NCBI RefSeq assembly: GCF_002223055.1
Contig: NZ_NKFL01000006.1
Location: 248,001 to 312,000 of the forward strand
Reading direction: 5' to 3'
From: Burkholderia sp. HI2500
GTDB lineage: Bacteria; Pseudomonadota; Gammaproteobacteria; Burkholderiales; Burkholderiaceae
Length of the DNA stretch: 64,000 nt
Under the pieces are notes generated by a model. The model saw only the letters and a program-made list of their open reading frames with translations, made no database searches and was not told the DNA's origin. This document shows, piece by piece, positions 1-64,000 of the stretch (position 1 is the stretch's first letter; each line of letters begins with the position of its first letter). The translations under genes and the position numbers were made by a program.

Positions 1-98
1 CGTCGCAAGGCGTCGATGCGGTGATCGGCTACAGCTTCACGCCGTCGACGACGCAGACGCAGGCCGACGTGCGGATCGGGATGCGGCATTCGTTCTGA
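1..98 (+). CDS. Porin, C-terminal end (partial)
   Basis: Only the last 31 codons and the stop are inside the window, in the frame starting at base 3. The peptide reads as two amphipathic beta strands joined by a short turn and ends in RHSF. A terminal Phe after alternating hydrophobic residues is the outer-membrane insertion signal of Gram-negative trimeric porins, and Burkholderia porins typically end in a similar RHxF form. The function is therefore outer-membrane diffusion pore, inferred from the C-terminus alone. A strong terminator follows at 147-174. Confidence 0.7.
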   Translation, partial: SQGVDAVIGYSFTPSTTQTQADVRIGMRHSF

Positions 99-146
99 GC
101 GGGATGGGGTGGGGCAGCGACGTCTTCAGCGAGCGGTCTCTCTTTG

Positions 147-174
147 GCGCGAACCTCGGTTCGCGCTTTTTTTT
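147..174 (+). terminator. Rho-independent terminator after the porin gene
   Basis: A perfect 9-bp GC-rich stem (147-155 with 158-166), a 2-nt nominal loop and eight T residues at 167-174 follow the porin stop by about 50 bases. This isolates the porin from the downstream cysS leader. Confidence 0.9.
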
Positions 175-366
175 GCCGGCGTGAGCGGGCACGAAAGCCG
201 TCCGTCCCGTGCCGGCAGCCTGGCCCCCACCGGGGGAGCAGCGCTCGGATGGTATTGACCATTGCCGTCTATAGGCGCTAGCATCGTCCGCATGCTTGAT
301 CTCGCCATTTCCCCCTCCTCGTTCATCGGTGCATGTTGTCAGAACATGCCAGGGGGACGTTGCGTC

Positions 367-441
367 TAGCGAATTCGCTAAACATTCAAGCAATCGCCTT
401 CCGGCCGCCTGTGATGCAAGACAGGCGGCCTTTTTGTTTTT
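367..441 (+). promoter_or_regulatory. cysS leader: palindrome plus intrinsic terminator
   Basis: Between the porin terminator and cysS there is no gene for about 300 bases. The stretch 175-366 shows nothing clear. At 367-380 lies a perfect 14-bp palindrome centred on GAATTC. At 403-412 and 421-430 lies a perfect 10-bp stem with an 8-nt loop, followed at once by a T-rich tract (431-441). This is a canonical intrinsic terminator placed only 30 bases before the cysS start, with no reading frame in front of it. It therefore ends either a small RNA or a prematurely terminated cysS leader (attenuation). The choice between these is inference. Confidence 0.6.
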
Positions 442-471
442 GGGCCGACACTTTCCAGACGGAGAAACTCG

Positions 472-1884
472 ATGCCGCTTGCGCTGTATGACACCTGGTC
501 GCGTACCGTGCGCTCCTTCACGCCTATCCGGGCCGGGCAGGTCGGCATGTATTGCTGCGGCCCGACGGTCTACGACGATGCCCACATCGGCAACCTGAGA
601 ACCTACGTGTTCGAGGACCTCCTGCGCCGCGTACTGGAGCGCAACGGCTACGCGGTTCGGCACGTCGTCAATATCACCGACGTCGGCCATCTGACGTCGG
701 ATGCGGACGAAGGCGAAGACAAGATGGAGAAGGGCAGCCGTCGGACCGGCGAATCGGCATGGGCCATCGCGCGGCGCTACACCGACGCGTTCGTCCGGGA
801 CTGGCACGCGCTCAACCTGCTCGAGCCGACGGTGTGGTGCCGCGCCACCGATCACATCGCCGAACAGATCGCGTTCATCGATACGCTTGACCGGGCCGGC
901 TACGTCTATCGGACGGACGACGGCCTCTACTTCGACACCAGTCGGCAGGACGACTACGGGTATCTCGCGCGGCTGGACCGCGCGGGGTTGCAGGCGGGCA
1001 AGCGGGTGGCATTGGGCGGAAAGCGGAGCATCACGGATTTTGCGTTGTGGAAGTTCAGCCCGGCCGGCGTCAAGCGGCAAATGGAATGGGACAGCCCGTG
1101 GGGGCGCGGCTTTCCAGGCTGGCATATCGAATGCTCGGCGATGTCGGCGAAGTATCTCGGGACGTTGTTCGATATCCATTGCGGCGGCGAGGATCATATC
1201 GCCGTGCATCACAGCAACGAGATCGCGCAGACGCGGGCGGCCCACGGCACGCAGCTCGCGAACTACTGGATGCACGGGCACTTCCTGACGCTCGACGCCG
1301 ATACGAAGATGTCGAAGTCGAGCGGCGACTTCGTTCGTCTGCAGACCTTGCAGAGCCGCGGTGTCGATCCGCTCGCGTACCGCTATCTGTGCCTGACGGC
1401 CCATTATCGAAGCAAGCTGCATTTCACGTGGGCGTCGCTCGACGCGGCGCACACCGCGCTGAATCGACTGCGGCACCTCCATGCCGGCTGGCCGGACGGC
1501 GGGCGGGTCGATGCGGATTTCGCGGCGCGCTTCGATGCCGAAGTGAACGAGGACCTGAACCTGCCGAGGGCGCTCGCGGTGCTGTGGGATTTGGTCAGGA
1601 GCAACCTGCCGCCTACCACCCTGAAAGCGACCGTCGACAGCTTCGACGCGGTTCTGGGCCTCGGGTTGCGCGAATGGCGGCCGGTTGCGTTCGACGTTCC
1701 GGAACATGTCCGCGGGTTGCTCGGTGAGCGTGAGCGCGCGAGGGCGGACAAGGACTGGGCGCAAGCCGACCGGATTCGGGCAGCGTTGAGCGCCGAGGGC
1801 TGGAGAGTCGAGGACACGCCGGAAGGGCAACGTCTGTTCGGCATCGCGATGGGTTCGAGCGATACAGGTGGCCTGCCGCAGTAA
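472..1884 (+). CDS. cysS: Cysteinyl-tRNA synthetase (divergent second-copy type)
   Basis: This class I synthetase charges tRNA-Cys with cysteine in the cytoplasm. The 470-residue length fits the family. The HIGH-type signature is HIGN at residues 38-41, the KMSKS loop is KMSKS at 279-283, and the zinc-site cysteine lies in the YCCGPTVYD segment (Cys29), with the later GWHIECSAM and HHSNE segments. The start at 472 has a GGAG ribosome site 8 bases upstream. The insertion reading VGHLTSDADEGEDKM is typical of CysRS from Gram-positive and other distant phyla. As I recall them, housekeeping betaproteobacterial enzymes lack it, which suggests an acquired paralogue. A terminator-containing leader precedes it. 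It stands alone, with the next gene unrelated. Confidence 0.92.
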   Translation: MPLALYDTWSRTVRSFTPIRAGQVGMYCCGPTVYDDAHIGNLRTYVFEDLLRRVLERNGYAVRHVVNITDVGHLTSDADEGEDKMEKGSRRTGESAWAIARRYTDAFVRDWHALNLLEPTVWCRATDHIAEQIAFIDTLDRAGYVYRTDDGLYFDTSRQDDYGYLARLDRAGLQAGKRVALGGKRSITDFALWKFSPAGVKRQMEWDSPWGRGFPGWHIECSAMSAKYLGTLFDIHCGGEDHIAVHHSNEIAQTRAAHGTQLANYWMHGHFLTLDADTKMSKSSGDFVRLQTLQSRGVDPLAYRYLCLTAHYRSKLHFTWASLDAAHTALNRLRHLHAGWPDGGRVDADFAARFDAEVNEDLNLPRALAVLWDLVRSNLPPTTLKATVDSFDAVLGLGLREWRPVAFDVPEHVRGLLGERERARADKDWAQADRIRAALSAEGWRVEDTPEGQRLFGIAMGSSDTGGLPQ

Positions 1885-2111
1885 AGCGCGCGGGCCGCCT
1901 GCATCGGAAGATCCTGTAGCCGGGCATCGACCCGGCGGCCGCGATCGGCGTGGCCGCCGGAATCGTCGGCACCCACACCTGCGGCCCGTTTTTCGCGGTT
2001 GGCATATCATCGCGCTTTGGCCGCGTCGGCACCGTTGTCGCGCGCACGCGTCGGCGTGCGCCGTCGTTTCTCGAACGGTACCGGCGCGCAGCGCCGCCTG
2101 CCGAGACCTCG

Positions 2112-3362
2112 ATGACCGACTCCGTGCCCGACCCCAGCCCTTTATCCCCGTTACCCGCCAACCTGTTCCGCCATGTCCCGTTCCAGCGTTTCTGGGGCAC
2201 GCGCGTCATGTCTTCCCTGGCTTTCCAGATCCTGTCGGTTGCCATCGGCTGGTACGTCTATGCGCTCACGCACAGCGCGTTCGCGCTCGGTCTCGTCGGC
2301 CTCGCGCAGTTCGTGCCGATGTTCGCGCTGACGCTCGTCGTCGGGCAGGTGGCCGACCGCTACGATCGTCGACGCATCGCGACGATCTGCCAGGGCGTCG
2401 AGGCGCTGGCCGCCGGCGTGTTCCTGCTCGGCGCCACGCAAGGGTGGCTGGCCGCACCGGCCGTGTACGCGCTCGCGGCGATCGTCGGCACGGCCCGCGC
2501 GTTCGAGTCGCCGTCGGTGTCGTCGCTGCTGCCGGCCGTCGTGCCGCGTACCGACCTGCCGCGCGCAACCGCGCTGTCGACGTCCGCGAACCAGGCCGCG
2601 CAGATCCTCGGGCCCGCGTTCGGCGGGCTGCTGTATGGCGTGGGCGCGCCCGCCGCGTTCGGCACGAGCGTCGTTGCATTCGCGATCGCGGCGGTGCTGA
2701 GCGGCACGATTCCGCTGCGCAGTGCGCCGCCCGCCCGCGAGCCGGTCACGCTGCGCTCGGTGTTTTCGGGGATCGCGTTCATCCGGCGCGAGCCGGCGAT
2801 TCTCGGCGCGCTGTCGCTCGACCTGTTCGCGGTGCTGTTCGGCGGCGCGACCGCGCTGCTGCCGATCTACGCGCGCGACATCCTGCAGGTCGGCCCGTGG
2901 GGGTTCGGCGCGCTGCGTGCGGCGCCTGCGGTCGGCGCGCTCGCGGGCACGCTGTGGCTCACGCGGTTCCCGCTGAAGGGGCGCCCGGGTCGCGCGATGT
3001 TCGGCGGCGTGATCGCATTCGGCATCGCGACGATCGTGTTCGGGTTGTCGCGGCACTTCGCGCTGTCGCTCGTGGCGCTGGCCGCGCTCGGCGCGTCGGA
3101 CGTCGTCAGCGTCGTCGTGCGGCTGTCGCTCGTGCAACTGCGTACGCCCGACGACATGCTCGGGCGCGTGAGCGCGGTCAATTCGCTGTTCATCGGTACG
3201 TCGAACCAGCTCGGCGAATTCGAGTCGGGCGTGACGGCCGCGTGGTGGGGCGCGCCGGCGGCGATCGTCGTGGGTGGCGCCGCGACGATTGCGGTCGCGC
3301 TCACGTGGATGCGGTTGTTCCCGCAACTGCGAAACATGACTTCGCTGGAACGAGAGCGCTGA
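2112..3362 (+). CDS. MFS transporter (MFS_3 / EntS-like exporter)
   Basis: A 416-residue protein with about twelve hydrophobic segments spread over the whole length and a short polar N-terminus. The segment after TM2 reads GQVADRYDRRRIA, the classic MFS loop 2-3 signature. Overall it resembles the MFS_3 group (EntS and related drug or siderophore exporters). The substrate cannot be told from the sequence. The start at 2112 was chosen because upstream codons in the same frame are polar and low-complexity. No partner gene is adjacent: cysS ends 227 bases before and the next gene is convergent. Confidence 0.8.
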   Translation: MTDSVPDPSPLSPLPANLFRHVPFQRFWGTRVMSSLAFQILSVAIGWYVYALTHSAFALGLVGLAQFVPMFALTLVVGQVADRYDRRRIATICQGVEALAAGVFLLGATQGWLAAPAVYALAAIVGTARAFESPSVSSLLPAVVPRTDLPRATALSTSANQAAQILGPAFGGLLYGVGAPAAFGTSVVAFAIAAVLSGTIPLRSAPPAREPVTLRSVFSGIAFIRREPAILGALSLDLFAVLFGGATALLPIYARDILQVGPWGFGALRAAPAVGALAGTLWLTRFPLKGRPGRAMFGGVIAFGIATIVFGLSRHFALSLVALAALGASDVVSVVVRLSLVQLRTPDDMLGRVSAVNSLFIGTSNQLGEFESGVTAAWWGAPAAIVVGGAATIAVALTWMRLFPQLRNMTSLERER

Positions 3363-3420
3363 GGCAATACCGACGCCGTTTTTGCGATCGTGTGGGTGGC
3401 CGGCGCGTAACGGTTGACGG

Positions 3421-3789
3421 TCAGGCGCCGGCGTCGCGCGCGACCCGCACGGCCGTGCCGTAGCAGATGACTTCCGTGACGCCCGCCCCGATCTCGGTCG
3501 AGTCGTAGCGCATCGCGACGATCGCATTCGCGCCGAGCTTGCGCGCGTCGCCGAGCATTTTGTCGAACGCTTGCTGGCGCGCCTTCTCGCACAGTGACGT
3601 ATACAGCGTGATGTTGCCGCCGAAGAGGGTTTGCAGCGACGCGCCGAACGAGCCGACGATCGAGCGCGAGCGCACGATGATCCCCTGTGCGACGCCGAGC
3701 GAGCGGACGGTCGTGTGGCCGGGCAGGTCGAATGCGGTCGTGACGCGTTCGGGCGTGAGATCGTCGAACGAGCGGGAGATATCGGTCAT
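3421..3789 (-). CDS. YbjQ / UPF0145 family protein
   Basis: A 122-residue small cytoplasmic protein of the YbjQ family (PF01906). Visible family features are the [13 protein letters not shown] segment near residue 33, the central GG-N-T-Y segment, and the [11 protein letters not shown] strand near residue 85. Members form pentameric rings in known structures, and the role is unknown despite the old heavy-metal-binding label. It is a single gene, convergent with the MFS transporter. Confidence 0.8.
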
Positions 3790-3916
3790 GGCATTGCACC
3801 GTGTTGCAGAAGTGAGCGAATGACGATTCTATCTGGAACGGCAAACGGGTTCGGCCGGGTTCGAACGGGCGCGCCCGCACCACGCGCCCGTTCCACCGCC
3901 CCCGGCCGTCGCCGGG

Positions 3917-5170
3917 TCAACGCTTGACGGTCGCGCTGCCATCCCCGCCGAGATCGACCGCGTAGGCCAGCGCCAGCTTGCCAAACTTCAGCGCATGATT
4001 CGCCTGCCGATCCGAATTCTCCAGCGTGTCGTTCACGGTGTGGATATACGGGCTGTCGTTCTGGTCGGCCTCGAACGGGAACGACGCCGGATACCCTTGC
4101 GCATTCCACGACGCGTGATCCGAGCACGCATACCCGCACTGCGACGTGCCGATCGCGAGTTCCGGCAGGTAGGTCTTCGCCAGATTCGTCAGGTAGGTGT
4201 TCTGCGACGCGTTCGTGTAGTCGGTGATCAGGTAGATATCCTTCGGATCGCCCTTGTAGTTCGTCATGTCGAGCTGCAGCACGCCGACCACGTTCGCATT
4301 CTGCGCGCGGAACTGCTTCGCGATCGCTTTCGAGCCGAGCAGCCCGGCTTCCTCGGCTGCGTACCCGACGAACTTGATCGTGCGCTTCGGCTTGTAGTTG
4401 TTCGCCAGCAGCACGCGCAGCGCTTCGGTGAGGCTGGCGATGCCCGACGCATCGTCATCCGCCCCGGGCGAGCGCGTGTTCTCCGTCGTGCGGCCGACCG
4501 TCGAATCGAGGTGGCCGCCCAGCACGACGGTGCCCGCGGCCGGATCGCTGCCGCGAATCGTCAGGATCACGGATTTCTGCGGAAAGCCGGTGTGCGCGAA
4601 CTGTTCGACGGTGATGTCGGCGCGCGAGCCCGCCAGCTGCTTCCACTGCAGTGCGAGCCAGTCCGATGCGGCGACGCCGTGCGACGTCGTGTAGTAGCGG
4701 TTCGTGAAGCCGGACAGCGACGTGATCGTGCCGACGATGTTGCTGGCCTGCAGCTGCTGGACCCACGCGCCGATCTGCGGCGCGTTCGATACCTTGTACA
4801 CGGAGGCGGCGGCCTGTTTCGCGAGCGTCGGCGGCAACGGCTGCAGCGCCTGGCGCGCGTCGTCGAACGAGTCGTGCACGACATAGCCGGGCCCGTGGCC
4901 GCGCGTATGGTGGACGGCGTGGGCCAGCTCGCCGAGCCGTGAATCGTCGATTTCGACGACGTGAACGGTTTCGCGACGCGCGACGCCGTCGGCCGTCTTG
5001 CCGGTGTCGAGGGTCGTGCTGTATTGCGCGGTGGCGCCGGCGTCGATGCGTTGCAACTGGCGGAACGCCGCGTCGCCGAGTGTGATCCACACCGGCGTCG
5101 CGTGCGCGGCGGCGGTCAGCAGCATGCCGCCCAGCGCGGCGCTCAGGCGGGTCAGTTTCAGAGTAGGCAT
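3917..5170 (-). CDS. Secreted M28 family zinc aminopeptidase
   Basis: A 417-residue exported peptidase. An N-terminal signal peptide with cleavage after AHA (about residue 24) is followed by a roughly 130-residue propeptide-like region and then the M28 catalytic domain. Metal-ligand segments are visible: LGGHLDST, GADDDASG (bridging Asp), AAEEAGLLGS (catalytic Glu pair), and the later CSDHASW segment. Family members remove N-terminal amino acids (leucine aminopeptidase type). It lies 79 bases downstream of the HELGH metallopeptidase on the same strand, so endo- and exopeptidase may be co-transcribed for extracellular protein use. Confidence 0.88.
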   Translation of the reverse strand: MPTLKLTRLSAALGGMLLTAAAHATPVWITLGDAAFRQLQRIDAGATAQYSTTLDTGKTADGVARRETVHVVEIDDSRLGELAHAVHHTRGHGPGYVVHDSFDDARQALQPLPPTLAKQAAASVYKVSNAPQIGAWVQQLQASNIVGTITSLSGFTNRYYTTSHGVAASDWLALQWKQLAGSRADITVEQFAHTGFPQKSVILTIRGSDPAAGTVVLGGHLDSTVGRTTENTRSPGADDDASGIASLTEALRVLLANNYKPKRTIKFVGYAAEEAGLLGSKAIAKQFRAQNANVVGVLQLDMTNYKGDPKDIYLITDYTNASQNTYLTNLAKTYLPELAIGTSQCGYACSDHASWNAQGYPASFPFEADQNDSPYIHTVNDTLENSDRQANHALKFGKLALAYAVDLGGDGSATVKR

Positions 5171-5249
5171 GTTCGATCTCGTGAGGATGGCGATGTCGAG
5201 GAAGAGGGCGCGCCGCAGGTCGTGCGAGGCGCCCCCGCCTGCTGCGGAA

Positions 5250-6962
5250 TTACGACTTCTTCGGTACGGTCACGCCGTACGTGCAACTCTGGTTGTACGC
5301 ATTGCCGATCGCGGTCAGCTGCGCGCTGCTGTAGCCGAGCGCGGACGCTGCCGTCAGCACGGCCTGCGCGGCGGCCTTCTGGTTGGTCGAGCTGTTGGTC
5401 ATCGACAACCCTTTCAGGAACGCCTTGTCCATCGCCTGCGCACCGATCGCATCGCGCGCGACGAGGTTGCACGACGCCCAGTACTGGCCGGCCGTATGGA
5501 TCTCCGCGCCGCGTGCCTGCGCGTAGGTGCGCCCGACGTTCCAGTTGGTCACGCGGCCGCCCCAGAACTCGTTGTGGCCGTCCCAGTTGTAGACCCAGTG
5601 GTATTGGGCATCCGACGGGCTCCACTGGTTGAAGTCGCGGCTGTACGCGGCGGCGAGATAGTCGCCGGTGCCTTCCGACAGTCCTTCCTGTTGCGACAGG
5701 CCGCCGTTCGTCACCCAGTCGTGGATGCCGTGGCCGAGCTCGTGGATCACGACGTCCGCATCCTCCGCGTCGTCGACGCCGCCTTGCCCGAAGGTCAGCC
5801 GGCCGCTGCTCGACGAGTACGACGAGTTGTCGTCGCCCGATTCGCCGTGCGGGTCGTACTGCACGCCGCCGGTGTACTGGTACGGCATCGCCTTGATGCC
5901 GAGCGTCTGGTTCACGTAACGCAGGAACGTGTCGATGTGGTAGTACACGTTCACGGCCTCGAAATACAGGTTGCCGCGCGTGAACTCGAACGCGGGCGTC
6001 GACTGCACGGGGCACGCCTTGTCGAGCGGCGCGTCGAAATCGATGCACGACGCGTACGGGCCCGTCAGCGTGTAGCGCCCGCCCGACTGCGCGAGATCCT
6101 TCAAGGTCACGCGCACGCGTGCAGCGGTGAGCTGCGAAGAGTCAGCGTCGTTGCTGTCCTTGAATCCCGTGCTGCCGTAGCTGCTCCTGGTCGGCGACAG
6201 CGGGTCGGGCCGGAACACGAAGCCCGTGCCGTCGGTCGCATAGAACGCCTTGTCCTCGGCGCGCAGCACGTCGCCGCTGCCCGCGTCGATCAGCAGCTCC
6301 CAGTCGCCTTTCGGGCCGTCGTTCGGGCGGCCGCGCACTTTCCACGCGGTATGCGTGCCGGTCTTGTCGACGAACGCGACGAGCTGCGCATCCAGGTTCG
6401 TGAAGCCGCTCACGCCGAGATACGCGCGGGCGCGATCGAGCGCCTGCTGCTGGTCGACGGCCTGCGACTTGCGCGACGTCGCGACCACGCCGTTGATCGT
6501 GTTGCTCGCGACGTACAGGATGCGACCGTCCTTCGCGACCGTTACCGCGATATCGCTCCCGTACACGGGCAAGCCGGCTGCCTGTTGCTGCAGGCGCACG
6601 ACGGTGAAATCGGCATCGTTGCGCTCCGACGTGACGACGAGGCTCGCGAGCGCGGTCGCATCGAGCCCGAGCTGCGCGGCCTGCGACGCGACGAAGTCGC
6701 GCGCGGTGGCGGCGGGCGTCGTGGCGGTCTTCTTCGCGCGATACGCGGGGTTGTACAGCGTGACGGCGACGCCGTCTGCGCGGAACTGCCCGGCGGCCGT
6801 ATCGGCCTTGGCGGCCGGCGGCGCGACGCCGCGCGTCAGGCTTTCGCGCAGGCTCGTTGCTTGCGGGTTCGACACTTTCGTATCGGCCGCGGTGCCGCCG
6901 ACGATGCCGAAACCGAGCGCGAGACCCAGGGCGAGCGGCAGTGCTTTGCGTGATGTCTGCAT
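5250..6962 (-). CDS. Secreted zinc metallopeptidase (HELGH; M4/M36 type)
   Basis: A 570-residue preproprotein. The signal peptide (ending in TAADT, about residue 28) is followed by a propeptide of about 190 residues resembling the FTP/PepSY inhibitory region, then the catalytic domain. The zinc motif is HELGH at residues 407-411, with a probable third ligand Glu430 in LSEGTGDY. The order fits fungalysin/thermolysin-like endopeptidases. It is likely exported to the periplasm or medium and self-activated. It starts a two-gene minus-strand unit with the M28 aminopeptidase. The upstream 489 bases carry its promoter region. Confidence 0.87.
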   Translation of the reverse strand: MQTSRKALPLALGLALGFGIVGGTAADTKVSNPQATSLRESLTRGVAPPAAKADTAAGQFRADGVAVTLYNPAYRAKKTATTPAATARDFVASQAAQLGLDATALASLVVTSERNDADFTVVRLQQQAAGLPVYGSDIAVTVAKDGRILYVASNTINGVVATSRKSQAVDQQQALDRARAYLGVSGFTNLDAQLVAFVDKTGTHTAWKVRGRPNDGPKGDWELLIDAGSGDVLRAEDKAFYATDGTGFVFRPDPLSPTRSSYGSTGFKDSNDADSSQLTAARVRVTLKDLAQSGGRYTLTGPYASCIDFDAPLDKACPVQSTPAFEFTRGNLYFEAVNVYYHIDTFLRYVNQTLGIKAMPYQYTGGVQYDPHGESGDDNSSYSSSSGRLTFGQGGVDDAEDADVVIHELGHGIHDWVTNGGLSQQEGLSEGTGDYLAAAYSRDFNQWSPSDAQYHWVYNWDGHNEFWGGRVTNWNVGRTYAQARGAEIHTAGQYWASCNLVARDAIGAQAMDKAFLKGLSMTNSSTNQKAAAQAVLTAASALGYSSAQLTAIGNAYNQSCTYGVTVPKKS

Positions 6963-7451
6963 ACGTGATCCTCATCTCAACGGTTGGATACGCCCGCGCG
7001 TTCGTGGCGCGCAGGCACGACACGGCCCGCGCGCCGGCGCGATGGCGCCGGTGCGGCGAAGCGGTGTTGGGAGCGTCGACTGACTAAGGAACCCTAAATG
7101 TCAGGTCGAAAAGAAACAGGCAGGCGAAGAGGGGGAGAAGCGGGAGAAGAAGCGAACGGCAGGCAGGTGCGGCGACGGCGAAGCGAGCATCGTCATGTCA
7201 TACCCCTCGGATCGGATCGATATCGGCGGCAGCCCGCATGGCGCGACGCACGTCGCGATGCGGCATGCATGTCGTTAGGCTGCCTATCTAACTTTTTTTG
7301 GTATGTTACAGAATATTTTCAACGACATTCCAATTTATTTTCGACGACCGCTTCGGTCCGTCGATCAATCGCCGGCATTGTTCAGCAAGCGGCAGGAATC
7401 GCTGCCCGAACGCACAATTCCGCGCCGGATTGTGTGTGAAACCGGCGACGA
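6963..7451. other. Intergenic region upstream of the protease gene
   Basis: No convincing gene is present. The part around 7280-7350 is AT-rich compared with its surroundings (runs of T, then TATGTTACAGAAT). It sits between the 3' end of the GlxA-type regulator and the start of the protease gene, so it most likely contains the protease promoter. Short frames here lack codon bias. Confidence 0.5.
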
Positions 7452-8435
7452 TCAGCGCGTCGCGCGCCGGTCGTTGCGCGGGCTCAGCCCGAATCGCGTG
7501 CGATATGTGCGCGAGAAATGCGACGGCGATTCGAACCCGCACGCGACGCAAACCGACGTGATGCTCATGTCCGTCTGCTGCAGCAGTTCACGCGCGCGAT
7601 CGAGGCGCAGGTTCAGGTAGAAATGCGTCGGCGTGTCGTTCAGCGTCGCGCTGAACAGCCGTTCGAGCTGGCGGCGCGTGATCGACACCTCCTGCGCGAG
7701 TGCATCGGAGCCGAGCGGGGTTTCCATGTGCCGCTGCATCGTGCCGATCACCTGGATCAGCTTGCGGTTGTGCACGCCGTAGCGTGCGGCGATCTCGAGC
7801 CGCTGGCTGTCGGAGCGCTGCCGGATCCGGCTGACGACGAACTGCTCGGAGATCGCCGCCGCGAGATCGGCGCCATGCCGCCGCCCGATCAGGTCGAGCA
7901 TCATGTCGATCGACGCGGTGCCGCCCGCGCACGTGATGCGCCGGTCGTCGATCTCGAACAGCTCCTGCGTCGCGTTCAGCCCGGGGTAGCGTTCGCGGAA
8001 CGCGGCCAGTGCTTCCCAGTGCAGCGTGAGCGGCTGCGATGCGTCGAACAGCCCGGCTTCCGCGAGCACGAAGCTGCCCGTGTCGATACCGCCGAGCGTT
8101 GCACCATGACGGTGCTGGCGGCGCAGCCAGTCGCCGATCGCGCGGGTGTAGCACACGAGCGGATCGAAACCCGCGACGACGAACACCGTATCGACCTTGT
8201 CGACCTCCGCGCACGCGGCCTCGGCGGCGACCGGTATGCCGTTGCTCGCGGCGACGGGCGCGCCGTCGGCGCTGATCACGTGCCAGCGATAGAGCTCGGT
8301 GCGAAAGCGGTTCGCGACGCGCAGCGGCTCGACCGCGGACATGAAGCCGAGTGCGGAGAAGCCGGGCAGCAGCAGGAAATGGAAATCCTCGGGCATCGGG
8401 GCAAGAGATGGAATCGGGTAGTCGTCGTCGCGCAT
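7452..8435 (-). CDS. GlxA-family transcriptional regulator (GbdR/CdhR-like)
   Basis: A 327-residue regulator. The N-terminal DJ-1/PfpI-like (GATase1) domain spans about residues 15-190, including the GGIDTGSFVLAEAGL segment where the nucleophile position is not Cys, as in non-catalytic sensor versions. The C-terminal AraC-type double helix-turn-helix spans about residues 225-320 (segments SITRRQLERLF and VACGFESPSHFSRTYR). In pseudomonads this family senses glycine betaine (GbdR), carnitine (CdhR) or arginine (ArgR). The carnitine operon starts 11 kb away and has no regulator beside it, so a CdhR role is plausible but unproven. It is a single gene, not overlapping the AraC gene upstream. Confidence 0.85.
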   Translation of the reverse strand: MRDDDYPIPSLAPMPEDFHFLLLPGFSALGFMSAVEPLRVANRFRTELYRWHVISADGAPVAASNGIPVAAEAACAEVDKVDTVFVVAGFDPLVCYTRAIGDWLRRQHRHGATLGGIDTGSFVLAEAGLFDASQPLTLHWEALAAFRERYPGLNATQELFEIDDRRITCAGGTASIDMMLDLIGRRHGADLAAAISEQFVVSRIRQRSDSQRLEIAARYGVHNRKLIQVIGTMQRHMETPLGSDALAQEVSITRRQLERLFSATLNDTPTHFYLNLRLDRARELLQQTDMSITSVCVACGFESPSHFSRTYRTRFGLSPRNDRRATR

Positions 8436-8526
8436 CGTGCGCGGCAGCGAGCGGACGGGCAGGCGCCGCGGCCGGCTCGCGCGCGCCGAACGGTCAGCGG
8501 GAGATTATCGCGGGTTTTGCGCGGGC

Positions 8527-9489
8527 TCAGCGCGTTTTTGCGTCGCGCACGGCCCGGCGCGCGGTGGTCGACGGCAACTCGCCGAACTGCGCCTTGTACG
8601 CGCTCGCGAAATGCCCGAGATGCATGAAGCCCCAGCGCGCGGCCGCGTCGCTGATCGGCAGGTCGGCCTGCCGCGTATCGAGCAGCATCCGCCGCACTTG
8701 CGACAGGCGCAGCGAGCGCACGTAATTCAACGGGCTGGTCTGCACGACTGACTGGAAGCTGTTCTGCATCGTGCGCCGGCTCACGCGCAATTGCGTGCAC
8801 AGGCTCAGTACGTCGACCGGTGCTTCGGGATGGCCGATCACGTAGTCGTGCACGCGGCGCACGATGTCGGCGCGACAGGCGTGCGTGAGACGGTTCGAAG
8901 GTTCGGGAATCCGGTACGTGAGGAGATCGACGAGCACGTTGCCGATCTCGCCGCGCAGTTCGCGCTGCGCGCGTGCGTCGCGGTAGGCGTCGGGTGCCGC
9001 CAGCACGCGCTCGAGTTGCGTGGCGACCTGCACGCTCGCGCGCATCAGCACGGCGGTGGGCATGTCGACGACGCCGCGCCGCAACGTGGCTTCGTCGACG
9101 CGCACATCGGCCGCATCCTCGACCTGCTGCATCAGCGCGCGATCGGCGACGACACCGATCAGCGACATGTCGTCGGGTGAATGCAGCTCGAACGGCGCAC
9201 CGCCGCGCGCCATCACCATCGTGCCGCGCTCGATGCGCGCACCACCGAATGCGAATGCACCCGAGCCGGTGAGCGGCATGCCGAACACCGTATGGTCGTG
9301 CGGCAGTCTTCCGCGCTGGATGATGCGCACGTTGGCGGCTTCCTGGAACAGCTGCATGCCGTCCAGCACCGCATGCTTGACCGCGCTGCGATACGCGCCG
9401 GAGCCGATCTGGTCGTAGCGCTGGTTCCAGCCGCGCAGCGCCTCGGCATGCCGGTCCGCGTTGTCGAACCTCTCGTGAAACACGAACAC
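8527..9489 (-). CDS. AraC family regulator of the amine dehydrogenase operon
   Basis: A 320-residue protein with an N-terminal cupin-like sensing region (segments GTMVMARGGAPFELH and HSPDDMSLIGVVAD) and a C-terminal AraC DNA-binding domain (about residues 215-310). The latter includes LCTQLRVSRRTMQNSFQ and the second helix-turn-helix AAARWGFMHLGHFASAYK. It is divergent from aauB with 244 bases between starts, the usual arrangement for a pathway activator. E. coli controls phenylethylamine use through an AraC protein (FeaR), so an amine or aldehyde inducer is plausible. This is inference from position. Confidence 0.85.
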   Translation of the reverse strand: MFVFHERFDNADRHAEALRGWNQRYDQIGSGAYRSAVKHAVLDGMQLFQEAANVRIIQRGRLPHDHTVFGMPLTGSGAFAFGGARIERGTMVMARGGAPFELHSPDDMSLIGVVADRALMQQVEDAADVRVDEATLRRGVVDMPTAVLMRASVQVATQLERVLAAPDAYRDARAQRELRGEIGNVLVDLLTYRIPEPSNRLTHACRADIVRRVHDYVIGHPEAPVDVLSLCTQLRVSRRTMQNSFQSVVQTSPLNYVRSLRLSQVRRMLLDTRQADLPISDAAARWGFMHLGHFASAYKAQFGELPSTTARRAVRDAKTR

Positions 9490-9733
9490 AGCGCCTCCGG
9501 GTGCGTCGATCAGGACCGCGCAAGATTAAACCGACCGCCTGGTCGGCGCAATAAGGGGGAGCGCTATTCCGCGCGCATTTGTCAGAGGGTCGGAAGCGTC
9601 CGGCCGGCGCGGCTTTCAGGCGGTTTTCCAATATCCCGAATCGGCAAGCACGCGGTGCCGGTCCGGGTGCTGACCGGATTTATTGTCGAACTACAGTCGC
9701 CCCACATCACGTGATTCCCCAACTGGAGGCGAC

Positions 9734-10891
9734 ATGAGGACAAGGCGACGAACCGCGGTGCTCGCGGCGACGCTGGCGTTCGCGGCGGCATGGGCCGGCA
9801 GCGCGAACGCGACGGAAAAGCCGGAGGAACTGGTCGTGCAGAAGATGCCGCCATGGCATCCGCACGAGGTCTATATCGTCGACATCTCGATGCCGTCGAT
9901 GACCGACGGACGCATCTACGTATATGACGCCGATGCGAAGAAACTGCTCGGCCAGATCGACGGCGGCTTCGGCCCGGGCTTCGCGATTTCGCCCGACCAC
10001 AAGACGAGCTTCGTCGCGACGACCTACTTCTCGCGCGGCTCGCACGGCACGCGCACCGACGTCGTCGAGATGACCGACAACACGACGCTCGATCATGCGG
10101 GCGAGATCGTGATTCCGGCAAAGCATGCGCAGCATGTGCCGTCGCCGTACAACACCACGTTCAGCGCGGACGGCAAGCGGCTGTACGTCGCGAACATCAC
10201 GCCGGCGGCCTCGGTGACGGTGATCGACGCGGTGTCGAAGCAGGTGCTGTCGGAGATCGACACGGCGGCCTGCGTGCTCGCGTATCCGTCGGGCAACGAC
10301 CGCTTCACCGCGCTGTGCGAAAGCGGCAAGGCGCTGACCGTCACGCTCGATGCGAACGGCAAGGAAGCGAAGCGCACGATGTCGGAGGCGTTCATCGACG
10401 TCGACAAGGATCCGGCGTTCGTGAACGCGTCGCGCTACCAGGGCGCCTATCTGTTCACGACGTACGGCGGCAACGTGCGCAGCGCGGATTTCAGCGGCGA
10501 CAAGCCCGCGTTCGGCAAGCCGTGGCCGCTCGTGACGGATGCCGAGCGCGCCGAAGGCTGGCGCCCGGGCGGCATGCAGCAGACGGCCGTGCAGGCCCGG
10601 CAAAACCGCTACTACGTGCTGATGCACAAGGGCGGCGACGGCTCGCACAAGGATCCCGGCACGCAGGTGTGGGTGGTCGACCTGAAGTCGAAGCAGCGTG
10701 TCGCGCGTTGGGATCTCGCGCAGCAGAAGGTCGATCCGCTCGTGTCGATCCAGGTCAGCGAGGACGACAAGCCGCTGTTCTATGGGCTGACGGCGACGTC
10801 CGACCTCGTCGTGATGGATGCGCGCACCGGCAAGCTGCAGCACGTCGAGAAGCAGATCGGCAACACGTCGTCGCTGCTCGTCAACCCGTGA
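9734..10891 (+). CDS. aauB: TTQ amine dehydrogenase, large (alpha) subunit
   Basis: 385 residues including a signal peptide with three consecutive Arg and cleavage after ANA (residue 26), so it is periplasmic. The body has the repeated blade pattern of a seven-bladed propeller (segments IYVYDADAKKLLG, FAISPDHKTSFVATTYFSRG, LYVANITPAASVTVID, QVWVVDLKSKQRVARW). The HxxGTRTD and FSRGSHG segments match the MauB/AauB family. It partners with the TTQ-bearing small subunit at 12128. The start at 9734 has a GGAGG site 8 bases upstream. Aromatic (AauB) rather than methylamine (MauB) type is favoured by the operon composition. Confidence 0.92.
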   Translation: MRTRRRTAVLAATLAFAAAWAGSANATEKPEELVVQKMPPWHPHEVYIVDISMPSMTDGRIYVYDADAKKLLGQIDGGFGPGFAISPDHKTSFVATTYFSRGSHGTRTDVVEMTDNTTLDHAGEIVIPAKHAQHVPSPYNTTFSADGKRLYVANITPAASVTVIDAVSKQVLSEIDTAACVLAYPSGNDRFTALCESGKALTVTLDANGKEAKRTMSEAFIDVDKDPAFVNASRYQGAYLFTTYGGNVRSADFSGDKPAFGKPWPLVTDAERAEGWRPGGMQQTAVQARQNRYYVLMHKGGDGSHKDPGTQVWVVDLKSKQRVARWDLAQQKVDPLVSIQVSEDDKPLFYGLTATSDLVVMDARTGKLQHVEKQIGNTSSLLVNP

Positions 10892-10898
10892 GGCCGCG

Positions 10899-11453
10899 AT
10901 GACGATCGATCCCGTACTTGCCACCAGCGCGCAGGCCGGCGCTGCCGTCGTCGTGCTGCTCGGCGCGTTCGCGAAGATGCGGCGGCCCGCCGCGTTCAGC
11001 CAGGCGCTCGCCGGCTACCGGCTGCTGCCCGACGCGCTGACCGCGCCCGTCGCGTTCGCGATTCCGCTCGCGGAAGCGATCGGCGCCGCGGCGCTGCTGT
11101 TTCCCGATACGCGCACGGCCGGCGCGATCGGTCTGGTCGCGCTGCTCGTGGCCTTCGCCGCCGCGATTGCGATCAATCTCGTGCGCGGCCACACCGACAT
11201 CGACTGCGGCTGCTCCGGCTTCGCGGCGGCGCGCGCGGATGCGCCGCGCGGCATCGGCTGGCTGCACGTCGGGCGCGCGCTGCTGCTCGCCGCGCTGGCC
11301 GCGACCGCGCTCGTCGAGCCGGGTGCACGCGCGGTCGTGTGGTTCGACTACCTGACGCTGTTCTTCTCCGTGCTGCTGATCGTCTGCGCATTGCTCACCG
11401 TCGACGTGCTGCTCGCCAACCTACCGCGCCTTTCCCACTTGAGGAATTCATGA
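10899..11453 (+). CDS. aauE: MauE/AauE family membrane protein for TTQ subunit maturation
   Basis: 184 residues with about four to five transmembrane helices. It belongs to the MauE/DoxX-like family. MauE is required, with MauD, for disulfide formation and stability of the cysteine-rich small subunit. The CGCSG cysteine pair after IDC (around residue 103) is typical of MauE and suggests thiol redox transfer. It starts 7 bases after aauB stops and overlaps aauD by four bases (ATGA), so translation is coupled. Confidence 0.88.
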   Translation: MTIDPVLATSAQAGAAVVVLLGAFAKMRRPAAFSQALAGYRLLPDALTAPVAFAIPLAEAIGAAALLFPDTRTAGAIGLVALLVAFAAAIAINLVRGHTDIDCGCSGFAAARADAPRGIGWLHVGRALLLAALAATALVEPGARAVVWFDYLTLFFSVLLIVCALLTVDVLLANLPRLSHLRNS

Positions 11454-12088
11454 TGCAAACCGCTCTCACCGTTTCCACCGCGCTGCTGTGGGTGGCCGTC
11501 GTCGCGCTCGGCGCGATCTGTCTCGCGCTCGTGCGCCAGATCGGCATCCTGTACGAACGCATCATGCCGGCCGGCGCGTTGATGATCGACAAGGGGCCGG
11601 CGGTCGGCGCGATCGCGCCGACGTTCGAACTGACCGACATTCGCGGCGCGCAGGTGAAGGTCGGCGGCTTCGATGCGTCGGGCAAGGCGACGCTGCTGTT
11701 CTTCCTGTCGCCGACGTGCCCCGTCTGCAAGAAGTTGCTGCCGCTGCTGCCGTCGCTGCAGGCGAGCGAATCGACGCCGGTGAACATCGTGCTCGCGAGC
11801 GATGGCGATGCCGACGAACACACGCGCTTCGCACGCAAGCACGACCTCGGGCGCTTCCCGTACGTGCTGTCGCAGGAGCTTGGCCTCGCGTACCAGATCG
11901 GCAAGCTGCCGTACGCGGTGCTGCTCGACGAAACCGGCACGGTGCGAGCGAAGGGGCTCGTCAATACGCGCGAGCATCTCGAGAGCCTGTTCGAAGCGAA
12001 GGAGCGCGGCGTTGCATCCCTGCAGCAGTTCGTGCACGGCGATCACGGCCACGACCACGACCACGACGCGCACGCGCAGCACGCATGA
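11450..12088 (+). CDS. aauD: MauD/AauD thioredoxin-like disulfide protein
   Basis: 212 residues. An N-terminal membrane anchor (about residues 5-30) is followed by a thioredoxin fold with the active-site CPVC at Cys90-Cys93. The C-terminus is His/Asp-rich (HGDHGHDHDHDAH), possibly metal-binding. MauD proteins act in the periplasm to form the six or so disulfides of the TTQ subunit, which otherwise misfolds. It sits between aauE and aauA as in known aau and mau clusters. Confidence 0.9.
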   Translation: MMQTALTVSTALLWVAVVALGAICLALVRQIGILYERIMPAGALMIDKGPAVGAIAPTFELTDIRGAQVKVGGFDASGKATLLFFLSPTCPVCKKLLPLLPSLQASESTPVNIVLASDGDADEHTRFARKHDLGRFPYVLSQELGLAYQIGKLPYAVLLDETGTVRAKGLVNTREHLESLFEAKERGVASLQQFVHGDHGHDHDHDAHAQHA

Positions 12089-12127
12089 CCGGCCGCCCCT
12101 CTTTCAACGTCAAGGGAGAACAACGAC

Positions 12128-12673
12128 ATGGGCCTGTTTGATTCATGGTTCGAGCGGTCGGCGCGCGGCGTCGCGCAGCACAGTTCGCGGCGCAGCGCGA
12201 TGGCGAAGCTCGGCAAGGTGCTGGTGGGATCGGCGCTGCTGCCGCTGCTGCCCATCGATCGCACCGCGTATGCGGCCGATGCGGCATCGGGTGCGTCGGC
12301 TGCGTCCGGGGGCGCCGCGACGGCGGCGAGCGACGATCCGATGAGCTGCGACTACTGGAAATACTGCGCGATCGACGGGTGGCTGTGCAGTTGCTGCGGC
12401 GGCACGTCGAGCAGCTGCCCGCCGGGCACGACGCCTTCGCCGATTACGTGGATCGGCACCTGCCGTAACCCGCACGACGGTTCGGACTACATCGTGTCGT
12501 ACAACGACTGCTGCGGCAAGACATCGTGCGGAAAATGCTTCTGCAACCGCAACGAGCGCGAGAAGCCGCTGTACAAGCTGTCGCTGAACAACGACATCAA
12601 CTGGTGCATGGCCAACGGAAATTCGAACTATCACTGTTCGGTTTCGGTTCTGCTGGGAGCGGCAAAACAATGA
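12128..12673 (+). CDS. aauA: TTQ amine dehydrogenase, small (beta) subunit with TTQ cofactor
   Basis: 181 residues. The twin-arginine-like leader (SRRSAMAKLG, residues 20-29) and long Ala/Gly-rich stretch end near residue 70. The mature domain holds 14 Cys residues, including CDYWKYC, CSCCGG and NDCCG. The two Trp expected to be oxidised and cross-linked into TTQ are Trp108 (ITWIGTC) and Trp159 (NDINWC), and the catalytic base is Asp127 (YNDCC). As I recall, these fall one position from the residue numbers of Alcaligenes aromatic amine dehydrogenase. It catalyses oxidative deamination of primary amines to aldehyde and ammonia in the periplasm. Its stop overlaps the next start. Confidence 0.95.
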   Translation: MGLFDSWFERSARGVAQHSSRRSAMAKLGKVLVGSALLPLLPIDRTAYAADAASGASAASGGAATAASDDPMSCDYWKYCAIDGWLCSCCGGTSSSCPPGTTPSPITWIGTCRNPHDGSDYIVSYNDCCGKTSCGKCFCNRNEREKPLYKLSLNNDINWCMANGNSNYHCSVSVLLGAAKQ

Positions 12674-13170
12674 AAGGGAAGCAGGCAGGGAAGTTCGCCG
12701 TCGCATGCATGACGGCCGTGACGGCCTTCGCGTTGCCGGCCGCCGCCGGCGCGCAGGAAACCGTGCATTACCCGGCCGGCAAGAGTCTGTTCGACGCGCA
12801 GTGCGCGGTATGCCACCAGGCGGGCGGCAAGGGGCAGGACGGCCTCGCGCCGCCGCTGACCGAGTATCCGGGCAAGTACGCGACGGCCGAGCCGGGGCGC
12901 GCGCAACTGGTCGCAACGTTGCTGCACGGGATGTTCGGCGAGATCAAGGTGCGCGACAAGCACTACAACTTCAAGATGCCGTCGTTTGCGAGCGCGAGCG
13001 ATGACGACATCGCGCACGTGCTCAACTACGTCGTGTTCGATCTCAACGCGCAGCATGGTGACGCGAAGCCGTTCACGGCGGCTGATATCCGTGCGGCGCG
13101 CGCGAAGGCGATGGATGGCACGGCCGTTCATGCGCAACGCGAAGTCGTCATCAAGGGGCTCGGCCTGTGA
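12670..13170 (+). CDS. Periplasmic cytochrome c (amine dehydrogenase electron acceptor candidate)
   Basis: 166 residues, chosen to start at 12670 where ATGA overlaps the aauA stop. A signal peptide ends near AGAQE (about residue 28). One haem c site, CAVCH, lies around residue 45, and an axial Met is probable in FKMPSF. The domain is a class I monohaem cytochrome. Amine dehydrogenases pass electrons to a cupredoxin or cytochrome c. No azurin or amicyanin gene is present here, so this cytochrome or the next is the likely acceptor. Confidence 0.85.
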   Translation: MKGKQAGKFAVACMTAVTAFALPAAAGAQETVHYPAGKSLFDAQCAVCHQAGGKGQDGLAPPLTEYPGKYATAEPGRAQLVATLLHGMFGEIKVRDKHYNFKMPSFASASDDDIAHVLNYVVFDLNAQHGDAKPFTAADIRAARAKAMDGTAVHAQREVVIKGLGL

Positions 13171-13712
13171 CGCTCGCGTGCGCGCCCCGTGTTGGCGACG
13201 CCGCGGCCCGCACGCGGTGTGCGATGTCGTCGTGGCTCGGCAGCGTGTCGCGTCGGCTGTCGTCGTTGCTGATGCTGGCCGGAGCAGTCGCAGGTTTGAC
13301 CACGGCACCCGTGCATGCCGAAGGCGCGGCCGACGCGGCGCTCGCGCGCCAGCACTGGGTGCTCAACTGCATGGGCTGCCATACGGCGACGGGCGGCGGC
13401 ATCCCCGGCAAGGTGCCGCCGCTCGCCAACTCGCTCGGCTATTTCACGCATCTGCCGGCCGGGCGCGAGTACGTGATGCGCGTGCCCGGCGCGTCGAATT
13501 CGGCGCTGTCGGACCAGGATCTCGCCGACGTGCTCAACTGGGTACTCACGACCATGAACCGCGACGCACTGCCGCGCGACTTCAAGCCTTATACGGCCGC
13601 CGAAGTCGCCGCGCACCGCCGTCCCGCCTTGTCCGACGTCGCGACCGTGCGCGCCGGCCTCGTGCGCGCGTTGCAGGCGCGCGGGATCGACGGCGTCACG
13701 GATCGCTATTGA
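13167..13712 (+). CDS. Second periplasmic cytochrome c
   Basis: 181 residues from a GTG start overlapping the previous stop and preceded by AAGGGG. An in-frame ATG at 13224 would put the signal peptide (ending PVHA) at the very N-terminus, so the start is uncertain. One haem site, CMGCH, occurs near residue 68 (numbered from the GTG), with a possible axial Met in YVMRVP. It is a monohaem protein, so it is not a MauG-type dihaem enzyme. It is probably part of electron transfer from the amine dehydrogenase to the oxidase. Confidence 0.82.
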   Translation: MTLACAPRVGDAAARTRCAMSSWLGSVSRRLSSLLMLAGAVAGLTTAPVHAEGAADAALARQHWVLNCMGCHTATGGGIPGKVPPLANSLGYFTHLPAGREYVMRVPGASNSALSDQDLADVLNWVLTTMNRDALPRDFKPYTAAEVAAHRRPALSDVATVRAGLVRALQARGIDGVTDRY

Positions 13713-13745
13713 CCGACTCATTCAGGAAAACGAGGAATCAGGAAG

Positions 13746-15251
13746 ATGGAGACGAACGAACATTTCCCGCTGCTCGACGCCACGCGCGCGTTTCTCGCGA
13801 AGCCGAAGAAGATGCTGATCGGCGCCGAGTGGTGCGACGCAGCGTCGGGCCGCCAGCTCGACGTCGTGAACCCGGCCGACGGCACCGTGCTCGCGCACGT
13901 GCCCGAAGCGGACGAGCACGACGTGCAGCAGGGCGTCGCCGCTGCGCGGCGCGCATTCGACGCGGGGCCGTGGCGCACCGCGAAGACCACCGACCGCGAG
14001 CGCCTGCTGCTCGCGCTCGCCGACCTGATCGAAGCGAATGCGCGCGAGCTGGCGGAGATCGAGTCGCTCGACAACGGCAAGCCCGTGATGGTGGCGCAGG
14101 GGCTCGACGTCGCGATGGCCGCGCAGTGCTTCCGCTACATGGCCGGCTGGGCGACGAAGATCGAAGGCAGCGTGATCGACGCGGGCATGCCTTACATGCC
14201 GGACAGCGAGATCTTCACCTATACGCGCAAGGAGCCCGTCGGCGTGGTCGGTGCGATCATTCCGTGGAATTTCCCGCTGCTGATGGCCGCGTGGAAGCTT
14301 GCGCCCGCACTGGCCACGGGCTGCACCGTGGTGTTGAAGCCCGCGGAAGATACGCCGCTCAGCGCGTTGCGCCTCGGCGAGCTGATTCAGGCGGCCGGCT
14401 TTCCCGACGGCGTCGTCAATATCGTCACCGGTTACGGTCACACGGCCGGCGCCGCGCTGTCGCGCGATCCGCGCGTCGACAAGATCGCATTCACGGGCTC
14501 GACGCAGACGGGCAAGACGATCGGCCACGCGGCGCTCGACAACATGACGCGGATGTCGCTCGAACTCGGCGGCAAGTCGCCGGTGATCGTGCTGCCCGAC
14601 GTCGATCCCGACAAGGCCGCACTGGGCGTGGCGAACGCGATCTTCTTCAACCAGGGGCAGGTGTGCACGGCCGGGTCGCGCGCGTACATCCATGCGACGG
14701 TGTTTGACGACGTGATCGAGCGCGTCGCGAAGATCGCCGCGAGCCTGAAGATCGGCCCGGGGCTGGACCCGTCGACGCAGATCGGCCCGCTCGTCTCGGC
14801 GAAGCAGCGCCAGCGCGTGTGCGGCTATATCGACTCGGGCTTCGGCGAGGGCGCGCGCGCCGCCGCGGGCGGCCGGGCGATCGACGGCCCCGGCTTCTTC
14901 GTCGAACCCACCGTGCTGGTCGACACGACGCAGGCGATGCGCGTCGTGCGCGAGGAGATCTTCGGGCCGGTGCTCGTCGCGATGCCGTTCGACGACGTCG
15001 ACACGGCCGTGCAGCTCGCCAACGACACGCCGTACGGCCTCGGCGCGAGCATCTGGTCGAACGACCTTTCCGCGATCCACAAGTTGATCCCGCGCATCGC
15101 GGCCGGCACGGTGTGGGTCAACTGCCACTCGCTGCTCGACAACGCGATGCCGTTCGGTGGGATGAAGCAGTCGGGTTTCGGTCGCGAACTCGGCCGTGCG
15201 GTGATCGACCAGTACACGGAAAGCAAGTCGGTGATGATGAACTACGCGTGA
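13746..15251 (+). CDS. Aldehyde dehydrogenase (phenylacetaldehyde dehydrogenase-like)
   Basis: 501 residues, the normal ALDH length, with no signal peptide, hence cytoplasmic. The catalytic Cys307 lies in GQVCTAG and the general base Glu273 in LELGGK. The NAD-binding segment GVVGAIIPWNFP is intact. It resembles the phenylacetaldehyde/betaine-aldehyde group. As the last gene of the aau unit (33 bases after the cytochrome) it would oxidise the aldehyde released by the amine dehydrogenase to the acid, for example phenylacetate. Substrate is inferred from context. Confidence 0.9.
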   Translation: METNEHFPLLDATRAFLAKPKKMLIGAEWCDAASGRQLDVVNPADGTVLAHVPEADEHDVQQGVAAARRAFDAGPWRTAKTTDRERLLLALADLIEANARELAEIESLDNGKPVMVAQGLDVAMAAQCFRYMAGWATKIEGSVIDAGMPYMPDSEIFTYTRKEPVGVVGAIIPWNFPLLMAAWKLAPALATGCTVVLKPAEDTPLSALRLGELIQAAGFPDGVVNIVTGYGHTAGAALSRDPRVDKIAFTGSTQTGKTIGHAALDNMTRMSLELGGKSPVIVLPDVDPDKAALGVANAIFFNQGQVCTAGSRAYIHATVFDDVIERVAKIAASLKIGPGLDPSTQIGPLVSAKQRQRVCGYIDSGFGEGARAAAGGRAIDGPGFFVEPTVLVDTTQAMRVVREEIFGPVLVAMPFDDVDTAVQLANDTPYGLGASIWSNDLSAIHKLIPRIAAGTVWVNCHSLLDNAMPFGGMKQSGFGRELGRAVIDQYTESKSVMMNYA

Positions 15252-15320
15252 GCGTCGCGGCGGGTGCATGCGTTGCCGGCGGTTCGGCAACGCCCACGCA
15301 TGGGGCAGCGACGCGAGACG

Positions 15321-15764
15321 TCACGCCCGAACCAGCACCACCCCGAGAATGAGGCACGCCGCGCCGGCCAGGCGGATCGGGCTGGCCGCATGCTGCTGGA
15401 TGCCGAGCACGCCGAAGTGGTCGAACGCGAGCGCGCCGGTCATCTGCCCGACGACGATCAGCGCGAGCGTCGTCGCGGCGCCCAGTCGCGGCACCATCAG
15501 GATCGCGATGCCGACGAACACCGCGCCGAAGAACCCGCCGGTCCAGCTGAACCATGACGCGGCGCCGGTGGCGCCCCCGCTCAAGCGCGGATGCGGGGTC
15601 AGCAGCGCGACCGCGAGCATCGCGGCCAGGCCGACGAGGTAGCTGACCGAACCGGCCCACCACGGCGAGCCGAGCTGCGCACGGAGATTGGCGTTGAGCA
15701 CCTGTTGCAACGCCACGCTGACGCCGGCGGCCACGACCAGAAGATAGGACAGGAGAGTAGTCAC
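15321..15764 (-). CDS. DMT transporter of the YdcZ (DUF606) family
   Basis: 147 residues from a GTG start preceded by GGAG. Five hydrophobic helices are visible, beginning TLLSYLLVVAAGVSVALQQ, with the GxxxxxQQxLNxxLR pattern typical of YdcZ (EamA-related) proteins, which are half-size, five-helix transporters. The substrate is unknown. It is divergent from the LysR gene with about 120 bases between starts, so it is the likely target of that regulator. Confidence 0.78.
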   Translation of the reverse strand: MTTLLSYLLVVAAGVSVALQQVLNANLRAQLGSPWWAGSVSYLVGLAAMLAVALLTPHPRLSGGATGAASWFSWTGGFFGAVFVGIAILMVPRLGAATTLALIVVGQMTGALAFDHFGVLGIQQHAASPIRLAGAACLILGVVLVRA

Positions 15765-15885
15765 GACGAGGCAGGCTCCGGCGAAGTGGCCGTGACGGCG
15801 GCTCCGGCACGGCAGGCTTCCATTCTGGAAAGCGCGACGGTATAACGCAAATATCAAATCAGGCGCTTATCCATCTCTTTTCGGC

Positions 15886-16764
15886 ATGCCATCCCTGAGG
15901 CAAATCCAGTATTTCCTGACCGTGGCCGATCTCGGCGGCTTCACGCCGGCCGCGAGCGCGCTCCACGTCGCGCAGTCGGCGCTCAGCCGGCAGATCGGTC
16001 AACTGGAAGACGAGCTGGGGTTTCCGCTGTTCGACCGGGAGCCGAGAGGGGTACGACTCACGCCGGCCGGCGCGCTCTATCGCGATCGCGTGGCGTCGAT
16101 TCCGGCGACCCTGACCGCCGCGGCCGACGAGGGCGCGCAGTTGTCGCGCGGCGAAGCGGGCGTCTTGCGGCTCCTGCATTCGAGCACCGTTCCCGTCGGC
16201 AGCCTGATGCCGGTGCTCGAGCGCTTCATGCGCGCGTGTCCGGGCGCACGGATCGATCTCGACCGCGCGTCGTCCGAGGATCAGGTGCTGGAGATCGCGA
16301 ACGGCAACGCCGATATCGGGATCGTTCGTCTGCCGGTGCTGCGCCGCGATTCGCGCGTGCGCTTCGTCGAGCTCGCGGCCGAGCGTCTGTGTGCGGCGGT
16401 GCCGGCCGATCATCCGCTGGCGGGCCGCAAGCGCATGGCGATCTCGCGACTGCGGCACGAACCGTTCGTATCGGCCGTCTATCGGGAGCGGGGCGGGCTC
16501 GCGCGCGTCGTGATCGATCTTTGCCTGAAGCGCGGCTTCGTGCCGGCGATCGCCCGGATCGTGTCGCCGAAGACGTCGATGCTGAATCTCGTCGCGGCCG
16601 GGCACGGCGTCGCGATCGTGCCGGAACGGATGGCGAGTCTCGGGATCGACGGCGTCGTCTTCGTGCCGATTTCCGATGAAGACGCCAGGTCGGTGTGCGC
16701 GCTGGTGTTGCCGGTCGCGCCGACGGTGCTGGCGGATGCGTTCGTGCGGGTGATCGGGGCATAA
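15886..16764 (+). CDS. LysR family regulator
   Basis: 292 residues. The winged helix-turn-helix at residues 1-60 contains FTPAASALHVAQSALSRQI, and the effector domain spans about residues 90-290. It is divergent from the YdcZ transporter gene, and LysR proteins usually control the divergent neighbour. The effector is unknown. The gene ends directly at a strong bidirectional terminator. Confidence 0.88.
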   Translation: MPSLRQIQYFLTVADLGGFTPAASALHVAQSALSRQIGQLEDELGFPLFDREPRGVRLTPAGALYRDRVASIPATLTAAADEGAQLSRGEAGVLRLLHSSTVPVGSLMPVLERFMRACPGARIDLDRASSEDQVLEIANGNADIGIVRLPVLRRDSRVRFVELAAERLCAAVPADHPLAGRKRMAISRLRHEPFVSAVYRERGGLARVVIDLCLKRGFVPAIARIVSPKTSMLNLVAAGHGVAIVPERMASLGIDGVVFVPISDEDARSVCALVLPVAPTVLADAFVRVIGA

Positions 16765-16803
16765 AAAAACGCCAACCCGTAACGTCACGGGTTGGCGTTT
16801 CGC
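16765..16803. terminator. Bidirectional terminator between LysR gene and aceA
   Basis: A perfect 14-bp stem (16767-16780 with 16787-16800) with a 6-nt loop, flanked by A-run on one side and T-run on the other, so it can end both the plus-strand LysR transcript and the minus-strand aceA transcript. Confidence 0.93.
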
Positions 16804-16819
16804 GTGGCGATGACCGGTA

Positions 16820-18403
16820 TCAGAACTGGTTCATCGTGTTGTCCTTGCCGGCCGCCTTCAGCGCTGCTTCGCCGCTGAAGTATTCCTTGTGATCGTCACC
16901 GATGTCCGAGCCGGACATGTTCTGGTGCTTCACGCAGGCGATACCCTGGCGGATTTCCTTGCGCTGCACGCCGGCCACGTAGCCCAGCATGCCCTGGTCG
17001 CCGAAGTATTCCTTGGCCAGGTTGTCGGTCGACAGCGCGGCGGTGTGGTACGTCGGCAGCGTGATCAGGTGATGGAAGATGCCGGCTTCACGCGATGCAT
17101 CGGCCTGGAACGTACGGATCTTCTCGTCGGCCAGCTTGGCCAGTTCCGTGTCGTCGTATTCCACGCTCATCAGCTGCGCACGGTCGTAAGCCGACACGTC
17201 CTTGCCCTCGGCCTTCAGCGCGTCGTACGCCTGCTGGCGGAAGTTCAGCGTCCAGTTGAACGACGGGCTGTTGTTGTACACCAGCTTCGCGTTCGGGATG
17301 ACCTTGCGGATTTCGCTGACCATGCCGCCGATCTGGGCGATGTGCGGTTTTTCGGTTTCGATCCACAGCAGGTCGGCGCCGTTCTGCAGCGACGTGATGC
17401 AGTCGAGCACGCAGCGCGCTTCGCCCGTGCCGGCGCGGAACTGGAACAGGTTGCTCGGCAGGCGCTTCGGACGCAGCAGCTTGCCGTCGCGCTTGATGAC
17501 CACGTCACCGTTGCCCAGCTGGTCGGCCGACAGTTCTTCGCAGTCGAGGAAAGCGTTGTACTGGTCGCCCAGGTCGCCCGGCGTGTTGGTCACGGCGATC
17601 TGCTTGGTCAGGCCGGCGCCCAGCGAGTCGGTACGGGCGACGATGATGCCGTCGTCCACGCCCAGCTCCAGGAACGCGTAGCGAATCGCGCGGATCTTCG
17701 CGAGGAAGTCCTCGTGCGGCACCGTGACCTTGCCGTCCTGGTGGCCGCACTGCTTCTCGTCGGACACCTGGTTTTCGATCTGGATGCAGCATGCGCCTGC
17801 TTCGATGAACTGCTTGGCCAGCAGGTACGTGGCTTCCGCGTTGCCGAAACCGGCGTCGATGTCGGCGATGATCGGCACGACGTGCGTGACGTGGTTGTCG
17901 ATCTTCTCCTGGATCGCGGCCTTCGCCGTGGCGTCCTTGGCGGCGTCGAGTTCGCGGAACAGGCCGCCGAGCTCACGGGCGTCGGCCTGGCGCAGGAACG
18001 TGTACAGCTCGCGGATCAGCGCGCTGACCGAGGTCTTTTCGTGCATCGACTGGTCCGGCAGCGGGCCGAACTCGGAGCGCAGCGCAGCGACCATCCAGCC
18101 GGACAGGTACAGGTAGCGGCGTTCGGTGCTGTTGAAGTGCTTCTTGATGGAGATCATCTTCTGCTGGCCGATGAAGCCGTGCCAGCAACCCAGCGACTGC
18201 GTGTACTTGGCCGGATCGGCGTCGTAGGCGGCCATGTCGGCGCGCATGATCTTCGCGGTGTACTTGGCGATGTCCAGGCCCGTCTTGAACTTGTTCTGGG
18301 CACGCATGCGGGCGGCGTACTCGGGGCTGATCGCATTCCACGCGCTGCCGTGGTTTTCCTTCAAACCGGCAACTGCCTTGATGTCGTCTTGATACTGGGC
18401 CAT
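16820..18403 (-). CDS. aceA: Isocitrate lyase (long subfamily)
   Basis: This glyoxylate-shunt enzyme splits isocitrate into glyoxylate and succinate. At 527 residues it belongs to the long isocitrate lyase group (as in Pseudomonas), about 90 residues longer than the E. coli type. The active-site loop is KQCGHQ with Cys219, preceded by the metal-binding IADIDAGFGN segment. Later IETEKP and the SPSFNW substrate segment are present. It is a single gene. Its upstream region carries a strong palindrome at 18518-18533. Growth on acetate, fatty acids or the acetyl-CoA from nearby amine and carnitine routes would need it. Confidence 0.95.
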   Translation of the reverse strand: MAQYQDDIKAVAGLKENHGSAWNAISPEYAARMRAQNKFKTGLDIAKYTAKIMRADMAAYDADPAKYTQSLGCWHGFIGQQKMISIKKHFNSTERRYLYLSGWMVAALRSEFGPLPDQSMHEKTSVSALIRELYTFLRQADARELGGLFRELDAAKDATAKAAIQEKIDNHVTHVVPIIADIDAGFGNAEATYLLAKQFIEAGACCIQIENQVSDEKQCGHQDGKVTVPHEDFLAKIRAIRYAFLELGVDDGIIVARTDSLGAGLTKQIAVTNTPGDLGDQYNAFLDCEELSADQLGNGDVVIKRDGKLLRPKRLPSNLFQFRAGTGEARCVLDCITSLQNGADLLWIETEKPHIAQIGGMVSEIRKVIPNAKLVYNNSPSFNWTLNFRQQAYDALKAEGKDVSAYDRAQLMSVEYDDTELAKLADEKIRTFQADASREAGIFHHLITLPTYHTAALSTDNLAKEYFGDQGMLGYVAGVQRKEIRQGIACVKHQNMSGSDIGDDHKEYFSGEAALKAAGKDNTMNQF

Positions 18404-18517
18404 GTCAATCTCCTGGGAGCAAAGCGCGTTTGAGTAACTGGTTGAGCGTGCCCGCTACGTCTGTCGAAGCGGGCTGCATGGGATAAATAGTAACGCCGCC
18501 CATCGCGCTTTTGGCGA

Positions 18518-18540
18518 TGTCTTATATAAGACATAAGACA
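18518..18540. promoter_or_regulatory. 16-bp palindromic operator upstream of aceA
   Basis: TGTCTTATATAAGACA at 18518-18533 is a perfect palindrome, followed at once by a third half-site (TAAGACA to 18540). It lies 115 bases before the aceA start, is AT-rich in a GC-rich genome, and contains a TATAAG element usable as a -10 box. It is a likely repressor or activator site for aceA. The protein is not identified. Confidence 0.6.
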
Positions 18541-18856
18541 TTATTTTCTGTTGATTTTCAATGGGTTACGTTTCAGTTTTTGCAATGCAAAACAAGTTTT
18601 CAAGCGACGAAAAGGCGTCGGCGCGGGAAATTGGCGGGGATTCCGCAATACGAAATGCTCTTTCGGCTGCTGGAGGCCGGGCAAGCCTCACATGCGCCCG
18701 TGACACCCGATCGTCGGGGCGGTGCGAGCGGCGCTGAACCGCAGCCGCGCCGGCATGCCGTTTCGTCCGGGCCGGAATCGAAAACATCGCGCCGCATGCG
18801 GACAAGCCTGATCCATCGGAAATACGCGTAAAAACCCCGCCCATCAAGCCTCTCAA

Positions 18857-18893
18857 GAAACCTAGTGGTTTCCACTCATAGTCGCAAATAGTC
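18857..18893 (+). promoter_or_regulatory. Candidate operator of the carnitine operon
   Basis: The 611-base gap 18404-19014 holds no gene. Besides the aceA palindrome it contains an inverted repeat GAAACC-TAGT-GGTTTC (18857-18872) and a direct repeat of ATAGTC at 18878 and 18888, spaced exactly one helical turn (10 bp). Direct repeats at helical spacing are the usual target of AraC/GlxA-type activators such as CdhR. Assignment is inference. Confidence 0.35.
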
Positions 18894-19014
18894 AAGAACA
18901 GGTCGCCGCCGGTCTTCTCGCGACCAATATGGCTCGTTACTTTTACTCCCACGATGCAGGCCGGGCACACCCCGCGCACCGGCTGCCGCGAGTCAAACCG
19001 GGAGGTAACGAACC

Positions 19015-19968
19015 ATGAAGTCGACGAAGATCGCCGCGCTTGTCGCGGCCGTGCTGGCGACCGGCGCGTTCACGCACGCGGCGCAGGCCGAAACGGATGC
19101 CGCGGCCTGCCGCACCGTGCGTTTCGCGGATATCGGCTGGACCGACATCACGTCGACCACGGCGCTCGCGTCGACCGTGTTCGAGGCGCTCGGCTACAAG
19201 CCGACCACGACGATCGCGTCGGTGCCGATCTCGTTCGCCGGCCTGAAGAGCAAGCAGCTCGACATATCGCTCGGCTACTGGTGGCCCGTGCAGCAGAAGC
19301 AGCTCCAGCCGTTCCTCGACAGCAAGTCGATCAACGTCGTCGAACCGCCGAACCTGTCGGGCGCGAAGGCGACGCTCGCGGTGCCGAGCTACGAGTACCA
19401 GGCGGGCCTGAAGACCTTCGAGGACATCGCGAAGCACCGCGCGGAACTCGACGGCAAGATCTACGGGATCGAGCCGGGCAGCAGCGCGAACGCGACGATC
19501 CAGAAGATGATCGACACGAACCAGTACGGGCTCGGCGGCTTCAAGCTCGTCGAATCGAGCGAGGCCGGGATGCTGGTGACCGTCGAGCGCGCGATCCGCG
19601 AGAAGAAGTGGGTGGTCTTCCTCGGCTGGGAACCGCATCCGATGAACATCCAGATCAGCATGAACTATCTGTCCGGCGGCGATGCGTCGTTCGGGCCGAA
19701 CTACGGCGAAGCGCGCGTGTACACGCTCACGGCCCCCGACTTCATTTCCCGCTGCCCGAACGCCGGCAAGCTCGTCACGAACCTGCGCTTCTCGACGCAG
19801 CTCGAGAACCAGCTGATGCAGTCGGTGATGAACAAGACGAAGCCGGCCGAGGCCGCGAAGGCGTACCTGAAGAAGAACCCGCAGGTGCTCGATCCGTGGC
19901 TCGCGGGCGTCAAGACGTTCGACGGCAAGGATGGCCTGCCGGCCGTGAAGGCGTATCTCGGCCTGTGA
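19015..19968 (+). CDS. caiX: Carnitine/glycine-betaine periplasmic binding protein
   Basis: 317 residues with a clear signal peptide cleaved after AQA (residue 25). The OpuAC-type fold is supported by the segments [33 protein letters not shown] and [12 protein letters not shown], which carry the aromatic-cage Trp residues for trimethylammonium ligands. It captures carnitine in the periplasm for an ABC transporter encoded elsewhere (no permease or ATPase is adjacent). A GGAGG site precedes the start. It heads caiX-cdhC-cdhA-cdhB-hocS, the same order as in Pseudomonas aeruginosa. Confidence 0.9.
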
Positions 19969-20051
19969 TGGTTGGCCCGCGGGCCGCACGCGGCGCGCGC
20001 CGACGAAACATCCGCATTGCGACACAACCCGATTCAAGCGAGGCAACCAGC

Positions 20052-20981
20052 ATGAACCACGAAGTCATCATCACCTGCGCCGTCACCGGCGCGGGCGATA
20101 CGGTCGGCAAGCATCCGGCGATTCCGGTCACGCCGAAGGAGATCGCGGCCGCCGCGATCGAGGCCGCGAAGGCCGGCGCAACGGTGGCGCACTGCCACGT
20201 GCGCGATCCGCAGACGGGGCGCGGCAGCCGCGACCCGAACCTGTACCGCGAAGTGGTCGACCGCATCCGCTCGGCCGACGTTGACGTGATCATCAACCTG
20301 ACGGCCGGCATGGGCGGCGATCTCGAGATCGGCCCCGGCGAGGACCCGATGCGTTTCGGCAAGGGCACCGACCTGGTCGGCGGCCTCACGCGGCTCGCGC
20401 ACGTCGAGGACTTGTTGCCCGAGATCTGCACGCTCGACTGCGGCACGCTGAATTTCGGTGACGGCGACTACATCTACGTATCGACGCCCGCGCAGCTGCG
20501 CGCCGGCGCGAAGCGCATCCAGGAACTCGGCGTGAAGCCGGAGCTGGAGATCTTCGACACGGGCCATCTGTGGTTCGCGAAGCAGTTGCTGAAGGAAGGG
20601 CTGCTCGACGATCCGCCGCTGTTCCAGCTGTGCCTCGGCATTCCGTGGGGCGCGCCGGCCGATACCGGCACGATGAAGGCGATGGTCGACAACCTGCCGC
20701 CGGGCGCGCACTGGGCCGGCTTTGGCATCGGCCGCATGCAGATGCCGATGGTCGCACAGGCGATGCTGCTTGGTGGCCACGTGCGGGTCGGCCTCGAAGA
20801 CAACATCTGGCTCGATCGCGGCGTGCATGCGACCAACGGCACGCTCGTCGAGCGTGCAAGAGAGATCATCGAACGGCTCGGTGCCCGCGTGCTGACGCCG
20901 GCCGAAGGCCGCCGCAAGCTCGGCTTGCCGGCACGCGGCGAGCGTCCGCTCGAACGCCGTGCGATCGCCGAGTTCGCGTGA
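20052..20981 (+). CDS. cdhC: Beta-keto acid cleavage enzyme, dehydrocarnitine (CdhC)
   Basis: 309 residues of the BKACE (DUF849) family. It converts 3-dehydrocarnitine plus acetyl-CoA to acetoacetate and betainyl-CoA. Family marks are the N-terminal [18 protein letters not shown], the zinc-binding HCHVRD (His residues near 44-46), GLEDNIWL near residue 255, and a probable later Glu ligand. The start at 20052 follows a GAGG site. It is the second gene of the carnitine operon. Confidence 0.9.
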
Positions 20982-21068
20982 GTTTTTACCAGACTGATTG
21001 ACATGACGCGGCGGCACGCACAGGCGCGGCCGCCCACCGATTTCCCCTGATTTGAAGGATGCGTTGAC

Positions 21069-22034
21069 ATGGCTGTGAAGACCGACATCAAGACGTTCGC
21101 CGCCATCGGCACCGGCGTGATCGGCAGCGGATGGATTTCCCGCGCGCTCGCGCACGGTCTCGACGTGGTCGTATGGGACCCGGCGCCGGGCGCGGAGGCG
21201 CGGCTGCGCGCGAACGTCGCGAACGCGTGGCCCGCGCTCGAACGCGTCGGCCTCGCACCGGGCGCCGACCCTGCGCGGCTGCGTTTCGTCTCGACGATCG
21301 AGGCCTGCGTCGCCGACGCGGATTTCATCCAGGAAAGCGCGCCCGAGCGCGAGGCGCTGAAGCTCGAACTGCACGAGCAGATCAGCCGTGCGGCGAAACC
21401 CGACGCGATCATCGCGTCGTCGACGTCGGGGCTGCTGCCGACGGATTTCTACGCGCGGGCGACGCATCCGGAGCGCTGCGTGGTCGGCCATCCATTCAAT
21501 CCCGTCTACCTGCTGCCGCTCGTCGAGGTGCTCGGCGGCGCGCGCACGTCGCCGGAAGCGGTCGAAGGCGCGATGGAGGTCTATCGCAAGCTCGGCATGC
21601 GGCCGCTGCACGTGCGCAAGGAAGTGCCGGGCTTCATCGCCGACCGCCTGCTCGAAGCGTTGTGGCGCGAGGCGCTGCACCTCGTCAACGAAGGCGTCGC
21701 GACGACCGGCGAGATCGACGATGCGATCCGCTTCGGCGCGGGCATCCGCTGGTCGTTCATGGGCACGTTCCTGACCTACACGCTCGCGGGCGGCGATGCG
21801 GGCATGCGACACTTCATGCAGCAGTTCGGCCCCGCGCTCGAATTGCCGTGGACGAAGCTGGTCGCGCCCACGCTGACCGATGCGCTGATCGACAGCGTCG
21901 TCGAAGGCACGACCGAACAGCAGGGCACGCGCAGCATCAAGGAGCTCGAGCGCTATCGCGACGAGTGCATCACCGAGGTGCTGAAGTCGATCGCCGCGGT
22001 GAAGGCGCGGCACGGGATGCGATTCGAAGACTGA
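21069..22034 (+). CDS. cdhA: L-carnitine 3-dehydrogenase
   Basis: 321 residues of the 3-hydroxyacyl-CoA dehydrogenase fold. The NAD-binding GTGVIG lies at residues 14-19, the catalytic region is [15 protein letters not shown], and the C-terminal helical domain includes [13 protein letters not shown]. It oxidises L-carnitine to 3-dehydrocarnitine with NAD+. It stands between cdhC and cdhB, 12 bases before cdhB. Confidence 0.92.
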
Positions 22035-22046
22035 GGACGACAGACG

Positions 22047-22535
22047 ATGACCGGCGATACCCCGCTGACGATTTACCGCGACGTGGTGCGGCCCGAATGG
22101 GTCGACTACAACGGCCACCTGCGCGATGCGTTCTACCTGCTGATTTTCAGCTTCGCGACCGATGCGCTGCTGGATCGCATCGGCCTCGATGACGCCGCGC
22201 GTCGCGAGCGGGGTCGCTCGGTCTACACGCTCGAAGCGCACGTGAACTACCTGCACGAGATCAAGGAGGGCACGCCGGTGCGCGTCGATGCGCGCGTGCT
22301 CGCACACGACGCGAAGCGGCTGCACCTGTATCTCGAGCTGTTCGCTGACGGGCACGACGATGCGGTGTCGGCGAGCGAGCAGATGCTGCTGCACGTCGAT
22401 ACGCGCGACGGCGCGAAATCGGCGCCGTTCGACGACGACGTGGCCGCCCGCGTGGCCGAGCTGCATGCGTTGCAGCGCGATGGCGCGGCGCCCGCGTATG
22501 CGGGCCGCGTGATCGGGCTGCCGCCGCGCCGATAA
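22047..22535 (+). CDS. cdhB: Betainyl-CoA thioesterase
   Basis: 162 residues of the hot-dog thioesterase fold. The N-terminal VRPEWVDYNGHLRDAFYLL segment carries the conserved Asp/Asn-Gly-His motif of the 4HBT-like group. It releases glycine betaine from betainyl-CoA, the last step of this branch. A separate protein here, whereas some species have it fused to cdhA. Confidence 0.88.
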   Translation: MTGDTPLTIYRDVVRPEWVDYNGHLRDAFYLLIFSFATDALLDRIGLDDAARRERGRSVYTLEAHVNYLHEIKEGTPVRVDARVLAHDAKRLHLYLELFADGHDDAVSASEQMLLHVDTRDGAKSAPFDDDVAARVAELHALQRDGAAPAYAGRVIGLPPRR

Positions 22536-22568
22536 CCTGCGCGAACCTTCGACCTCGGAGCGCACACG

Positions 22569-23525
22569 ATGCTCGAACCGGAAATCGCGACGTTCGTTGC
22601 CGCCGTGGACGCGTGGTATCCGGCCGACGCGGCGGCGCGCTCGCCCGCCGAACAGCGCCGCCTGTACGACCGCTTCGCGGCCGAATGGACGCCGGCCGCG
22701 CTGCCGGCCGGCATCGTGCAGCAGGACGCCGTCTGGCACGCCGCCGACGGCCGTGCGATCGCGCTGCGGCGTTACACGTCCGCGCACCGCACGCCACGCG
22801 GCACGGTGCTGTTCTTTCATGGCGGCGGCTTCGTCGTCGGCTCGCTCGACAGTCATGCGCTGATCACCGCGCAACTGGCGGCCGATACGGGGCTCGACGT
22901 GATCGCGGCCGACTACCGGCTCGCGCCCGAGCATCGCGCGCCGGCCGCGCTCGAAGATTGCCTGGAGGTCACGCGCGCCGCGCGCGACGCACGCTGGCCG
23001 TTCGGGCCGTGCATGCATCCGCTGACGCTCGCGGGCGACAGCGCGGGCGGCATGCTCGCGGCGGCGGTGGCCACCGCGCTGCGCGATGCGGGCGAAGGCG
23101 GTATTGACGGCATCGCGCTCGTCTATCCGATGCTCGGGTTCGAACCGCAATCGCCCGCGCGCGAAACGGAAGCGCACGCGCCGATGCTGACGCTCGACGA
23201 CGTCCATCGCTATCGCGCGCTGTACTGGGAAGGCGGCTTGCTCGATGCGCTGGGAGACGGTGACCCGCTGCTGCGCGCGTCGATACCGCTCGCGGCTTCG
23301 CGTTTCGACGGCCTGCCGCCGGTGCTCGCGATCGGCGCGGAACACGATCCGCTGCGCGACGACGCGCGCGTATACGTCGAACGGATTCGCGCGGCCGGCG
23401 GGGCCGCGCATTACTGGATGGGAGAAGGGCTGGTGCACGGCTGCTGGCGCGCGCTCGGAACGAGCCCGCAGGCGGCGCGGCTGCACCGGACGGTCGGCGG
23501 TTTTCTGCTCGCACCACACGCGTAG
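22569..23525 (+). CDS. hocS: Alpha/beta hydrolase, probable short-chain acylcarnitine hydrolase
   Basis: 318 residues of the hormone-sensitive-lipase group. The oxyanion segment HGGG is at residues 84-87, the nucleophile Ser158 in GDSAGG, and the late HDPLRDD and LVHGCW segments supply Asp and His. In Pseudomonas the gene at this position of the carnitine operon (HocS) frees carnitine from short-chain acylcarnitines. The role is transferred by position and fold. It is 33 bases after cdhB and 22 bases before the next gene. Confidence 0.78.
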   Translation: MLEPEIATFVAAVDAWYPADAAARSPAEQRRLYDRFAAEWTPAALPAGIVQQDAVWHAADGRAIALRRYTSAHRTPRGTVLFFHGGGFVVGSLDSHALITAQLAADTGLDVIAADYRLAPEHRAPAALEDCLEVTRAARDARWPFGPCMHPLTLAGDSAGGMLAAAVATALRDAGEGGIDGIALVYPMLGFEPQSPARETEAHAPMLTLDDVHRYRALYWEGGLLDALGDGDPLLRASIPLAASRFDGLPPVLAIGAEHDPLRDDARVYVERIRAAGGAAHYWMGEGLVHGCWRALGTSPQAARLHRTVGGFLLAPHA

Positions 23526-23547
23526 CGGGCGTTTCCGGGAGGCAACG

Positions 23548-24744
23548 ATGCAGGCAGCGCAACACCGTATCGAGGACTGGCGGACGTTTTCGGCCGACGC
23601 GGCCATTGCGGCGGCGACGATTGGCGACGGCGCGGTGGACGTCGAATGGAGCGACACGCGACGATCGCCGTTTCATTTCGACTGGCTGCGCGACAACTGC
23701 GCGTGTTCCGCGTGCGTGCATGCCGTCACGCGTGAACAGGTGTTCGAGATCGCCGATGCGCGCGAGGATCTCTCCGCGCTCACGGTGCACGTCGAAACCG
23801 ACGGCGCGCTGCATGTCGAGTGGAATGACGGACACCGCAGCGCGTGGTCGCCGGGCTGGTTGCGCGCGCATGCGTACGACGACGCGTCGCGCGCGGAGCG
23901 GCAGGCCGCGCACGGGCGGCACGTGTGGGCCGGCGACGACGCGACGGCCATCGGCGTGTTCGCGTGGCGCGACGTGATGGAGGACGACCGCGCATTGCTC
24001 GCGTGGCTCGCCGCGTTGCAACGCACGGGGCTGACGCTCGTCGAAGGCGTGCCGGCCGAGCGTGGCCGTGTCGACGAGATTGCGCGCCGCATCGGCCTGA
24101 TCCGCGAGAGCAATTTCGGCGTGCTGTTCGACGTCGAATCGAAGCCGCGCCCGGACAGCAATGCGTATACGTCGCTGAACCTGCCGCCGCATACCGATTT
24201 GCCGACCCGCGAGCTGCAGCCGGGTGTGCAGTTCCTGCATTGCCTCGCGAACGACGCGACCGGCGGCGACAGCGTGTTCCTCGACGGCTTCGCGCTGGCT
24301 GATGCGCTGCGGCGCGAGCATCCGGCCGATTTCGAACAGCTTGCGGTGACGCCGTTCGAGTTCTGGAACAAGAGTGCGAACAGCGACTACCGCTGCTCGG
24401 CGCCGGTGATCGGGCTCGACGCGCGCGGCAACGTGACCGAGGTGCGTGTCGCGAACTTCCTGCGCGGGCCGCTCGATGCGCCGGCCGGCTCGGTCGCGGC
24501 CGTCTATCGCGCGTACCGGCGGTTCCTCGCGCTGGCGCGCGAGCCGCGCTTTCGCGTGCAGCGCCGGCTGCGGGCGGGCGACATGTGGGCGTTCGACAAC
24601 CGCCGCGTGCTGCATGCGCGCACCGAGTTCGATCCGTCTACCGGCCGCCGGCACCTGCAGGGCTGCTACATCGATCGCGACGAACTGCTGTCGCGGTGGC
24701 GCGTGCTGTCGCGTTCGGCGCCTGCCGCGGCCGCGTCGCGCTGA
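23548..24744 (+). CDS. Gamma-butyrobetaine hydroxylase (Fe(II)/2-oxoglutarate dioxygenase)
   Basis: 398 residues. The N-terminal DUF971 zinc domain has CACSACVH with Cys51, Cys53, Cys56 and His58. The C-terminal TauD-type domain has the iron triad His215, Asp217 (PHTDLP) and His356 (LHARTEF). This two-domain layout is that of BBOX. It makes L-carnitine from gamma-butyrobetaine, feeding the cdh genes just upstream. It starts 22 bases after hocS with a GGGAGG site, so it is the last gene of the operon. The unrelated TauD-type alternatives lack the DUF971 part. Confidence 0.88.
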   Translation: MQAAQHRIEDWRTFSADAAIAAATIGDGAVDVEWSDTRRSPFHFDWLRDNCACSACVHAVTREQVFEIADAREDLSALTVHVETDGALHVEWNDGHRSAWSPGWLRAHAYDDASRAERQAAHGRHVWAGDDATAIGVFAWRDVMEDDRALLAWLAALQRTGLTLVEGVPAERGRVDEIARRIGLIRESNFGVLFDVESKPRPDSNAYTSLNLPPHTDLPTRELQPGVQFLHCLANDATGGDSVFLDGFALADALRREHPADFEQLAVTPFEFWNKSANSDYRCSAPVIGLDARGNVTEVRVANFLRGPLDAPAGSVAAVYRAYRRFLALAREPRFRVQRRLRAGDMWAFDNRRVLHARTEFDPSTGRRHLQGCYIDRDELLSRWRVLSRSAPAAAASR

Positions 24745-24790
24745 CGGGCGCGCGCGGTTTCGTCCTGCTCGCACGCATCCCTCGGAAATG

Positions 24791-24819
24791 AAAAAACACC
24801 CGGACGCCAGGCGCCCGGG
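24791..24819 (-). terminator. Second hairpin with T-run, minus orientation
   Basis: An imperfect stem (about eight paired bases with one A-C mismatch) followed on the minus strand by six T. It lies just past the terminator at 24862-24894, so it backs up termination of the DUF4148 transcript or shields the carnitine operon end. Confidence 0.5.
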
Positions 24820-24861
24820 CGAAGCCCCCCGTTGCCGGGCGGCGGAGGTATGCGTTTCATC

Positions 24862-24894
24862 AAAAAGGACGAGCCCCGCAAGGGGGCTCGTCCT
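24862..24894 (-). terminator. Rho-independent terminator of the DUF4148 gene
   Basis: A perfect 12-bp stem (24866-24877 with 24883-24894), 5-nt loop, and a T-run on the minus strand, 53 bases beyond the DUF4148 stop. Confidence 0.9.
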
Positions 24895-24946
24895 GACTTT
24901 CGTGCTTCATCGCGCGACGCGCGGCGCCCGCCGAGGGCGCATCGGC

Positions 24947-25243
24947 TTACTGGCCGAAGAAGATCGAGTCGCGAGCGTTCGACGATGCGGCCGGGGCGCC
25001 CGAGTGGACGGCCGGAGCCGGTTGTGCGCCGTAGCCGCTGGTGTCGGCGCCATGAACACGCGCTTCGGCGCTCTGGATGTCGTTCGGGTAGTACGGGCTC
25101 GCCACGCCCGGCTTGTAGCCGGCTTGTTCGAGCTGGACCAGTTCGTTGCGCACTTGAGCGCGGGTCACGGTGCTTTGAGCGAATGCGCCAAACGAAGCGG
25201 ACAGGGCGGCAGCGGCAACGACTGCGGAAACGAGCGATTTCAT
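24947..25243 (-). CDS. DUF4148 domain exported small protein
   Basis: 98 residues starting at MKSLVSAVV, chosen because a perfect GGAGG site lies 5 bases before it and a signal peptide (cleavage after AFAQ, about residue 19) begins there. The mature part has TRAQVRNELVQLEQAGY and then a YPNDIQSAEARV segment, the hallmark of DUF4148 proteins, which are abundant in Burkholderia and relatives. Periplasmic; function unknown. It is a single gene with its own terminator. Confidence 0.88.
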   Translation of the reverse strand: MKSLVSAVVAAAALSASFGAFAQSTVTRAQVRNELVQLEQAGYKPGVASPYYPNDIQSAEARVHGADTSGYGAQPAPAVHSGAPAASSNARDSIFFGQ

Positions 25244-25457
25244 GATGACCTCCGGTGTTTTATTGAGTTCGCTCTCGACACCTTGTCTTAAGCGATTGAT
25301 CAAATCTTAGTCATCGGAAGGTTCAGGGTAAACGCTGGTTTTGACGATAAATTGTTTCCTGGGTGGTAACAGTGGCGCGTCGAATCAGGCTTTCAACCGG
25401 CTTTCTTTTCGGTCGGTGCAACAAGTATCGCGAATCTTGCGGACGGCGAAGCGCGGT

Positions 25458-26444
25458 TCAGCGCACCTCGGCCGCCGTGTCGAACGACCGGCCCGGCGCG
25501 CGTCCGGCCGGTGCGCCCGAACTGAGGAAACGCACGCCCGTCGCCGCTTCCGAGGCTTCCCACAGCAGCGCCGCGGAGGCCACGTCGCGCGCCGCGCGGG
25601 GCACGCTCGCGGGCGCCGGCAGCCCGCGCGACTCGAACCAGCCGGACGGCCCGATGTACGCGCCGCCGGCGAGATCAGGCGAGGTTGCCGCATGAATCGC
25701 GGGCAGCGCGCCCTGGTCGGCCGGCTGCGCGAGATAACGGTTCGCGGCGCGCATCAGTGCGGCACGGGCGGGCGAACTGTCCATCGCCGGGCCCGCGAAC
25801 TGCAGGTTGGTCGCCGCGTAGCCCGGGTGCGCGGCCACGCTGATCCCGGCGAACGCCGCGCGCTCGAAACGGCGTTGCAGCTCGATCGCGAACACGAGAT
25901 TCGCGAGCTTGCTGTCGCAATAGGCGAGATAACGGTTGTAGCGGTGTTCGGCACGCAGGTCGTCGACGCGGATCCGGCCGCCGCGGTTCAAGCCGCTCGA
26001 CATCGTCACGACCCGCGCCCGGCGCGCGGCGCGCAACGCGGGCAGCAGATGGCCGGTGAGCGCGAAATGGCCGAGGTGGTTGGTGCCGAACTGCATCTCG
26101 AAGCCGTCGTGCGTATGGCGCAGCGGCAGGAACATCACGCCGGCGTTGTTGCAGAGGATATCGACGCGCCCATGGCGTTCGGCCACATCGGCCGCGAAGC
26201 GTGCGATCGACGCGAGATCGGCGAGGTCGAGCGCGTCGACTTCGACGCGGGCATCGGGATGGAGCCGGCGGATCGCGTCGGCCGCCTGCGCGGCGCGGGC
26301 CGCGTCGCGGCAGCCCATCACGACCGTCGCGCCTTTCGCGGCCAGCGTTTCCGCCAGCTGCCAGCCGAGCCCGCTGTTGGCGCCGGTCACGACCGCGACC
26401 TTGCCGCCTTGCGCCGGGACGTGGCGCGCGCTCCATGCATGCAT
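25458..26444 (-). CDS. Short-chain dehydrogenase/reductase (retinol-dehydrogenase-like)
   Basis: 328 residues starting at MHAWSARH, where GGAGG lies 5 bases upstream. The Rossmann motif TGANSGLG follows near residue 22, NNAGVM near residue 100, and the catalytic YCDSK near residue 175. The length and layout fit the protochlorophyllide-reductase/retinol-dehydrogenase-like branch of SDRs. The substrate is unknown. It stands alone between a DUF4148 gene and a DUF3331 gene. Confidence 0.82.
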   Translation of the reverse strand: MHAWSARHVPAQGGKVAVVTGANSGLGWQLAETLAAKGATVVMGCRDAARAAQAADAIRRLHPDARVEVDALDLADLASIARFAADVAERHGRVDILCNNAGVMFLPLRHTHDGFEMQFGTNHLGHFALTGHLLPALRAARRARVVTMSSGLNRGGRIRVDDLRAEHRYNRYLAYCDSKLANLVFAIELQRRFERAAFAGISVAAHPGYAATNLQFAGPAMDSSPARAALMRAANRYLAQPADQGALPAIHAATSPDLAGGAYIGPSGWFESRGLPAPASVPRAARDVASAALLWEASEAATGVRFLSSGAPAGRAPGRSFDTAAEVR

Positions 26445-26611
26445 GTCTGCCTCCATTGGCGCGGCCGGGCGGCCGCGGCGCGTAATCATTACATTGAGTG
26501 GTGTAACGATAGTGCGCGCGGGCGTGGCAGACAAGCGGGGGAATTAGACCGGCGCTTCTAGGGCCGGCGCATCGGATGGCGCCGCGTGCAGTGACGCGCG
26601 GCCGGCAGGAT

Positions 26612-26902
26612 TTACCTGCCGCCGGCCAGCGCGAGCACTTCGGCGGCGGAGATCATCGCGGCCGCGTTCGCGGGCGCCGGGCGTTCGGCCGGGCGGAAGA
26701 CTTCGTCGCCGCGGTGGATCACCTGGCGCGACAGCGCGCAGGTGCCGGTGCGTTGCGCGAAGCGGCGGCGCCAGCGCTGCTCACCGTAATGACAGCGGCC
26801 GGGCTCGACCCAGCGGACGACGAGCAGCGTATCGGAACGTTCGAGGATTTCGACGTGGACGTCGGCGGGATCGAGCACAGGCAGGGATTTGGAGGCCTTC
26901 AT
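26612..26902 (-). CDS. DUF3331 domain small protein
   Basis: 96 residues starting MKASKSL. Segments VVRWVEPGRCHYGEQRW and GTCALSRQVIHRGDEVFRP are typical of DUF3331, a family found mostly in Burkholderiaceae. The first half looks like small beta strands with a Cys-His pair. No signal peptide; function unknown. Confidence 0.75.
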   Translation of the reverse strand: MKASKSLPVLDPADVHVEILERSDTLLVVRWVEPGRCHYGEQRWRRRFAQRTGTCALSRQVIHRGDEVFRPAERPAPANAAAMISAAEVLALAGGR

Positions 26903-27096
26903 TTTGCCGTTTCCTAAAGCTCGTGCGGTTCGGTCATGGCAGTGGATGTCACTACCCGATGGCGAATCCGTAGCGGTTTCCATGAGTGGTGCGCTAAATG
27001 TAAGCGTCTGTGACCGGAAAAAACATCCTGTCTGGCTCAAATTACCTTTTGCCGATTTAGAAACAATCCAGGCTTATTTTCTTGGAAACCACAGAC

Positions 27097-27126
27097 AAAA
27101 ACGCCCCGGACACGAAGCCCGGGGCG
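27097..27126 (-). terminator. Intrinsic terminator, minus orientation, without an evident gene
   Basis: An 8-bp GC stem (27102-27109 with 27119-27126) and five T on the minus strand. The next minus-strand gene starts 195 bases further along, and no coding gene precedes this terminator on the minus strand until beyond the fucose operon. It therefore suggests a small minus-strand transcript covering 27127-27300. Confidence 0.6.
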
Positions 27127-27192
27127 GAAAATCGGCCTGCGCGCCGTGTCTGCTCGCCCAGTCACGGAGCCCATCGCCGGGGGGACGGAGGT

Positions 27193-27247
27193 GCCCGCAG
27201 GGATCGAACGCGGGCGGGGTGGCGATGGACCGGATGCGCAGTCCGGT
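27193..27247 (-). other. tRNA-like hairpins (possible relic or small RNA)
   Basis: On the minus strand a 6-bp stem with 7-nt loop (27229-27247, loop CTGCGCA) looks like an anticodon arm. About 20 bases later GCCCGC-GTTCGATCCCT-GCGGGC (27193-27215) resembles a T-arm with the GTTCGATCC core. No acceptor stem or D-arm can be formed, and the T-stem pairs only with an oversized loop, so this is not a functional tRNA. It lies before the minus terminator at 27097-27126. Confidence 0.25.
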
Positions 27248-27565
27248 ACGTCATGATGGCGCGCGCATCCCGTTGAGACCCTGACGTGAACATGACTTTT
27301 TCGTCAGTTTGGCGGGATGTCGTGCCCCGCTTGTGCGAAAGAATCGACTGGAAGGCCCGCCGGTATTGGATTTGTCCGAATCCTGGGGGGGCTCCCGGGC
27401 GCTATCGAACGTCGAATCCTTGCTCAACAGGCCGATTTCCCCACCCGGGTAAATACTGAATCCTGATTCCGTGACAAACGCGGAATCACTTCCTAAGATT
27501 GGTTGGACCTTTAGTCCTTTGTGCCAATCGGCCGACGGGTGGCCGGCTTCTTCGGGAGGTTGCTC

Positions 27566-28330
27566 ATGAGATTGCAGGGCAAGCGCGCGCTGGTCACGGC
27601 GGCCGGGCAGGGCATCGGCCGCGCGACCGCGTTGCGGTTCGCGAGCGAGGGCGCCGACGTGCTGGCGACCGACATCAACGAAGCCGCGCTCGTGCGGCTC
27701 GAGGCCGACGCCGAGCGCGTGGGCGGCCGGCTGGCCACGCGTCGGCTCGACGTGACCGATGCGCAGGACGTCGCGGCGCTCGCCGCGAGCGAACGCGCGT
27801 TCGACGTGCTGTTCAACTGCGCGGGCTTCGTTCACCACGGCTCGATCCTCGACTGCGACGACGAAGCGTGGGCGTTCTCGCTGAACCTGAACGTCACGTC
27901 GATGTACCGGCTGATTCGCGCGCTGCTGCCCGCGATGCTCGAAGCGGGCGGCGCGTCGATCATCAACATGGCGTCGGCCGCGTCGAGCGTGAAGGGCGTG
28001 CCCAACCGCTTCGTCTACGGCACGACCAAGGCGGCCGTGATCGGCCTGACCAAGGCGGTGGCCGCCGATTTCGTCGAGCGGGGCATCCGCTGCAACGCGA
28101 TCTGCCCGGGCACGATCGAATCGCCGTCGCTGGAGCAACGCATCGCGGACCAGGCGCGCACGCGCCACGTGTCGACCGACGAGGTGCGCCAGGCGTTCGT
28201 CGCGCGCCAGCCGATCGGACGCATCGGCCGCGCGGAGGAAGTGGCCGCGCTCGCGCTGTACCTCGCGTCCGACGAAGCGTCGTTCACGACCGGCGCGATC
28301 CACCTGATCGACGGCGGCTGGTCGAACTGA
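27566..28330 (+). CDS. SDR, 2-keto-3-deoxy-L-fuconate dehydrogenase candidate
   Basis: 254 residues. Rossmann motif TAAGQGIG near residue 12, NCAG near residue 88, and catalytic YGTTK near residue 150. It is close in form to the 3-hydroxybutyrate dehydrogenase type 2 group, to which 2-keto-3-deoxy-L-fuconate dehydrogenases belong. It would oxidise KDF to 2,4-diketo-3-deoxy-L-fuconate, the substrate of the next gene. A GGGAGG site precedes the start. It is the first gene of the fucose operon. Confidence 0.82.
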   Translation: MRLQGKRALVTAAGQGIGRATALRFASEGADVLATDINEAALVRLEADAERVGGRLATRRLDVTDAQDVAALAASERAFDVLFNCAGFVHHGSILDCDDEAWAFSLNLNVTSMYRLIRALLPAMLEAGGASIINMASAASSVKGVPNRFVYGTTKAAVIGLTKAVAADFVERGIRCNAICPGTIESPSLEQRIADQARTRHVSTDEVRQAFVARQPIGRIGRAEEVAALALYLASDEASFTTGAIHLIDGGWSN

Positions 28331-28399
28331 CCGTGCCTAACCGGCCGTGTCGAACTAACCGCGCCCTCCCATTCACTTTCCGTATCGGCTCAACACGAC

Positions 28400-29242
28400 A
28401 TGAAACTGCTGAGATTTGGCGACAAACACCATGAAAAGCCGGGCCTGCTCGATGCGCAGGGCCATATCCGCGACCTGTCCGGCGTGATCGACGACATCGC
28501 CGGCGACGTGCTGGCGCCGGCGTCGCTCGCGCGGCTGCGCGACATTCCGCCGTCGTCGCTGCCGCTGGTCGAAGGCACGCCGCGGCTCGGCGCGTGCGTC
28601 GGCCGCGTCGGCAAGTTCATCTGCATCGGGCTCAACTATTCCGACCACGCGGCCGAATCGGGGATGGACGTACCGAAGGAGCCGGTCGTGTTCGGCAAGT
28701 GGACGAGCGCGATCTCGGGGCCGAACGACGACGTCGAGATTCCGCGCGGCTCGGAGAAAACCGACTGGGAAGTCGAGCTCGGCGTGGTGATCGGCCAGGG
28801 CGGCCGCTACATCGCGGAAGCCGACGCGCTGTCGCACGTCGCAGGCTACTGCGTCGTGAACGACGTGTCGGAGCGCGAATTCCAGCTCGAACGCGGCGGC
28901 ACGTGGGACAAGGGCAAGGGCAACGACACGTTCGGGCCGCTCGGCCCGTGGCTCGTGACGGCCGACGAAGTGCCCGATCCGCATGCGCTGCGGTTGTGGC
29001 TCGACGTCGACGGCCATCGCTACCAGAACGGCACGACCGCGACGATGGTGTTCCGCGTGCCGCACCTGATCAGCTACCTGAGCCGCTTCATGAGCCTGCA
29101 GCCGGGCGACGTGATCTCGACCGGCACGCCGCCGGGTGTCGGCCTCGGGCAGAAGCCGCCCGTCTATCTGCGCGCCGGACAGGTGATCACGCTCGGCATC
29201 GACGGGCTCGGCGAGCAACGCCAGCGCACCGTGCAGGCCTGA
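28400..29242 (+). CDS. Fumarylacetoacetate-hydrolase family enzyme, diketo-deoxyfuconate hydrolase candidate
   Basis: 280 residues of the FAH fold. Metal ligands are seen in DWEVELGVVIG (paired Glu) and NDVSERE, and the C-terminal STGTPPGVG motif is intact. In the non-phosphorylative L-fucose route this enzyme cleaves 2,4-diketo-3-deoxy-L-fuconate to pyruvate and L-lactate. The assignment rests on the family and on neighbours for every other step. It lies 24 bases before the dehydratase gene. Confidence 0.85.
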   Translation: MKLLRFGDKHHEKPGLLDAQGHIRDLSGVIDDIAGDVLAPASLARLRDIPPSSLPLVEGTPRLGACVGRVGKFICIGLNYSDHAAESGMDVPKEPVVFGKWTSAISGPNDDVEIPRGSEKTDWEVELGVVIGQGGRYIAEADALSHVAGYCVVNDVSEREFQLERGGTWDKGKGNDTFGPLGPWLVTADEVPDPHALRLWLDVDGHRYQNGTTATMVFRVPHLISYLSRFMSLQPGDVISTGTPPGVGLGQKPPVYLRAGQVITLGIDGLGEQRQRTVQA

Positions 29243-29265
29243 TTTCCTTTAACGGACGGTTCGTC

Positions 29266-31363
<2,098 letters not shown>

Positions 31364-31375
31364 GGGCGGCGATCC

Positions 31376-32914
31376 ATGCAACCCGACCTGACTCCGAACG
31401 CCGCGCCACCGTTGATCGCATTGACCGGCATCGGCAAGCGCTTCCCGGGCGTGCAGGCGCTCGACGACTGCCGCTTCGACCTGCGTGCCGGCGAAGTGCA
31501 TGCGTTGATGGGCGAGAACGGCGCCGGCAAGTCGACGCTGATGAAGATCCTGGCGGGCGTCTACCCGCGCGACGACGGCGAGATCCGGATGGACGGCCGC
31601 GCGGTGGAGATCGCCGATCCGCGCGCCGCGCAGGCGCTCGGGATCGGCATCATCCATCAGGAACTGAACCTGATGAACCACCTGAGCGTCGCGCAGAACA
31701 TCTTCATCGGCCGCGAGCCGCGCGGCCGCTTCGGCGTGTTCGTCGACGAAGACAAGCTGAATCGCGACGCGGCCGCGATCTTCGCGCGGATGCGGCTCGA
31801 TCTCGACCCGCGTACGCCGGTCGGCCGGCTCACGGTGGCCAAGCAGCAGATGGTCGAGATCGCGAAGGCGCTGTCGTTCGACTCGCGCGTGCTGATCATG
31901 GACGAGCCGACCGCCGCGCTCAACAACGCGGAGATCGCCGAGCTGTTCCGCATCATCGGCGACCTGCGCGCGCATGGTGTCGGCATCGTCTATATCTCGC
32001 ACAAGATGGACGAGCTGCGCCAGATCGCCGATCGCGTGACCGTGATGCGCGACGGCAAGTACGTGGCGACCGTGCCGATGGCGGACACGTCGATGGACAC
32101 GATCATCGCGATGATGGTCGGCCGCCAGCTCGCGACCGAATTCCGCACGCCGCCCGATACGTCCGCGAACGACGTCGCGCTCGAAGTGCGCGGGCTGTCG
32201 CGCGGCCGCGCGATCCGCGATGTCGGCTTCACGCTGCGGCGCGGCGAGATCCTCGGCTTCGCCGGGTTGATGGGCGCCGGGCGCACCGAGGTCGCGCGCG
32301 CGGTGTTCGGCGCGGACCCGGTCGATGCGGGCGAGATCCGCGTGCACGGCAAGACCGTGACGATCCGCACGCCGGCCGATGCGGTGAAGCACGGCATCGG
32401 CTACCTGTCCGAGGATCGCAAGCACTTCGGGCTCGCGGTCGGGATGGACGTGCAGAACAACATCGCGCTGTCGAGCATGCGCCGCTTCGTGCGCCGCGGC
32501 GTGTTCCTCGATGCGCGTGCGTTGCGCGACACCGCGCAGTCGTACGTGCGGCAGCTCGCGATCCGTACGCCGTCGGTCGCGCAGCCGGCGCGGCTGCTGT
32601 CCGGCGGCAACCAGCAGAAGATCGTGATCGCGAAGTGGCTGCTGCGCGACTGCGACATCCTGTTCTTCGACGAACCGACGCGCGGCATCGACGTCGGCGC
32701 GAAAAGCGAGATCTACAAGCTGCTCGACGCGCTCGCCGCCGACGGCAAGGCGATCGTGATGATTTCGTCGGAGTTGCCGGAAGTGCTGCGCATGAGCCAC
32801 CGGATTCTCGTGATGTGCGAAGGGCGCGTGACCGGCGAATTGCGCGCGGCCGACGCCACGCAGGAAAAGATCATGCAGCTCGCGACGCAGCGCGAGTCGA
32901 CCGTATTGTCCTGA
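31376..32914 (+). CDS. Sugar ABC transporter ATPase (two-domain, RbsA type)
   Basis: 512 residues with two ABC domains. The first has an intact Walker [10 protein letters not shown] (residues 46-54) and Walker [11 protein letters not shown]. The second has the usual degenerate GLMGAGRTE and a second signature SGGNQQK. This is the class that drives import of monosaccharides (carbohydrate uptake type 2). It works with the permease and binding protein that follow, probably for L-fucose. It starts 12 bases after the dehydrogenase stop. Confidence 0.95.
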
Positions 32915-32941
32915 ATCAGACGCCGAGACGCTTACCCGATC

Positions 32942-33979
32942 ATGTCCAACGATACGCATCCCGTTCCGCCCCTCGCGTCCGGCGACACGCCGGCCGGCGC
33001 ATCGAGCCTGAAGTCGCGCTTCTTCAACCCGGCCGCGCGGCAGAAGCTGCTCGCGTTCGCGAGCCTCGTGCTGCTGATCGTGTTCTTCAGCGTCGCGTCG
33101 CCGAACTTCCTCGAGGTCGACAACCTCGTCGCGATCCTGCAGGCCACCGCGGTGAACGGCGTGCTGGCCGTCGCCTGCACCTACGTGATCATCACGTCGG
33201 GCATCGACCTGTCGGTCGGCACGCTGATGACGTTCTGCGCGGTGATGGCCGGCGTCGTGCTGACGAAGTGGGGCCTGCCGCTGCCGCTCGGGATCCTCGC
33301 CGCGCTGTGTTTCGGTGCGCTGTCGGGCAGCGTATCGGGCTTCGTGATCGCGAAGATGAAGGTGCCGCCGTTCATCGCGACGCTCGGCATGATGATGCTG
33401 CTCAAGGGGCTGTCGCTCGTGATCTCGGGCACGCGGCCGATCTATTTCAACGACACGCCGGGCTTCACGTCGATTGCGCAGGATTCGCTGATCGGCGACC
33501 TGATTCCCGCGCTGCCGATTCCGAACGCGGTGCTGATCCTGTTCCTCGTCGCGATCGGCGCGTCGATCGTGCTGAACCGCACGATCTTCGGCCGCTACAC
33601 GTTCGCGCTCGGCAGCAACGAGGAAGCGCTGCGGCTGTCGGGCGTGAACGTCGATGCGTGGAAGATCGCGGTCTACACGTTCAGCGGCGCGGTGTGCGGG
33701 ATCGCGGGGCTGCTGATCGCGTCGCGGCTGAATTCCGCGCAGCCGGCGCTCGGGCAGGGCTACGAGCTCGATGCGATCGCGGCCGTCGTGATCGGCGGCA
33801 CGTCGCTGTCGGGCGGCGCGGGCAGCATCGTCGGCACCATCATCGGCGCGTTCATCATGAGCGTGCTGACGAACGGCCTGCGCATCATGTCGGTCGCACA
33901 GGAATGGCAGACGGTCGTGACGGGCGTGATCATCATCCTCGCCGTCTACGTCGACATCCTGCGCCGGCGGCGCCGCTGA
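32942..33979 (+). CDS. Sugar ABC transporter permease (RbsC type)
   Basis: 345 residues, about ten transmembrane helices. The motif GIDLSVGTLM near residue 80 and the GTSLSGGAGSIVGT segment near residue 280 mark the BPD_transp_2 family of carbohydrate uptake type 2 permeases. Forms the inner-membrane channel for the ATPase upstream. Confidence 0.95.
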   Translation: MSNDTHPVPPLASGDTPAGASSLKSRFFNPAARQKLLAFASLVLLIVFFSVASPNFLEVDNLVAILQATAVNGVLAVACTYVIITSGIDLSVGTLMTFCAVMAGVVLTKWGLPLPLGILAALCFGALSGSVSGFVIAKMKVPPFIATLGMMMLLKGLSLVISGTRPIYFNDTPGFTSIAQDSLIGDLIPALPIPNAVLILFLVAIGASIVLNRTIFGRYTFALGSNEEALRLSGVNVDAWKIAVYTFSGAVCGIAGLLIASRLNSAQPALGQGYELDAIAAVVIGGTSLSGGAGSIVGTIIGAFIMSVLTNGLRIMSVAQEWQTVVTGVIIILAVYVDILRRRRR

Positions 33980-34076
33980 CGGTCGCATTCACGCAGGCAG
34001 GTGCTTCATCGCCGGTTCCGGCCGGCGTCCCAGTCGTTCCAGTCGGTTGAGTCGATACGAAAAAAGGAGACGCGAA

Positions 34077-35018
34077 GTGATCAGGAGCAAGGTGTTGAAC
34101 GCGATCGTCGGGCTGACGTTCGCCGTCGGCGTCACGGCCGGCGCGCAGGCGCAGGAAACCTACATCCCGCTGATCTCGAAGGGCTTCCAGCATCAGTTCT
34201 GGCAGGCCGTGAAAGCGGGCGCGATGCAGGCCGCGAAGGACTACAAGGTGAGGGTGACGTTCGACGGGCCGGAGACCGAGGCGATGGTCGACAAGCAGAT
34301 CGACATGCTGTCGGCCGCGATCGCGAAGAAGCCGGCCGCGCTCGGCTTCGCGGCGCTCGACAGCAAGGCCGCGCTGCCGCTCTTGAAGAAGGCGCAGGCC
34401 GAGAAGATCCCGGTGATCGCGTTCGACTCGGGCGTGGACAGCGACATCCCGGTGACGACGGCCGCGACCAACAACAAGGCCGCCGCGGCGCTCGCCGCCG
34501 ACAAGCTCGCCGCGCTGATCGGCGATGAGGGCGAGGTGGCCGTGGTCGCGCACGACCAGACGAGCCGCACCGGCATCGACCGCCGCGACGGCTTCCTCGA
34601 ACGGATGAAGTCGGCGCATCCGAAGGTGCAGGTCGTCACCGTGCAGTACGGCGAAGGCGACCAGCTGAAGTCGACCGAGGTGACGAAGTCGATCCTGCAG
34701 GCGTATCCGAAGCTCAAGGGGCTGTTCGGCACCAACGAAGGCTCGGCGATCGGCGTGGTCAACGGCGTGCGCGAGATGAAGCGCAAGGTCGTGATCGTCG
34801 GGTACGATTCCGGCAAGCAGCAGAAGGACGCGATTCGCAGCGGGCTGATGGCCGGCGCGATCACGCAGAACCCGGTCGGGATCGGCTACAAGACGGTCGA
34901 GGCGGCCGTGAAGGCGATCAAGGGCGAGAAGCTGCCGAAGGTCATCGATACCGGTTTCTATTGGTACGACAAGACCAATATCGACGATCCGAAGATCACG
35001 GCGGTGTTGTACGACTGA
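34077..35018 (+). CDS. Periplasmic sugar-binding protein (RbsB type)
   Basis: 313 residues from a GTG start, selected because GGAGA lies just upstream and the signal peptide (cleavage after AQA, about residue 25) begins there. The periplasmic-binding type 4 fold is visible: ISKGFQHQFWQAVKAGA, PAALGFAALDSKA, IAFDSGVDS, and the final YGEGDQLKST and GTNEGSAIGV segments. It captures the sugar for the ABC transporter. L-fucose as ligand is inferred from the operon. Confidence 0.92.
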   Translation: MIRSKVLNAIVGLTFAVGVTAGAQAQETYIPLISKGFQHQFWQAVKAGAMQAAKDYKVRVTFDGPETEAMVDKQIDMLSAAIAKKPAALGFAALDSKAALPLLKKAQAEKIPVIAFDSGVDSDIPVTTAATNNKAAAALAADKLAALIGDEGEVAVVAHDQTSRTGIDRRDGFLERMKSAHPKVQVVTVQYGEGDQLKSTEVTKSILQAYPKLKGLFGTNEGSAIGVVNGVREMKRKVVIVGYDSGKQQKDAIRSGLMAGAITQNPVGIGYKTVEAAVKAIKGEKLPKVIDTGFYWYDKTNIDDPKITAVLYD

Positions 35019-35078
35019 ACGTTGCGTCGCGCGGCGGTGGCGCGCGCCGCCGCCGCGGCGACCGGCCACGAGGGCATC

Positions 35079-35951
35079 ATGGGCGCAGTGCGTATCGATT
35101 CGCATCAGCACTTCTGGCGCTATCGCGCCGCCGATTACCCGTGGATCGGCCCCGGCATGGGCGTGCTCGCGCGCGACTACCTGCCCGATGCGCTGTGGCC
35201 GCTGATGCATGCGCAGGCGATCGGCGCGTCGATCGCGGTGCAGGCGCGCGCCGGGCGCGACGAGACGGCGTTCCTGCTCGATCTCGCGCGCGACGATGCG
35301 CGCATCGCGGCGGTGGTCGGCTGGGAGGATCTCGCCGCGCCGCAGCTCGCGGATCGCATTGCCCAATGGCGCAGCCCGAAGCTGCGCGGGTTTCGTCACC
35401 AGGTGCAGGACGAAGCCGATGCCGGCGCGTTCGTCGCGGAGCCGGGCTTCAACCGCGGCATCGCGTGGCTGCAGGCGAACGGCTACGTGTACGACGTGCT
35501 CGTGTTCGAGCGCCAGTTGCGCGAGGTGTGGGCGTTTTGTGCGCGGCACGACGCGCACTGGCTCGTGCTCGATCACGTCGGCAAGCCCGCACTCGCCGAC
35601 TTCGAGCGCGACGACACGGCGCTCGCGCGCTGGCGCGCCGCGTTGCGCGAGCTGGGCGCGCTGCCGCATGTCGTGTGCAAGCTGTCGGGGCTCGTGACCG
35701 AGGCCGACTGGAAGCGCGGGCTGCGCGGGAAGGACGTCCGGCGCATCGAGCAGTGTCTCGACGCGGCGCTCGACGCGTTCGGCCCGCAGCGGCTGATGTT
35801 CGGGTCGGACTGGCCCGTGTGCCTGCTGGCCGCGTCGTATGACGAAGTGGCGTCGATCATCGAGCGCTGGGCCGAATCGCGATTGTCGGCGGCCGAGCGC
35901 ACCGCGCTGTGGGGCGGCACCGCCGCGCGTTGCTACGCGGTGCCGACGTGA
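35079..35951 (+). CDS. L-fuconolactonase (amidohydrolase superfamily, cog3618)
   Basis: 290 residues. HxH at residues 9-11 (SHQHFWRY), the DHVGKP segment and FGSDWPVC with the catalytic Asp define the cog3618 lactonase group. The enzyme opens L-fucono-lactone to L-fuconate. A Burkholderia multivorans member next to the same dehydrogenase has been characterised. The ATG at 35079 is preceded by GAGG; an upstream TTG in frame is unlikely. Confidence 0.9.
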   Translation: MGAVRIDSHQHFWRYRAADYPWIGPGMGVLARDYLPDALWPLMHAQAIGASIAVQARAGRDETAFLLDLARDDARIAAVVGWEDLAAPQLADRIAQWRSPKLRGFRHQVQDEADAGAFVAEPGFNRGIAWLQANGYVYDVLVFERQLREVWAFCARHDAHWLVLDHVGKPALADFERDDTALARWRAALRELGALPHVVCKLSGLVTEADWKRGLRGKDVRRIEQCLDAALDAFGPQRLMFGSDWPVCLLAASYDEVASIIERWAESRLSAAERTALWGGTAARCYAVPT

Positions 35952-36139
35952 GCGCGCGGTCGTGTGCGTTGGGGCGTGGCTTCGTCGGACGAATGGCGAC
36001 GGGCGCCACGGAGTGTCGATGGTTGCGGCCGCATCGATGCTGCGCCCGATGCCCGGGGCCGAACCTTTAGAATAGGCGCAAACGGTTGCGTGCGATGCGC
36101 GCGGCCGTCCGGAACGAAACCGATCACCAGTCCCGACGT

Positions 36140-36907
36140 ATGTCCATCCAGCCGATTCAGAACCGCCGCCTCTACCAGCAGATCGCCGACAAGCTCAGTG
36201 CGATGATCGAGTCCGGCGATTTTCCGCCGGGCAGCTACCTGCCGCCCGAGCGCGAACTGGCCGAACAGTTCGGCGTGTCGCGCACCTCGGTGCGCGAGGC
36301 GCTGATCGCGCTCGAAGTGAGCGGACTCGTGAGCGTGCGCGTCGGCGACGGCGTGAAGGTGCGCCATCCCGAAGCGGCCGCCGCGCCCGAGCCCACGCCT
36401 GTCCCTGCGGAGAAGGCCGCGCCGTTCACGATCGTCGAGATCGATCCCGAACTCGGCATCGCACTCGACCTCGATACCGAAATCCCGCCGTTCGCGTTGC
36501 TGCAGGCACGCCGGCTGATCGAGCCGGAAGCGGCGTCGCTGGCCGCGAAGCACGGCTCGGACGAGCAGATCGAAGGGATCCACGAGGCGTTCCTGCGCAA
36601 CCAGGCAGACAACCTCAGCGGCTCGCTTACGCATCCGGGCGACCGGCTGTTTCATATCCGCATCGCGGAGGCGAGCGACAACGCCGCGTATGCGCTGATG
36701 ATCAAGCAGCTGCTCGCGCACAAGTACGACCTGATGTTCCAGCGGCTGCAGTCGCTGTACATGCCGAACGACATGCCGCACCGGTCGGAACTCGAACACC
36801 GCGCGATCCTCGATGCGATCCGCGCACGCGACCCGGACGCCGCGCGCCGCGCGATGGCCGAGCATCTCGACGAAGTGATCCGCATCTTCGGCCGCGCGCT
36901 CGATTGA
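36140..36907 (+). CDS. GntR/FadR-type regulator of the fucose operon
   Basis: 255 residues. The winged helix-turn-helix is in residues 5-75 (YQQIADKLSAMI, then LPPERELAEQFGVSRTSVREAL), followed by a linker rich in Ala/Pro/Glu and a C-terminal FCD-type helical domain with LTHPGDRLFHIRIAEAS. FCD regulators bind sugar acids and usually repress. It lies 188 bases after the lactonase gene in the same direction, so it is a probable local repressor responding to a fucose intermediate. Confidence 0.85.
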   Translation: MSIQPIQNRRLYQQIADKLSAMIESGDFPPGSYLPPERELAEQFGVSRTSVREALIALEVSGLVSVRVGDGVKVRHPEAAAAPEPTPVPAEKAAPFTIVEIDPELGIALDLDTEIPPFALLQARRLIEPEAASLAAKHGSDEQIEGIHEAFLRNQADNLSGSLTHPGDRLFHIRIAEASDNAAYALMIKQLLAHKYDLMFQRLQSLYMPNDMPHRSELEHRAILDAIRARDPDAARRAMAEHLDEVIRIFGRALD

Positions 36908-36937
36908 GCGCGCGTCGAAGCGTGACCGGTTGCCCGT

Positions 36938-38179
36938 TCAGAAGCGATCCGCGCGATACGGCGCCGGATCGGTGAACGGCGCTTCGCCCGTCATCATCTC
37001 GGCCAGCAGGCGGCCGGTGACGGGGCCGAGCGTCAGCCCGTGATGGTTGTGCCCGAACGCGAACCACAGCCCGCGATGCGCGGGCGCGGGGCCGATCACC
37101 GGGCGCATGTCGGGCGTGCACGGCCGGAAGCCGAGCCAGGGTTGCGGGTCGAGCCGCTCGCCGAAACCGAACACGGGCCGCGCGACGCGTTCCGCGCGTT
37201 CGAGCTGCACGCCGGTGGGCGGCACGCCGCGCCGCGCGATCTCGACGCCGGTCGTCAGCCGCAGCCCGCGCTTCATCGGGGCGATCACGTAACCGTATTC
37301 GCGATCGACGATCGGCGCCGACGGCACGCCGCGCGCGGACGGCGCGTAGTGCATGTGATAGCCGCGCTTCTCGCGCAGCGGGATCGTGTAGCCGAACTTG
37401 CCGAACACCGTGTCGGACCACGGGCCGAGCGCGACGACCACGGCCGGCGCGGCCGCCAGGCCGTCCTGCGTCCTGACCTGCCAGCCCGGCGACAGCGCGT
37501 CGAGGCTCGCCGCGTCGCCCGTCAGCAGCGTGCCGCCGCCCTGCACGAAGAGTTGCGCGTACGCTTTGACGAGCGCGGACGGGTCGACGACGCTTTTCGG
37601 ATCGAGCCAGTGCAGCGCGCCGCAGAAGCCGGGCGCGAGGCTCGGTTCGTGCGCGCTCAGCGCGGCCGCATCGAGCGGCGTGATGCCGAGCCCGTGGCGG
37701 CGCGCGGTGAGCCTGGCTTCGGCCACGCCGCGTTCGAATGCGGCCGGCGTGCGGAACGCTTCCAGCCAGCCGTTCGCGCGGATAAGCTCGCCGGCGCCGG
37801 CCCGCGCGATCAGCGCGTCGTGCTCGACGATGCAGCGCTCGATCAGCGGCAGCATGTCGCGCGACGCCGCCGCGTGACGCAGCGGCGCCGATTCCCACCA
37901 GAAACGCGCGAGCCACGGCGCGAATGCGGGCAGCGACGCGCTGTGCCAGTAGAGATCGGTCGAGCGGTTCAGCGCATAGCGCATCAGCGTGAACGGGCTG
38001 CGCGGGAACGGATACGGTTCGACCGACGAGCGCTCGATCAGCCCCGCGTTGCCGAAGCTCGTGCCTTCGCCGGGCGCGCCGCGATCGACGAGGGCGACCT
38101 TGCGCCCGCGATCCTGCAGGTGGAGTGCCGCGGAGACGCCGACGATGCCTGCGCCGAGAACGATGACGTCGAAATCCAT
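36938..38179 (-). CDS. FAD-dependent D-amino-acid dehydrogenase-like oxidoreductase (DadA-type)
   Basis: 413 residues, DAO fold. The FAD-binding dinucleotide motif VLGAGIVGVSAALHL lies at residues 6-20. Late ATG2 and the FGHNHHGLTLGPVTGRLLAEMM segment near the C-terminus are typical of DadA small-subunit dehydrogenases. It probably oxidises a D-amino acid or proline/hydroxyproline and passes electrons to the membrane. The start at 38179 is chosen by the FAD motif. No good ribosome site is visible. It is convergent with the GntR gene and separate from the fucose operon. Confidence 0.82.
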   Translation of the reverse strand: MDFDVIVLGAGIVGVSAALHLQDRGRKVALVDRGAPGEGTSFGNAGLIERSSVEPYPFPRSPFTLMRYALNRSTDLYWHSASLPAFAPWLARFWWESAPLRHAAASRDMLPLIERCIVEHDALIARAGAGELIRANGWLEAFRTPAAFERGVAEARLTARRHGLGITPLDAAALSAHEPSLAPGFCGALHWLDPKSVVDPSALVKAYAQLFVQGGGTLLTGDAASLDALSPGWQVRTQDGLAAAPAVVVALGPWSDTVFGKFGYTIPLREKRGYHMHYAPSARGVPSAPIVDREYGYVIAPMKRGLRLTTGVEIARRGVPPTGVQLERAERVARPVFGFGERLDPQPWLGFRPCTPDMRPVIGPAPAHRGLWFAFGHNHHGLTLGPVTGRLLAEMMTGEAPFTDPAPYRADRF

Positions 38180-38453
38180 GAATGACGGTGACAGAGTAGG
38201 GTTAGCGGATGGACCGCTTGCGTGAAGATGCATGGTCCGTTCAGAACCCGAGGATACCTCCGGAGCGCACGGGTGCGTCGCGCGATGCCCGACGGTTGGG
38301 CGCGCATCGGGTTTCATGCGCGTCATGCCACGAAGCGACACGTTCGCTCGCCGGCGACAATCCGTTGGCGTTTCGTCCGGAAATGCGTCAATCTCATGCG
38401 CGCGCGCAATTCGCCAGCGATAGTCGATTGCGTGATCGACAGGTGTGCGGCTC

Positions 38454-38473
38454 CAGTCATTCCGGAATGACTG
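38454..38473. promoter_or_regulatory. Perfect 20-bp palindrome
   Basis: CAGTCATTCC followed by its exact reverse complement. A 20-bp perfect palindrome this long is unlikely by chance in 762 bases. It lies about 470 bases before vgrG and 275 bases beyond the start of the divergent FAD oxidoreductase gene, so it could serve either. Confidence 0.5.
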
Positions 38474-38545
38474 ACAATGCCGGAAAACCGCGTTGCGGCG
38501 CGATTCGCCGGGACTCGTTTGTTTTTAAATTGCCGACTTGTGGTT

Positions 38546-38564
38546 ATTTACCGTATCGGTAAAT
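38546..38564. promoter_or_regulatory. 8-bp inverted repeat with 3-bp spacer
   Basis: ATTTACCG-TAT-CGGTAAAT, perfect arms, about 380 bases before vgrG. Symmetric operator form with AT-rich ends. The binding protein is unknown. Confidence 0.5.
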
Positions 38565-38941
38565 TATCCCGTGCTGCATCGCGGAAATGTCAAAGTTACC
38601 CGTCCCGGGAAATGAAGGCGGGCTGCATAATCAGCTGGCTGCCGGAATTCGAGGGGACTACTTAATTGAAAGGTATGGACTCGCCCGAGGCGGGCCGTTA
38701 TGATGGCGCCGCTTGTCGTGAGAGACAGCCGATCCCCGCCAAGAAAAAGACATAAGCGTGGGAGAAAATGCCGATTTTCTCGAATGTTTGCCTGCTGGCG
38801 AATGCGATTGCATTGATTGCCTGAAAGCCGCGAATCGCATTCCGTCGAAGATGCATTCGGAAATTAATATTTCGGACATCGACATGTAGTAATGCCGCGT
38901 CGCCTGCGTCGCGGCAATCAGAAAAGAAAGCGAGAGGGCCC

Positions 38942-41900
38942 ATGAAAGAGTTGCCAGGAATCGCCGGATTGGCCGAGTCCGCGGGATCGTCCCCGCTTGC
39001 CGGCGCGCTGCAGTCGGGCGCGATGCAAATGGCCGCGGCGGCGAATCCCGTCGTCGGCAAGATCGCGCCGACCGCATCGGCCGTCATGCAGGCCCTGGCC
39101 GCCGGCGGGAATCCGGCGCAGATCGCGGCGTCGATGGCCGCACCGGCGGCCGGCATGCTGAATCCGCTTGCCGGGCAACTCGCGTCCGGCGCGATGGCCG
39201 GCATGCGCGGCGCGGGCGCCTCGGCGATGCCGATGGCGGCTGCCGACGCGCCGCCGGCTGTCGACGATCACCCGCTCGCCGGGCAGCCGCTTTCCGATCT
39301 CGCTTCCGCACCGCAATTCTTCGTTCCGGGCCAGACGGCCGCACAGCCCGGCGCTTCGGCCGCGTCGTTGCCGTTCAGCGAGACGACGCGCCTGCTGCGC
39401 TTCCAGTCGTCGCTGACCGGCAACCGCGCGCTGTCGATCGCGGCGATCACCGGTGGCGAAGCGCTGTCGGAAATGCCCGGCTACACGCTCGACCTGATCA
39501 CGCAGAATCCGTCGATCGACCTCAAGGACGTGCTGAACCAGGCGGTCGCCGTGAACATCACGCTCCAGGACGGATCGGAGCGGCAGATTCACGGCTATCT
39601 GGTCCGGTTCGGCTTCGAGCGCAACGACGGCGGCATCGCGCACTATCGCGGCGACCTAGCGCCGTGGCTCTGGTATCTCGGCAAGCGGGTCAACAGCCGG
39701 ATCTATCAGCAGGTCACGGTGCTCGACGTGCTGCGCAAGGTCTTCGCCGATTACGGCGCGCTGGTCGATTACCAGACGCACATCAAGCAGGAACTGAAGC
39801 CCGAGGATTACGTCGTCCAGTTCCAGGAAAGCGACCTGAATTTCGTCAGCCGGCTGCTCGAGCGGCACGGGCTGTTCTACTACTTCGAATACCGGCAGGA
39901 CGGTCACACGCTCGTGATCGCTGACGATTCGGCGTCCTGTCCCGACCAGGCGCACGATCCCGTCGTGACCTACAACGCGGCGAGCGGCGTGCAGCAGGCG
40001 GACCGCCTGACCGCGCTGTCGGCGAGCCGCGAAACCCAGCCCGGCGTGGTGGCGCTGCATACGTTCGACTACAAGCACCCGAAGGGCCGGCCTTACGTCG
40101 AACTGCCGACGCTGGCCGATCAGGGCAATGCACCGAAGCTCGAGGTGTACGACGGCAGTTCGGCATTCGCCTACAAGGACACCCGCGCGGGCGAGGCGGA
40201 AGCCAAGCGCCGGCTCGAGGTGTACGAGTGGCAGGCCAAGGTATTTCGCGGCGAATCCGGTTGCCGCGGGCTCACGGTCGGCCGCAAGTTCAAGATCGAC
40301 GGGCACTTCTGGTTCGACCCGGCCAAGCAGGACGACAACACGTTCCTGGTCGTCGGGATCCGGATCGACGCGAAGAACAACTTCGACGATGCCTCGGCGC
40401 AGCCCGGCAGTTTCCGCAACGAACTGACGCTGATCCGCAGCAAGATTCCGTATCGTCCGGTGCGGCAACATGACAAGCCGGTGATGCCCGGCCCGCAGAG
40501 CGCGATCGTGGTCGGCCCGAAGGGGCAGGAGATTCATACCGACGGCATGGGCCGGATCAAGGTGCAGTTCCCGTGGGACCGCTACGGCAAGAACGACCAG
40601 GACAGCTCCTGCTGGATCCGCGTGTCGCAGCCGTGGGCAGGGCGCGGCTGGGGCACCGTTGCGATTCCGCGCGTGAACCAGGAGGTCATCGTCGATTTCC
40701 TCAACGGCGATCCCGACCGGCCGATCATCGTCGGCCGCATGTTCAACGCGGAACAGACGCCGCCCTACGACTTGCCCGACGGCGCGCACCAGATGGGTTT
40801 TCACAGCAACTCCACGCCCGGCGGCGGCGGGTTCTGCGAAGTCGTGATCCACGACAAGAAGGGCGAGGAACTGGTCAATATCCACAGCCAGAAGGATATG
40901 GCCACGACGGTCCAGAACAATCACGTGACGGTCGTGAACGGCCCGAACCAGACCAACGTCGTCACGCAGGGCCAGCACGCGAGCATCGTGCGCAAGGCGA
41001 TTTCCGTGCAGTCGCAGGACGAGCACATCCAGCACACGGCGAAGACGGCGGTGATCCTGCATGCGCAGGAACAGCACATGGCGCTCAAGGCGAAGGGCCC
41101 CGTGCAGATCGAATCCGATACCGAGCACGTGCACGTCAAGGGCTCCCAGTCGATCGTGCTCGAATGCGGGAAGGCGAAGATCACGCTGTCGGCCGACGGG
41201 CAGATCGTGCTCGACGGCACGCGCGTGGTCGTGCTGGGCTCACAAAGTGTCGACCTGAATCCCGATGGCGCGACCGGGCCCGCGGCGCCGCCGCTCGTGC
41301 CGGTGAACGATCCGACCGATCCCGAGCCGAACGCCGCCGCGCCGGCGGCAGGGGGTGGCGGAGGAGGGGGCGGCGGCGGTGGCGGAGGGGCAGCCGCCGC
41401 TGCGCCGGCGCACGGGAAAAAGCAGGCGAAAGGCGCGCCGAAGAAAGCCGTGGCGACCGGGCTCGGCGCCGACGTCGACAAGCTCGCCGCGAAGTCGCCG
41501 ACGCTCGAACACGACATCGCCAAGTTGCAGAAGGACGGCTGGCATATCCAGTACGGTCCGGCGAATCAGGGGTCGTCCACGAACAAGCACGGCCAGCCGC
41601 CGACGATCGTGATCGACGGCAACGACCGCGGCAATCCGCAGGCCGTCGTCCAGGGGCTCGCGCATGAAACCGGACACGCGCTGTACCCGGGCGCGCCGGA
41701 TTTATCGAGCAAGACCAATTACGTCAACAGCGAACTGGCGGACGAAGGCGCGGCGACGATGAACAACATCAAGGTGCAGCGCGAAATCCTCGCGCACGGC
41801 GGCCCCGACATCCAGATCGCCGGCAATCCGGCCAATTCGCCGGCCTACAATGCCGCGTACAACCAGTTCGTGAAGAACGGCGACGCGAACGCGGCACGGG

Positions 41901-42022
41901 CCGCAATCGGCCACGTCTATGGCACGGGCGAATACGCGTCGGTGCCCGTCAACGGCCAGTATGTCAATTATCAAACGTACTACGGAAGCTGGTATGACCG
42001 TACTTACCCCCCGTCCCATTAA
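38942..42022 (+). CDS. vgrG: VgrG (TssI) spike with C-terminal metallopeptidase effector domain
   Basis: 1026 residues. Residues 1-140 are an unusual Ala/Gly/Met-rich extension. The VgrG core then starts (RLLRFQSSLTG near 151), with the gp27-like part, the OB-fold needle around residue 500-620 (SAIVVGPKGQEIHTDGMGRIKVQFPWDRY) and DUF2345-like beta-helix repeats (VQNNHVTVVNGPN). A 13-Gly linker near residue 805 leads to the toxin domain. Zinc motif HETGH is at 908-912, with Glu935 (LADEGA) as probable third ligand. As a T6SS tip it would deliver a zinc peptidase into target cells. The next gene overlaps its end. Target is unknown. Confidence 0.93.
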   Translation: MKELPGIAGLAESAGSSPLAGALQSGAMQMAAAANPVVGKIAPTASAVMQALAAGGNPAQIAASMAAPAAGMLNPLAGQLASGAMAGMRGAGASAMPMAAADAPPAVDDHPLAGQPLSDLASAPQFFVPGQTAAQPGASAASLPFSETTRLLRFQSSLTGNRALSIAAITGGEALSEMPGYTLDLITQNPSIDLKDVLNQAVAVNITLQDGSERQIHGYLVRFGFERNDGGIAHYRGDLAPWLWYLGKRVNSRIYQQVTVLDVLRKVFADYGALVDYQTHIKQELKPEDYVVQFQESDLNFVSRLLERHGLFYYFEYRQDGHTLVIADDSASCPDQAHDPVVTYNAASGVQQADRLTALSASRETQPGVVALHTFDYKHPKGRPYVELPTLADQGNAPKLEVYDGSSAFAYKDTRAGEAEAKRRLEVYEWQAKVFRGESGCRGLTVGRKFKIDGHFWFDPAKQDDNTFLVVGIRIDAKNNFDDASAQPGSFRNELTLIRSKIPYRPVRQHDKPVMPGPQSAIVVGPKGQEIHTDGMGRIKVQFPWDRYGKNDQDSSCWIRVSQPWAGRGWGTVAIPRVNQEVIVDFLNGDPDRPIIVGRMFNAEQTPPYDLPDGAHQMGFHSNSTPGGGGFCEVVIHDKKGEELVNIHSQKDMATTVQNNHVTVVNGPNQTNVVTQGQHASIVRKAISVQSQDEHIQHTAKTAVILHAQEQHMALKAKGPVQIESDTEHVHVKGSQSIVLECGKAKITLSADGQIVLDGTRVVVLGSQSVDLNPDGATGPAAPPLVPVNDPTDPEPNAAAPAAGGGGGGGGGGGGGAAAAAPAHGKKQAKGAPKKAVATGLGADVDKLAAKSPTLEHDIAKLQKDGWHIQYGPANQGSSTNKHGQPPTIVIDGNDRGNPQAVVQGLAHETGHALYPGAPDLSSKTNYVNSELADEGAATMNNIKVQREILAHGGPDIQIAGNPANSPAYNAAYNQFVKNGDANAARAAIGHVYGTGEYASVPVNGQYVNYQTYYGSWYDRTYPPSH

Positions 42023-42563
42023 GCGCGGCCGCGGCGCGGCGATCGCCGCCTCGCTGCTGCTCGCATTGTCGCTGGGCATGACACCGGCTTGTTCGCAAGG
42101 ATCGAAGAAGATGCACACCACCGTTCAACTCAGTCTCTGGCAAGTGATCGACCAGATCGGCGCGCATCAGCCGATCCGGCGCGAACCCGTCGAGCACCTG
42201 CTGCACGCGAAGCTCGCGCGCAGCGAATCGAGCAACGAATACTTCACGTTCTGGAGCAACGACGATGGCGCGCCGATCAAGCTCGACGACGGCACGCAGA
42301 TCGAGCGCGTCGTGCTGCGCACGAGCAATGAAGGCGGCGCGCAGGGTGCGCTGACGTTGACGCTGTCCGGCCGTTGCGTCGGCCGCGACGACGTGAAGGC
42401 GCATTTCGCCGGGATGCGGATCGCCGGTACGCCGACGGGCCGCTCGCCGAACGAGGAGACGACGTTCCGCTCGGAGACCCCCTGGGGCGAACTCGTGTTC
42501 GGGTTCGCGGAGCGTAACCCCGATTGCCTGTCGAGCGTCGGTTTCGGCGAGAAGGCGAAGTAA
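41994..42563 (+). CDS. Putative lipoprotein, candidate immunity to the VgrG metallopeptidase
   Basis: 189 residues. The start lies inside the last 29 bases of vgrG in another frame, so translation is coupled. The N-terminus has Arg/Lys residues, a hydrophobic core (AAIAASLLLALSLG) and Cys33 in TPACS, a weak lipobox, so it is exported and may be lipid-anchored. No domain is recognised. Overlap with the toxin-bearing vgrG and export to the periplasm suggest it protects the producer from the peptidase. This is inference from position only. Confidence 0.72.
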   Translation: MTVLTPRPIKRGRGAAIAASLLLALSLGMTPACSQGSKKMHTTVQLSLWQVIDQIGAHQPIRREPVEHLLHAKLARSESSNEYFTFWSNDDGAPIKLDDGTQIERVVLRTSNEGGAQGALTLTLSGRCVGRDDVKAHFAGMRIAGTPTGRSPNEETTFRSETPWGELVFGFAERNPDCLSSVGFGEKAK

Positions 42564-42610
42564 CGCGCGCCCCTCACGCATGTGCGTGGATCGATAAAAG
42601 GAAAAACGGA

Positions 42611-43435
42611 ATGGCGGCTTACCGATTGCACGAGGGGCGCATGGCGTTGCCCGACGGCTGGCGCGACCAGACCATGAATGTGTTCCATTTGCCGGATGCG
42701 TCCGGTCGCAAGGACGTCGCATTCGTGGTGACGCGCGACTACGACACGCCGCTCGATGACGCCGGCGCGTACGCGGATGTGCAGCAGACGGCGTTCAAGC
42801 GCCAGTTTCCGGGCTACAAGCCGCTCGCGCGGGAGGCCGTCACGATCGGCGGACTGCCGGGCATCATGCTCGACTACCAGTGGCGCAGCGACAAGACGGT
42901 GCTGCGGCAGCGGCAGGCGATGGTCCGGCTCGACGACGCGATGCTGGTGTTCACGCTCAATGCACGCGTGGAGGATTTCGAGCGGCACGTGCCCGCGTGG
43001 ACGTCGATCCTGGCGTCGTTCGTCGTGATGCCTCCGGTGCCGGATGAAGCCGATACGCCGGCGGCCGCGCACGAAAGCCTGCCGCACGTGTTTGCGCTGT
43101 CGGCCAAGACACGCGTGCTGCGCGTCTATCCGGACCTGCGCACGGTGTGCGAGCGGATCAGCACGCGCGAAGTCGAAGGTCACGACTGGGTGTTCTTCGC
43201 GAGCGACGGCTCGCCGCTCGAACCGAGCATTGTCCAGCACAGCCGCCAGGGGTTGTTCAAGGCGGAAGGGCGCTACGAGTTGCGGCCCAGCCGTGGCTAT
43301 TCGGGGCTCCCGCTGCTGCGCCGGCTCGACGCGGTCACGGCCGTGGAGGGGGTGCCGCCGCTGGTCTCGCTGCAGGATATCGAAGCACATCTGCGTCAGC
43401 AGGCCGCCGCGCGGCCGGACGGCGCGTCGTCATGA
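42611..43435 (+). CDS. Eag (DcrB/DUF1795) type effector chaperone with C-terminal extension
   Basis: 274 residues. Residues 1-140 match DUF1795/DcrB (YRLHEGRMALPDGWRDQTMNVF at the start, then FPGYKPLAREAVTIGG), the fold of Eag chaperones that shield the transmembrane helices of prePAAR effectors. Known Eag proteins are roughly 140-170 residues. Here another 110 or so residues follow (VFALSAKTRVLRVYPDLRTVCE to the end), which I do not recognise. The stop overlaps the PAAR effector start (ATGA), so the chaperone and its client are made together. Cytoplasmic, no signal. Confidence 0.87.
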   Translation: MAAYRLHEGRMALPDGWRDQTMNVFHLPDASGRKDVAFVVTRDYDTPLDDAGAYADVQQTAFKRQFPGYKPLAREAVTIGGLPGIMLDYQWRSDKTVLRQRQAMVRLDDAMLVFTLNARVEDFERHVPAWTSILASFVVMPPVPDEADTPAAAHESLPHVFALSAKTRVLRVYPDLRTVCERISTREVEGHDWVFFASDGSPLEPSIVQHSRQGLFKAEGRYELRPSRGYSGLPLLRRLDAVTAVEGVPPLVSLQDIEAHLRQQAAARPDGASS

Positions 43436-44733
43436 GCGGTGCCGAGGCCGCCCTGCGCGCGGCCCGCATGGGCGACGAGATCGGGCATGGCTTCGGCCTG
43501 CTCGGCATGATCGCGGGCGCGGTGGTCGGCGCGGTGGTCGCGGCGGCCATCGTGACGGCGACCGCGGCCACCGGCGGCCTCGCGCTCGTCGCGATCATCG
43601 GCGGCTGCGTGGCGGGTGGCGGCCTTGCCGGCGGCGCGCTGGTCCGCGGCATCCAGAAAGCGGCCAACCTGCCCGGTCCAACCACCGGCATGCTGCATCA
43701 GGGATCGCCGAACGTCACGGTCAACAGTCGCTCCGCGCTGCGCGCCGGCGTCGACTATGCGGACGAATGCAACGGCCTGCCGTTCAATCATTTTCCGCAG
43801 ACGCGGTTGCTGGTCGCGCAGGGGTCGCGCACCGTGACCGTCAACGGCAAGCCGATGGCGCGCCTGTCGATGAAGATGGAATGCGGCGCGGCCATCAAGA
43901 CGGCGAGCGACAACGTGACGGTCGGCGGCGAGACCGTCACCGTCGTGGAGATTCACGACACGGAAGCGATGTTCGAGACGGCCCTCGAAGTGCTTGGCTT
44001 CGTCGCGCTCGGCGCGGCCGGGCTGGGCGCGCTCGCGGCCGGCCTGGGCGCCACCGCACTGTTCGCGGGCACCGTGATCGGCGCCAACGTCGGCCTGAAT
44101 GCGCTCCATTCATGGGGCGAGTCGCTGGGCCCCGGCTACGGCGACATCATGGTCGGTGTCGCCGGGTTCGCGCTGCTCGGCCTGGGCGCGAAGGGCGCCG
44201 ACACGGAAGCCGCGAAGAACGCGGTCGATGTGTTGAACCGCACCAAGGTGGAGATCGAGCCGAACACGCTCGGCGCGAACGGCGGCAACGTCCGCGTCAC
44301 GACCAAGGGCGTGCCGCGCACGCTGTACGATCAGCTGCGCGCCAAGACGCCGAGCTCGAAGATCCAGAAGATGGTCAACGAGAACTACGAGCCGGGCATG
44401 GACGATCCCGCGCTGCCGGGCCTGACGATCGACAAGCCGCTGCATGCGGACCACATCGTATCGATGAAGGAGATCACCGAGATGCCCGGGTTCAAGGATC
44501 TGTCCTTCGACAACCAGGTCAAGGTCCTGAACAACTCCGACAACTTCACCGGCCTGAGCGAGACGGCGAACACGTCGAAGGGGTCGAAGTCCTATGCCGA
44601 CTGGACCGAATACAAGAAGGGCGGCATCAAGGTCGACGAAGGATTCAGGCAGCAGATGATGCAGCGCGAGGCCGACAACCGGACGATGCTGCAGCAGCAG
44701 ATCAAGGATTTGCTTGGCGATCAGCCCAAGTAG
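43432..44733 (+). CDS. prePAAR-TM-PAAR effector with C-terminal HNH-type nuclease domain
   Basis: 433 residues. The prePAAR motif AARMGDEIGH occupies residues 10-19 and matches the consensus AARxxDxxxH. A first transmembrane region follows at 20-75, the PAAR tip at about 85-175 (GSRTVTVNGKPMARL, Cys151), then a second hydrophobic region at 185-255. This is the class II layout of Tse6. The toxin domain (about 280-433) has HADHIV with Asp340-His341 and NNSDNFTGL with paired Asn, typical of HNH/endonuclease folds, so DNA cleavage is likely. It uses the Eag chaperone upstream and the SUKH-like immunity downstream. Confidence 0.9.
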   Translation: MSGAEAALRAARMGDEIGHGFGLLGMIAGAVVGAVVAAAIVTATAATGGLALVAIIGGCVAGGGLAGGALVRGIQKAANLPGPTTGMLHQGSPNVTVNSRSALRAGVDYADECNGLPFNHFPQTRLLVAQGSRTVTVNGKPMARLSMKMECGAAIKTASDNVTVGGETVTVVEIHDTEAMFETALEVLGFVALGAAGLGALAAGLGATALFAGTVIGANVGLNALHSWGESLGPGYGDIMVGVAGFALLGLGAKGADTEAAKNAVDVLNRTKVEIEPNTLGANGGNVRVTTKGVPRTLYDQLRAKTPSSKIQKMVNENYEPGMDDPALPGLTIDKPLHADHIVSMKEITEMPGFKDLSFDNQVKVLNNSDNFTGLSETANTSKGSKSYADWTEYKKGGIKVDEGFRQQMMQREADNRTMLQQQIKDLLGDQPK

Positions 44734-44767
44734 AATGTGTCGACGACGAATTCAAGGGTGAGTGGCA

Positions 44768-45493
44768 ATGATTGAGCTATCCGCAACGACTTACACGGCC
44801 GAACTGAAGCGCTTCAAGCTGCGCGGCCAGGTCTGGCTTGCAGCGAACGAGATTCCCGCCGACGTGCAGGTGCCGACCGCATGGCGCGTGCTGCTGGATA
44901 CGCCCGACGCCGCGCTGGGCAACTGGCTCGCGAAGATGTGGGCGGGCGTCGCCGGCCGCTTGCCGGCGGTCGAGCAGTTCTTCGCGGAGAAGCTGCGGCG
45001 CCCCGCCGTGTTCCAGAAGGAGAACGGCGATCTGTGCCTGCTCTATCCGTACACGGTCGAACAGGACGACCTGAACTTCTTCATCGGCCATCCGCCGCTC
45101 GGCGATCTCGTATCGGATGACATGCCGCTGTGGCGCGCATTGCCCGACGATCTGCGCAGCTTCTACCAGTTCACGCACAACGGCTGGACGTTCTTCCCTG
45201 CGAACTCGATGGGCCCGTTGCCGATCGGCGACCAGACCGCGCTGACGGACAAGCTCGACCTGACGCCCGACGAGACGCGCCAGCTCGGCGTGAATCCGGA
45301 TCTCGTGTGGACGGTGTTCCAGAATGGCGGCGGCGACTATCTGTGCCTCGACCTGCGCGACAGCGCCGGCGACGGCAGCGACGCAGGGCGGATCTGGTGG
45401 CATGAGAATCCGACCGAACTCGAGCCGGTGGATTTCTGGGCCGTGATGAACGCGTGGTTCGAGATTTTCGTCGAGGAAGCCGACAAGCGATGA
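44768..45493 (+). CDS. SUKH/SMI1-KNR4-like immunity protein
   Basis: 241 residues, no signal or transmembrane segment, hence cytoplasmic where a nuclease toxin would act. The late segment VWTVFQNGGGDYLCLDL followed by WWHENPTELEPVDFW is characteristic of the SUKH superfamily, the commonest immunity fold for nuclease toxins. It begins 34 bases after the effector. ATG at 44768 is chosen; a GTG two codons earlier is possible. It should bind and block the HNH domain of its neighbour. Confidence 0.83.
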   Translation: MIELSATTYTAELKRFKLRGQVWLAANEIPADVQVPTAWRVLLDTPDAALGNWLAKMWAGVAGRLPAVEQFFAEKLRRPAVFQKENGDLCLLYPYTVEQDDLNFFIGHPPLGDLVSDDMPLWRALPDDLRSFYQFTHNGWTFFPANSMGPLPIGDQTALTDKLDLTPDETRQLGVNPDLVWTVFQNGGGDYLCLDLRDSAGDGSDAGRIWWHENPTELEPVDFWAVMNAWFEIFVEEADKR

Positions 45494-45497
45494 TGAG

Positions 45498-45530
45498 ACA
45501 CGCCCGGCGCCTTTCGGGCGCCGGGCGTGT
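45498..45530. terminator. Bidirectional hairpin between the T6SS islet and the minus-strand operon
   Basis: A perfect 14-bp GC stem (45498-45511 with 45517-45530) with a 5-nt loop, just after the SUKH stop and 28 bases before the convergent operon end. No T-run, so termination may need Rho or be weak. Confidence 0.65.
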
Positions 45531-45558
45531 CGGCGTGGGCCGTCCGGCGCGTCCGTCG

Positions 45559-46284
45559 TCAGCTCATTTCGAACAGCTTCCCCCATCGCGCCAGCACGCG
45601 CGTATCGACCCCCGCCATCCTCAGCGTTTTCCACACCACGGTCGACACCGTGTCATAAGCTGCGATCCCGGTCGCCTGCTCGAACGGCCCGACCAGATGG
45701 GCGGCATGCAGGTTCGTGCAGAACGTCGCCACCGCATCCGGTCGCGCCCGCGCAGCCTGGCGCATCAGCGCCGCAAGCTGCGTATCGGGCACCTCCGCGA
45801 AGCTGAAGTTGTCGCGCAACCCGAGATGCTGTTCGCCCACGCATTCGATGCCGAGTTGCGCATACTGGCGCATGATCCGCTGCTGCACGTCGTCGAGATA
45901 CGGCGTGACGAGACCGAGCCGCCGCACGCCGGTGCGTTCGAGCAGTTCGTTCAACGCGAGCACGGACGTCGTCGCCGGAATGCCGGTGGCCTTCTCGATG
46001 ACGCGGCACAGCGCCGCGTCGCGTTCGAAGCCGAGCCAGCCGGCCGACGTGCCGCTCCAGCCGATCACGTCGACGCGCGCGTCGGCGAGCTGCCGCGCCG
46101 CGACGAGCATGCGCGCCGCGTCGAACTGGTCGAGCGCGGCCTCGGTGAGCGCAATCTCGGTCACGGTGAAGCGCGCGAAATGCACGCTGACGTCTGGCAG
46201 CCCGGCGACGATCGCGGTCGTCAGCGGTTCGAGCGCGGTGTTCGACGACGGCGTCAGGATGCCGATGCGGATGCGCGGATTCAT
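45559..46284 (-). CDS. Arylmalonate decarboxylase / Asp-Glu racemase family enzyme
   Basis: 241 residues starting MNPRIRIG. The fold of Asp/Glu racemases, maleate isomerase and arylmalonate decarboxylase is visible: LTPSSNTALEPLT at the N-terminus and two active-site positions. The second has Cys189 (TFCTN). The first, near residues 77-79 (WSGTSAG), lacks Cys. A single Cys at this second site is the state of arylmalonate decarboxylase (Cys188), whereas racemases and maleate isomerase use two. So decarboxylation or isomerisation of a diacid is likelier than racemisation. It is the last gene of the eight-gene operon. Confidence 0.8.
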   Translation of the reverse strand: MNPRIRIGILTPSSNTALEPLTTAIVAGLPDVSVHFARFTVTEIALTEAALDQFDAARMLVAARQLADARVDVIGWSGTSAGWLGFERDAALCRVIEKATGIPATTSVLALNELLERTGVRRLGLVTPYLDDVQQRIMRQYAQLGIECVGEQHLGLRDNFSFAEVPDTQLAALMRQAARARPDAVATFCTNLHAAHLVGPFEQATGIAAYDTVSTVVWKTLRMAGVDTRVLARWGKLFEMS

Positions 46285-46298
46285 CGCGGGGCGTCCGT

Positions 46299-47681
46299 TC
46301 AATCGAGCAACTGCCGCACGGCGTCAACGGCCTCGCGGCGCAGCGCGGCCAGGTCGAGGCCTGGAATCTCGCCGTTGTCCACCACGACGCGGCCGTTCAC
46401 GATGTTGTACTTCACCGGCGCGGGCTCGCCGGCCGCAACCGGGGCGATTGCGTAATCGTGGAAGCCGTTGAAGCGCGGCCCGCTCACGTCGTACAGCACG
46501 AGATCGGCGGCCTGGCCCGGTTCCAGCGTGCCGACCGCGTTCAGCCCGAGCACGCGCGCGCCGCCTTGGGTGCCCCAGTGCAGCACCTCCTCGGCGGTGG
46601 TGGCCGCCGCACCGTGCGCCGCACGATGCACGAGCCAGGCGAAATTCGCTTCGTGCGTCATGCTGCCGGATTCGTTCGACGCGACACCGTCGACGCCGAG
46701 CGACACCGGCACGCCGGCCGCCGCCATGCGCGGCGCGGGCGCGATGCCGCTGCCGAGCCGCGCATTGCTGACGGGGCAGTGCGAGCAGCCGGTGCCCGTT
46801 TCGGCGAGCAGCGCGATTTCGTTCTCCTCGAGATGGACGAGGTGCGCGAACCACACATCGGGGCCGAGCCATTCGTGTTCGGCGACGAATTCGACCGGCA
46901 GCTTGCCGTAGCGCTCGCGACAGAAGTCCACGTAACGCGTCGTCTCCGACAGGTGCGAATGCAGCCGCAGGCCCATCCCGCGCGCGGCGCGTGCCACTTC
47001 GGGCAGCAGGTCGGGCGGCAGCGAGAAGGTCGGTGTCGTCGGGGCGACGACCACGCGCCGCATCGATGCCGTGCCCGCGTCGTGATAACGCGCCTTCAGG
47101 CGCTCGATGTCGGCAAGCATCTGGTCGAGCGTCTCGGGCTGCAATGCCGTGCCGGCGAAGCCCGGATGATCGCCGGCCGCCTGCAATGCGCCGCCGCGAC
47201 ACAGCACGAAACGCATCCCGAAGCTGGCCGCTTCGTCGAACAGCAGGTCGCCGGTCTCGGTCGTGCCGCCCGCGTGATACAGGTAGTGGTGATCGGCGCA
47301 GGTCGTCACGCCGGACAGTAGCAGCTCCGCGAAGCCGAGGCGTGCGGCGATGCGCGCGAGTGCCGGCGTGAAGCGCGCGACACGCGGATACGGCACGGCC
47401 GCAAGCCATTCCTGCAGGCCGGCGTTGATCCCGGCCGGCACGGCCTTCAGCAGGTTCTGGAACAGGTGATGATGCGTGTTGACCCAGCCCGGGTAGACGA
47501 CGCAGTCGGTCGCGTCGATCACGCGTTCACCGGGCAGCGGTGCGAGATCAGGCGCAATCGTCTCGATCCGGCCGTCGCGGATGCGCAGGTCGGCCTGGCC
47601 GAGCCGCGCGGCGTCGCCGGTGCGGCCGCTCATGACCGCGATCGGGTTGCGGATCAGCAGCGAAGAAGAAGGAACGCTCAT
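46299..47681 (-). CDS. 8-oxoguanine deaminase-like amidohydrolase
   Basis: 460 residues of the COG0402 group. Metal ligands: NTHHHLFQN (residues near 68-72), LHSHLSET, the LVHLEENEIALL segment and Asp in LGVDGVASNE. The NTHHHLFQ form is typical of 8-oxoguanine deaminases, but chlorohydrolases and other aminohydrolases share the fold. It hydrolyses an amino or similar group on a heterocyclic ring. It lies beside a nucleobase permease, which supports a ring substrate. Confidence 0.83.
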   Translation of the reverse strand: MSVPSSSLLIRNPIAVMSGRTGDAARLGQADLRIRDGRIETIAPDLAPLPGERVIDATDCVVYPGWVNTHHHLFQNLLKAVPAGINAGLQEWLAAVPYPRVARFTPALARIAARLGFAELLLSGVTTCADHHYLYHAGGTTETGDLLFDEAASFGMRFVLCRGGALQAAGDHPGFAGTALQPETLDQMLADIERLKARYHDAGTASMRRVVVAPTTPTFSLPPDLLPEVARAARGMGLRLHSHLSETTRYVDFCRERYGKLPVEFVAEHEWLGPDVWFAHLVHLEENEIALLAETGTGCSHCPVSNARLGSGIAPAPRMAAAGVPVSLGVDGVASNESGSMTHEANFAWLVHRAAHGAAATTAEEVLHWGTQGGARVLGLNAVGTLEPGQAADLVLYDVSGPRFNGFHDYAIAPVAAGEPAPVKYNIVNGRVVVDNGEIPGLDLAALRREAVDAVRQLLD

Positions 47682-47768
47682 GGTCGGGTCTCCTCGGATA
47701 CGGATAGTCGGGTTGTTGTTCGCCAGGCGCCGCGCGCGGGCTCGATGCCGCGCGCGGCATGCAGCCCG

Positions 47769-49142
47769 TCAGTCGCACTCGCGCGCCATCGGGCTGCCGT
47801 GCGCGGCGTCGGCGTGGACGTGCGATTCAACGGGGGCGGCCGCCGGCACACCGTTGAGCAGCGCGTTGAGCAGCACCGACACGAGGCACGCGAGCACGAC
47901 GCCGCTGTGCAGGAACGGCTGCGTCCAGTCGGGCATGTGCGCGAACACCTTCGGCGCCATCACCGGAATCAGCGCGGTCGCGATCGTGAAGCCGACGATC
48001 AGCACGTTGTAGCGGTTGCCTTCGAAGTCGACTTTCGCGAGCGTCTGCACGCCGGCGGCGACCACCACGCCGAACATCGCGATACCGGCACCGCCGAGCG
48101 CGGCCGACGGCGTCGACGCGACGATCGCGCCGATCTTCGGCACCAGCGCGACGACGCACATCAGCACGCCGCTGACCGCGACGATCCAGCGGCTGCGCAC
48201 GCCGGTCAGGATCACGAGCCCGACGTTCTCCATGAACGCGATGAACGGGAACGCGGCGAACGTGCCGGCGATCGCGCTCGCGACGCCGTTCGCCCGCAGC
48301 CCGCGCACCACGTCCTCCTCGCTCACCTGCTTCTCGACGATGTCGCCGATCGCGACGAACAGGCCCATCGACTCGACCATCTGCACGATCATCACGACGA
48401 CCATCGTCAGCACCGGCACGATCGCGAACACCGGTGTGCCGAAGTGGAACGGGTAGGGCACGGTGAACCACGGCGCGGCGGCGACGTTCGTGAAGTTGCC
48501 CATCCCGAGCGCGATCGCGAGCAGGCTGCCCGCGACGAGCCCGATCAGCACCGACAGGTTGCGCAGGAACGCGTTCGCGAAGCGGTTGACCGCGAGGATC
48601 ACGACCGCGACGACGAGCGCGACCGCGAGAAACGACAGCTCGCCGAACTGCAGCTTCGCTGCGTCGCCGCCGCCGGCCCACTGGTACGCGACCGGAAACA
48701 GCTGCAGCCCGATCACGGTGACGATGCAGCCGGTCACGACCGGCGGGAACAGGCGGCGCAGCCGGCCGACCAGCGGCGCGGCGAAGGTCGTGATGATGCC
48801 CGCGCCGATCACCGCGCCGCACACGCCGGCGAATCCCACGCCCGGCGTCAGGCCGATCGCGATCACGGGGCCGACGCTGCTGAACGCGACGCCCTGCAGG
48901 ATCGGCAGGCGCACGCCGAGTTTCCAGACGCCGACCGTTTGCAGGATCGTCGAGATGCCGGAACAGAACAGCGCGGTGCTGATCAGCACGGTCGTGTCGG
49001 CGGGCGACATCTTCAACGCCGATGCGACGATCAGCGGCACCGCGATCGCGCCGATATAGGCGACGAGCATGTGTTGCAGGCCGAGCGTCAGCATCTGGCG
49101 GCGCGGCAGGACCCGATCGACGGGATGTGAAGCAGCGTTCAT
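47769..49142 (-). CDS. NCS2 family nucleobase permease
   Basis: 457 residues with about twelve to fourteen hydrophobic helices. The transport motif QMVESMGLFVAIGD and the signature FMENVGLVILTGVRSR (N-x-G-x4-T form) mark the xanthine/uracil permease group. The C-terminus is His/Ala-rich. It imports a purine- or pyrimidine-like heterocycle with protons, presumably the substrate of the operon. The start at 49142 has a GGAG site. Confidence 0.9.
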   Translation of the reverse strand: MNAASHPVDRVLPRRQMLTLGLQHMLVAYIGAIAVPLIVASALKMSPADTTVLISTALFCSGISTILQTVGVWKLGVRLPILQGVAFSSVGPVIAIGLTPGVGFAGVCGAVIGAGIITTFAAPLVGRLRRLFPPVVTGCIVTVIGLQLFPVAYQWAGGGDAAKLQFGELSFLAVALVVAVVILAVNRFANAFLRNLSVLIGLVAGSLLAIALGMGNFTNVAAAPWFTVPYPFHFGTPVFAIVPVLTMVVVMIVQMVESMGLFVAIGDIVEKQVSEEDVVRGLRANGVASAIAGTFAAFPFIAFMENVGLVILTGVRSRWIVAVSGVLMCVVALVPKIGAIVASTPSAALGGAGIAMFGVVVAAGVQTLAKVDFEGNRYNVLIVGFTIATALIPVMAPKVFAHMPDWTQPFLHSGVVLACLVSVLLNALLNGVPAAAPVESHVHADAAHGSPMARECD

Positions 49143-49203
49143 GGGCGAGTCTCCTGAGGTTCGTTTGCGGGCGGGCGCGCGATGCGCCCGCCTGGCGTGC
49201 CCG

Positions 49204-50337
49204 TCAGGCCGCGACCGCCGCGGCGAGACAGGCATGGAAGCGGTCGGTCAGCGCGGCGCGATCGAGGTCGCGGCCGATGAAAACGATGCGTGACGAGCGC
49301 GGCTCGCACCCCCACGCCTGCGCGGCGCGCAGTTCGATCACGCCGTGCACGCCCTGCAGCACGTAGCGCTGCGCGCGGCCCTGCACGGCGAGGATGCCCT
49401 TCATCCGGAACAGGTTCGCGGTATCGGCGCGGCGCAGCTCGCCGAGCCACGCCTCGAGCGCGTCGAGATCGACGTCCGCCTCCACTTCGATGCCGACCGA
49501 CGACACGCTCGCGTCGTGTTCGTGATGATCGTGATCGTCGTCGTGTGCGCGGGCTTCGTGCGCGTGGTCGTCGTGCTCATGCTTGTGCTCGTGCTCGTGC
49601 TCGTGCTCATGCTCGTGCGCGTGTTCGTCCGCATGCGGCGCATCGGCCTGCAGCCCGTCGCTCTCGACGAGGATCTGCGCGAATTCGTTCGCGCCGATGC
49701 CGAGGATGCGATCGAGATCGACCTGCGCATAGCTCGACGTGACGATCTCCGCCGTCGTGTTCAGCGCGCGCAGCCGCGCGGTCAGCGCATCGACGTCCGG
49801 TGCGTCGACGAGGTCGACCTTGTTGATCACGATGCGGTCCGCGCAGACGATCTGGTCGACCGCCTGGTTGTCGCGGCCGTCGAGCACCAGATCGTCGAGG
49901 TGCGCGCGGATATGCTTCGCGTCGACCATCGTGACGACCGCGTCGAGCGCGACCTCCTTCGCGATCGGATCGTCGAGGAAGAAGGTCTGCGCGACCGGAT
50001 ACGGATCGGCGAGGCCGCTCGTCTCGACGATGATGTGATCGAGCCGGTCGGGGCGCGCGACGAGCATCCGCACGATCCGCACGAGATCCTCGCGCACCGC
50101 GCCGACGCAGCACACGCAGCCGTTGGTCATCTCGTAGATTTCCTCGGTCGATTCGAGCACGAGGCCGCCGTCGATGCCGATCTCGCCGAACTCGTTCTCG
50201 ATCACCGCGATCTTGCGGCCGTGCTTCTCGCGCAGGATGTAGTTCAGCAGCGTGGTCTTGCCCGCGCCGAGAAAGCCGGTGAGCACGGTGACCGGAATCT
50301 TCTCGACGTCGCTGTGGGTGGTGTGGATGTGGGTCAT
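49204..50337 (-). CDS. CobW/COG0523 GTPase metallochaperone with His-rich linker
   Basis: 377 residues. Walker [10 protein letters not shown] (residue 19 onward), the CxCC metal site [12 protein letters not shown] base recognition, and a C-terminal CobW_C domain. Between them a strongly His/Glu-rich stretch (about residues 230-275, HEHEHEHE repeats) offers many zinc-binding positions. It probably loads metal into one of the operon's amidohydrolases, the deaminase or the paired ACMSD-like enzymes. Its start overlaps the previous stop by ATGA. Confidence 0.9.
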
Positions 50338-50948
50338 GATGCATCTCCGTTGAGTCGGTTGGGCTGCGGGTTCGGCTGTGATGCGTTTTCTTTCCAGCGA
50401 TGGACGGTGCGGGAATCGAGGTCGAACAGGTCGAGCACGCGGCCGAGCGTGTGGTCGATCATCTGGTCGAGCGAAGCGGGGCGCGCGTAGAACGCCGGCA
50501 CCGGCGGCGCGACGATCGCGCCCATCTCCGTGACGGTGGCCATGTTGCGCAGGTGCGTGAGCGTGTACGGCGTCTCGCGTGCGAGCAGCACGAGCCGGCG
50601 GCGCTCCTTCAGCACGACGTCGGCCGCGCGCGAGATCAGGCCGGAGGAAAGACCGCTCGCGATCTCGGCGAGCGTCTTCATCGAGCACGGCGCGACGATC
50701 ATCCCGAGCGTGCGGAACGACCCGCTCGAGATCGGCGCCGCGATGTCGTCGCTGCGGTACAGCACGCTCGCGAGCGCCGTGATGTCGGACAGCCGGAAGT
50801 CGGTCTCGTGCGCCATCGTCAGCGCAGCGGCGCGCGACACGACGACGTGCGTCTCGATGTCGAGGTCGCGCAGCAGCGCGAGCAGCCGCATCCCGTACAC
50901 GAAGCCGGATGCACCGCTGATGCCGACCACGAGCCGCCGCGCGCTCAT
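50334..50948 (-). CDS. UbiX-type flavin prenyltransferase
   Basis: 204 residues. The FMN-binding [11 protein letters not shown] is at residues 8-18, and the [20 protein letters not shown] segment and the RxxL/RETP segment are standard. It makes prenylated FMN, the cofactor of UbiD decarboxylases. The partner UbiD gene overlaps its start by four bases. Cytoplasmic. Confidence 0.92.
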
Positions 50949-52339
50949 CGCGACGCTCCGCCGAGTTGCGCGATCACGTGTGCGGCACGCTGCATCGCGG
51001 CGTCGCCGACGCGTGCGCGCACGCCGTCGAAGCGCGAGCCGCGCGTCGCGTCGATCCCCATCCGCGACGTCGTGCCGTCGGCCGACGACGACGGATCGAG
51101 CGGGCTGCCGGGCAGGCCGTCGACGACGAACAGGTCGCGGTGCGGCTGGAAGTGCGTCGCGATGGCCCACAGCACCTGCGCGTCGTCGGTGATGTCGACG
51201 TCGCTGTCGACCGCGACGACGTTCTTCAGGTACGGATCCCAGCCGAGCAGCGCGAGCATGATCTGGCGCGCCTCGCCGTCGCGCGACTGCTTCAGCGCGA
51301 CGTAGCAGTGAAAGTGCGTGCCGGAATTCGGATAGTGAATCGCGGTGACGGCCGGAAAGCGCGCCTTCAGCTTCTCGCTCATCTCGGCTTCGCGCGGCAG
51401 GCGCGCGAGCGTCAGGTGTTCCGCGTACGGGCCGCCGACCACGTCGACGAGCCATGCATCCTTGCGCCGCATCATCGCGTCGATGCGCAGCACGTTGTTG
51501 GTCGAGCGGTCCGACGAGTAGCCGGTGAATTCGCCGAACGGGCCTTCTTCCGCATGCGCGTCGGGATCGATCGTGCATTCGAGCACGAACTCGGCGGCGG
51601 CCGGCACGCCGATGCCGTGTCGCGGCGTGCGCACGAGCTGCAGCGGCGCGCCGAACAACCCGCCGGCAATCGCGCGCTCATCCGCGCCGAACGGCACGCG
51701 AGCGGCGGCCGCGAGCATGAACAGCGGATGCGCGCCGATCACCATCGCCACCTTGAGCGTGTCGCCGCGCGCCTTCGCGGTCTGCAGCATCCGCCACAGA
51801 TGGCCGCGCGAATGCAGGCTCGTCGCCAGCGCGTTGCGCGCATGCGGCATCGAGCGGTGGTAGCTGAGGTTCGCGACGCCCGTCACCGGATCTTCGGCGA
51901 CGATCACCGCGTTGGTCACGTAGGGCCCGCGATCGGTTTCGAAGTGGCGGATCATCGGCAACTGCGCGAGATCGACCGCGTCGCCTTCGGTCACCTGATC
52001 GAGCACGGGGCCGTGCGGCACGACGACCGGCGCGACGGGCGCGTTCGCACGCTGCTGCCACGCGTCGAACAGGCCGTTCGCATCGACGCCGAACAGCCGG
52101 CCGATGCGCGTGCGGGACGCAAATACGTTGGTGACGAGCGGTGTCGACACACCGTCGACGCGCTCGCAGACGAGCATCTCGTGTCGCCCGCGCGCGGCGA
52201 GCGACGCGACGACGGCCGTGACGTCCTGGTCGGCGGACAGCGGCTGCGCGAGCGTCAGCACGTCGTCCGGAAAGCGTTCGCGATAGGCGTTCGCGAAGTG
52301 ATGAAAATCCTGCTGCTCGGCGAAAAAGCTGGACGCCAT
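50945..52339 (-). CDS. UbiD-family decarboxylase
   Basis: 464 residues. The Asn/Glu-Arg-Glu catalytic area of UbiD is seen in the [23 protein letters not shown] segment, and the N-terminal ERVDG and [18 protein letters not shown] segments are typical of the family. It uses prenyl-FMN to decarboxylate (or carboxylate) an unsaturated or aromatic acid. Length fits the 450-500 residue norm. Together with UbiX it forms one translational unit. Substrate unknown. Confidence 0.92.
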
Positions 52340-52420
52340 GATGCACTCCGTCGGATGCGGAAGGGGAAAGGCCGGATCGCACGCGTGTTCGATGCGGCAC
52401 GCGATCCGGCTGCCGGCGCG

Positions 52421-53326
52421 TTACAGGTAGGTCGACGTGAGGCGCTTCTGCGCTTCGTCGAGATCCTTCGGCGGCCTGGTCGGCTCGATGCCGACGAGGC
52501 GGGCGATGTTGTTGCCCATGTAGTCCTCGAGGCCGTCCTCGTCGAGATCCATCCCCTGCGGCGCGGGCCCGCACAGCATTTCCAGCTCGCGCAGCCACAT
52601 GCCGGGTTCGTTCGGCGGCGAATCGGTGCCGAACACGATCTTGTTGCGCGGCAGCTCGCGGGCGAACTCGACGATCCGCGACTGGTAGCACCAGCCCGAT
52701 TCGCAGTACACGTTCGGCGTATCCATCGCCATCCAGAACGCTTCGAACGAGTAGTTGCCACCCGTCTGGATCCCGAAGTGACCGATGATGAAGTTCACCA
52801 TCGGAAACTCGCGGATGATCGGATAGAACTGCGTCGGGATCGTGTACGGGCCGTCACCGGTGTGGATCAGCACGACGATGTTGTACTTCGCGCAGACCTT
52901 CATCGCGGGGCGCAGCCAGTCGAGCGCGCGATCGGGCCGGTAGCCGTGCATGTTCGCGTGCAGCTTCACCATCTTGAAGCCGTACTCCCTGATGTGGAAT
53001 TCGAGCTCCGCCGCGCCGTTCTCCGGGCCCCAGCGCGGGTTGTACGTGAAGTTGCCGATGAAGCGGTCGGGGTACTTCTGCGTGAGCTCGGCGATATACG
53101 CCATGTAGTCGCGAATGCCTTCACGGCCGCGGCGGTTGCCGTCGCGATAGCCGGTGTTGCCCGGCGGCGGCTGGATGAAGCCCATGTCGATGCGGCGCGG
53201 CTTGCCGTTGATGATGTACGGGCCGTCCATCATCTTCAGCAGGCGTTCGCCGGTGAACGGTTCGCCGGTGTGGCGCCAGGCCTCGTCGACGAGGTTGGTC
53301 GGGTGCAGGTGCGTATCGATGATCAT
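52421..53326 (-). CDS. ACMSD-like metal-dependent amidohydrolase (active-site complete)
   Basis: 301 residues, amidohydrolase 2 family. The N-terminal metal motif is intact (IIDTHLHP, residues 2-9), with a later His in LIHTGDGPYTIP and FIIGHFG and Asp in FGTDSPPNEPG. It acts as a hydrolase or a metal-dependent decarboxylase (ACMSD/5-carboxyvanillate decarboxylase kin). The upstream paralogue is visibly similar along the whole length, so this is a tandem duplication. Gap to it is 36 bases. Confidence 0.88.
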   Translation of the reverse strand: MIIDTHLHPTNLVDEAWRHTGEPFTGERLLKMMDGPYIINGKPRRIDMGFIQPPPGNTGYRDGNRRGREGIRDYMAYIAELTQKYPDRFIGNFTYNPRWGPENGAAELEFHIREYGFKMVKLHANMHGYRPDRALDWLRPAMKVCAKYNIVVLIHTGDGPYTIPTQFYPIIREFPMVNFIIGHFGIQTGGNYSFEAFWMAMDTPNVYCESGWCYQSRIVEFARELPRNKIVFGTDSPPNEPGMWLRELEMLCGPAPQGMDLDEDGLEDYMGNNIARLVGIEPTRPPKDLDEAQKRLTSTYL

Positions 53327-53362
53327 GCAATGCTCCGGAATCGGGAGAGAGGGGCGCGGGCG

Positions 53363-54265
53363 TCAGGCGGCGAGCAGGGCTTTCGCTTCGTCGACGGTGC
53401 GCGGCGCGGGCGTCGGTTCGAGGCCGATCATTCGCGCGGTGTTGTTGCCGAGGTAATCCTCGAGCGTGTCCTCGTCGAGATTCATCCCTTGCGGCGGATC
53501 GAAGCACAGCACCTCGAGCAGCCGCAGCCACATGCCCGGTTCGTTCGGCGGCGTGTCGGAGCCGAACAGGATCTTGTGCTTCGGCAGCACCTTCGCGAAT
53601 TCGACGATCCGCGACTGCAGGCACCAGCCCGATTCGCAATACACGTTCGGCAGGTCCATCGCGAGCTGGAACGGCTCGAAGCAGTAGACGCCGCCCGTCT
53701 GCACCCCGAAGTGCGCCATGATGAAATTGACCGTCGGGAATTCCTTGATCATCGGCACCCACTCGGTCGGGATGCTGTACGGGCCGTCGCCGGTGTGCAG
53801 CTTCACGAGCACGCCGAGTTCCGCGCATTTCTTCAGCGCGGGGCGCAGCCAGTCGAGTGCGCGGTCGGGCCGGTACGCATGCATGTTGGCCTGGAACTGC
53901 ACCATCTTGAAGCCGAGCTTGCGCACGTAGTGATCGATCGCGTTCACGCCGTTCTCCACCCCGCAGCGCGGGTTGTAGACGAAGCAGCCGATGAAGCGGT
54001 CGGGGTGCTTGCGCACCATCTCGACCGTATACGCCATGTACGCATCGATCGATTCGGTGCCCGACTTCTCGCCGTCGGTATACGTATAGATGGTGTTGCC
54101 TTGCGGCGGCTGGATGAACGCCTTGTCGACGCGGCGCGGCTTGCCGTTGATGAGGAACGGGCCGTTCATCGTCTCGATCAGGCGCTCGCCGGTGAACGGC
54201 GGGCCGTCGTGACGCCATGCGAGGTCGACGAGATTCGTCGGGTAACAGCTGGTGTCGATGATCAT
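53363..54265 (-). CDS. ACMSD-like amidohydrolase paralogue lacking the HxH metal motif
   Basis: 300 residues, similar to the next gene along the whole length (same LVDLAWRH, FTGERL, NGKPRR, HTGDGP and PPNEPG segments). The N-terminal HxH is replaced: IIDTSCYP instead of IIDTHLHP, so both first metal ligands are gone (Ser and Tyr). The other ligand segments (LHTGDGP, MAHFG, FGSDTPPNEPG) remain. It could be a non-catalytic partner subunit, or use a different metal arrangement. It is the first gene of the operon, behind the divergent LysR gene. Confidence 0.88.
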   Translation of the reverse strand: MIIDTSCYPTNLVDLAWRHDGPPFTGERLIETMNGPFLINGKPRRVDKAFIQPPQGNTIYTYTDGEKSGTESIDAYMAYTVEMVRKHPDRFIGCFVYNPRCGVENGVNAIDHYVRKLGFKMVQFQANMHAYRPDRALDWLRPALKKCAELGVLVKLHTGDGPYSIPTEWVPMIKEFPTVNFIMAHFGVQTGGVYCFEPFQLAMDLPNVYCESGWCLQSRIVEFAKVLPKHKILFGSDTPPNEPGMWLRLLEVLCFDPPQGMNLDEDTLEDYLGNNTARMIGLEPTPAPRTVDEAKALLAA

Positions 54266-54508
54266 CTACTCGATCTCCTTGAGAGGAACCGGAAAGGCCG
54301 GTTGCCGTATCGCGGGCAGGCACGTCGATGAAGCGACCTGTCGGTCGGATTCATGCGGCCCTTTGCAAGGCGCATTATTTTTTTGCGCCTTCCCCTCGCC
54401 GGCATCGAGTGACACACTGCGACGTGCACTGCTGCTTGGGACCGAGTGTCACCAGCCGAATGTGCTCTGTACAATATTTTTTACTGACGCTCTTGATACG
54501 TTTGCGAT

Positions 54509-55399
54509 ATGGACATGCGTGTGTTGCGTTACTTCGCGGTGCTGGCCGACGAACTGCATTTCGGGCGCGCGGCCGCGCGGCTCCATATCTCGCAGCCGCC
54601 GTTGAGCCAGCAGATCCGGCTGCTCGAGGAGCAGCTCGGCACTGCGCTGTTCGTACGCTCGCAGCATCGCGTCGAATTGACCGAGGCAGGGAAAACACTG
54701 AAGGAGCAGGTGCCGCTGATCGTCGCGCAGTTCGATCGCGCGATCGATCTCACGCGTTGCGCGGGGCGCGGCGAAGTGGGGCGGCTCGCGGTCGGCATCA
54801 TCAGCTCGGCGATGGTCGTGCCGATTCCGCGTGCGTTGCGCGTGTTCGCCGAACGCCATCCGCACGTGCACTGGTCGCTGCACGAGATGACGCCGGCCGC
54901 GCAGATCGATGCGCTGAAGGAGAAGCGGCTCGACGTGTGCTTCTTCCGGCTGTTCCAGGACGATCCGGCGATCCGCAGCGAGATCGTGGTGCGCGAAACG
55001 GCCGTGGCCGTGCTGCCGTCAGGCCATCCGCTCGCGTCGCGCGACGCGATCGCGCTCGGCGAGCTGGCCGGCGAGCAGTTCGTGTCATTCGGCTTGCGGC
55101 ATTCGCAACTGGCGCGCTTCCTGCAGCAGAGCTGTGTCGATGCGCGCTTCACGCCGCGGATCGCGCACGAGGTCGTCGAGGTGCACACGCTGCTGTCGCT
55201 GGTGCGTGAAGGGCTGGGCGTCGCGCTGCTGCCCGCGTCGTCGCGGCAGATCTCGACGGGCGGCGTCGCGTTCGTGCCGCTGCTGCCGCCGGCGCTCGAG
55301 GTGTCGCTGCAGGCGCGCTACCGCGCGGACGATACGTCCGCGGTGCTCGGCGCGTTCCTCGACACCGTGCGCGAGGTCGCGGCGGAGTTCAGCGCGTAG
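54509..55399 (+). CDS. LysR regulator, probable controller of the UbiD/amidohydrolase operon
   Basis: 296 residues. Winged helix-turn-helix at residues 1-60 (FGRAAARLHISQPPLSQQI), effector domain after residue 90. It is divergent from the first amidohydrolase gene with 243 bases between starts. LysR activators normally control the divergent operon in response to a pathway intermediate. The C-terminal end lies 9 bases from another, convergent LysR gene. Confidence 0.9.
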   Translation: MDMRVLRYFAVLADELHFGRAAARLHISQPPLSQQIRLLEEQLGTALFVRSQHRVELTEAGKTLKEQVPLIVAQFDRAIDLTRCAGRGEVGRLAVGIISSAMVVPIPRALRVFAERHPHVHWSLHEMTPAAQIDALKEKRLDVCFFRLFQDDPAIRSEIVVRETAVAVLPSGHPLASRDAIALGELAGEQFVSFGLRHSQLARFLQQSCVDARFTPRIAHEVVEVHTLLSLVREGLGVALLPASSRQISTGGVAFVPLLPPALEVSLQARYRADDTSAVLGAFLDTVREVAAEFSA

Positions 55400-55408
55400 C
55401 GGCGCGCA

Positions 55409-56302
55409 TCAACATGCGAGCGACTGCGCGACCAGCGTACCGATCGCGTCGACCAGCGGCTTGACGCGCGCATGGCGCTCGCGCGGCCAGATCGCGTGCA
55501 GGTTGTAGTGCGTCGGAATCGCGATCGTGCAGAGTTCGACGAGCCGGCCGTCGCGGCGCGCATCCGCGGCGAGCAGCCCGCGCACCAGCCCGGCGCCGAG
55601 CCCGGACGCGAGCGTTGCGACGAGCCCCGCCGCGTTGTCGAACACGGCGATCGTGTCCGGTTCGACGGGTTCGAGGCCCGCCGCTTCGAGCCACGGAATC
55701 CACGACCGCTTCGTATAGCCGAGCAGCGGCAGCTCCAACACCTGTTCGGGCGTGAGCGGCGCGGTCAGCCCGTAACGTTCGAGCAGCGCCGGCGCGGCCA
55801 TCGCGGTCAGCCGGTCGGGGCAGACCAGCGCGCTGTCCACGCCTTCCCATTCGCCGTAGCCATAGCGCAGCGCGACATCGATGTGGTCGAATGCATCGCG
55901 ATCATGGCGCGGCGCTGACAGCACCGTCAGCGTCGTGCCGTCGAGCGTGCGCATCAATGCCGGCAGCCGCGCGGGCAGCCAGCCCTGCATCAGTTCCGGA
56001 TCGACGTCGAGCCGGAGTGACGGCCCGGTCGTGCGCCCCTTCACCGACGACAGTGCGCGATCGATCTGCTCGAGCCCGTCCGACAACTGGTTCGCGAACA
56101 GCGTGCCGGCATCGGTCAGCATCACGCGGCCGCCGGCGCGGGCGAACAGCGGCTGGCCGATGAATTCCTCGAGCGAGCGAATCTGCTGGCTGATCGCGCT
56201 GTGCGTGAGCGCCAGCTGGCGTGCCGCGCTGGAAAAGCTGCCGACCCGCGCGGCGTGCAGAAACGCCTGCATCGACTGGATCGAAGGGTATCGCTTGAGC
56301 AT
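55409..56302 (-). CDS. LysR regulator adjacent to the IorAB-type genes
   Basis: 297 residues. Helix-turn-helix region contains FSSAARQLALTHSAISQQI, as in the GcvA-like branch of LysR proteins. It is divergent from the 2Fe-2S/molybdopterin oxidoreductase pair with about 130 bases between starts, so it likely controls them. It is convergent with the other LysR gene and clearly different from it in the effector part. Confidence 0.9.
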   Translation of the reverse strand: MLKRYPSIQSMQAFLHAARVGSFSSAARQLALTHSAISQQIRSLEEFIGQPLFARAGGRVMLTDAGTLFANQLSDGLEQIDRALSSVKGRTTGPSLRLDVDPELMQGWLPARLPALMRTLDGTTLTVLSAPRHDRDAFDHIDVALRYGYGEWEGVDSALVCPDRLTAMAAPALLERYGLTAPLTPEQVLELPLLGYTKRSWIPWLEAAGLEPVEPDTIAVFDNAAGLVATLASGLGAGLVRGLLAADARRDGRLVELCTIAIPTHYNLHAIWPRERHARVKPLVDAIGTLVAQSLAC

Positions 56303-56430
56303 CTGTTAGTCCGACTGACAGGGATTCGACGAAATGATCGCTGGCGCACCCGCGCATCGCGTTTCGATAATGCTCCGGAACCGCGCGATGGGCGCGGGCC
56401 GACCCAGGAATGCGAATCAGGAGACCGCGC

Positions 56431-56925
56431 ATGATCGACATCGTCGTGAACGATACACGCCATTCGCTCGAGAATGTACCGGGGGATATGCCGTTGCTGT
56501 GGGTGCTGCGCGACCGGCTCAAGCTCACCGGCACGAAGTTCGGCTGCGGCAAGGGCCTGTGCGGCGCGTGCACCGTGCATCTCGACGGGCAGGCCGTGCG
56601 CGCGTGCCTGATTCCGGCCGTCGCCGCGCACGGGCGGCACGTGACGACGATCGAGGGGTTGTCGCCGGACGGGCGGCATCCGCTGCAACTCGCGTGGGTC
56701 GCCGAGGACGTGCCGCAATGCGGCTATTGCCAGCCGGGGCAGCTGATGCAGGCGGCCGCGCTGCTGAAGGGCGGGCAGCCGGTGGACGACGATGCCATCG
56801 TGCAGGCGATGTCGGGCAATATCTGCCGCTGCGGCACGTATGCACGTATTCACCGCGCGATCAAGCGTGCGGCGTCCGGCGATCCGTCGCTGAAGGCCGC
56901 GGCCGAACCCGCGAAGGAGGCGTGA
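56431..56925 (+). CDS. 2Fe-2S subunit of a molybdenum hydroxylase (IorA-like)
   Basis: 164 residues. Plant-ferredoxin-type cluster: Cys39, Cys44, Cys47 and Cys59; second helical cluster: Cys97, Cys100, Cys132 and Cys134. This is the small subunit of the two-subunit isoquinoline 1-oxidoreductase type. It moves electrons from the molybdenum site to a cytochrome. It starts after GGAG and lies one base before the large subunit gene. Confidence 0.92.
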
Positions 56926-56926
56926 C

Positions 56927-59173
56927 ATGCGCGACGATCACGCACCGGATGCACCGCATGGCGATGGCACGCCGCGCCGGCGTTTTCTCAAGCAGGGTTC
57001 GGCGCTGCTGGCCGCAGGCATCGCGATCGGCTTCCGGATGCCCGACGCGGCGGCCGCCGGCAAGCACGCGAGCGGCGATCCGCATCCGGCCGCCGGCGAA
57101 TTCGAACCGAACGCGTGGGTGCGCGTGCTGCCCGACGACACGATCAAGCTCGTCGTGCACAAGCACGATTCGGGCACCGGCACGCGCACCGCGCTCGCGG
57201 CAGTGGTGGCCGAGGAGCTCGACGTCGATCCGTTCCGGGTCGACGTGATCACGCCGGAAGATCCGTTCTTCGCCGACTACCTTCATCCGCTGTGGAAAGT
57301 GTTCTCGACCGGCGGCAGCACGAGTGTCGCGATGGAGTACGACCGGCTGCGTCGAGCGGGCGCGACCGCGCGTGCGATGCTCGTCGAAGCGGCGGCGCAT
57401 CAATGGGGCGTGCCCGCTTCTGCGTGTACGACGGCAGACGGCGCCGTGCTGCAGGCGTCGAGCGGCCGCCGGGCGACGTACGGCGCGCTCGCGCAGGTGG
57501 CCTCGCAGTTGCCGGCGCCGAAGCAGGTCGCGCTGAAAGATCCCGCGCAGTTCCGCTACATCGGCAAGCTGCGCAAGAAGCGCGGCGCCGCGCAGAAGGC
57601 CGACGGCTCGTTTCCGTACAGCATCGACGTGTCGCTGCCGGGGATGCTGGTCGCGGTCGTCACGCGTGCGCCGGTGATCGACGGCCGCGTGCGCAGCGTC
57701 GATGCGAAGGCGGCGCTCGCGATTCCCGGCGTGCGCGACGTGCTGCAGATTCCGCCGCGCCCCGACGTGCTCGGCGGCAACCAGGCCGGCGTCGCGGTGC
57801 TCGCGGACGACTACTGGTCCGCGCATCAAGGGCAGGCCGCGCTGACGATCGAATGGGAGGACAGCCTGTTCGAAACCTTCGACAGCAGCACGCTCGCCGC
57901 GCGCCAGGCCGCGTGGCTCGACGATCCGGCCGCGCGCGTCGTGCCGACGATCGCCGACGGCGATCCGGCGAAGGCCCATGCGGCCGGCGCGCGCACGATC
58001 GAGGCGTCGTATGCGATGCCGCACAAGGCCGCGAATCCGCTGGAGCCGATCAACCTCACGGTGTGGGCACGCAACGGCGGCATCGAGTACTGGGGCGGGC
58101 TGCAGGTGCCGTCGACCGCGATGGAAGCGGCGGAGGTGATCGGCGGCATTCCTTCGCATCGGGTGACGCTGCACGAGCTGGTGTCGGGCGGCAGCTTCGG
58201 CGCGCGCGAATCGAAGTACTGGCTGTTCGAGGCGACGTGGCTCGCGATGAAGACCGGCAAGCCCGTGAAGCTGATGAACAGCCGCGAGGACGAGATGCGC
58301 GCGCTGTTCTATCACGCGGCAAGCTACCACCGTGCGCACGCGGTGCTCGATGCGCAGGGCAATCTCGCGTCGCTGTGGCTGCGCGCCGTGATGCCCGCCT
58401 CGCCGCAGCAGTGGGAGCCCGGCTATCTCGAGCGCGCCGACCGGATGGATTTCAGCACGACCGAGGCCATCACGAAATGGGAGTTCGCGTATGCGGCGCC
58501 GCATCGCGACATCGGCTGGATCAGGATGGAGACGGGCGTGCCGACCGGCTGGTTCCGCGCGGTGAGCTACATCCCGAACGTGTTCGCGGTCGAATCGGTG
58601 ATGGACGAGGCCGCGCACGCGGCGAAGCGCGACCCGGTCGAGTTCCGGCTCGCGCACATGCGCGACCGGCCGCGCCATGCGGCCGTGCTGCGTGAAGCGG
58701 CGCAACGAGCGGGGTGGGGCCAGCCGCTGCCGGACGGTGTCGCACTCGGCATCGCGACGAACCAGGCGTACGACAGCTATGTCGCGGTGGTCGCGCGGGT
58801 CGTGCGCAAGGACGGCGCGGTGCGCGTGGAGAAGCTGACGTGTGTCGCCGATTGCGGGATCGCGGTGTCGCCGGCCGGCGTCGACGAGCAACTGTACGGC
58901 GGCCTGATGTGGGGGCTCGGCCACGCGACGTCCGATCGCATCGACTTCCGGCACGGCCGCGTGCAGCAGTCGAACTTCGATACGTATCGCGTGATGCGGA
59001 TGAGCGACATGCCCGATACCGACATTCACATCGTGCAGGGCGATCCGGCGAAGCCGGGCGGTGTCGGTGAGCTGTCGAGCCCGGCGGTGACGCCGGCGAT
59101 TGCGAACGCGGTATTCCGGCTGACGGGGAAGCGGTTGCGGGAGACGCCTTTCGATTTGTCGGCGGTGGCGTAG
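56927..59173 (+). CDS. Molybdopterin-binding large subunit (IorB-like oxidoreductase)
   Basis: 748 residues, the IorB length. A twin-arginine leader, RRRFLKQGSALLAAG (about residue 14), sends the cofactor-loaded enzyme to the periplasm. Molybdopterin segments are present, including the late GGVGELSSPAV with the catalytic Glu and SGGSFGARESKYW. The enzyme hydroxylates N-heterocycles or oxidises aldehydes. Substrate is not evident. No MoCo maturation gene is adjacent. AAGGAGG precedes the start. Confidence 0.92.
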   Translation: MRDDHAPDAPHGDGTPRRRFLKQGSALLAAGIAIGFRMPDAAAAGKHASGDPHPAAGEFEPNAWVRVLPDDTIKLVVHKHDSGTGTRTALAAVVAEELDVDPFRVDVITPEDPFFADYLHPLWKVFSTGGSTSVAMEYDRLRRAGATARAMLVEAAAHQWGVPASACTTADGAVLQASSGRRATYGALAQVASQLPAPKQVALKDPAQFRYIGKLRKKRGAAQKADGSFPYSIDVSLPGMLVAVVTRAPVIDGRVRSVDAKAALAIPGVRDVLQIPPRPDVLGGNQAGVAVLADDYWSAHQGQAALTIEWEDSLFETFDSSTLAARQAAWLDDPAARVVPTIADGDPAKAHAAGARTIEASYAMPHKAANPLEPINLTVWARNGGIEYWGGLQVPSTAMEAAEVIGGIPSHRVTLHELVSGGSFGARESKYWLFEATWLAMKTGKPVKLMNSREDEMRALFYHAASYHRAHAVLDAQGNLASLWLRAVMPASPQQWEPGYLERADRMDFSTTEAITKWEFAYAAPHRDIGWIRMETGVPTGWFRAVSYIPNVFAVESVMDEAAHAAKRDPVEFRLAHMRDRPRHAAVLREAAQRAGWGQPLPDGVALGIATNQAYDSYVAVVARVVRKDGAVRVEKLTCVADCGIAVSPAGVDEQLYGGLMWGLGHATSDRIDFRHGRVQQSNFDTYRVMRMSDMPDTDIHIVQGDPAKPGGVGELSSPAVTPAIANAVFRLTGKRLRETPFDLSAVA

Positions 59174-59454
59174 CGTGACCGAACGTATGAAGTTTGACTC
59201 GCATCGGCCGCTATTCCGCTGATCAATGCGTCGACGTCGCAGCCGGGTCGACATCGGCGCATGCGTTCGCCCGCATCGTCGCGCGCAAGCGCCGATTCCG
59301 CACAAGTTCTCGCGCTGCTCGCGGGTGTTTCCCACTGGTTGGTGATGCGAATTTTTACCTAAGATGAAGCCATCATGCGCGTAATTCGGTGCCTGCACGT
59401 GCATGGAGGGAGGCGGGAGGCAGCGCCGGAGCGACGCCAGCGGATGTTGCCATC

Positions 59455-60162
59455 ATGGATGCGAAAGTGTGCGCGTCGGCTGCCAGTCTCGCGACTGCAG
59501 CGACGCCAGCGGACGCGGCGGCAATCGCCGCGCGAACGGTGCCCGGCTGCCCGGGTCGAACCGCTCCGCTGCGCCAGGCGCTGGTCGCAATCGTTTGCGT
59601 TCTGGGGGCTGCACAGGCCGTGCTTGCCGGGGCTTCCGCCGAGGCGCTCGATCCCGCCGACACGGTGCGCATCGTTGCGCCCGCAAGCCCCGCGGATCCC
59701 GCCGGTCCGGGCGGGGCGACATCCGACACGGCCGTGCGTCAGGTCGTGCTGGGCATCATCAGTTTCACCCGTTGGCCGACGACACCCGTGCGCCTGCATC
59801 TGTGCGTCACGGGCCGGACCGACTATGCGCGCGGCCTGACCGATACGCTGCAGGCCGGCTCGACGCTGCTCGACGTGCAGCGTGTGCGCTTCGACGATCC
59901 CGCGCTCGGCATCGCCTGCGACATCGTCTATCTCGGCAACCTGGGCGCAGAGGAGCGCGCGCGCGTGGGGGCGGCGGTGGCCGGCCATCCGGTGCTGACA
60001 ATTTCGGAACACGATCCATCCTGCACCGCGGGCGGCATGTTCTGTCTCAACGTCGATGGCGAGCGCGTGTCGTTCGACATCAATCTCGACGCGGTCGCAC
60101 GCAGTGGCGTGCGCGTGCATCCGAACGTGCTCAATCTTGCGCGACGGCCGGGGGCACCATGA
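59455..60162 (+). CDS. yfiR: YfiR family periplasmic repressor protein
   Basis: 235 residues from ATG at 59455 (a GTG at 59389 is possible). After a hydrophobic leader (ALVAIVCVLGAAQAVLA, about residues 45-61, unusually far in) follows the YfiR/DUF4154 domain, with FTRWPTTPVRLHLCVTG, CDIVYLG and the late CTAGGMFCLN. Conserved Cys residues form the disulfides of the family. YfiR binds and silences the diguanylate cyclase YfiN. The stop overlaps the yfiN start by four bases. The 280 bases before it hold no gene. Confidence 0.85.
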   Translation: MDAKVCASAASLATAATPADAAAIAARTVPGCPGRTAPLRQALVAIVCVLGAAQAVLAGASAEALDPADTVRIVAPASPADPAGPGGATSDTAVRQVVLGIISFTRWPTTPVRLHLCVTGRTDYARGLTDTLQAGSTLLDVQRVRFDDPALGIACDIVYLGNLGAEERARVGAAVAGHPVLTISEHDPSCTAGGMFCLNVDGERVSFDINLDAVARSGVRVHPNVLNLARRPGAP

Positions 60163-61427
60163 CACGGCGCGCCCCTCCGGTCCCCCTGTCGCGCGTGTCG
60201 CGCCCGACGCTGCAAAGCGTGCTGCGTCGCGCGCACCTGCGCCTCGCATTCGTCGCCGTCACGATGGCCGCCGTGTCGTTGATCGTGGTGGCCGTGATTG
60301 CATTGCGTGCGTATGCCGGCAACAACCTGAACCTGATGGCCCGCTCGCTCGGGTATACGGTGGAGGCCGCGCTCGTGTTCGGCGACCGCATCGCGGCGGC
60401 CGAGGCGATCGGGCTGATCGCCGGCGATGAGGATGTCGCGCAGGTCGTGGTCACGGATAGCAAGGGCCAGCCGTTCGCGACGTGGCAGTTGCCTGCCGGC
60501 AGCGGGATCGCGCGGCTCGAGCGCGTCGTCGCCGACCTCGCGTTGCCGGGGCCCGTGACCGCGCCGGTGGTGCACGACGGCATCGTCGTCGGCCACGTCG
60601 TCGTGCGCGGCCGTGGGCATCAGTTCTTCGGATTCCTGCTTGGCGGCGTGGGCGGCATTCTCGGTTGCCTGGCCGTCAGCGTGATCGGTGCGTATATCAG
60701 CTCGCAACGCCTGCTGCGCAGCATCGTTTCGCCGTTGCGCGCGCTGGCGGGCGTCGCCCACGCGGTGCGGCGCGAACGTGCGTTCGCGCAGCGCGTCGAG
60801 CCCGCATCGATTGCCGAACTCAACCAGCTCGGCGACGACTTCAATGCATTGCTCGACGAATTCGAAGAGTGGCAGAACACGCTGCGCGACGAGAACGCGT
60901 CGCTCGAACACAAGGCGACGCACGATGCGCTCACGGGGCTGCCCAACCGCGTGCAGTTCGAGTCGCGTCTCGCACTCGCCCTCGGCGAAGCCGGGGTGAC
61001 GGGGCAGCGGGTCGCGATCCTGTATCTCGATTGCGACCGCTTCAAGGAAATCAACGACTGCCTCGGCCACGACGCCGGCGACGCGGTGCTGATCGGCATC
61101 GCGTCACGGCTGCGCACGCAGGTGCGCGAGACCGACCTGGTCGCGCGCCTGGGCGGAGACGAATTCGCGGTCATGCTGCCGGCCGTGCGCGACGCGGGTA
61201 GCGTATGTCGTATTGCTGACGAGATCTTGTCCGGTATGGCGCCGTCGATCGAGCTGTCCGACGGCCGCGTGGTGGCCACCATGATGAGTGCCGGCGTTGC
61301 GCTGTATCCCGATCACGCGTCGGACGCGAGCGGCTTGCTGCGGGCGGCGGATGCCGCGATGTACCGCGCCAAGCGCGCCCGGCCAGGCTCGTGGCAACTG
61401 GCCGAAGGGGTCGCGGGGGCGGCTTGA
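60159..61427 (+). CDS. yfiN: YfiN-type membrane diguanylate cyclase
   Basis: 422 residues. One N-terminal transmembrane helix (about 28-50), a periplasmic sensor part (CHASE8-like, 55-145), a second helix (about 150-175), HAMP and coiled coil, then GGDEF. The catalytic motif is GGDEF at 332-336, with the product-inhibition I-site RETD at 323-326, so cyclic-di-GMP synthesis with feedback control is expected. It is released when YfiB sequesters YfiR. Middle gene of yfiR-yfiN-yfiB, same order as in Pseudomonas. Confidence 0.9.
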   Translation: MTRRAPPVPLSRVSRPTLQSVLRRAHLRLAFVAVTMAAVSLIVVAVIALRAYAGNNLNLMARSLGYTVEAALVFGDRIAAAEAIGLIAGDEDVAQVVVTDSKGQPFATWQLPAGSGIARLERVVADLALPGPVTAPVVHDGIVVGHVVVRGRGHQFFGFLLGGVGGILGCLAVSVIGAYISSQRLLRSIVSPLRALAGVAHAVRRERAFAQRVEPASIAELNQLGDDFNALLDEFEEWQNTLRDENASLEHKATHDALTGLPNRVQFESRLALALGEAGVTGQRVAILYLDCDRFKEINDCLGHDAGDAVLIGIASRLRTQVRETDLVARLGGDEFAVMLPAVRDAGSVCRIADEILSGMAPSIELSDGRVVATMMSAGVALYPDHASDASGLLRAADAAMYRAKRARPGSWQLAEGVAGAA

Positions 61428-61509
61428 GGTCCATCGTTTCACGCTGCGGGCGAGGCCGCGGCAGTGGGTTGGAAGAGCGCTCGCGATGCGCGTGCAATCG
61501 AAGGGGTCA

Positions 61510-62022
61510 ATGATGAACAACACGTTTCCGGTGGGCATTGGGCGCATGTGCGTCGGCAGCGCGCTGCTTTTGTGCATGCTGCTGGGAGGCTGCAAGACGC
61601 CGCCGCTTCATCGTGGATTGACGCAGACGCAGGTCACCGCGCTCAAGTCGGCCGGTTTCCAGGAAACCCAGCAGGGTTTCGAGTTCGGCTCGACCGGGCC
61701 GATCCTGTTCGATTTCGATCGCTACAACCTCAAGCCCGATGTGCGGCGGATCGTCGAACGGATCGGTCGCACGCTCCACTCGGCGGGGATCAACGGGGTA
61801 CGGGTTTATGGATATTCGGACCAGGAAGGCGTGGACAAGTATGACGTCGAATTGTCCAGGCGGCGGGCGGAGGTCGTCGCCCTTGAACTGGTCGACGTGG
61901 GGCTCGATGCGAAGCGCATCGCGGTCGTCGGGAAAGGGAAGAGCGATCCGGTCGGGGACAACAAGACGCCGGGAGGCAGGGCGCAGAACCGGCGGGCGGC
62001 GATCGTGGTGTCGCCGCGGTGA
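61510..62022 (+). CDS. yfiB: YfiB OmpA-like outer-membrane lipoprotein
   Basis: 170 residues. Signal with lipobox LLGGC (Cys28), then an OmpA-type peptidoglycan-binding domain (segments PILFDFDRYNLKPDVRRIV and GYSDQEGVDKYDVELSRRRAE). YfiB takes YfiR away from YfiN under envelope stress. Start at 61510 follows GAAGGGG; an ATG at 61486 is an option. It lies 82 bases after yfiN. A 12-bp hairpin follows. Confidence 0.88.
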   Translation: MMNNTFPVGIGRMCVGSALLLCMLLGGCKTPPLHRGLTQTQVTALKSAGFQETQQGFEFGSTGPILFDFDRYNLKPDVRRIVERIGRTLHSAGINGVRVYGYSDQEGVDKYDVELSRRRAEVVALELVDVGLDAKRIAVVGKGKSDPVGDNKTPGGRAQNRRAAIVVSPR

Positions 62023-62047
62023 GCCGATGAGGCGGCGCGTGGCGTGT

Positions 62048-62079
62048 CGGTATGCCGTGCCGACGCGCACGGCATACCG
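62048..62079 (+). terminator. 12-bp hairpin after yfiB
   Basis: A perfect 12-bp stem (62048-62059 with 62068-62079) with an 8-nt loop, 26 bases past the yfiB stop. There is no T-run, so termination may be weak, but it is the only structured element in the 239-base gap. Confidence 0.5.
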
Positions 62080-62261
62080 CCCGTTGTAACGGTTTGCCAT
62101 CATTGGCCCGAACATGTCCGAGCGGTCGTGTGCAGGCGACGAGCCTTGATGTTCGCGGAATACAGAACGCTCATCGACCGAATTCGTCGTCGCCAACGGG
62201 TGGCCGCTCGATTCATTGGAAATCAAAAGCCGGATTGCCCGAATAAGATCGTGCCGCTTTC

Positions 62262-64000
62262 ATGAACGCTGCATCGCCGGACGCGCATGCAGCGACGGAC
62301 GGAACGAGTATGGCCATCGAACCCAAGGATCTGCTGCCGCACTTCGAACGCGAGATGACGCTGCTGCGCCGGTCGGTGCAGGTGTTTGCTCAACGTTTTC
62401 CGAAGATAGCCGCTCGGCTGGCGATCACCGGCGAGCATTCGGACGATCCGCACGTCGAACGCCTGTTGCAGTCGTTCGCGCTGATGGCGGCGTGTCACGA
62501 CATGCGTCTCGAAGATGACGTGCCTGCGTTTACGCACGGCTTTCTCGACACGCTGCACGGCGCTTTCCTGCGCCCGTTTCCATCGTGCGCCATTGCGCAA
62601 TTTCATGGCGACCGCAGCAGCGAACTCACTGCGCCACGCGTCGTGCCGCGCGGCGATCGGCTGATCGCGCCCGTCGGCAAGGAAGTATTCCGCGTCGCGG
62701 ACGACATCGCGATCGTGCCGCTGACGGTGTCGTCGGTGCGTTACACGACATCGTCGATCGCGCCGCGCGACGTCGCGTTGCCGCCTGAAACGACCGGTCT
62801 GCTGACCTTCACGTTCGAGCTGACTACGCCGAAGGCGACGTTCGCCATCGTGCCGGACACCGTGCGCCTGCACTTCACCGGTGCGCGAGAAATCGTCGCG
62901 GCGCTCACCGATGCCGTGTTGCTCCTTGCCGGCCGAAGCTTCGCCGAAGCAGGCGATTCAACGCGCTGGAAGCGCCTGCCGGACGCGGCATTCACGGCCG
63001 TCGGCTTCGAGCCCGCCGATGCGCTGCTCGACGTGCAGCCGGACGACGCGCTCTGGCCGTTCCACTTGCTGATGGCGTATTGCGCGGTGCCGGAGCGCTT
63101 CGACTTTGTCGACCTGGACATGCGGGCGATCAAGCGAATCGCCGGTGGCAGCCATCGCGTCGCGCTCCACCTCGCGATCGCGGGCGTGCATCCCGATTCG
63201 CACCGCGCACAGCGCCTGGCTGCCGCCACGGCCGGCCACGTCCGGTTGTTTTGCACGCCGGTCGTCAACCTGTTTCCCGACGACGCGCAGCCGATCGAGA
63301 CGCGTGCCGGTTGCGCCCATTACGCGGTGACGGCGCTCGCGCAGGCGGGCGCGCCGCGCACGGCGATCTGGTCGATCGATACCGTGCGTCAAGTTTCCGA
63401 CTCGGGCACGTCGACGCTTGCGCCGTTCCGGTCGCTGCGGCATGGCACGGACAGGCGTGCCGGGTTGTTCTGGACGATGTTGCGCGACGAGGCAAGGCGG
63501 GCACCGAGGGAGCCTGTCGATCCCCGGACCAAGAAGACGGAGGTGGCCCCGCCGCCGGCTCCGGCCGACGTTGCGGGGTCGCTCCGCGGTGTCGAACTGG
63601 AACTGGTCGACCAGGATGGGCGCCCCGCCGATCCCGGCCATCGCAAGCTGGAGATCCGGCTGTCGTGTACGCAGGGCGATCTGTCCGGGATGCAGGAGCG
63701 CGAACTGGCATTGCCCGCGGGCGATCCGGCGGGCACGGTCATGCTGCTGAACCGGCCGACGTCGAGCCGGCCGCCCGCTTTCCGCTACGGGGAGTTGTGG
63801 GACCTGCTGTCGCTCCTCGTGCCGCAGGCGATCCGGCTGGACAAGGGCGGCCTGACCCAGCTCAGGCGGCTGTGTGGACGCTGGGCGGAAGACGCCGTCG
63901 ACACCGGCCGGCGCTTCGATGCGCTCGTGTCGTTGTCGACCGCGCGCGTGCGGTGCTGGCTGCCCGGCAAGCCGGCGTCGGCTTTCGTGCACGGGCTGGA
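62262..64000 (+). CDS. tssF: TssF/VasA family type VI secretion baseplate protein (partial)
   Basis: Open to the window edge; 579 residues from 62262, or 563 from the inner ATG at 62310 (both in frame). The start region matches TssF: LPHFEREMTLLRRSVQVFAQ, then DPHVERLLQSFALMAA and LRPFPSCAIAQF. Full TssF proteins are around 600 residues, so little is missing. TssF with TssG, TssK and TssE forms the wedge of the T6SS baseplate that holds VgrG. It suggests that another T6SS cluster starts here, 17 kb from the VgrG islet. Confidence 0.9.
   Translation, partial: MNAASPDAHAATDGTSMAIEPKDLLPHFEREMTLLRRSVQVFAQRFPKIAARLAITGEHSDDPHVERLLQSFALMAACHDMRLEDDVPAFTHGFLDTLHGAFLRPFPSCAIAQFHGDRSSELTAPRVVPRGDRLIAPVGKEVFRVADDIAIVPLTVSSVRYTTSSIAPRDVALPPETTGLLTFTFELTTPKATFAIVPDTVRLHFTGAREIVAALTDAVLLLAGRSFAEAGDSTRWKRLPDAAFTAVGFEPADALLDVQPDDALWPFHLLMAYCAVPERFDFVDLDMRAIKRIAGGSHRVALHLAIAGVHPDSHRAQRLAAATAGHVRLFCTPVVNLFPDDAQPIETRAGCAHYAVTALAQAGAPRTAIWSIDTVRQVSDSGTSTLAPFRSLRHGTDRRAGLFWTMLRDEARRAPREPVDPRTKKTEVAPPPAPADVAGSLRGVELELVDQDGRPADPGHRKLEIRLSCTQGDLSGMQERELALPAGDPAGTVMLLNRPTSSRPPAFRYGELWDLLSLLVPQAIRLDKGGLTQLRRLCGRWAEDAVDTGRRFDALVSLSTARVRCWLPGKPASAFVHGL

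Follow-up and report, generated by a model that had tools for sequence, protein, structure and literature searches.

Two genes of the amidohydrolase fold lie in tandem in Burkholderia sp. HI2500, and one of them has lost the HxH motif. This locus raises the question of whether the copy without HxH is a decaying duplicate or a partner with a role of its own. The window, that is, the whole stretch of DNA that was analysed, has a length of 64,000 nucleotides, and all coordinates given below are positions in it.

Two sister genes and their metal ligands

The first gene of the operon (53363..54265, minus strand) encodes a protein of 300 amino acids, which we call SCYP from its N-terminus, MIIDTSCYPT. 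Its sister HLHP (52421..53326, minus strand) consists of 301 amino acids and begins with MIIDTHLHPT. Both open reading frames are intact, a stretch resembling a ribosome-binding site (aaggag, ggag) precedes each start codon, and the gap between the genes is 36 bases. The two proteins are identical at 194 of 300 aligned positions (65%). Both exceeded the cut-off of the Pfam profile PF04909 (26.4 bits), HLHP with 161.6 bits and SCYP with 118.3 bits, and the match of SCYP begins only at residue 70. The observation behind the original prediction, namely tandem amidohydrolases of similar length with IIDTSCYP in one and IIDTHLHP in the other, is thus confirmed.

The other metal segments had also been said to be kept, and this was true only in part. 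The residues concerned in HLHP are H6, H8, K121, H123, H155, H183 and D235. SCYP retains the later ones as H157, H185 and D237, but S6 and Y8 replace the two His residues of HxH, and Q123 and Q125 replace K121 and H123 of the KLHAN motif. The fourth barrel strand of SCYP has thus lost its KxH as well. Judging from these residues, SCYP would be a sister protein without the usual metal site.

Read in sequence order and not by superposition, HLHP carries the mononuclear metal set of the ACMSD type (H6, H8, H155 and D235) together with the catalytic H183, and SCYP, with S6 and Y8, lacks the HxH of this site. In the structure comparison the fold of HLHP was close to that of ACMSD. Among proteins of known function, decarboxylases came nearest in fold, and the same fold also houses hydrolases and hydratases. 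ACMSD and the dihydroxybenzoate, isoorotate and 5-carboxyvanillate decarboxylases are like HLHP in fold, with 12-22% identity in the structural alignments of the rows listed, and ACMSD is also like it in the His-His-His-Asp plus His set. In the parts of the literature available to us, the active site of ACMSD is shared within the dimer and takes Arg239 from the adjacent subunit; a naive count from H183 places no Arg of HLHP at this offset. The same parts describe the decarboxylases of this group as homo-oligomers and mention no metal-less sister, unlike the arrangement of SCYP and HLHP.

A parallel in gene arrangement is AibH1H2, a 2-aminoisobutyrate hydroxylase (PMC12141560, PMC10401708). It is likewise encoded by two neighbouring genes for PF04909 proteins, of which one is catalytic and the other auxiliary, but AibH1 retains a metal, and AibH2, a dinuclear Mn/Fe oxygenase, has another ligand set and a Rieske partner. 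The shared PF04909 domain and the division into catalytic and auxiliary sisters would suit a dinuclear monooxygenase of the AibH1H2 or PtmU3 kind, yet such an enzyme is very improbable here. When compared by pattern and unaligned, HLHP reads D235-SPPNE against D337, H340 and D342 of AibH2, and it has His where E265 of the AibH2/PtmU3 type is expected (strand 6, by pattern). In addition, no Rieske ferredoxin gene was present among the operon genes tested. We rejected a dinuclear oxygenase for HLHP on the absence of the D-x-x-H-x-D and E265 pattern. Our sequence searches revealed no relation to AibH1H2. AibH1H2 was not among the 50 structure-comparison entries listed for HLHP either, an absence that carries no weight. 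No solved structure was related to SCYP by sequence at E 0.001; its profile gave weak matches only, the best being 4inf at 0.022.

The window holds another PF04909 protein (35022-35951, plus strand). It exceeded the cut-off for L-fucono-1,5-lactonase and is unrelated to the operon of the pair.

The SCYP type as a separate clade

Protein searches yielded 302 relatives of SCYP and 303 of HLHP, of which the best 120 each were listed. Of 185 proteins, 65 were kept for a quick-method tree (length 275-345, less than 87% mutual identity). All 33 rows without HxH fell on one side of a single branch with an SH-aLRT value of 99. Aligning the TSCYP and HLH homologues, as had been proposed, therefore revealed the SCYP type as a separate conserved clade, and the idea that TSCYP is unique to one strain, which had been named as a refutation, is thereby contradicted. 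Among the matches listed, HLHP-type proteins that keep HxH and are about 67-74% identical were also found in Actinomycetota and Caldilineales (P0138, P0139, P0142, P0152 and P0157).

Residues were counted in 62 of the 65 rows, namely the 33 of the SCYP clade and 29 of the HLHP type; three further HxH rows (P0114, P0155 and P0179) were omitted. In these non-redundant rows the SCYP group had S6, Y8 and Q123 in 32 of 33 each and Q125 in 31 of 33, and the HLHP group had H6, H8, K121 and H123 in 29 of 29 each. Twelve positions distinguish the two groups, each at least 85% fixed within both. The secondary structure assigned to the HLHP model puts 6, 92, 121 and 236 on strands, 8 and 123 just past strands, and 55, 166, 167, 196, 198 and 277 within helices. 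The strand positions among them suggest that the pocket of SCYP has been remodelled, at least to this extent. One sub-lineage of SCYP (MIIDSACHPT, 9 rows) has A at position 6, H at position 8 and S or T at position 237, which makes the former metal site seem dispensable. The omitted row P0114 comes from a contig of 1,015 bases and is HLHP-like in its first half and SCYP-like in its second; it may be an assembly chimera, a recombinant or an early SCYP form.

Position 155 is K or R in all 33 SCYP rows and L or M in all 29 HLHP-type rows. Because K155 stands two residues before H157, it would face the same way. This residue, and the nearly fixed replacements clustered at pocket positions, bring in an alternative in which each protein is an enzyme in its own right and the two act one after the other: HLHP would be a metal-dependent ring hydrolase, and SCYP would be metal-independent, performing for example a ring-closing dehydration with K155 supplying charge near the old metal position. 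We regard this as unlikely, since the S or T at 237 and H at 8 of the sub-lineage make the pocket non-uniform, and the strict adjacency of the genes described below suits a complex at least equally well.

Selection and pairing across genomes

When SCYP of the window was compared with that of 13 loci, dN/dS was 0.007-0.23, lower than for UbiD in 10 of the 13 loci and higher than for HLHP in 7. These ratios indicate that SCYP is under purifying selection. In a genome scan that confirmed 312 relatives, SCYP immediately preceded HLHP on the same strand in all of the best 80 loci, and the UbiD gene came next in 78, the contigs of the other two ending there. Among the genera represented are Burkholderia, Paraburkholderia, Caballeronia, Cupriavidus, Massilia, Marinobacterium and Pseudomonas. 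When five plasmid loci were added (Sinorhizobium, Paracoccus, Ensifer and Shinella), the order of SCYP and HLHP was the same in 85 of 85 loci, UbiD followed in 83 (the other two being contig ends), and the start-to-start distance of the pair was 917-1044 bases (median 941).

The SCYP profile was also run on overlapping genome samples, with a limit of E 1e-80 for the class and order samples and E 1e-70 for the phylum and family samples. It matched 1 of 369 genomes of the class (that of the window itself), 5 of 399 of the order and 4 of 398 of the phylum, and all matching genomes of the order and phylum samples had two adjacent copies. Within Burkholderiaceae, 84 of 398 genomes matched; two matches were seen in 82 of them, three in G1309 and four in G1412, which has two complete pairs. 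None of these 84 had a single match, and adjacency was seen for the places listed. Although several catalytic residues are gone from SCYP, as would be expected of a decaying duplicate, the purifying dN/dS, the nearly fixed replacements and the absence of a single-copy genome leave this explanation almost no credit. Random mutation or a pseudogene was likewise rejected, given the clade of its own, the dN/dS values and the strict pairing.

The strict pairing fits a hetero-oligomer of SCYP and HLHP, which we consider reasonably likely. Two observations weigh against taking the pairing further. Over 83 loci, the distance matrices of SCYP and HLHP correlated at 0.858, no better than those of HLHP and UbiD (0.856); the value for SCYP and UbiD was 0.759. 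Moreover, SCYP, but not HLHP, was an outlier in L050 and L067, which belong to Paraburkholderia and Caballeronia. The SCYP of these two loci was 83-85% identical to that of L009, L016 and L024, and their HLHP was 94-97% identical to the HLHP of the locus nearest to that of the window. SCYP may have been replaced there independently of HLHP.

The operon and its probable substrate class

Downstream of the pair on the minus strand lie genes for a UbiD-family decarboxylase of 464 amino acids (50945..52339, over the TIGR00148 cut-off); a UbiX-family flavin prenyltransferase (50334..50948), for which the ATG that overlaps the end of UbiD was taken as the start; a CobW-type GTPase (49204..50337), which exceeded the Pfam cut-offs for cobW and CobW_C and fell below the NCBIfam cut-offs for CobW and ZigA, and which is a possible metal chaperone; an NCS2 permease (47769..49142), which exceeded the cut-off for TIGR03173, a xanthine permease subfamily; and a deaminase of 460 amino acids (46299..47681). 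On the other side, a LysR-type regulator (54509..55399, plus strand) is divergent from SCYP, and a second one (55409..56302, minus strand) is followed by the 2Fe-2S subunit (56410..56925, plus strand) and the molybdopterin subunit (56927..59173, plus strand) of a molybdenum hydroxylase. The N-terminus of the latter, RRRFLKQ, appears Tat-like when read by eye, so the hydroxylation may occur outside the cytoplasm.

In 72 loci with at least 18 kb of sequence, scored at an identity of at least 40%, UbiD was present in 72, NCS2 in 67, the molybdenum hydroxylase in 66, UbiX and CobW in 61 each, and a deaminase in 55. All 72 had the hydroxylase, the deaminase or both. The hydroxylase was of the type of the window in 49 loci and of the three-subunit xanthine-dehydrogenase type in 17. 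Neither type of deaminase, that is, the 2paj-like or the cytosine-deaminase-like, was in the fetched stretch of 17 loci, and in the alphaproteobacterial plasmid loci the cytosine-deaminase-like enzyme replaces the 2paj-like one.

The best solved match of the window deaminase was 2paj (E 1.1e-139 over 453 residues); 8-oxoguanine and guanine deaminases all matched far less well. It scored 803.6 bits against NF009059 (cut-off 543) and missed the 8-oxoguanine deaminase cut-off with 434.6 against 532 bits. The depositors of 2paj named it a putative cytosine/guanine deaminase; we take it to be isoxanthopterin deaminase, a structure reportedly described by Hall et al. in 2010, and NF009059 presumably represents the same activity. 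This enzyme resembles the neighbour gene and not the pair. Among the 398 Burkholderiaceae genomes, 103 exceeded the NF009059 cut-off, including 82 of the 84 with the pair and 21 of the 314 without it (Fisher p 3e-62, relatedness being ignored). The pair and the NF009059 gene were on one contig, within 18.1 kb, in 76 genomes and on different contigs in 6; G1323 and G1333 had the pair without this deaminase. Deamination of isoxanthopterin and of pterin-6-carboxylate is credited to the enzymes of Hall 2010a in one paper (PMC5270733).

The neighbourhood thus probably serves the catabolism of an N-heterocycle, and a pteridine is, with fair assurance, the class of substrate. The same genes could be read as an operon for purine degradation. 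One example would be hydrolysis of the xanthine ring as in clostridia, where the route runs through imidazole carboxylates; UbiD would then be the imidazole carboxylate decarboxylase. The subfamily of the permease, the xanthine-dehydrogenase-type hydroxylase in 17 of the 72 loci and the cytosine-deaminase-like enzyme of the plasmid loci agree with purine. The far better fit of the window deaminase to 2paj than to guanine or 8-oxoguanine deaminases and the co-occurrence of the pair with the NF009059 family make this reading distinctly improbable. We also give little weight to a heteromeric decarboxylase of the ACMSD or isoorotate type that has a pteridine or purine carboxylate as its substrate, with UbiD at another step, because UbiD already covers decarboxylation in 83 of 85 loci and hydrolases and hydratases share the fold.

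A possible role of the pair in ring contraction

The explanation that we favour, tentatively, makes SCYP and HLHP the two obligate components of a single enzyme of the amidohydrolase fold, encoded in an operon for pteridine catabolism. HLHP would hold the working metal site, and SCYP would pair with it and complete or shape its active site. After uptake by the NCS2 permease, isoxanthopterin would be converted by the 2paj-like deaminase to 7-hydroxylumazine, and this by the molybdenum hydroxylase to 2,4,6,7-tetrahydroxypteridine. The SCYP-HLHP pair would then open the dioxopyrazine ring and re-close it to give xanthine-8-carboxylate, which UbiD, with prenyl-FMN made by UbiX, would decarboxylate to xanthine. 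The CobW-type GTPase may help to supply the metal.

The step from tetrahydroxypteridine to xanthine-8-carboxylate is that of tetrahydroxypteridine cycloisomerase (EC 5.5.1.3), an orphan activity. Ring contraction of pteridines is said to have been known as an activity since the 1960s, as part of the McNutt route, and we know of no gene for it. Hydrolytic opening followed by ring closure would suit a pair of the amidohydrolase fold at a step that follows a molybdenum hydroxylase and precedes a decarboxylase, and the pair became the candidate by elimination, because no other was left in the operon. That it performs this particular reaction is a possibility which we put forward with reserve. In the open-licence literature, with most subscription journals outside its scope, we found no published account of the gene pair or the pathway and no paper on the cycloisomerase; the sole match for the latter was a urine metabolomics table, which gives both compounds under one mass.

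Several points speak against the favoured explanation. The depositors of 2paj gave it another name than the one used here, the plasmid loci have another type of deaminase, and 17 of 72 loci show neither type. Decarboxylases are the closest in fold among proteins of known function, and HLHP lacks an Arg at the ACMSD Arg239 offset by the naive count. The distance correlation, the SCYP outliers and the HLHP-type proteins of Actinomycetota and Caldilineales, all described above, also count against obligate parts. A division of labour within the unassigned cycloisomerase, in which HLHP opens the dioxopyrazine ring by hydrolysing an amide with its metal and SCYP, with K155 near the metal place, closes the imidazole metal-free to give xanthine-8-carboxylate for UbiD, seems doubtful to us; if true, the two tasks of the ring contraction would have been shared out by a single duplication between a metal-dependent and a metal-free partner.

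The original prediction had proposed an inactive partner in a hetero-oligomer or a changed chemistry, and this interpretation is partly supported as a whole. Since the pair is strictly conserved and one sister has exchanged its metal ligands for a nearly fixed new set, it lends itself to direct tests of what a metal-less partner does. Should the pathway be as we read it, the locus would supply candidate genes for the contraction of the pteridine ring. Many proteobacterial genes annotated just as 'amidohydrolase', among them the pair at about 151237-153102 of pSymB in Sinorhizobium meliloti 1021, would then gain a function. Many soil bacteria retain SCYP and HLHP as neighbours, and we think that they probably form a two-part enzyme of pteridine degradation.
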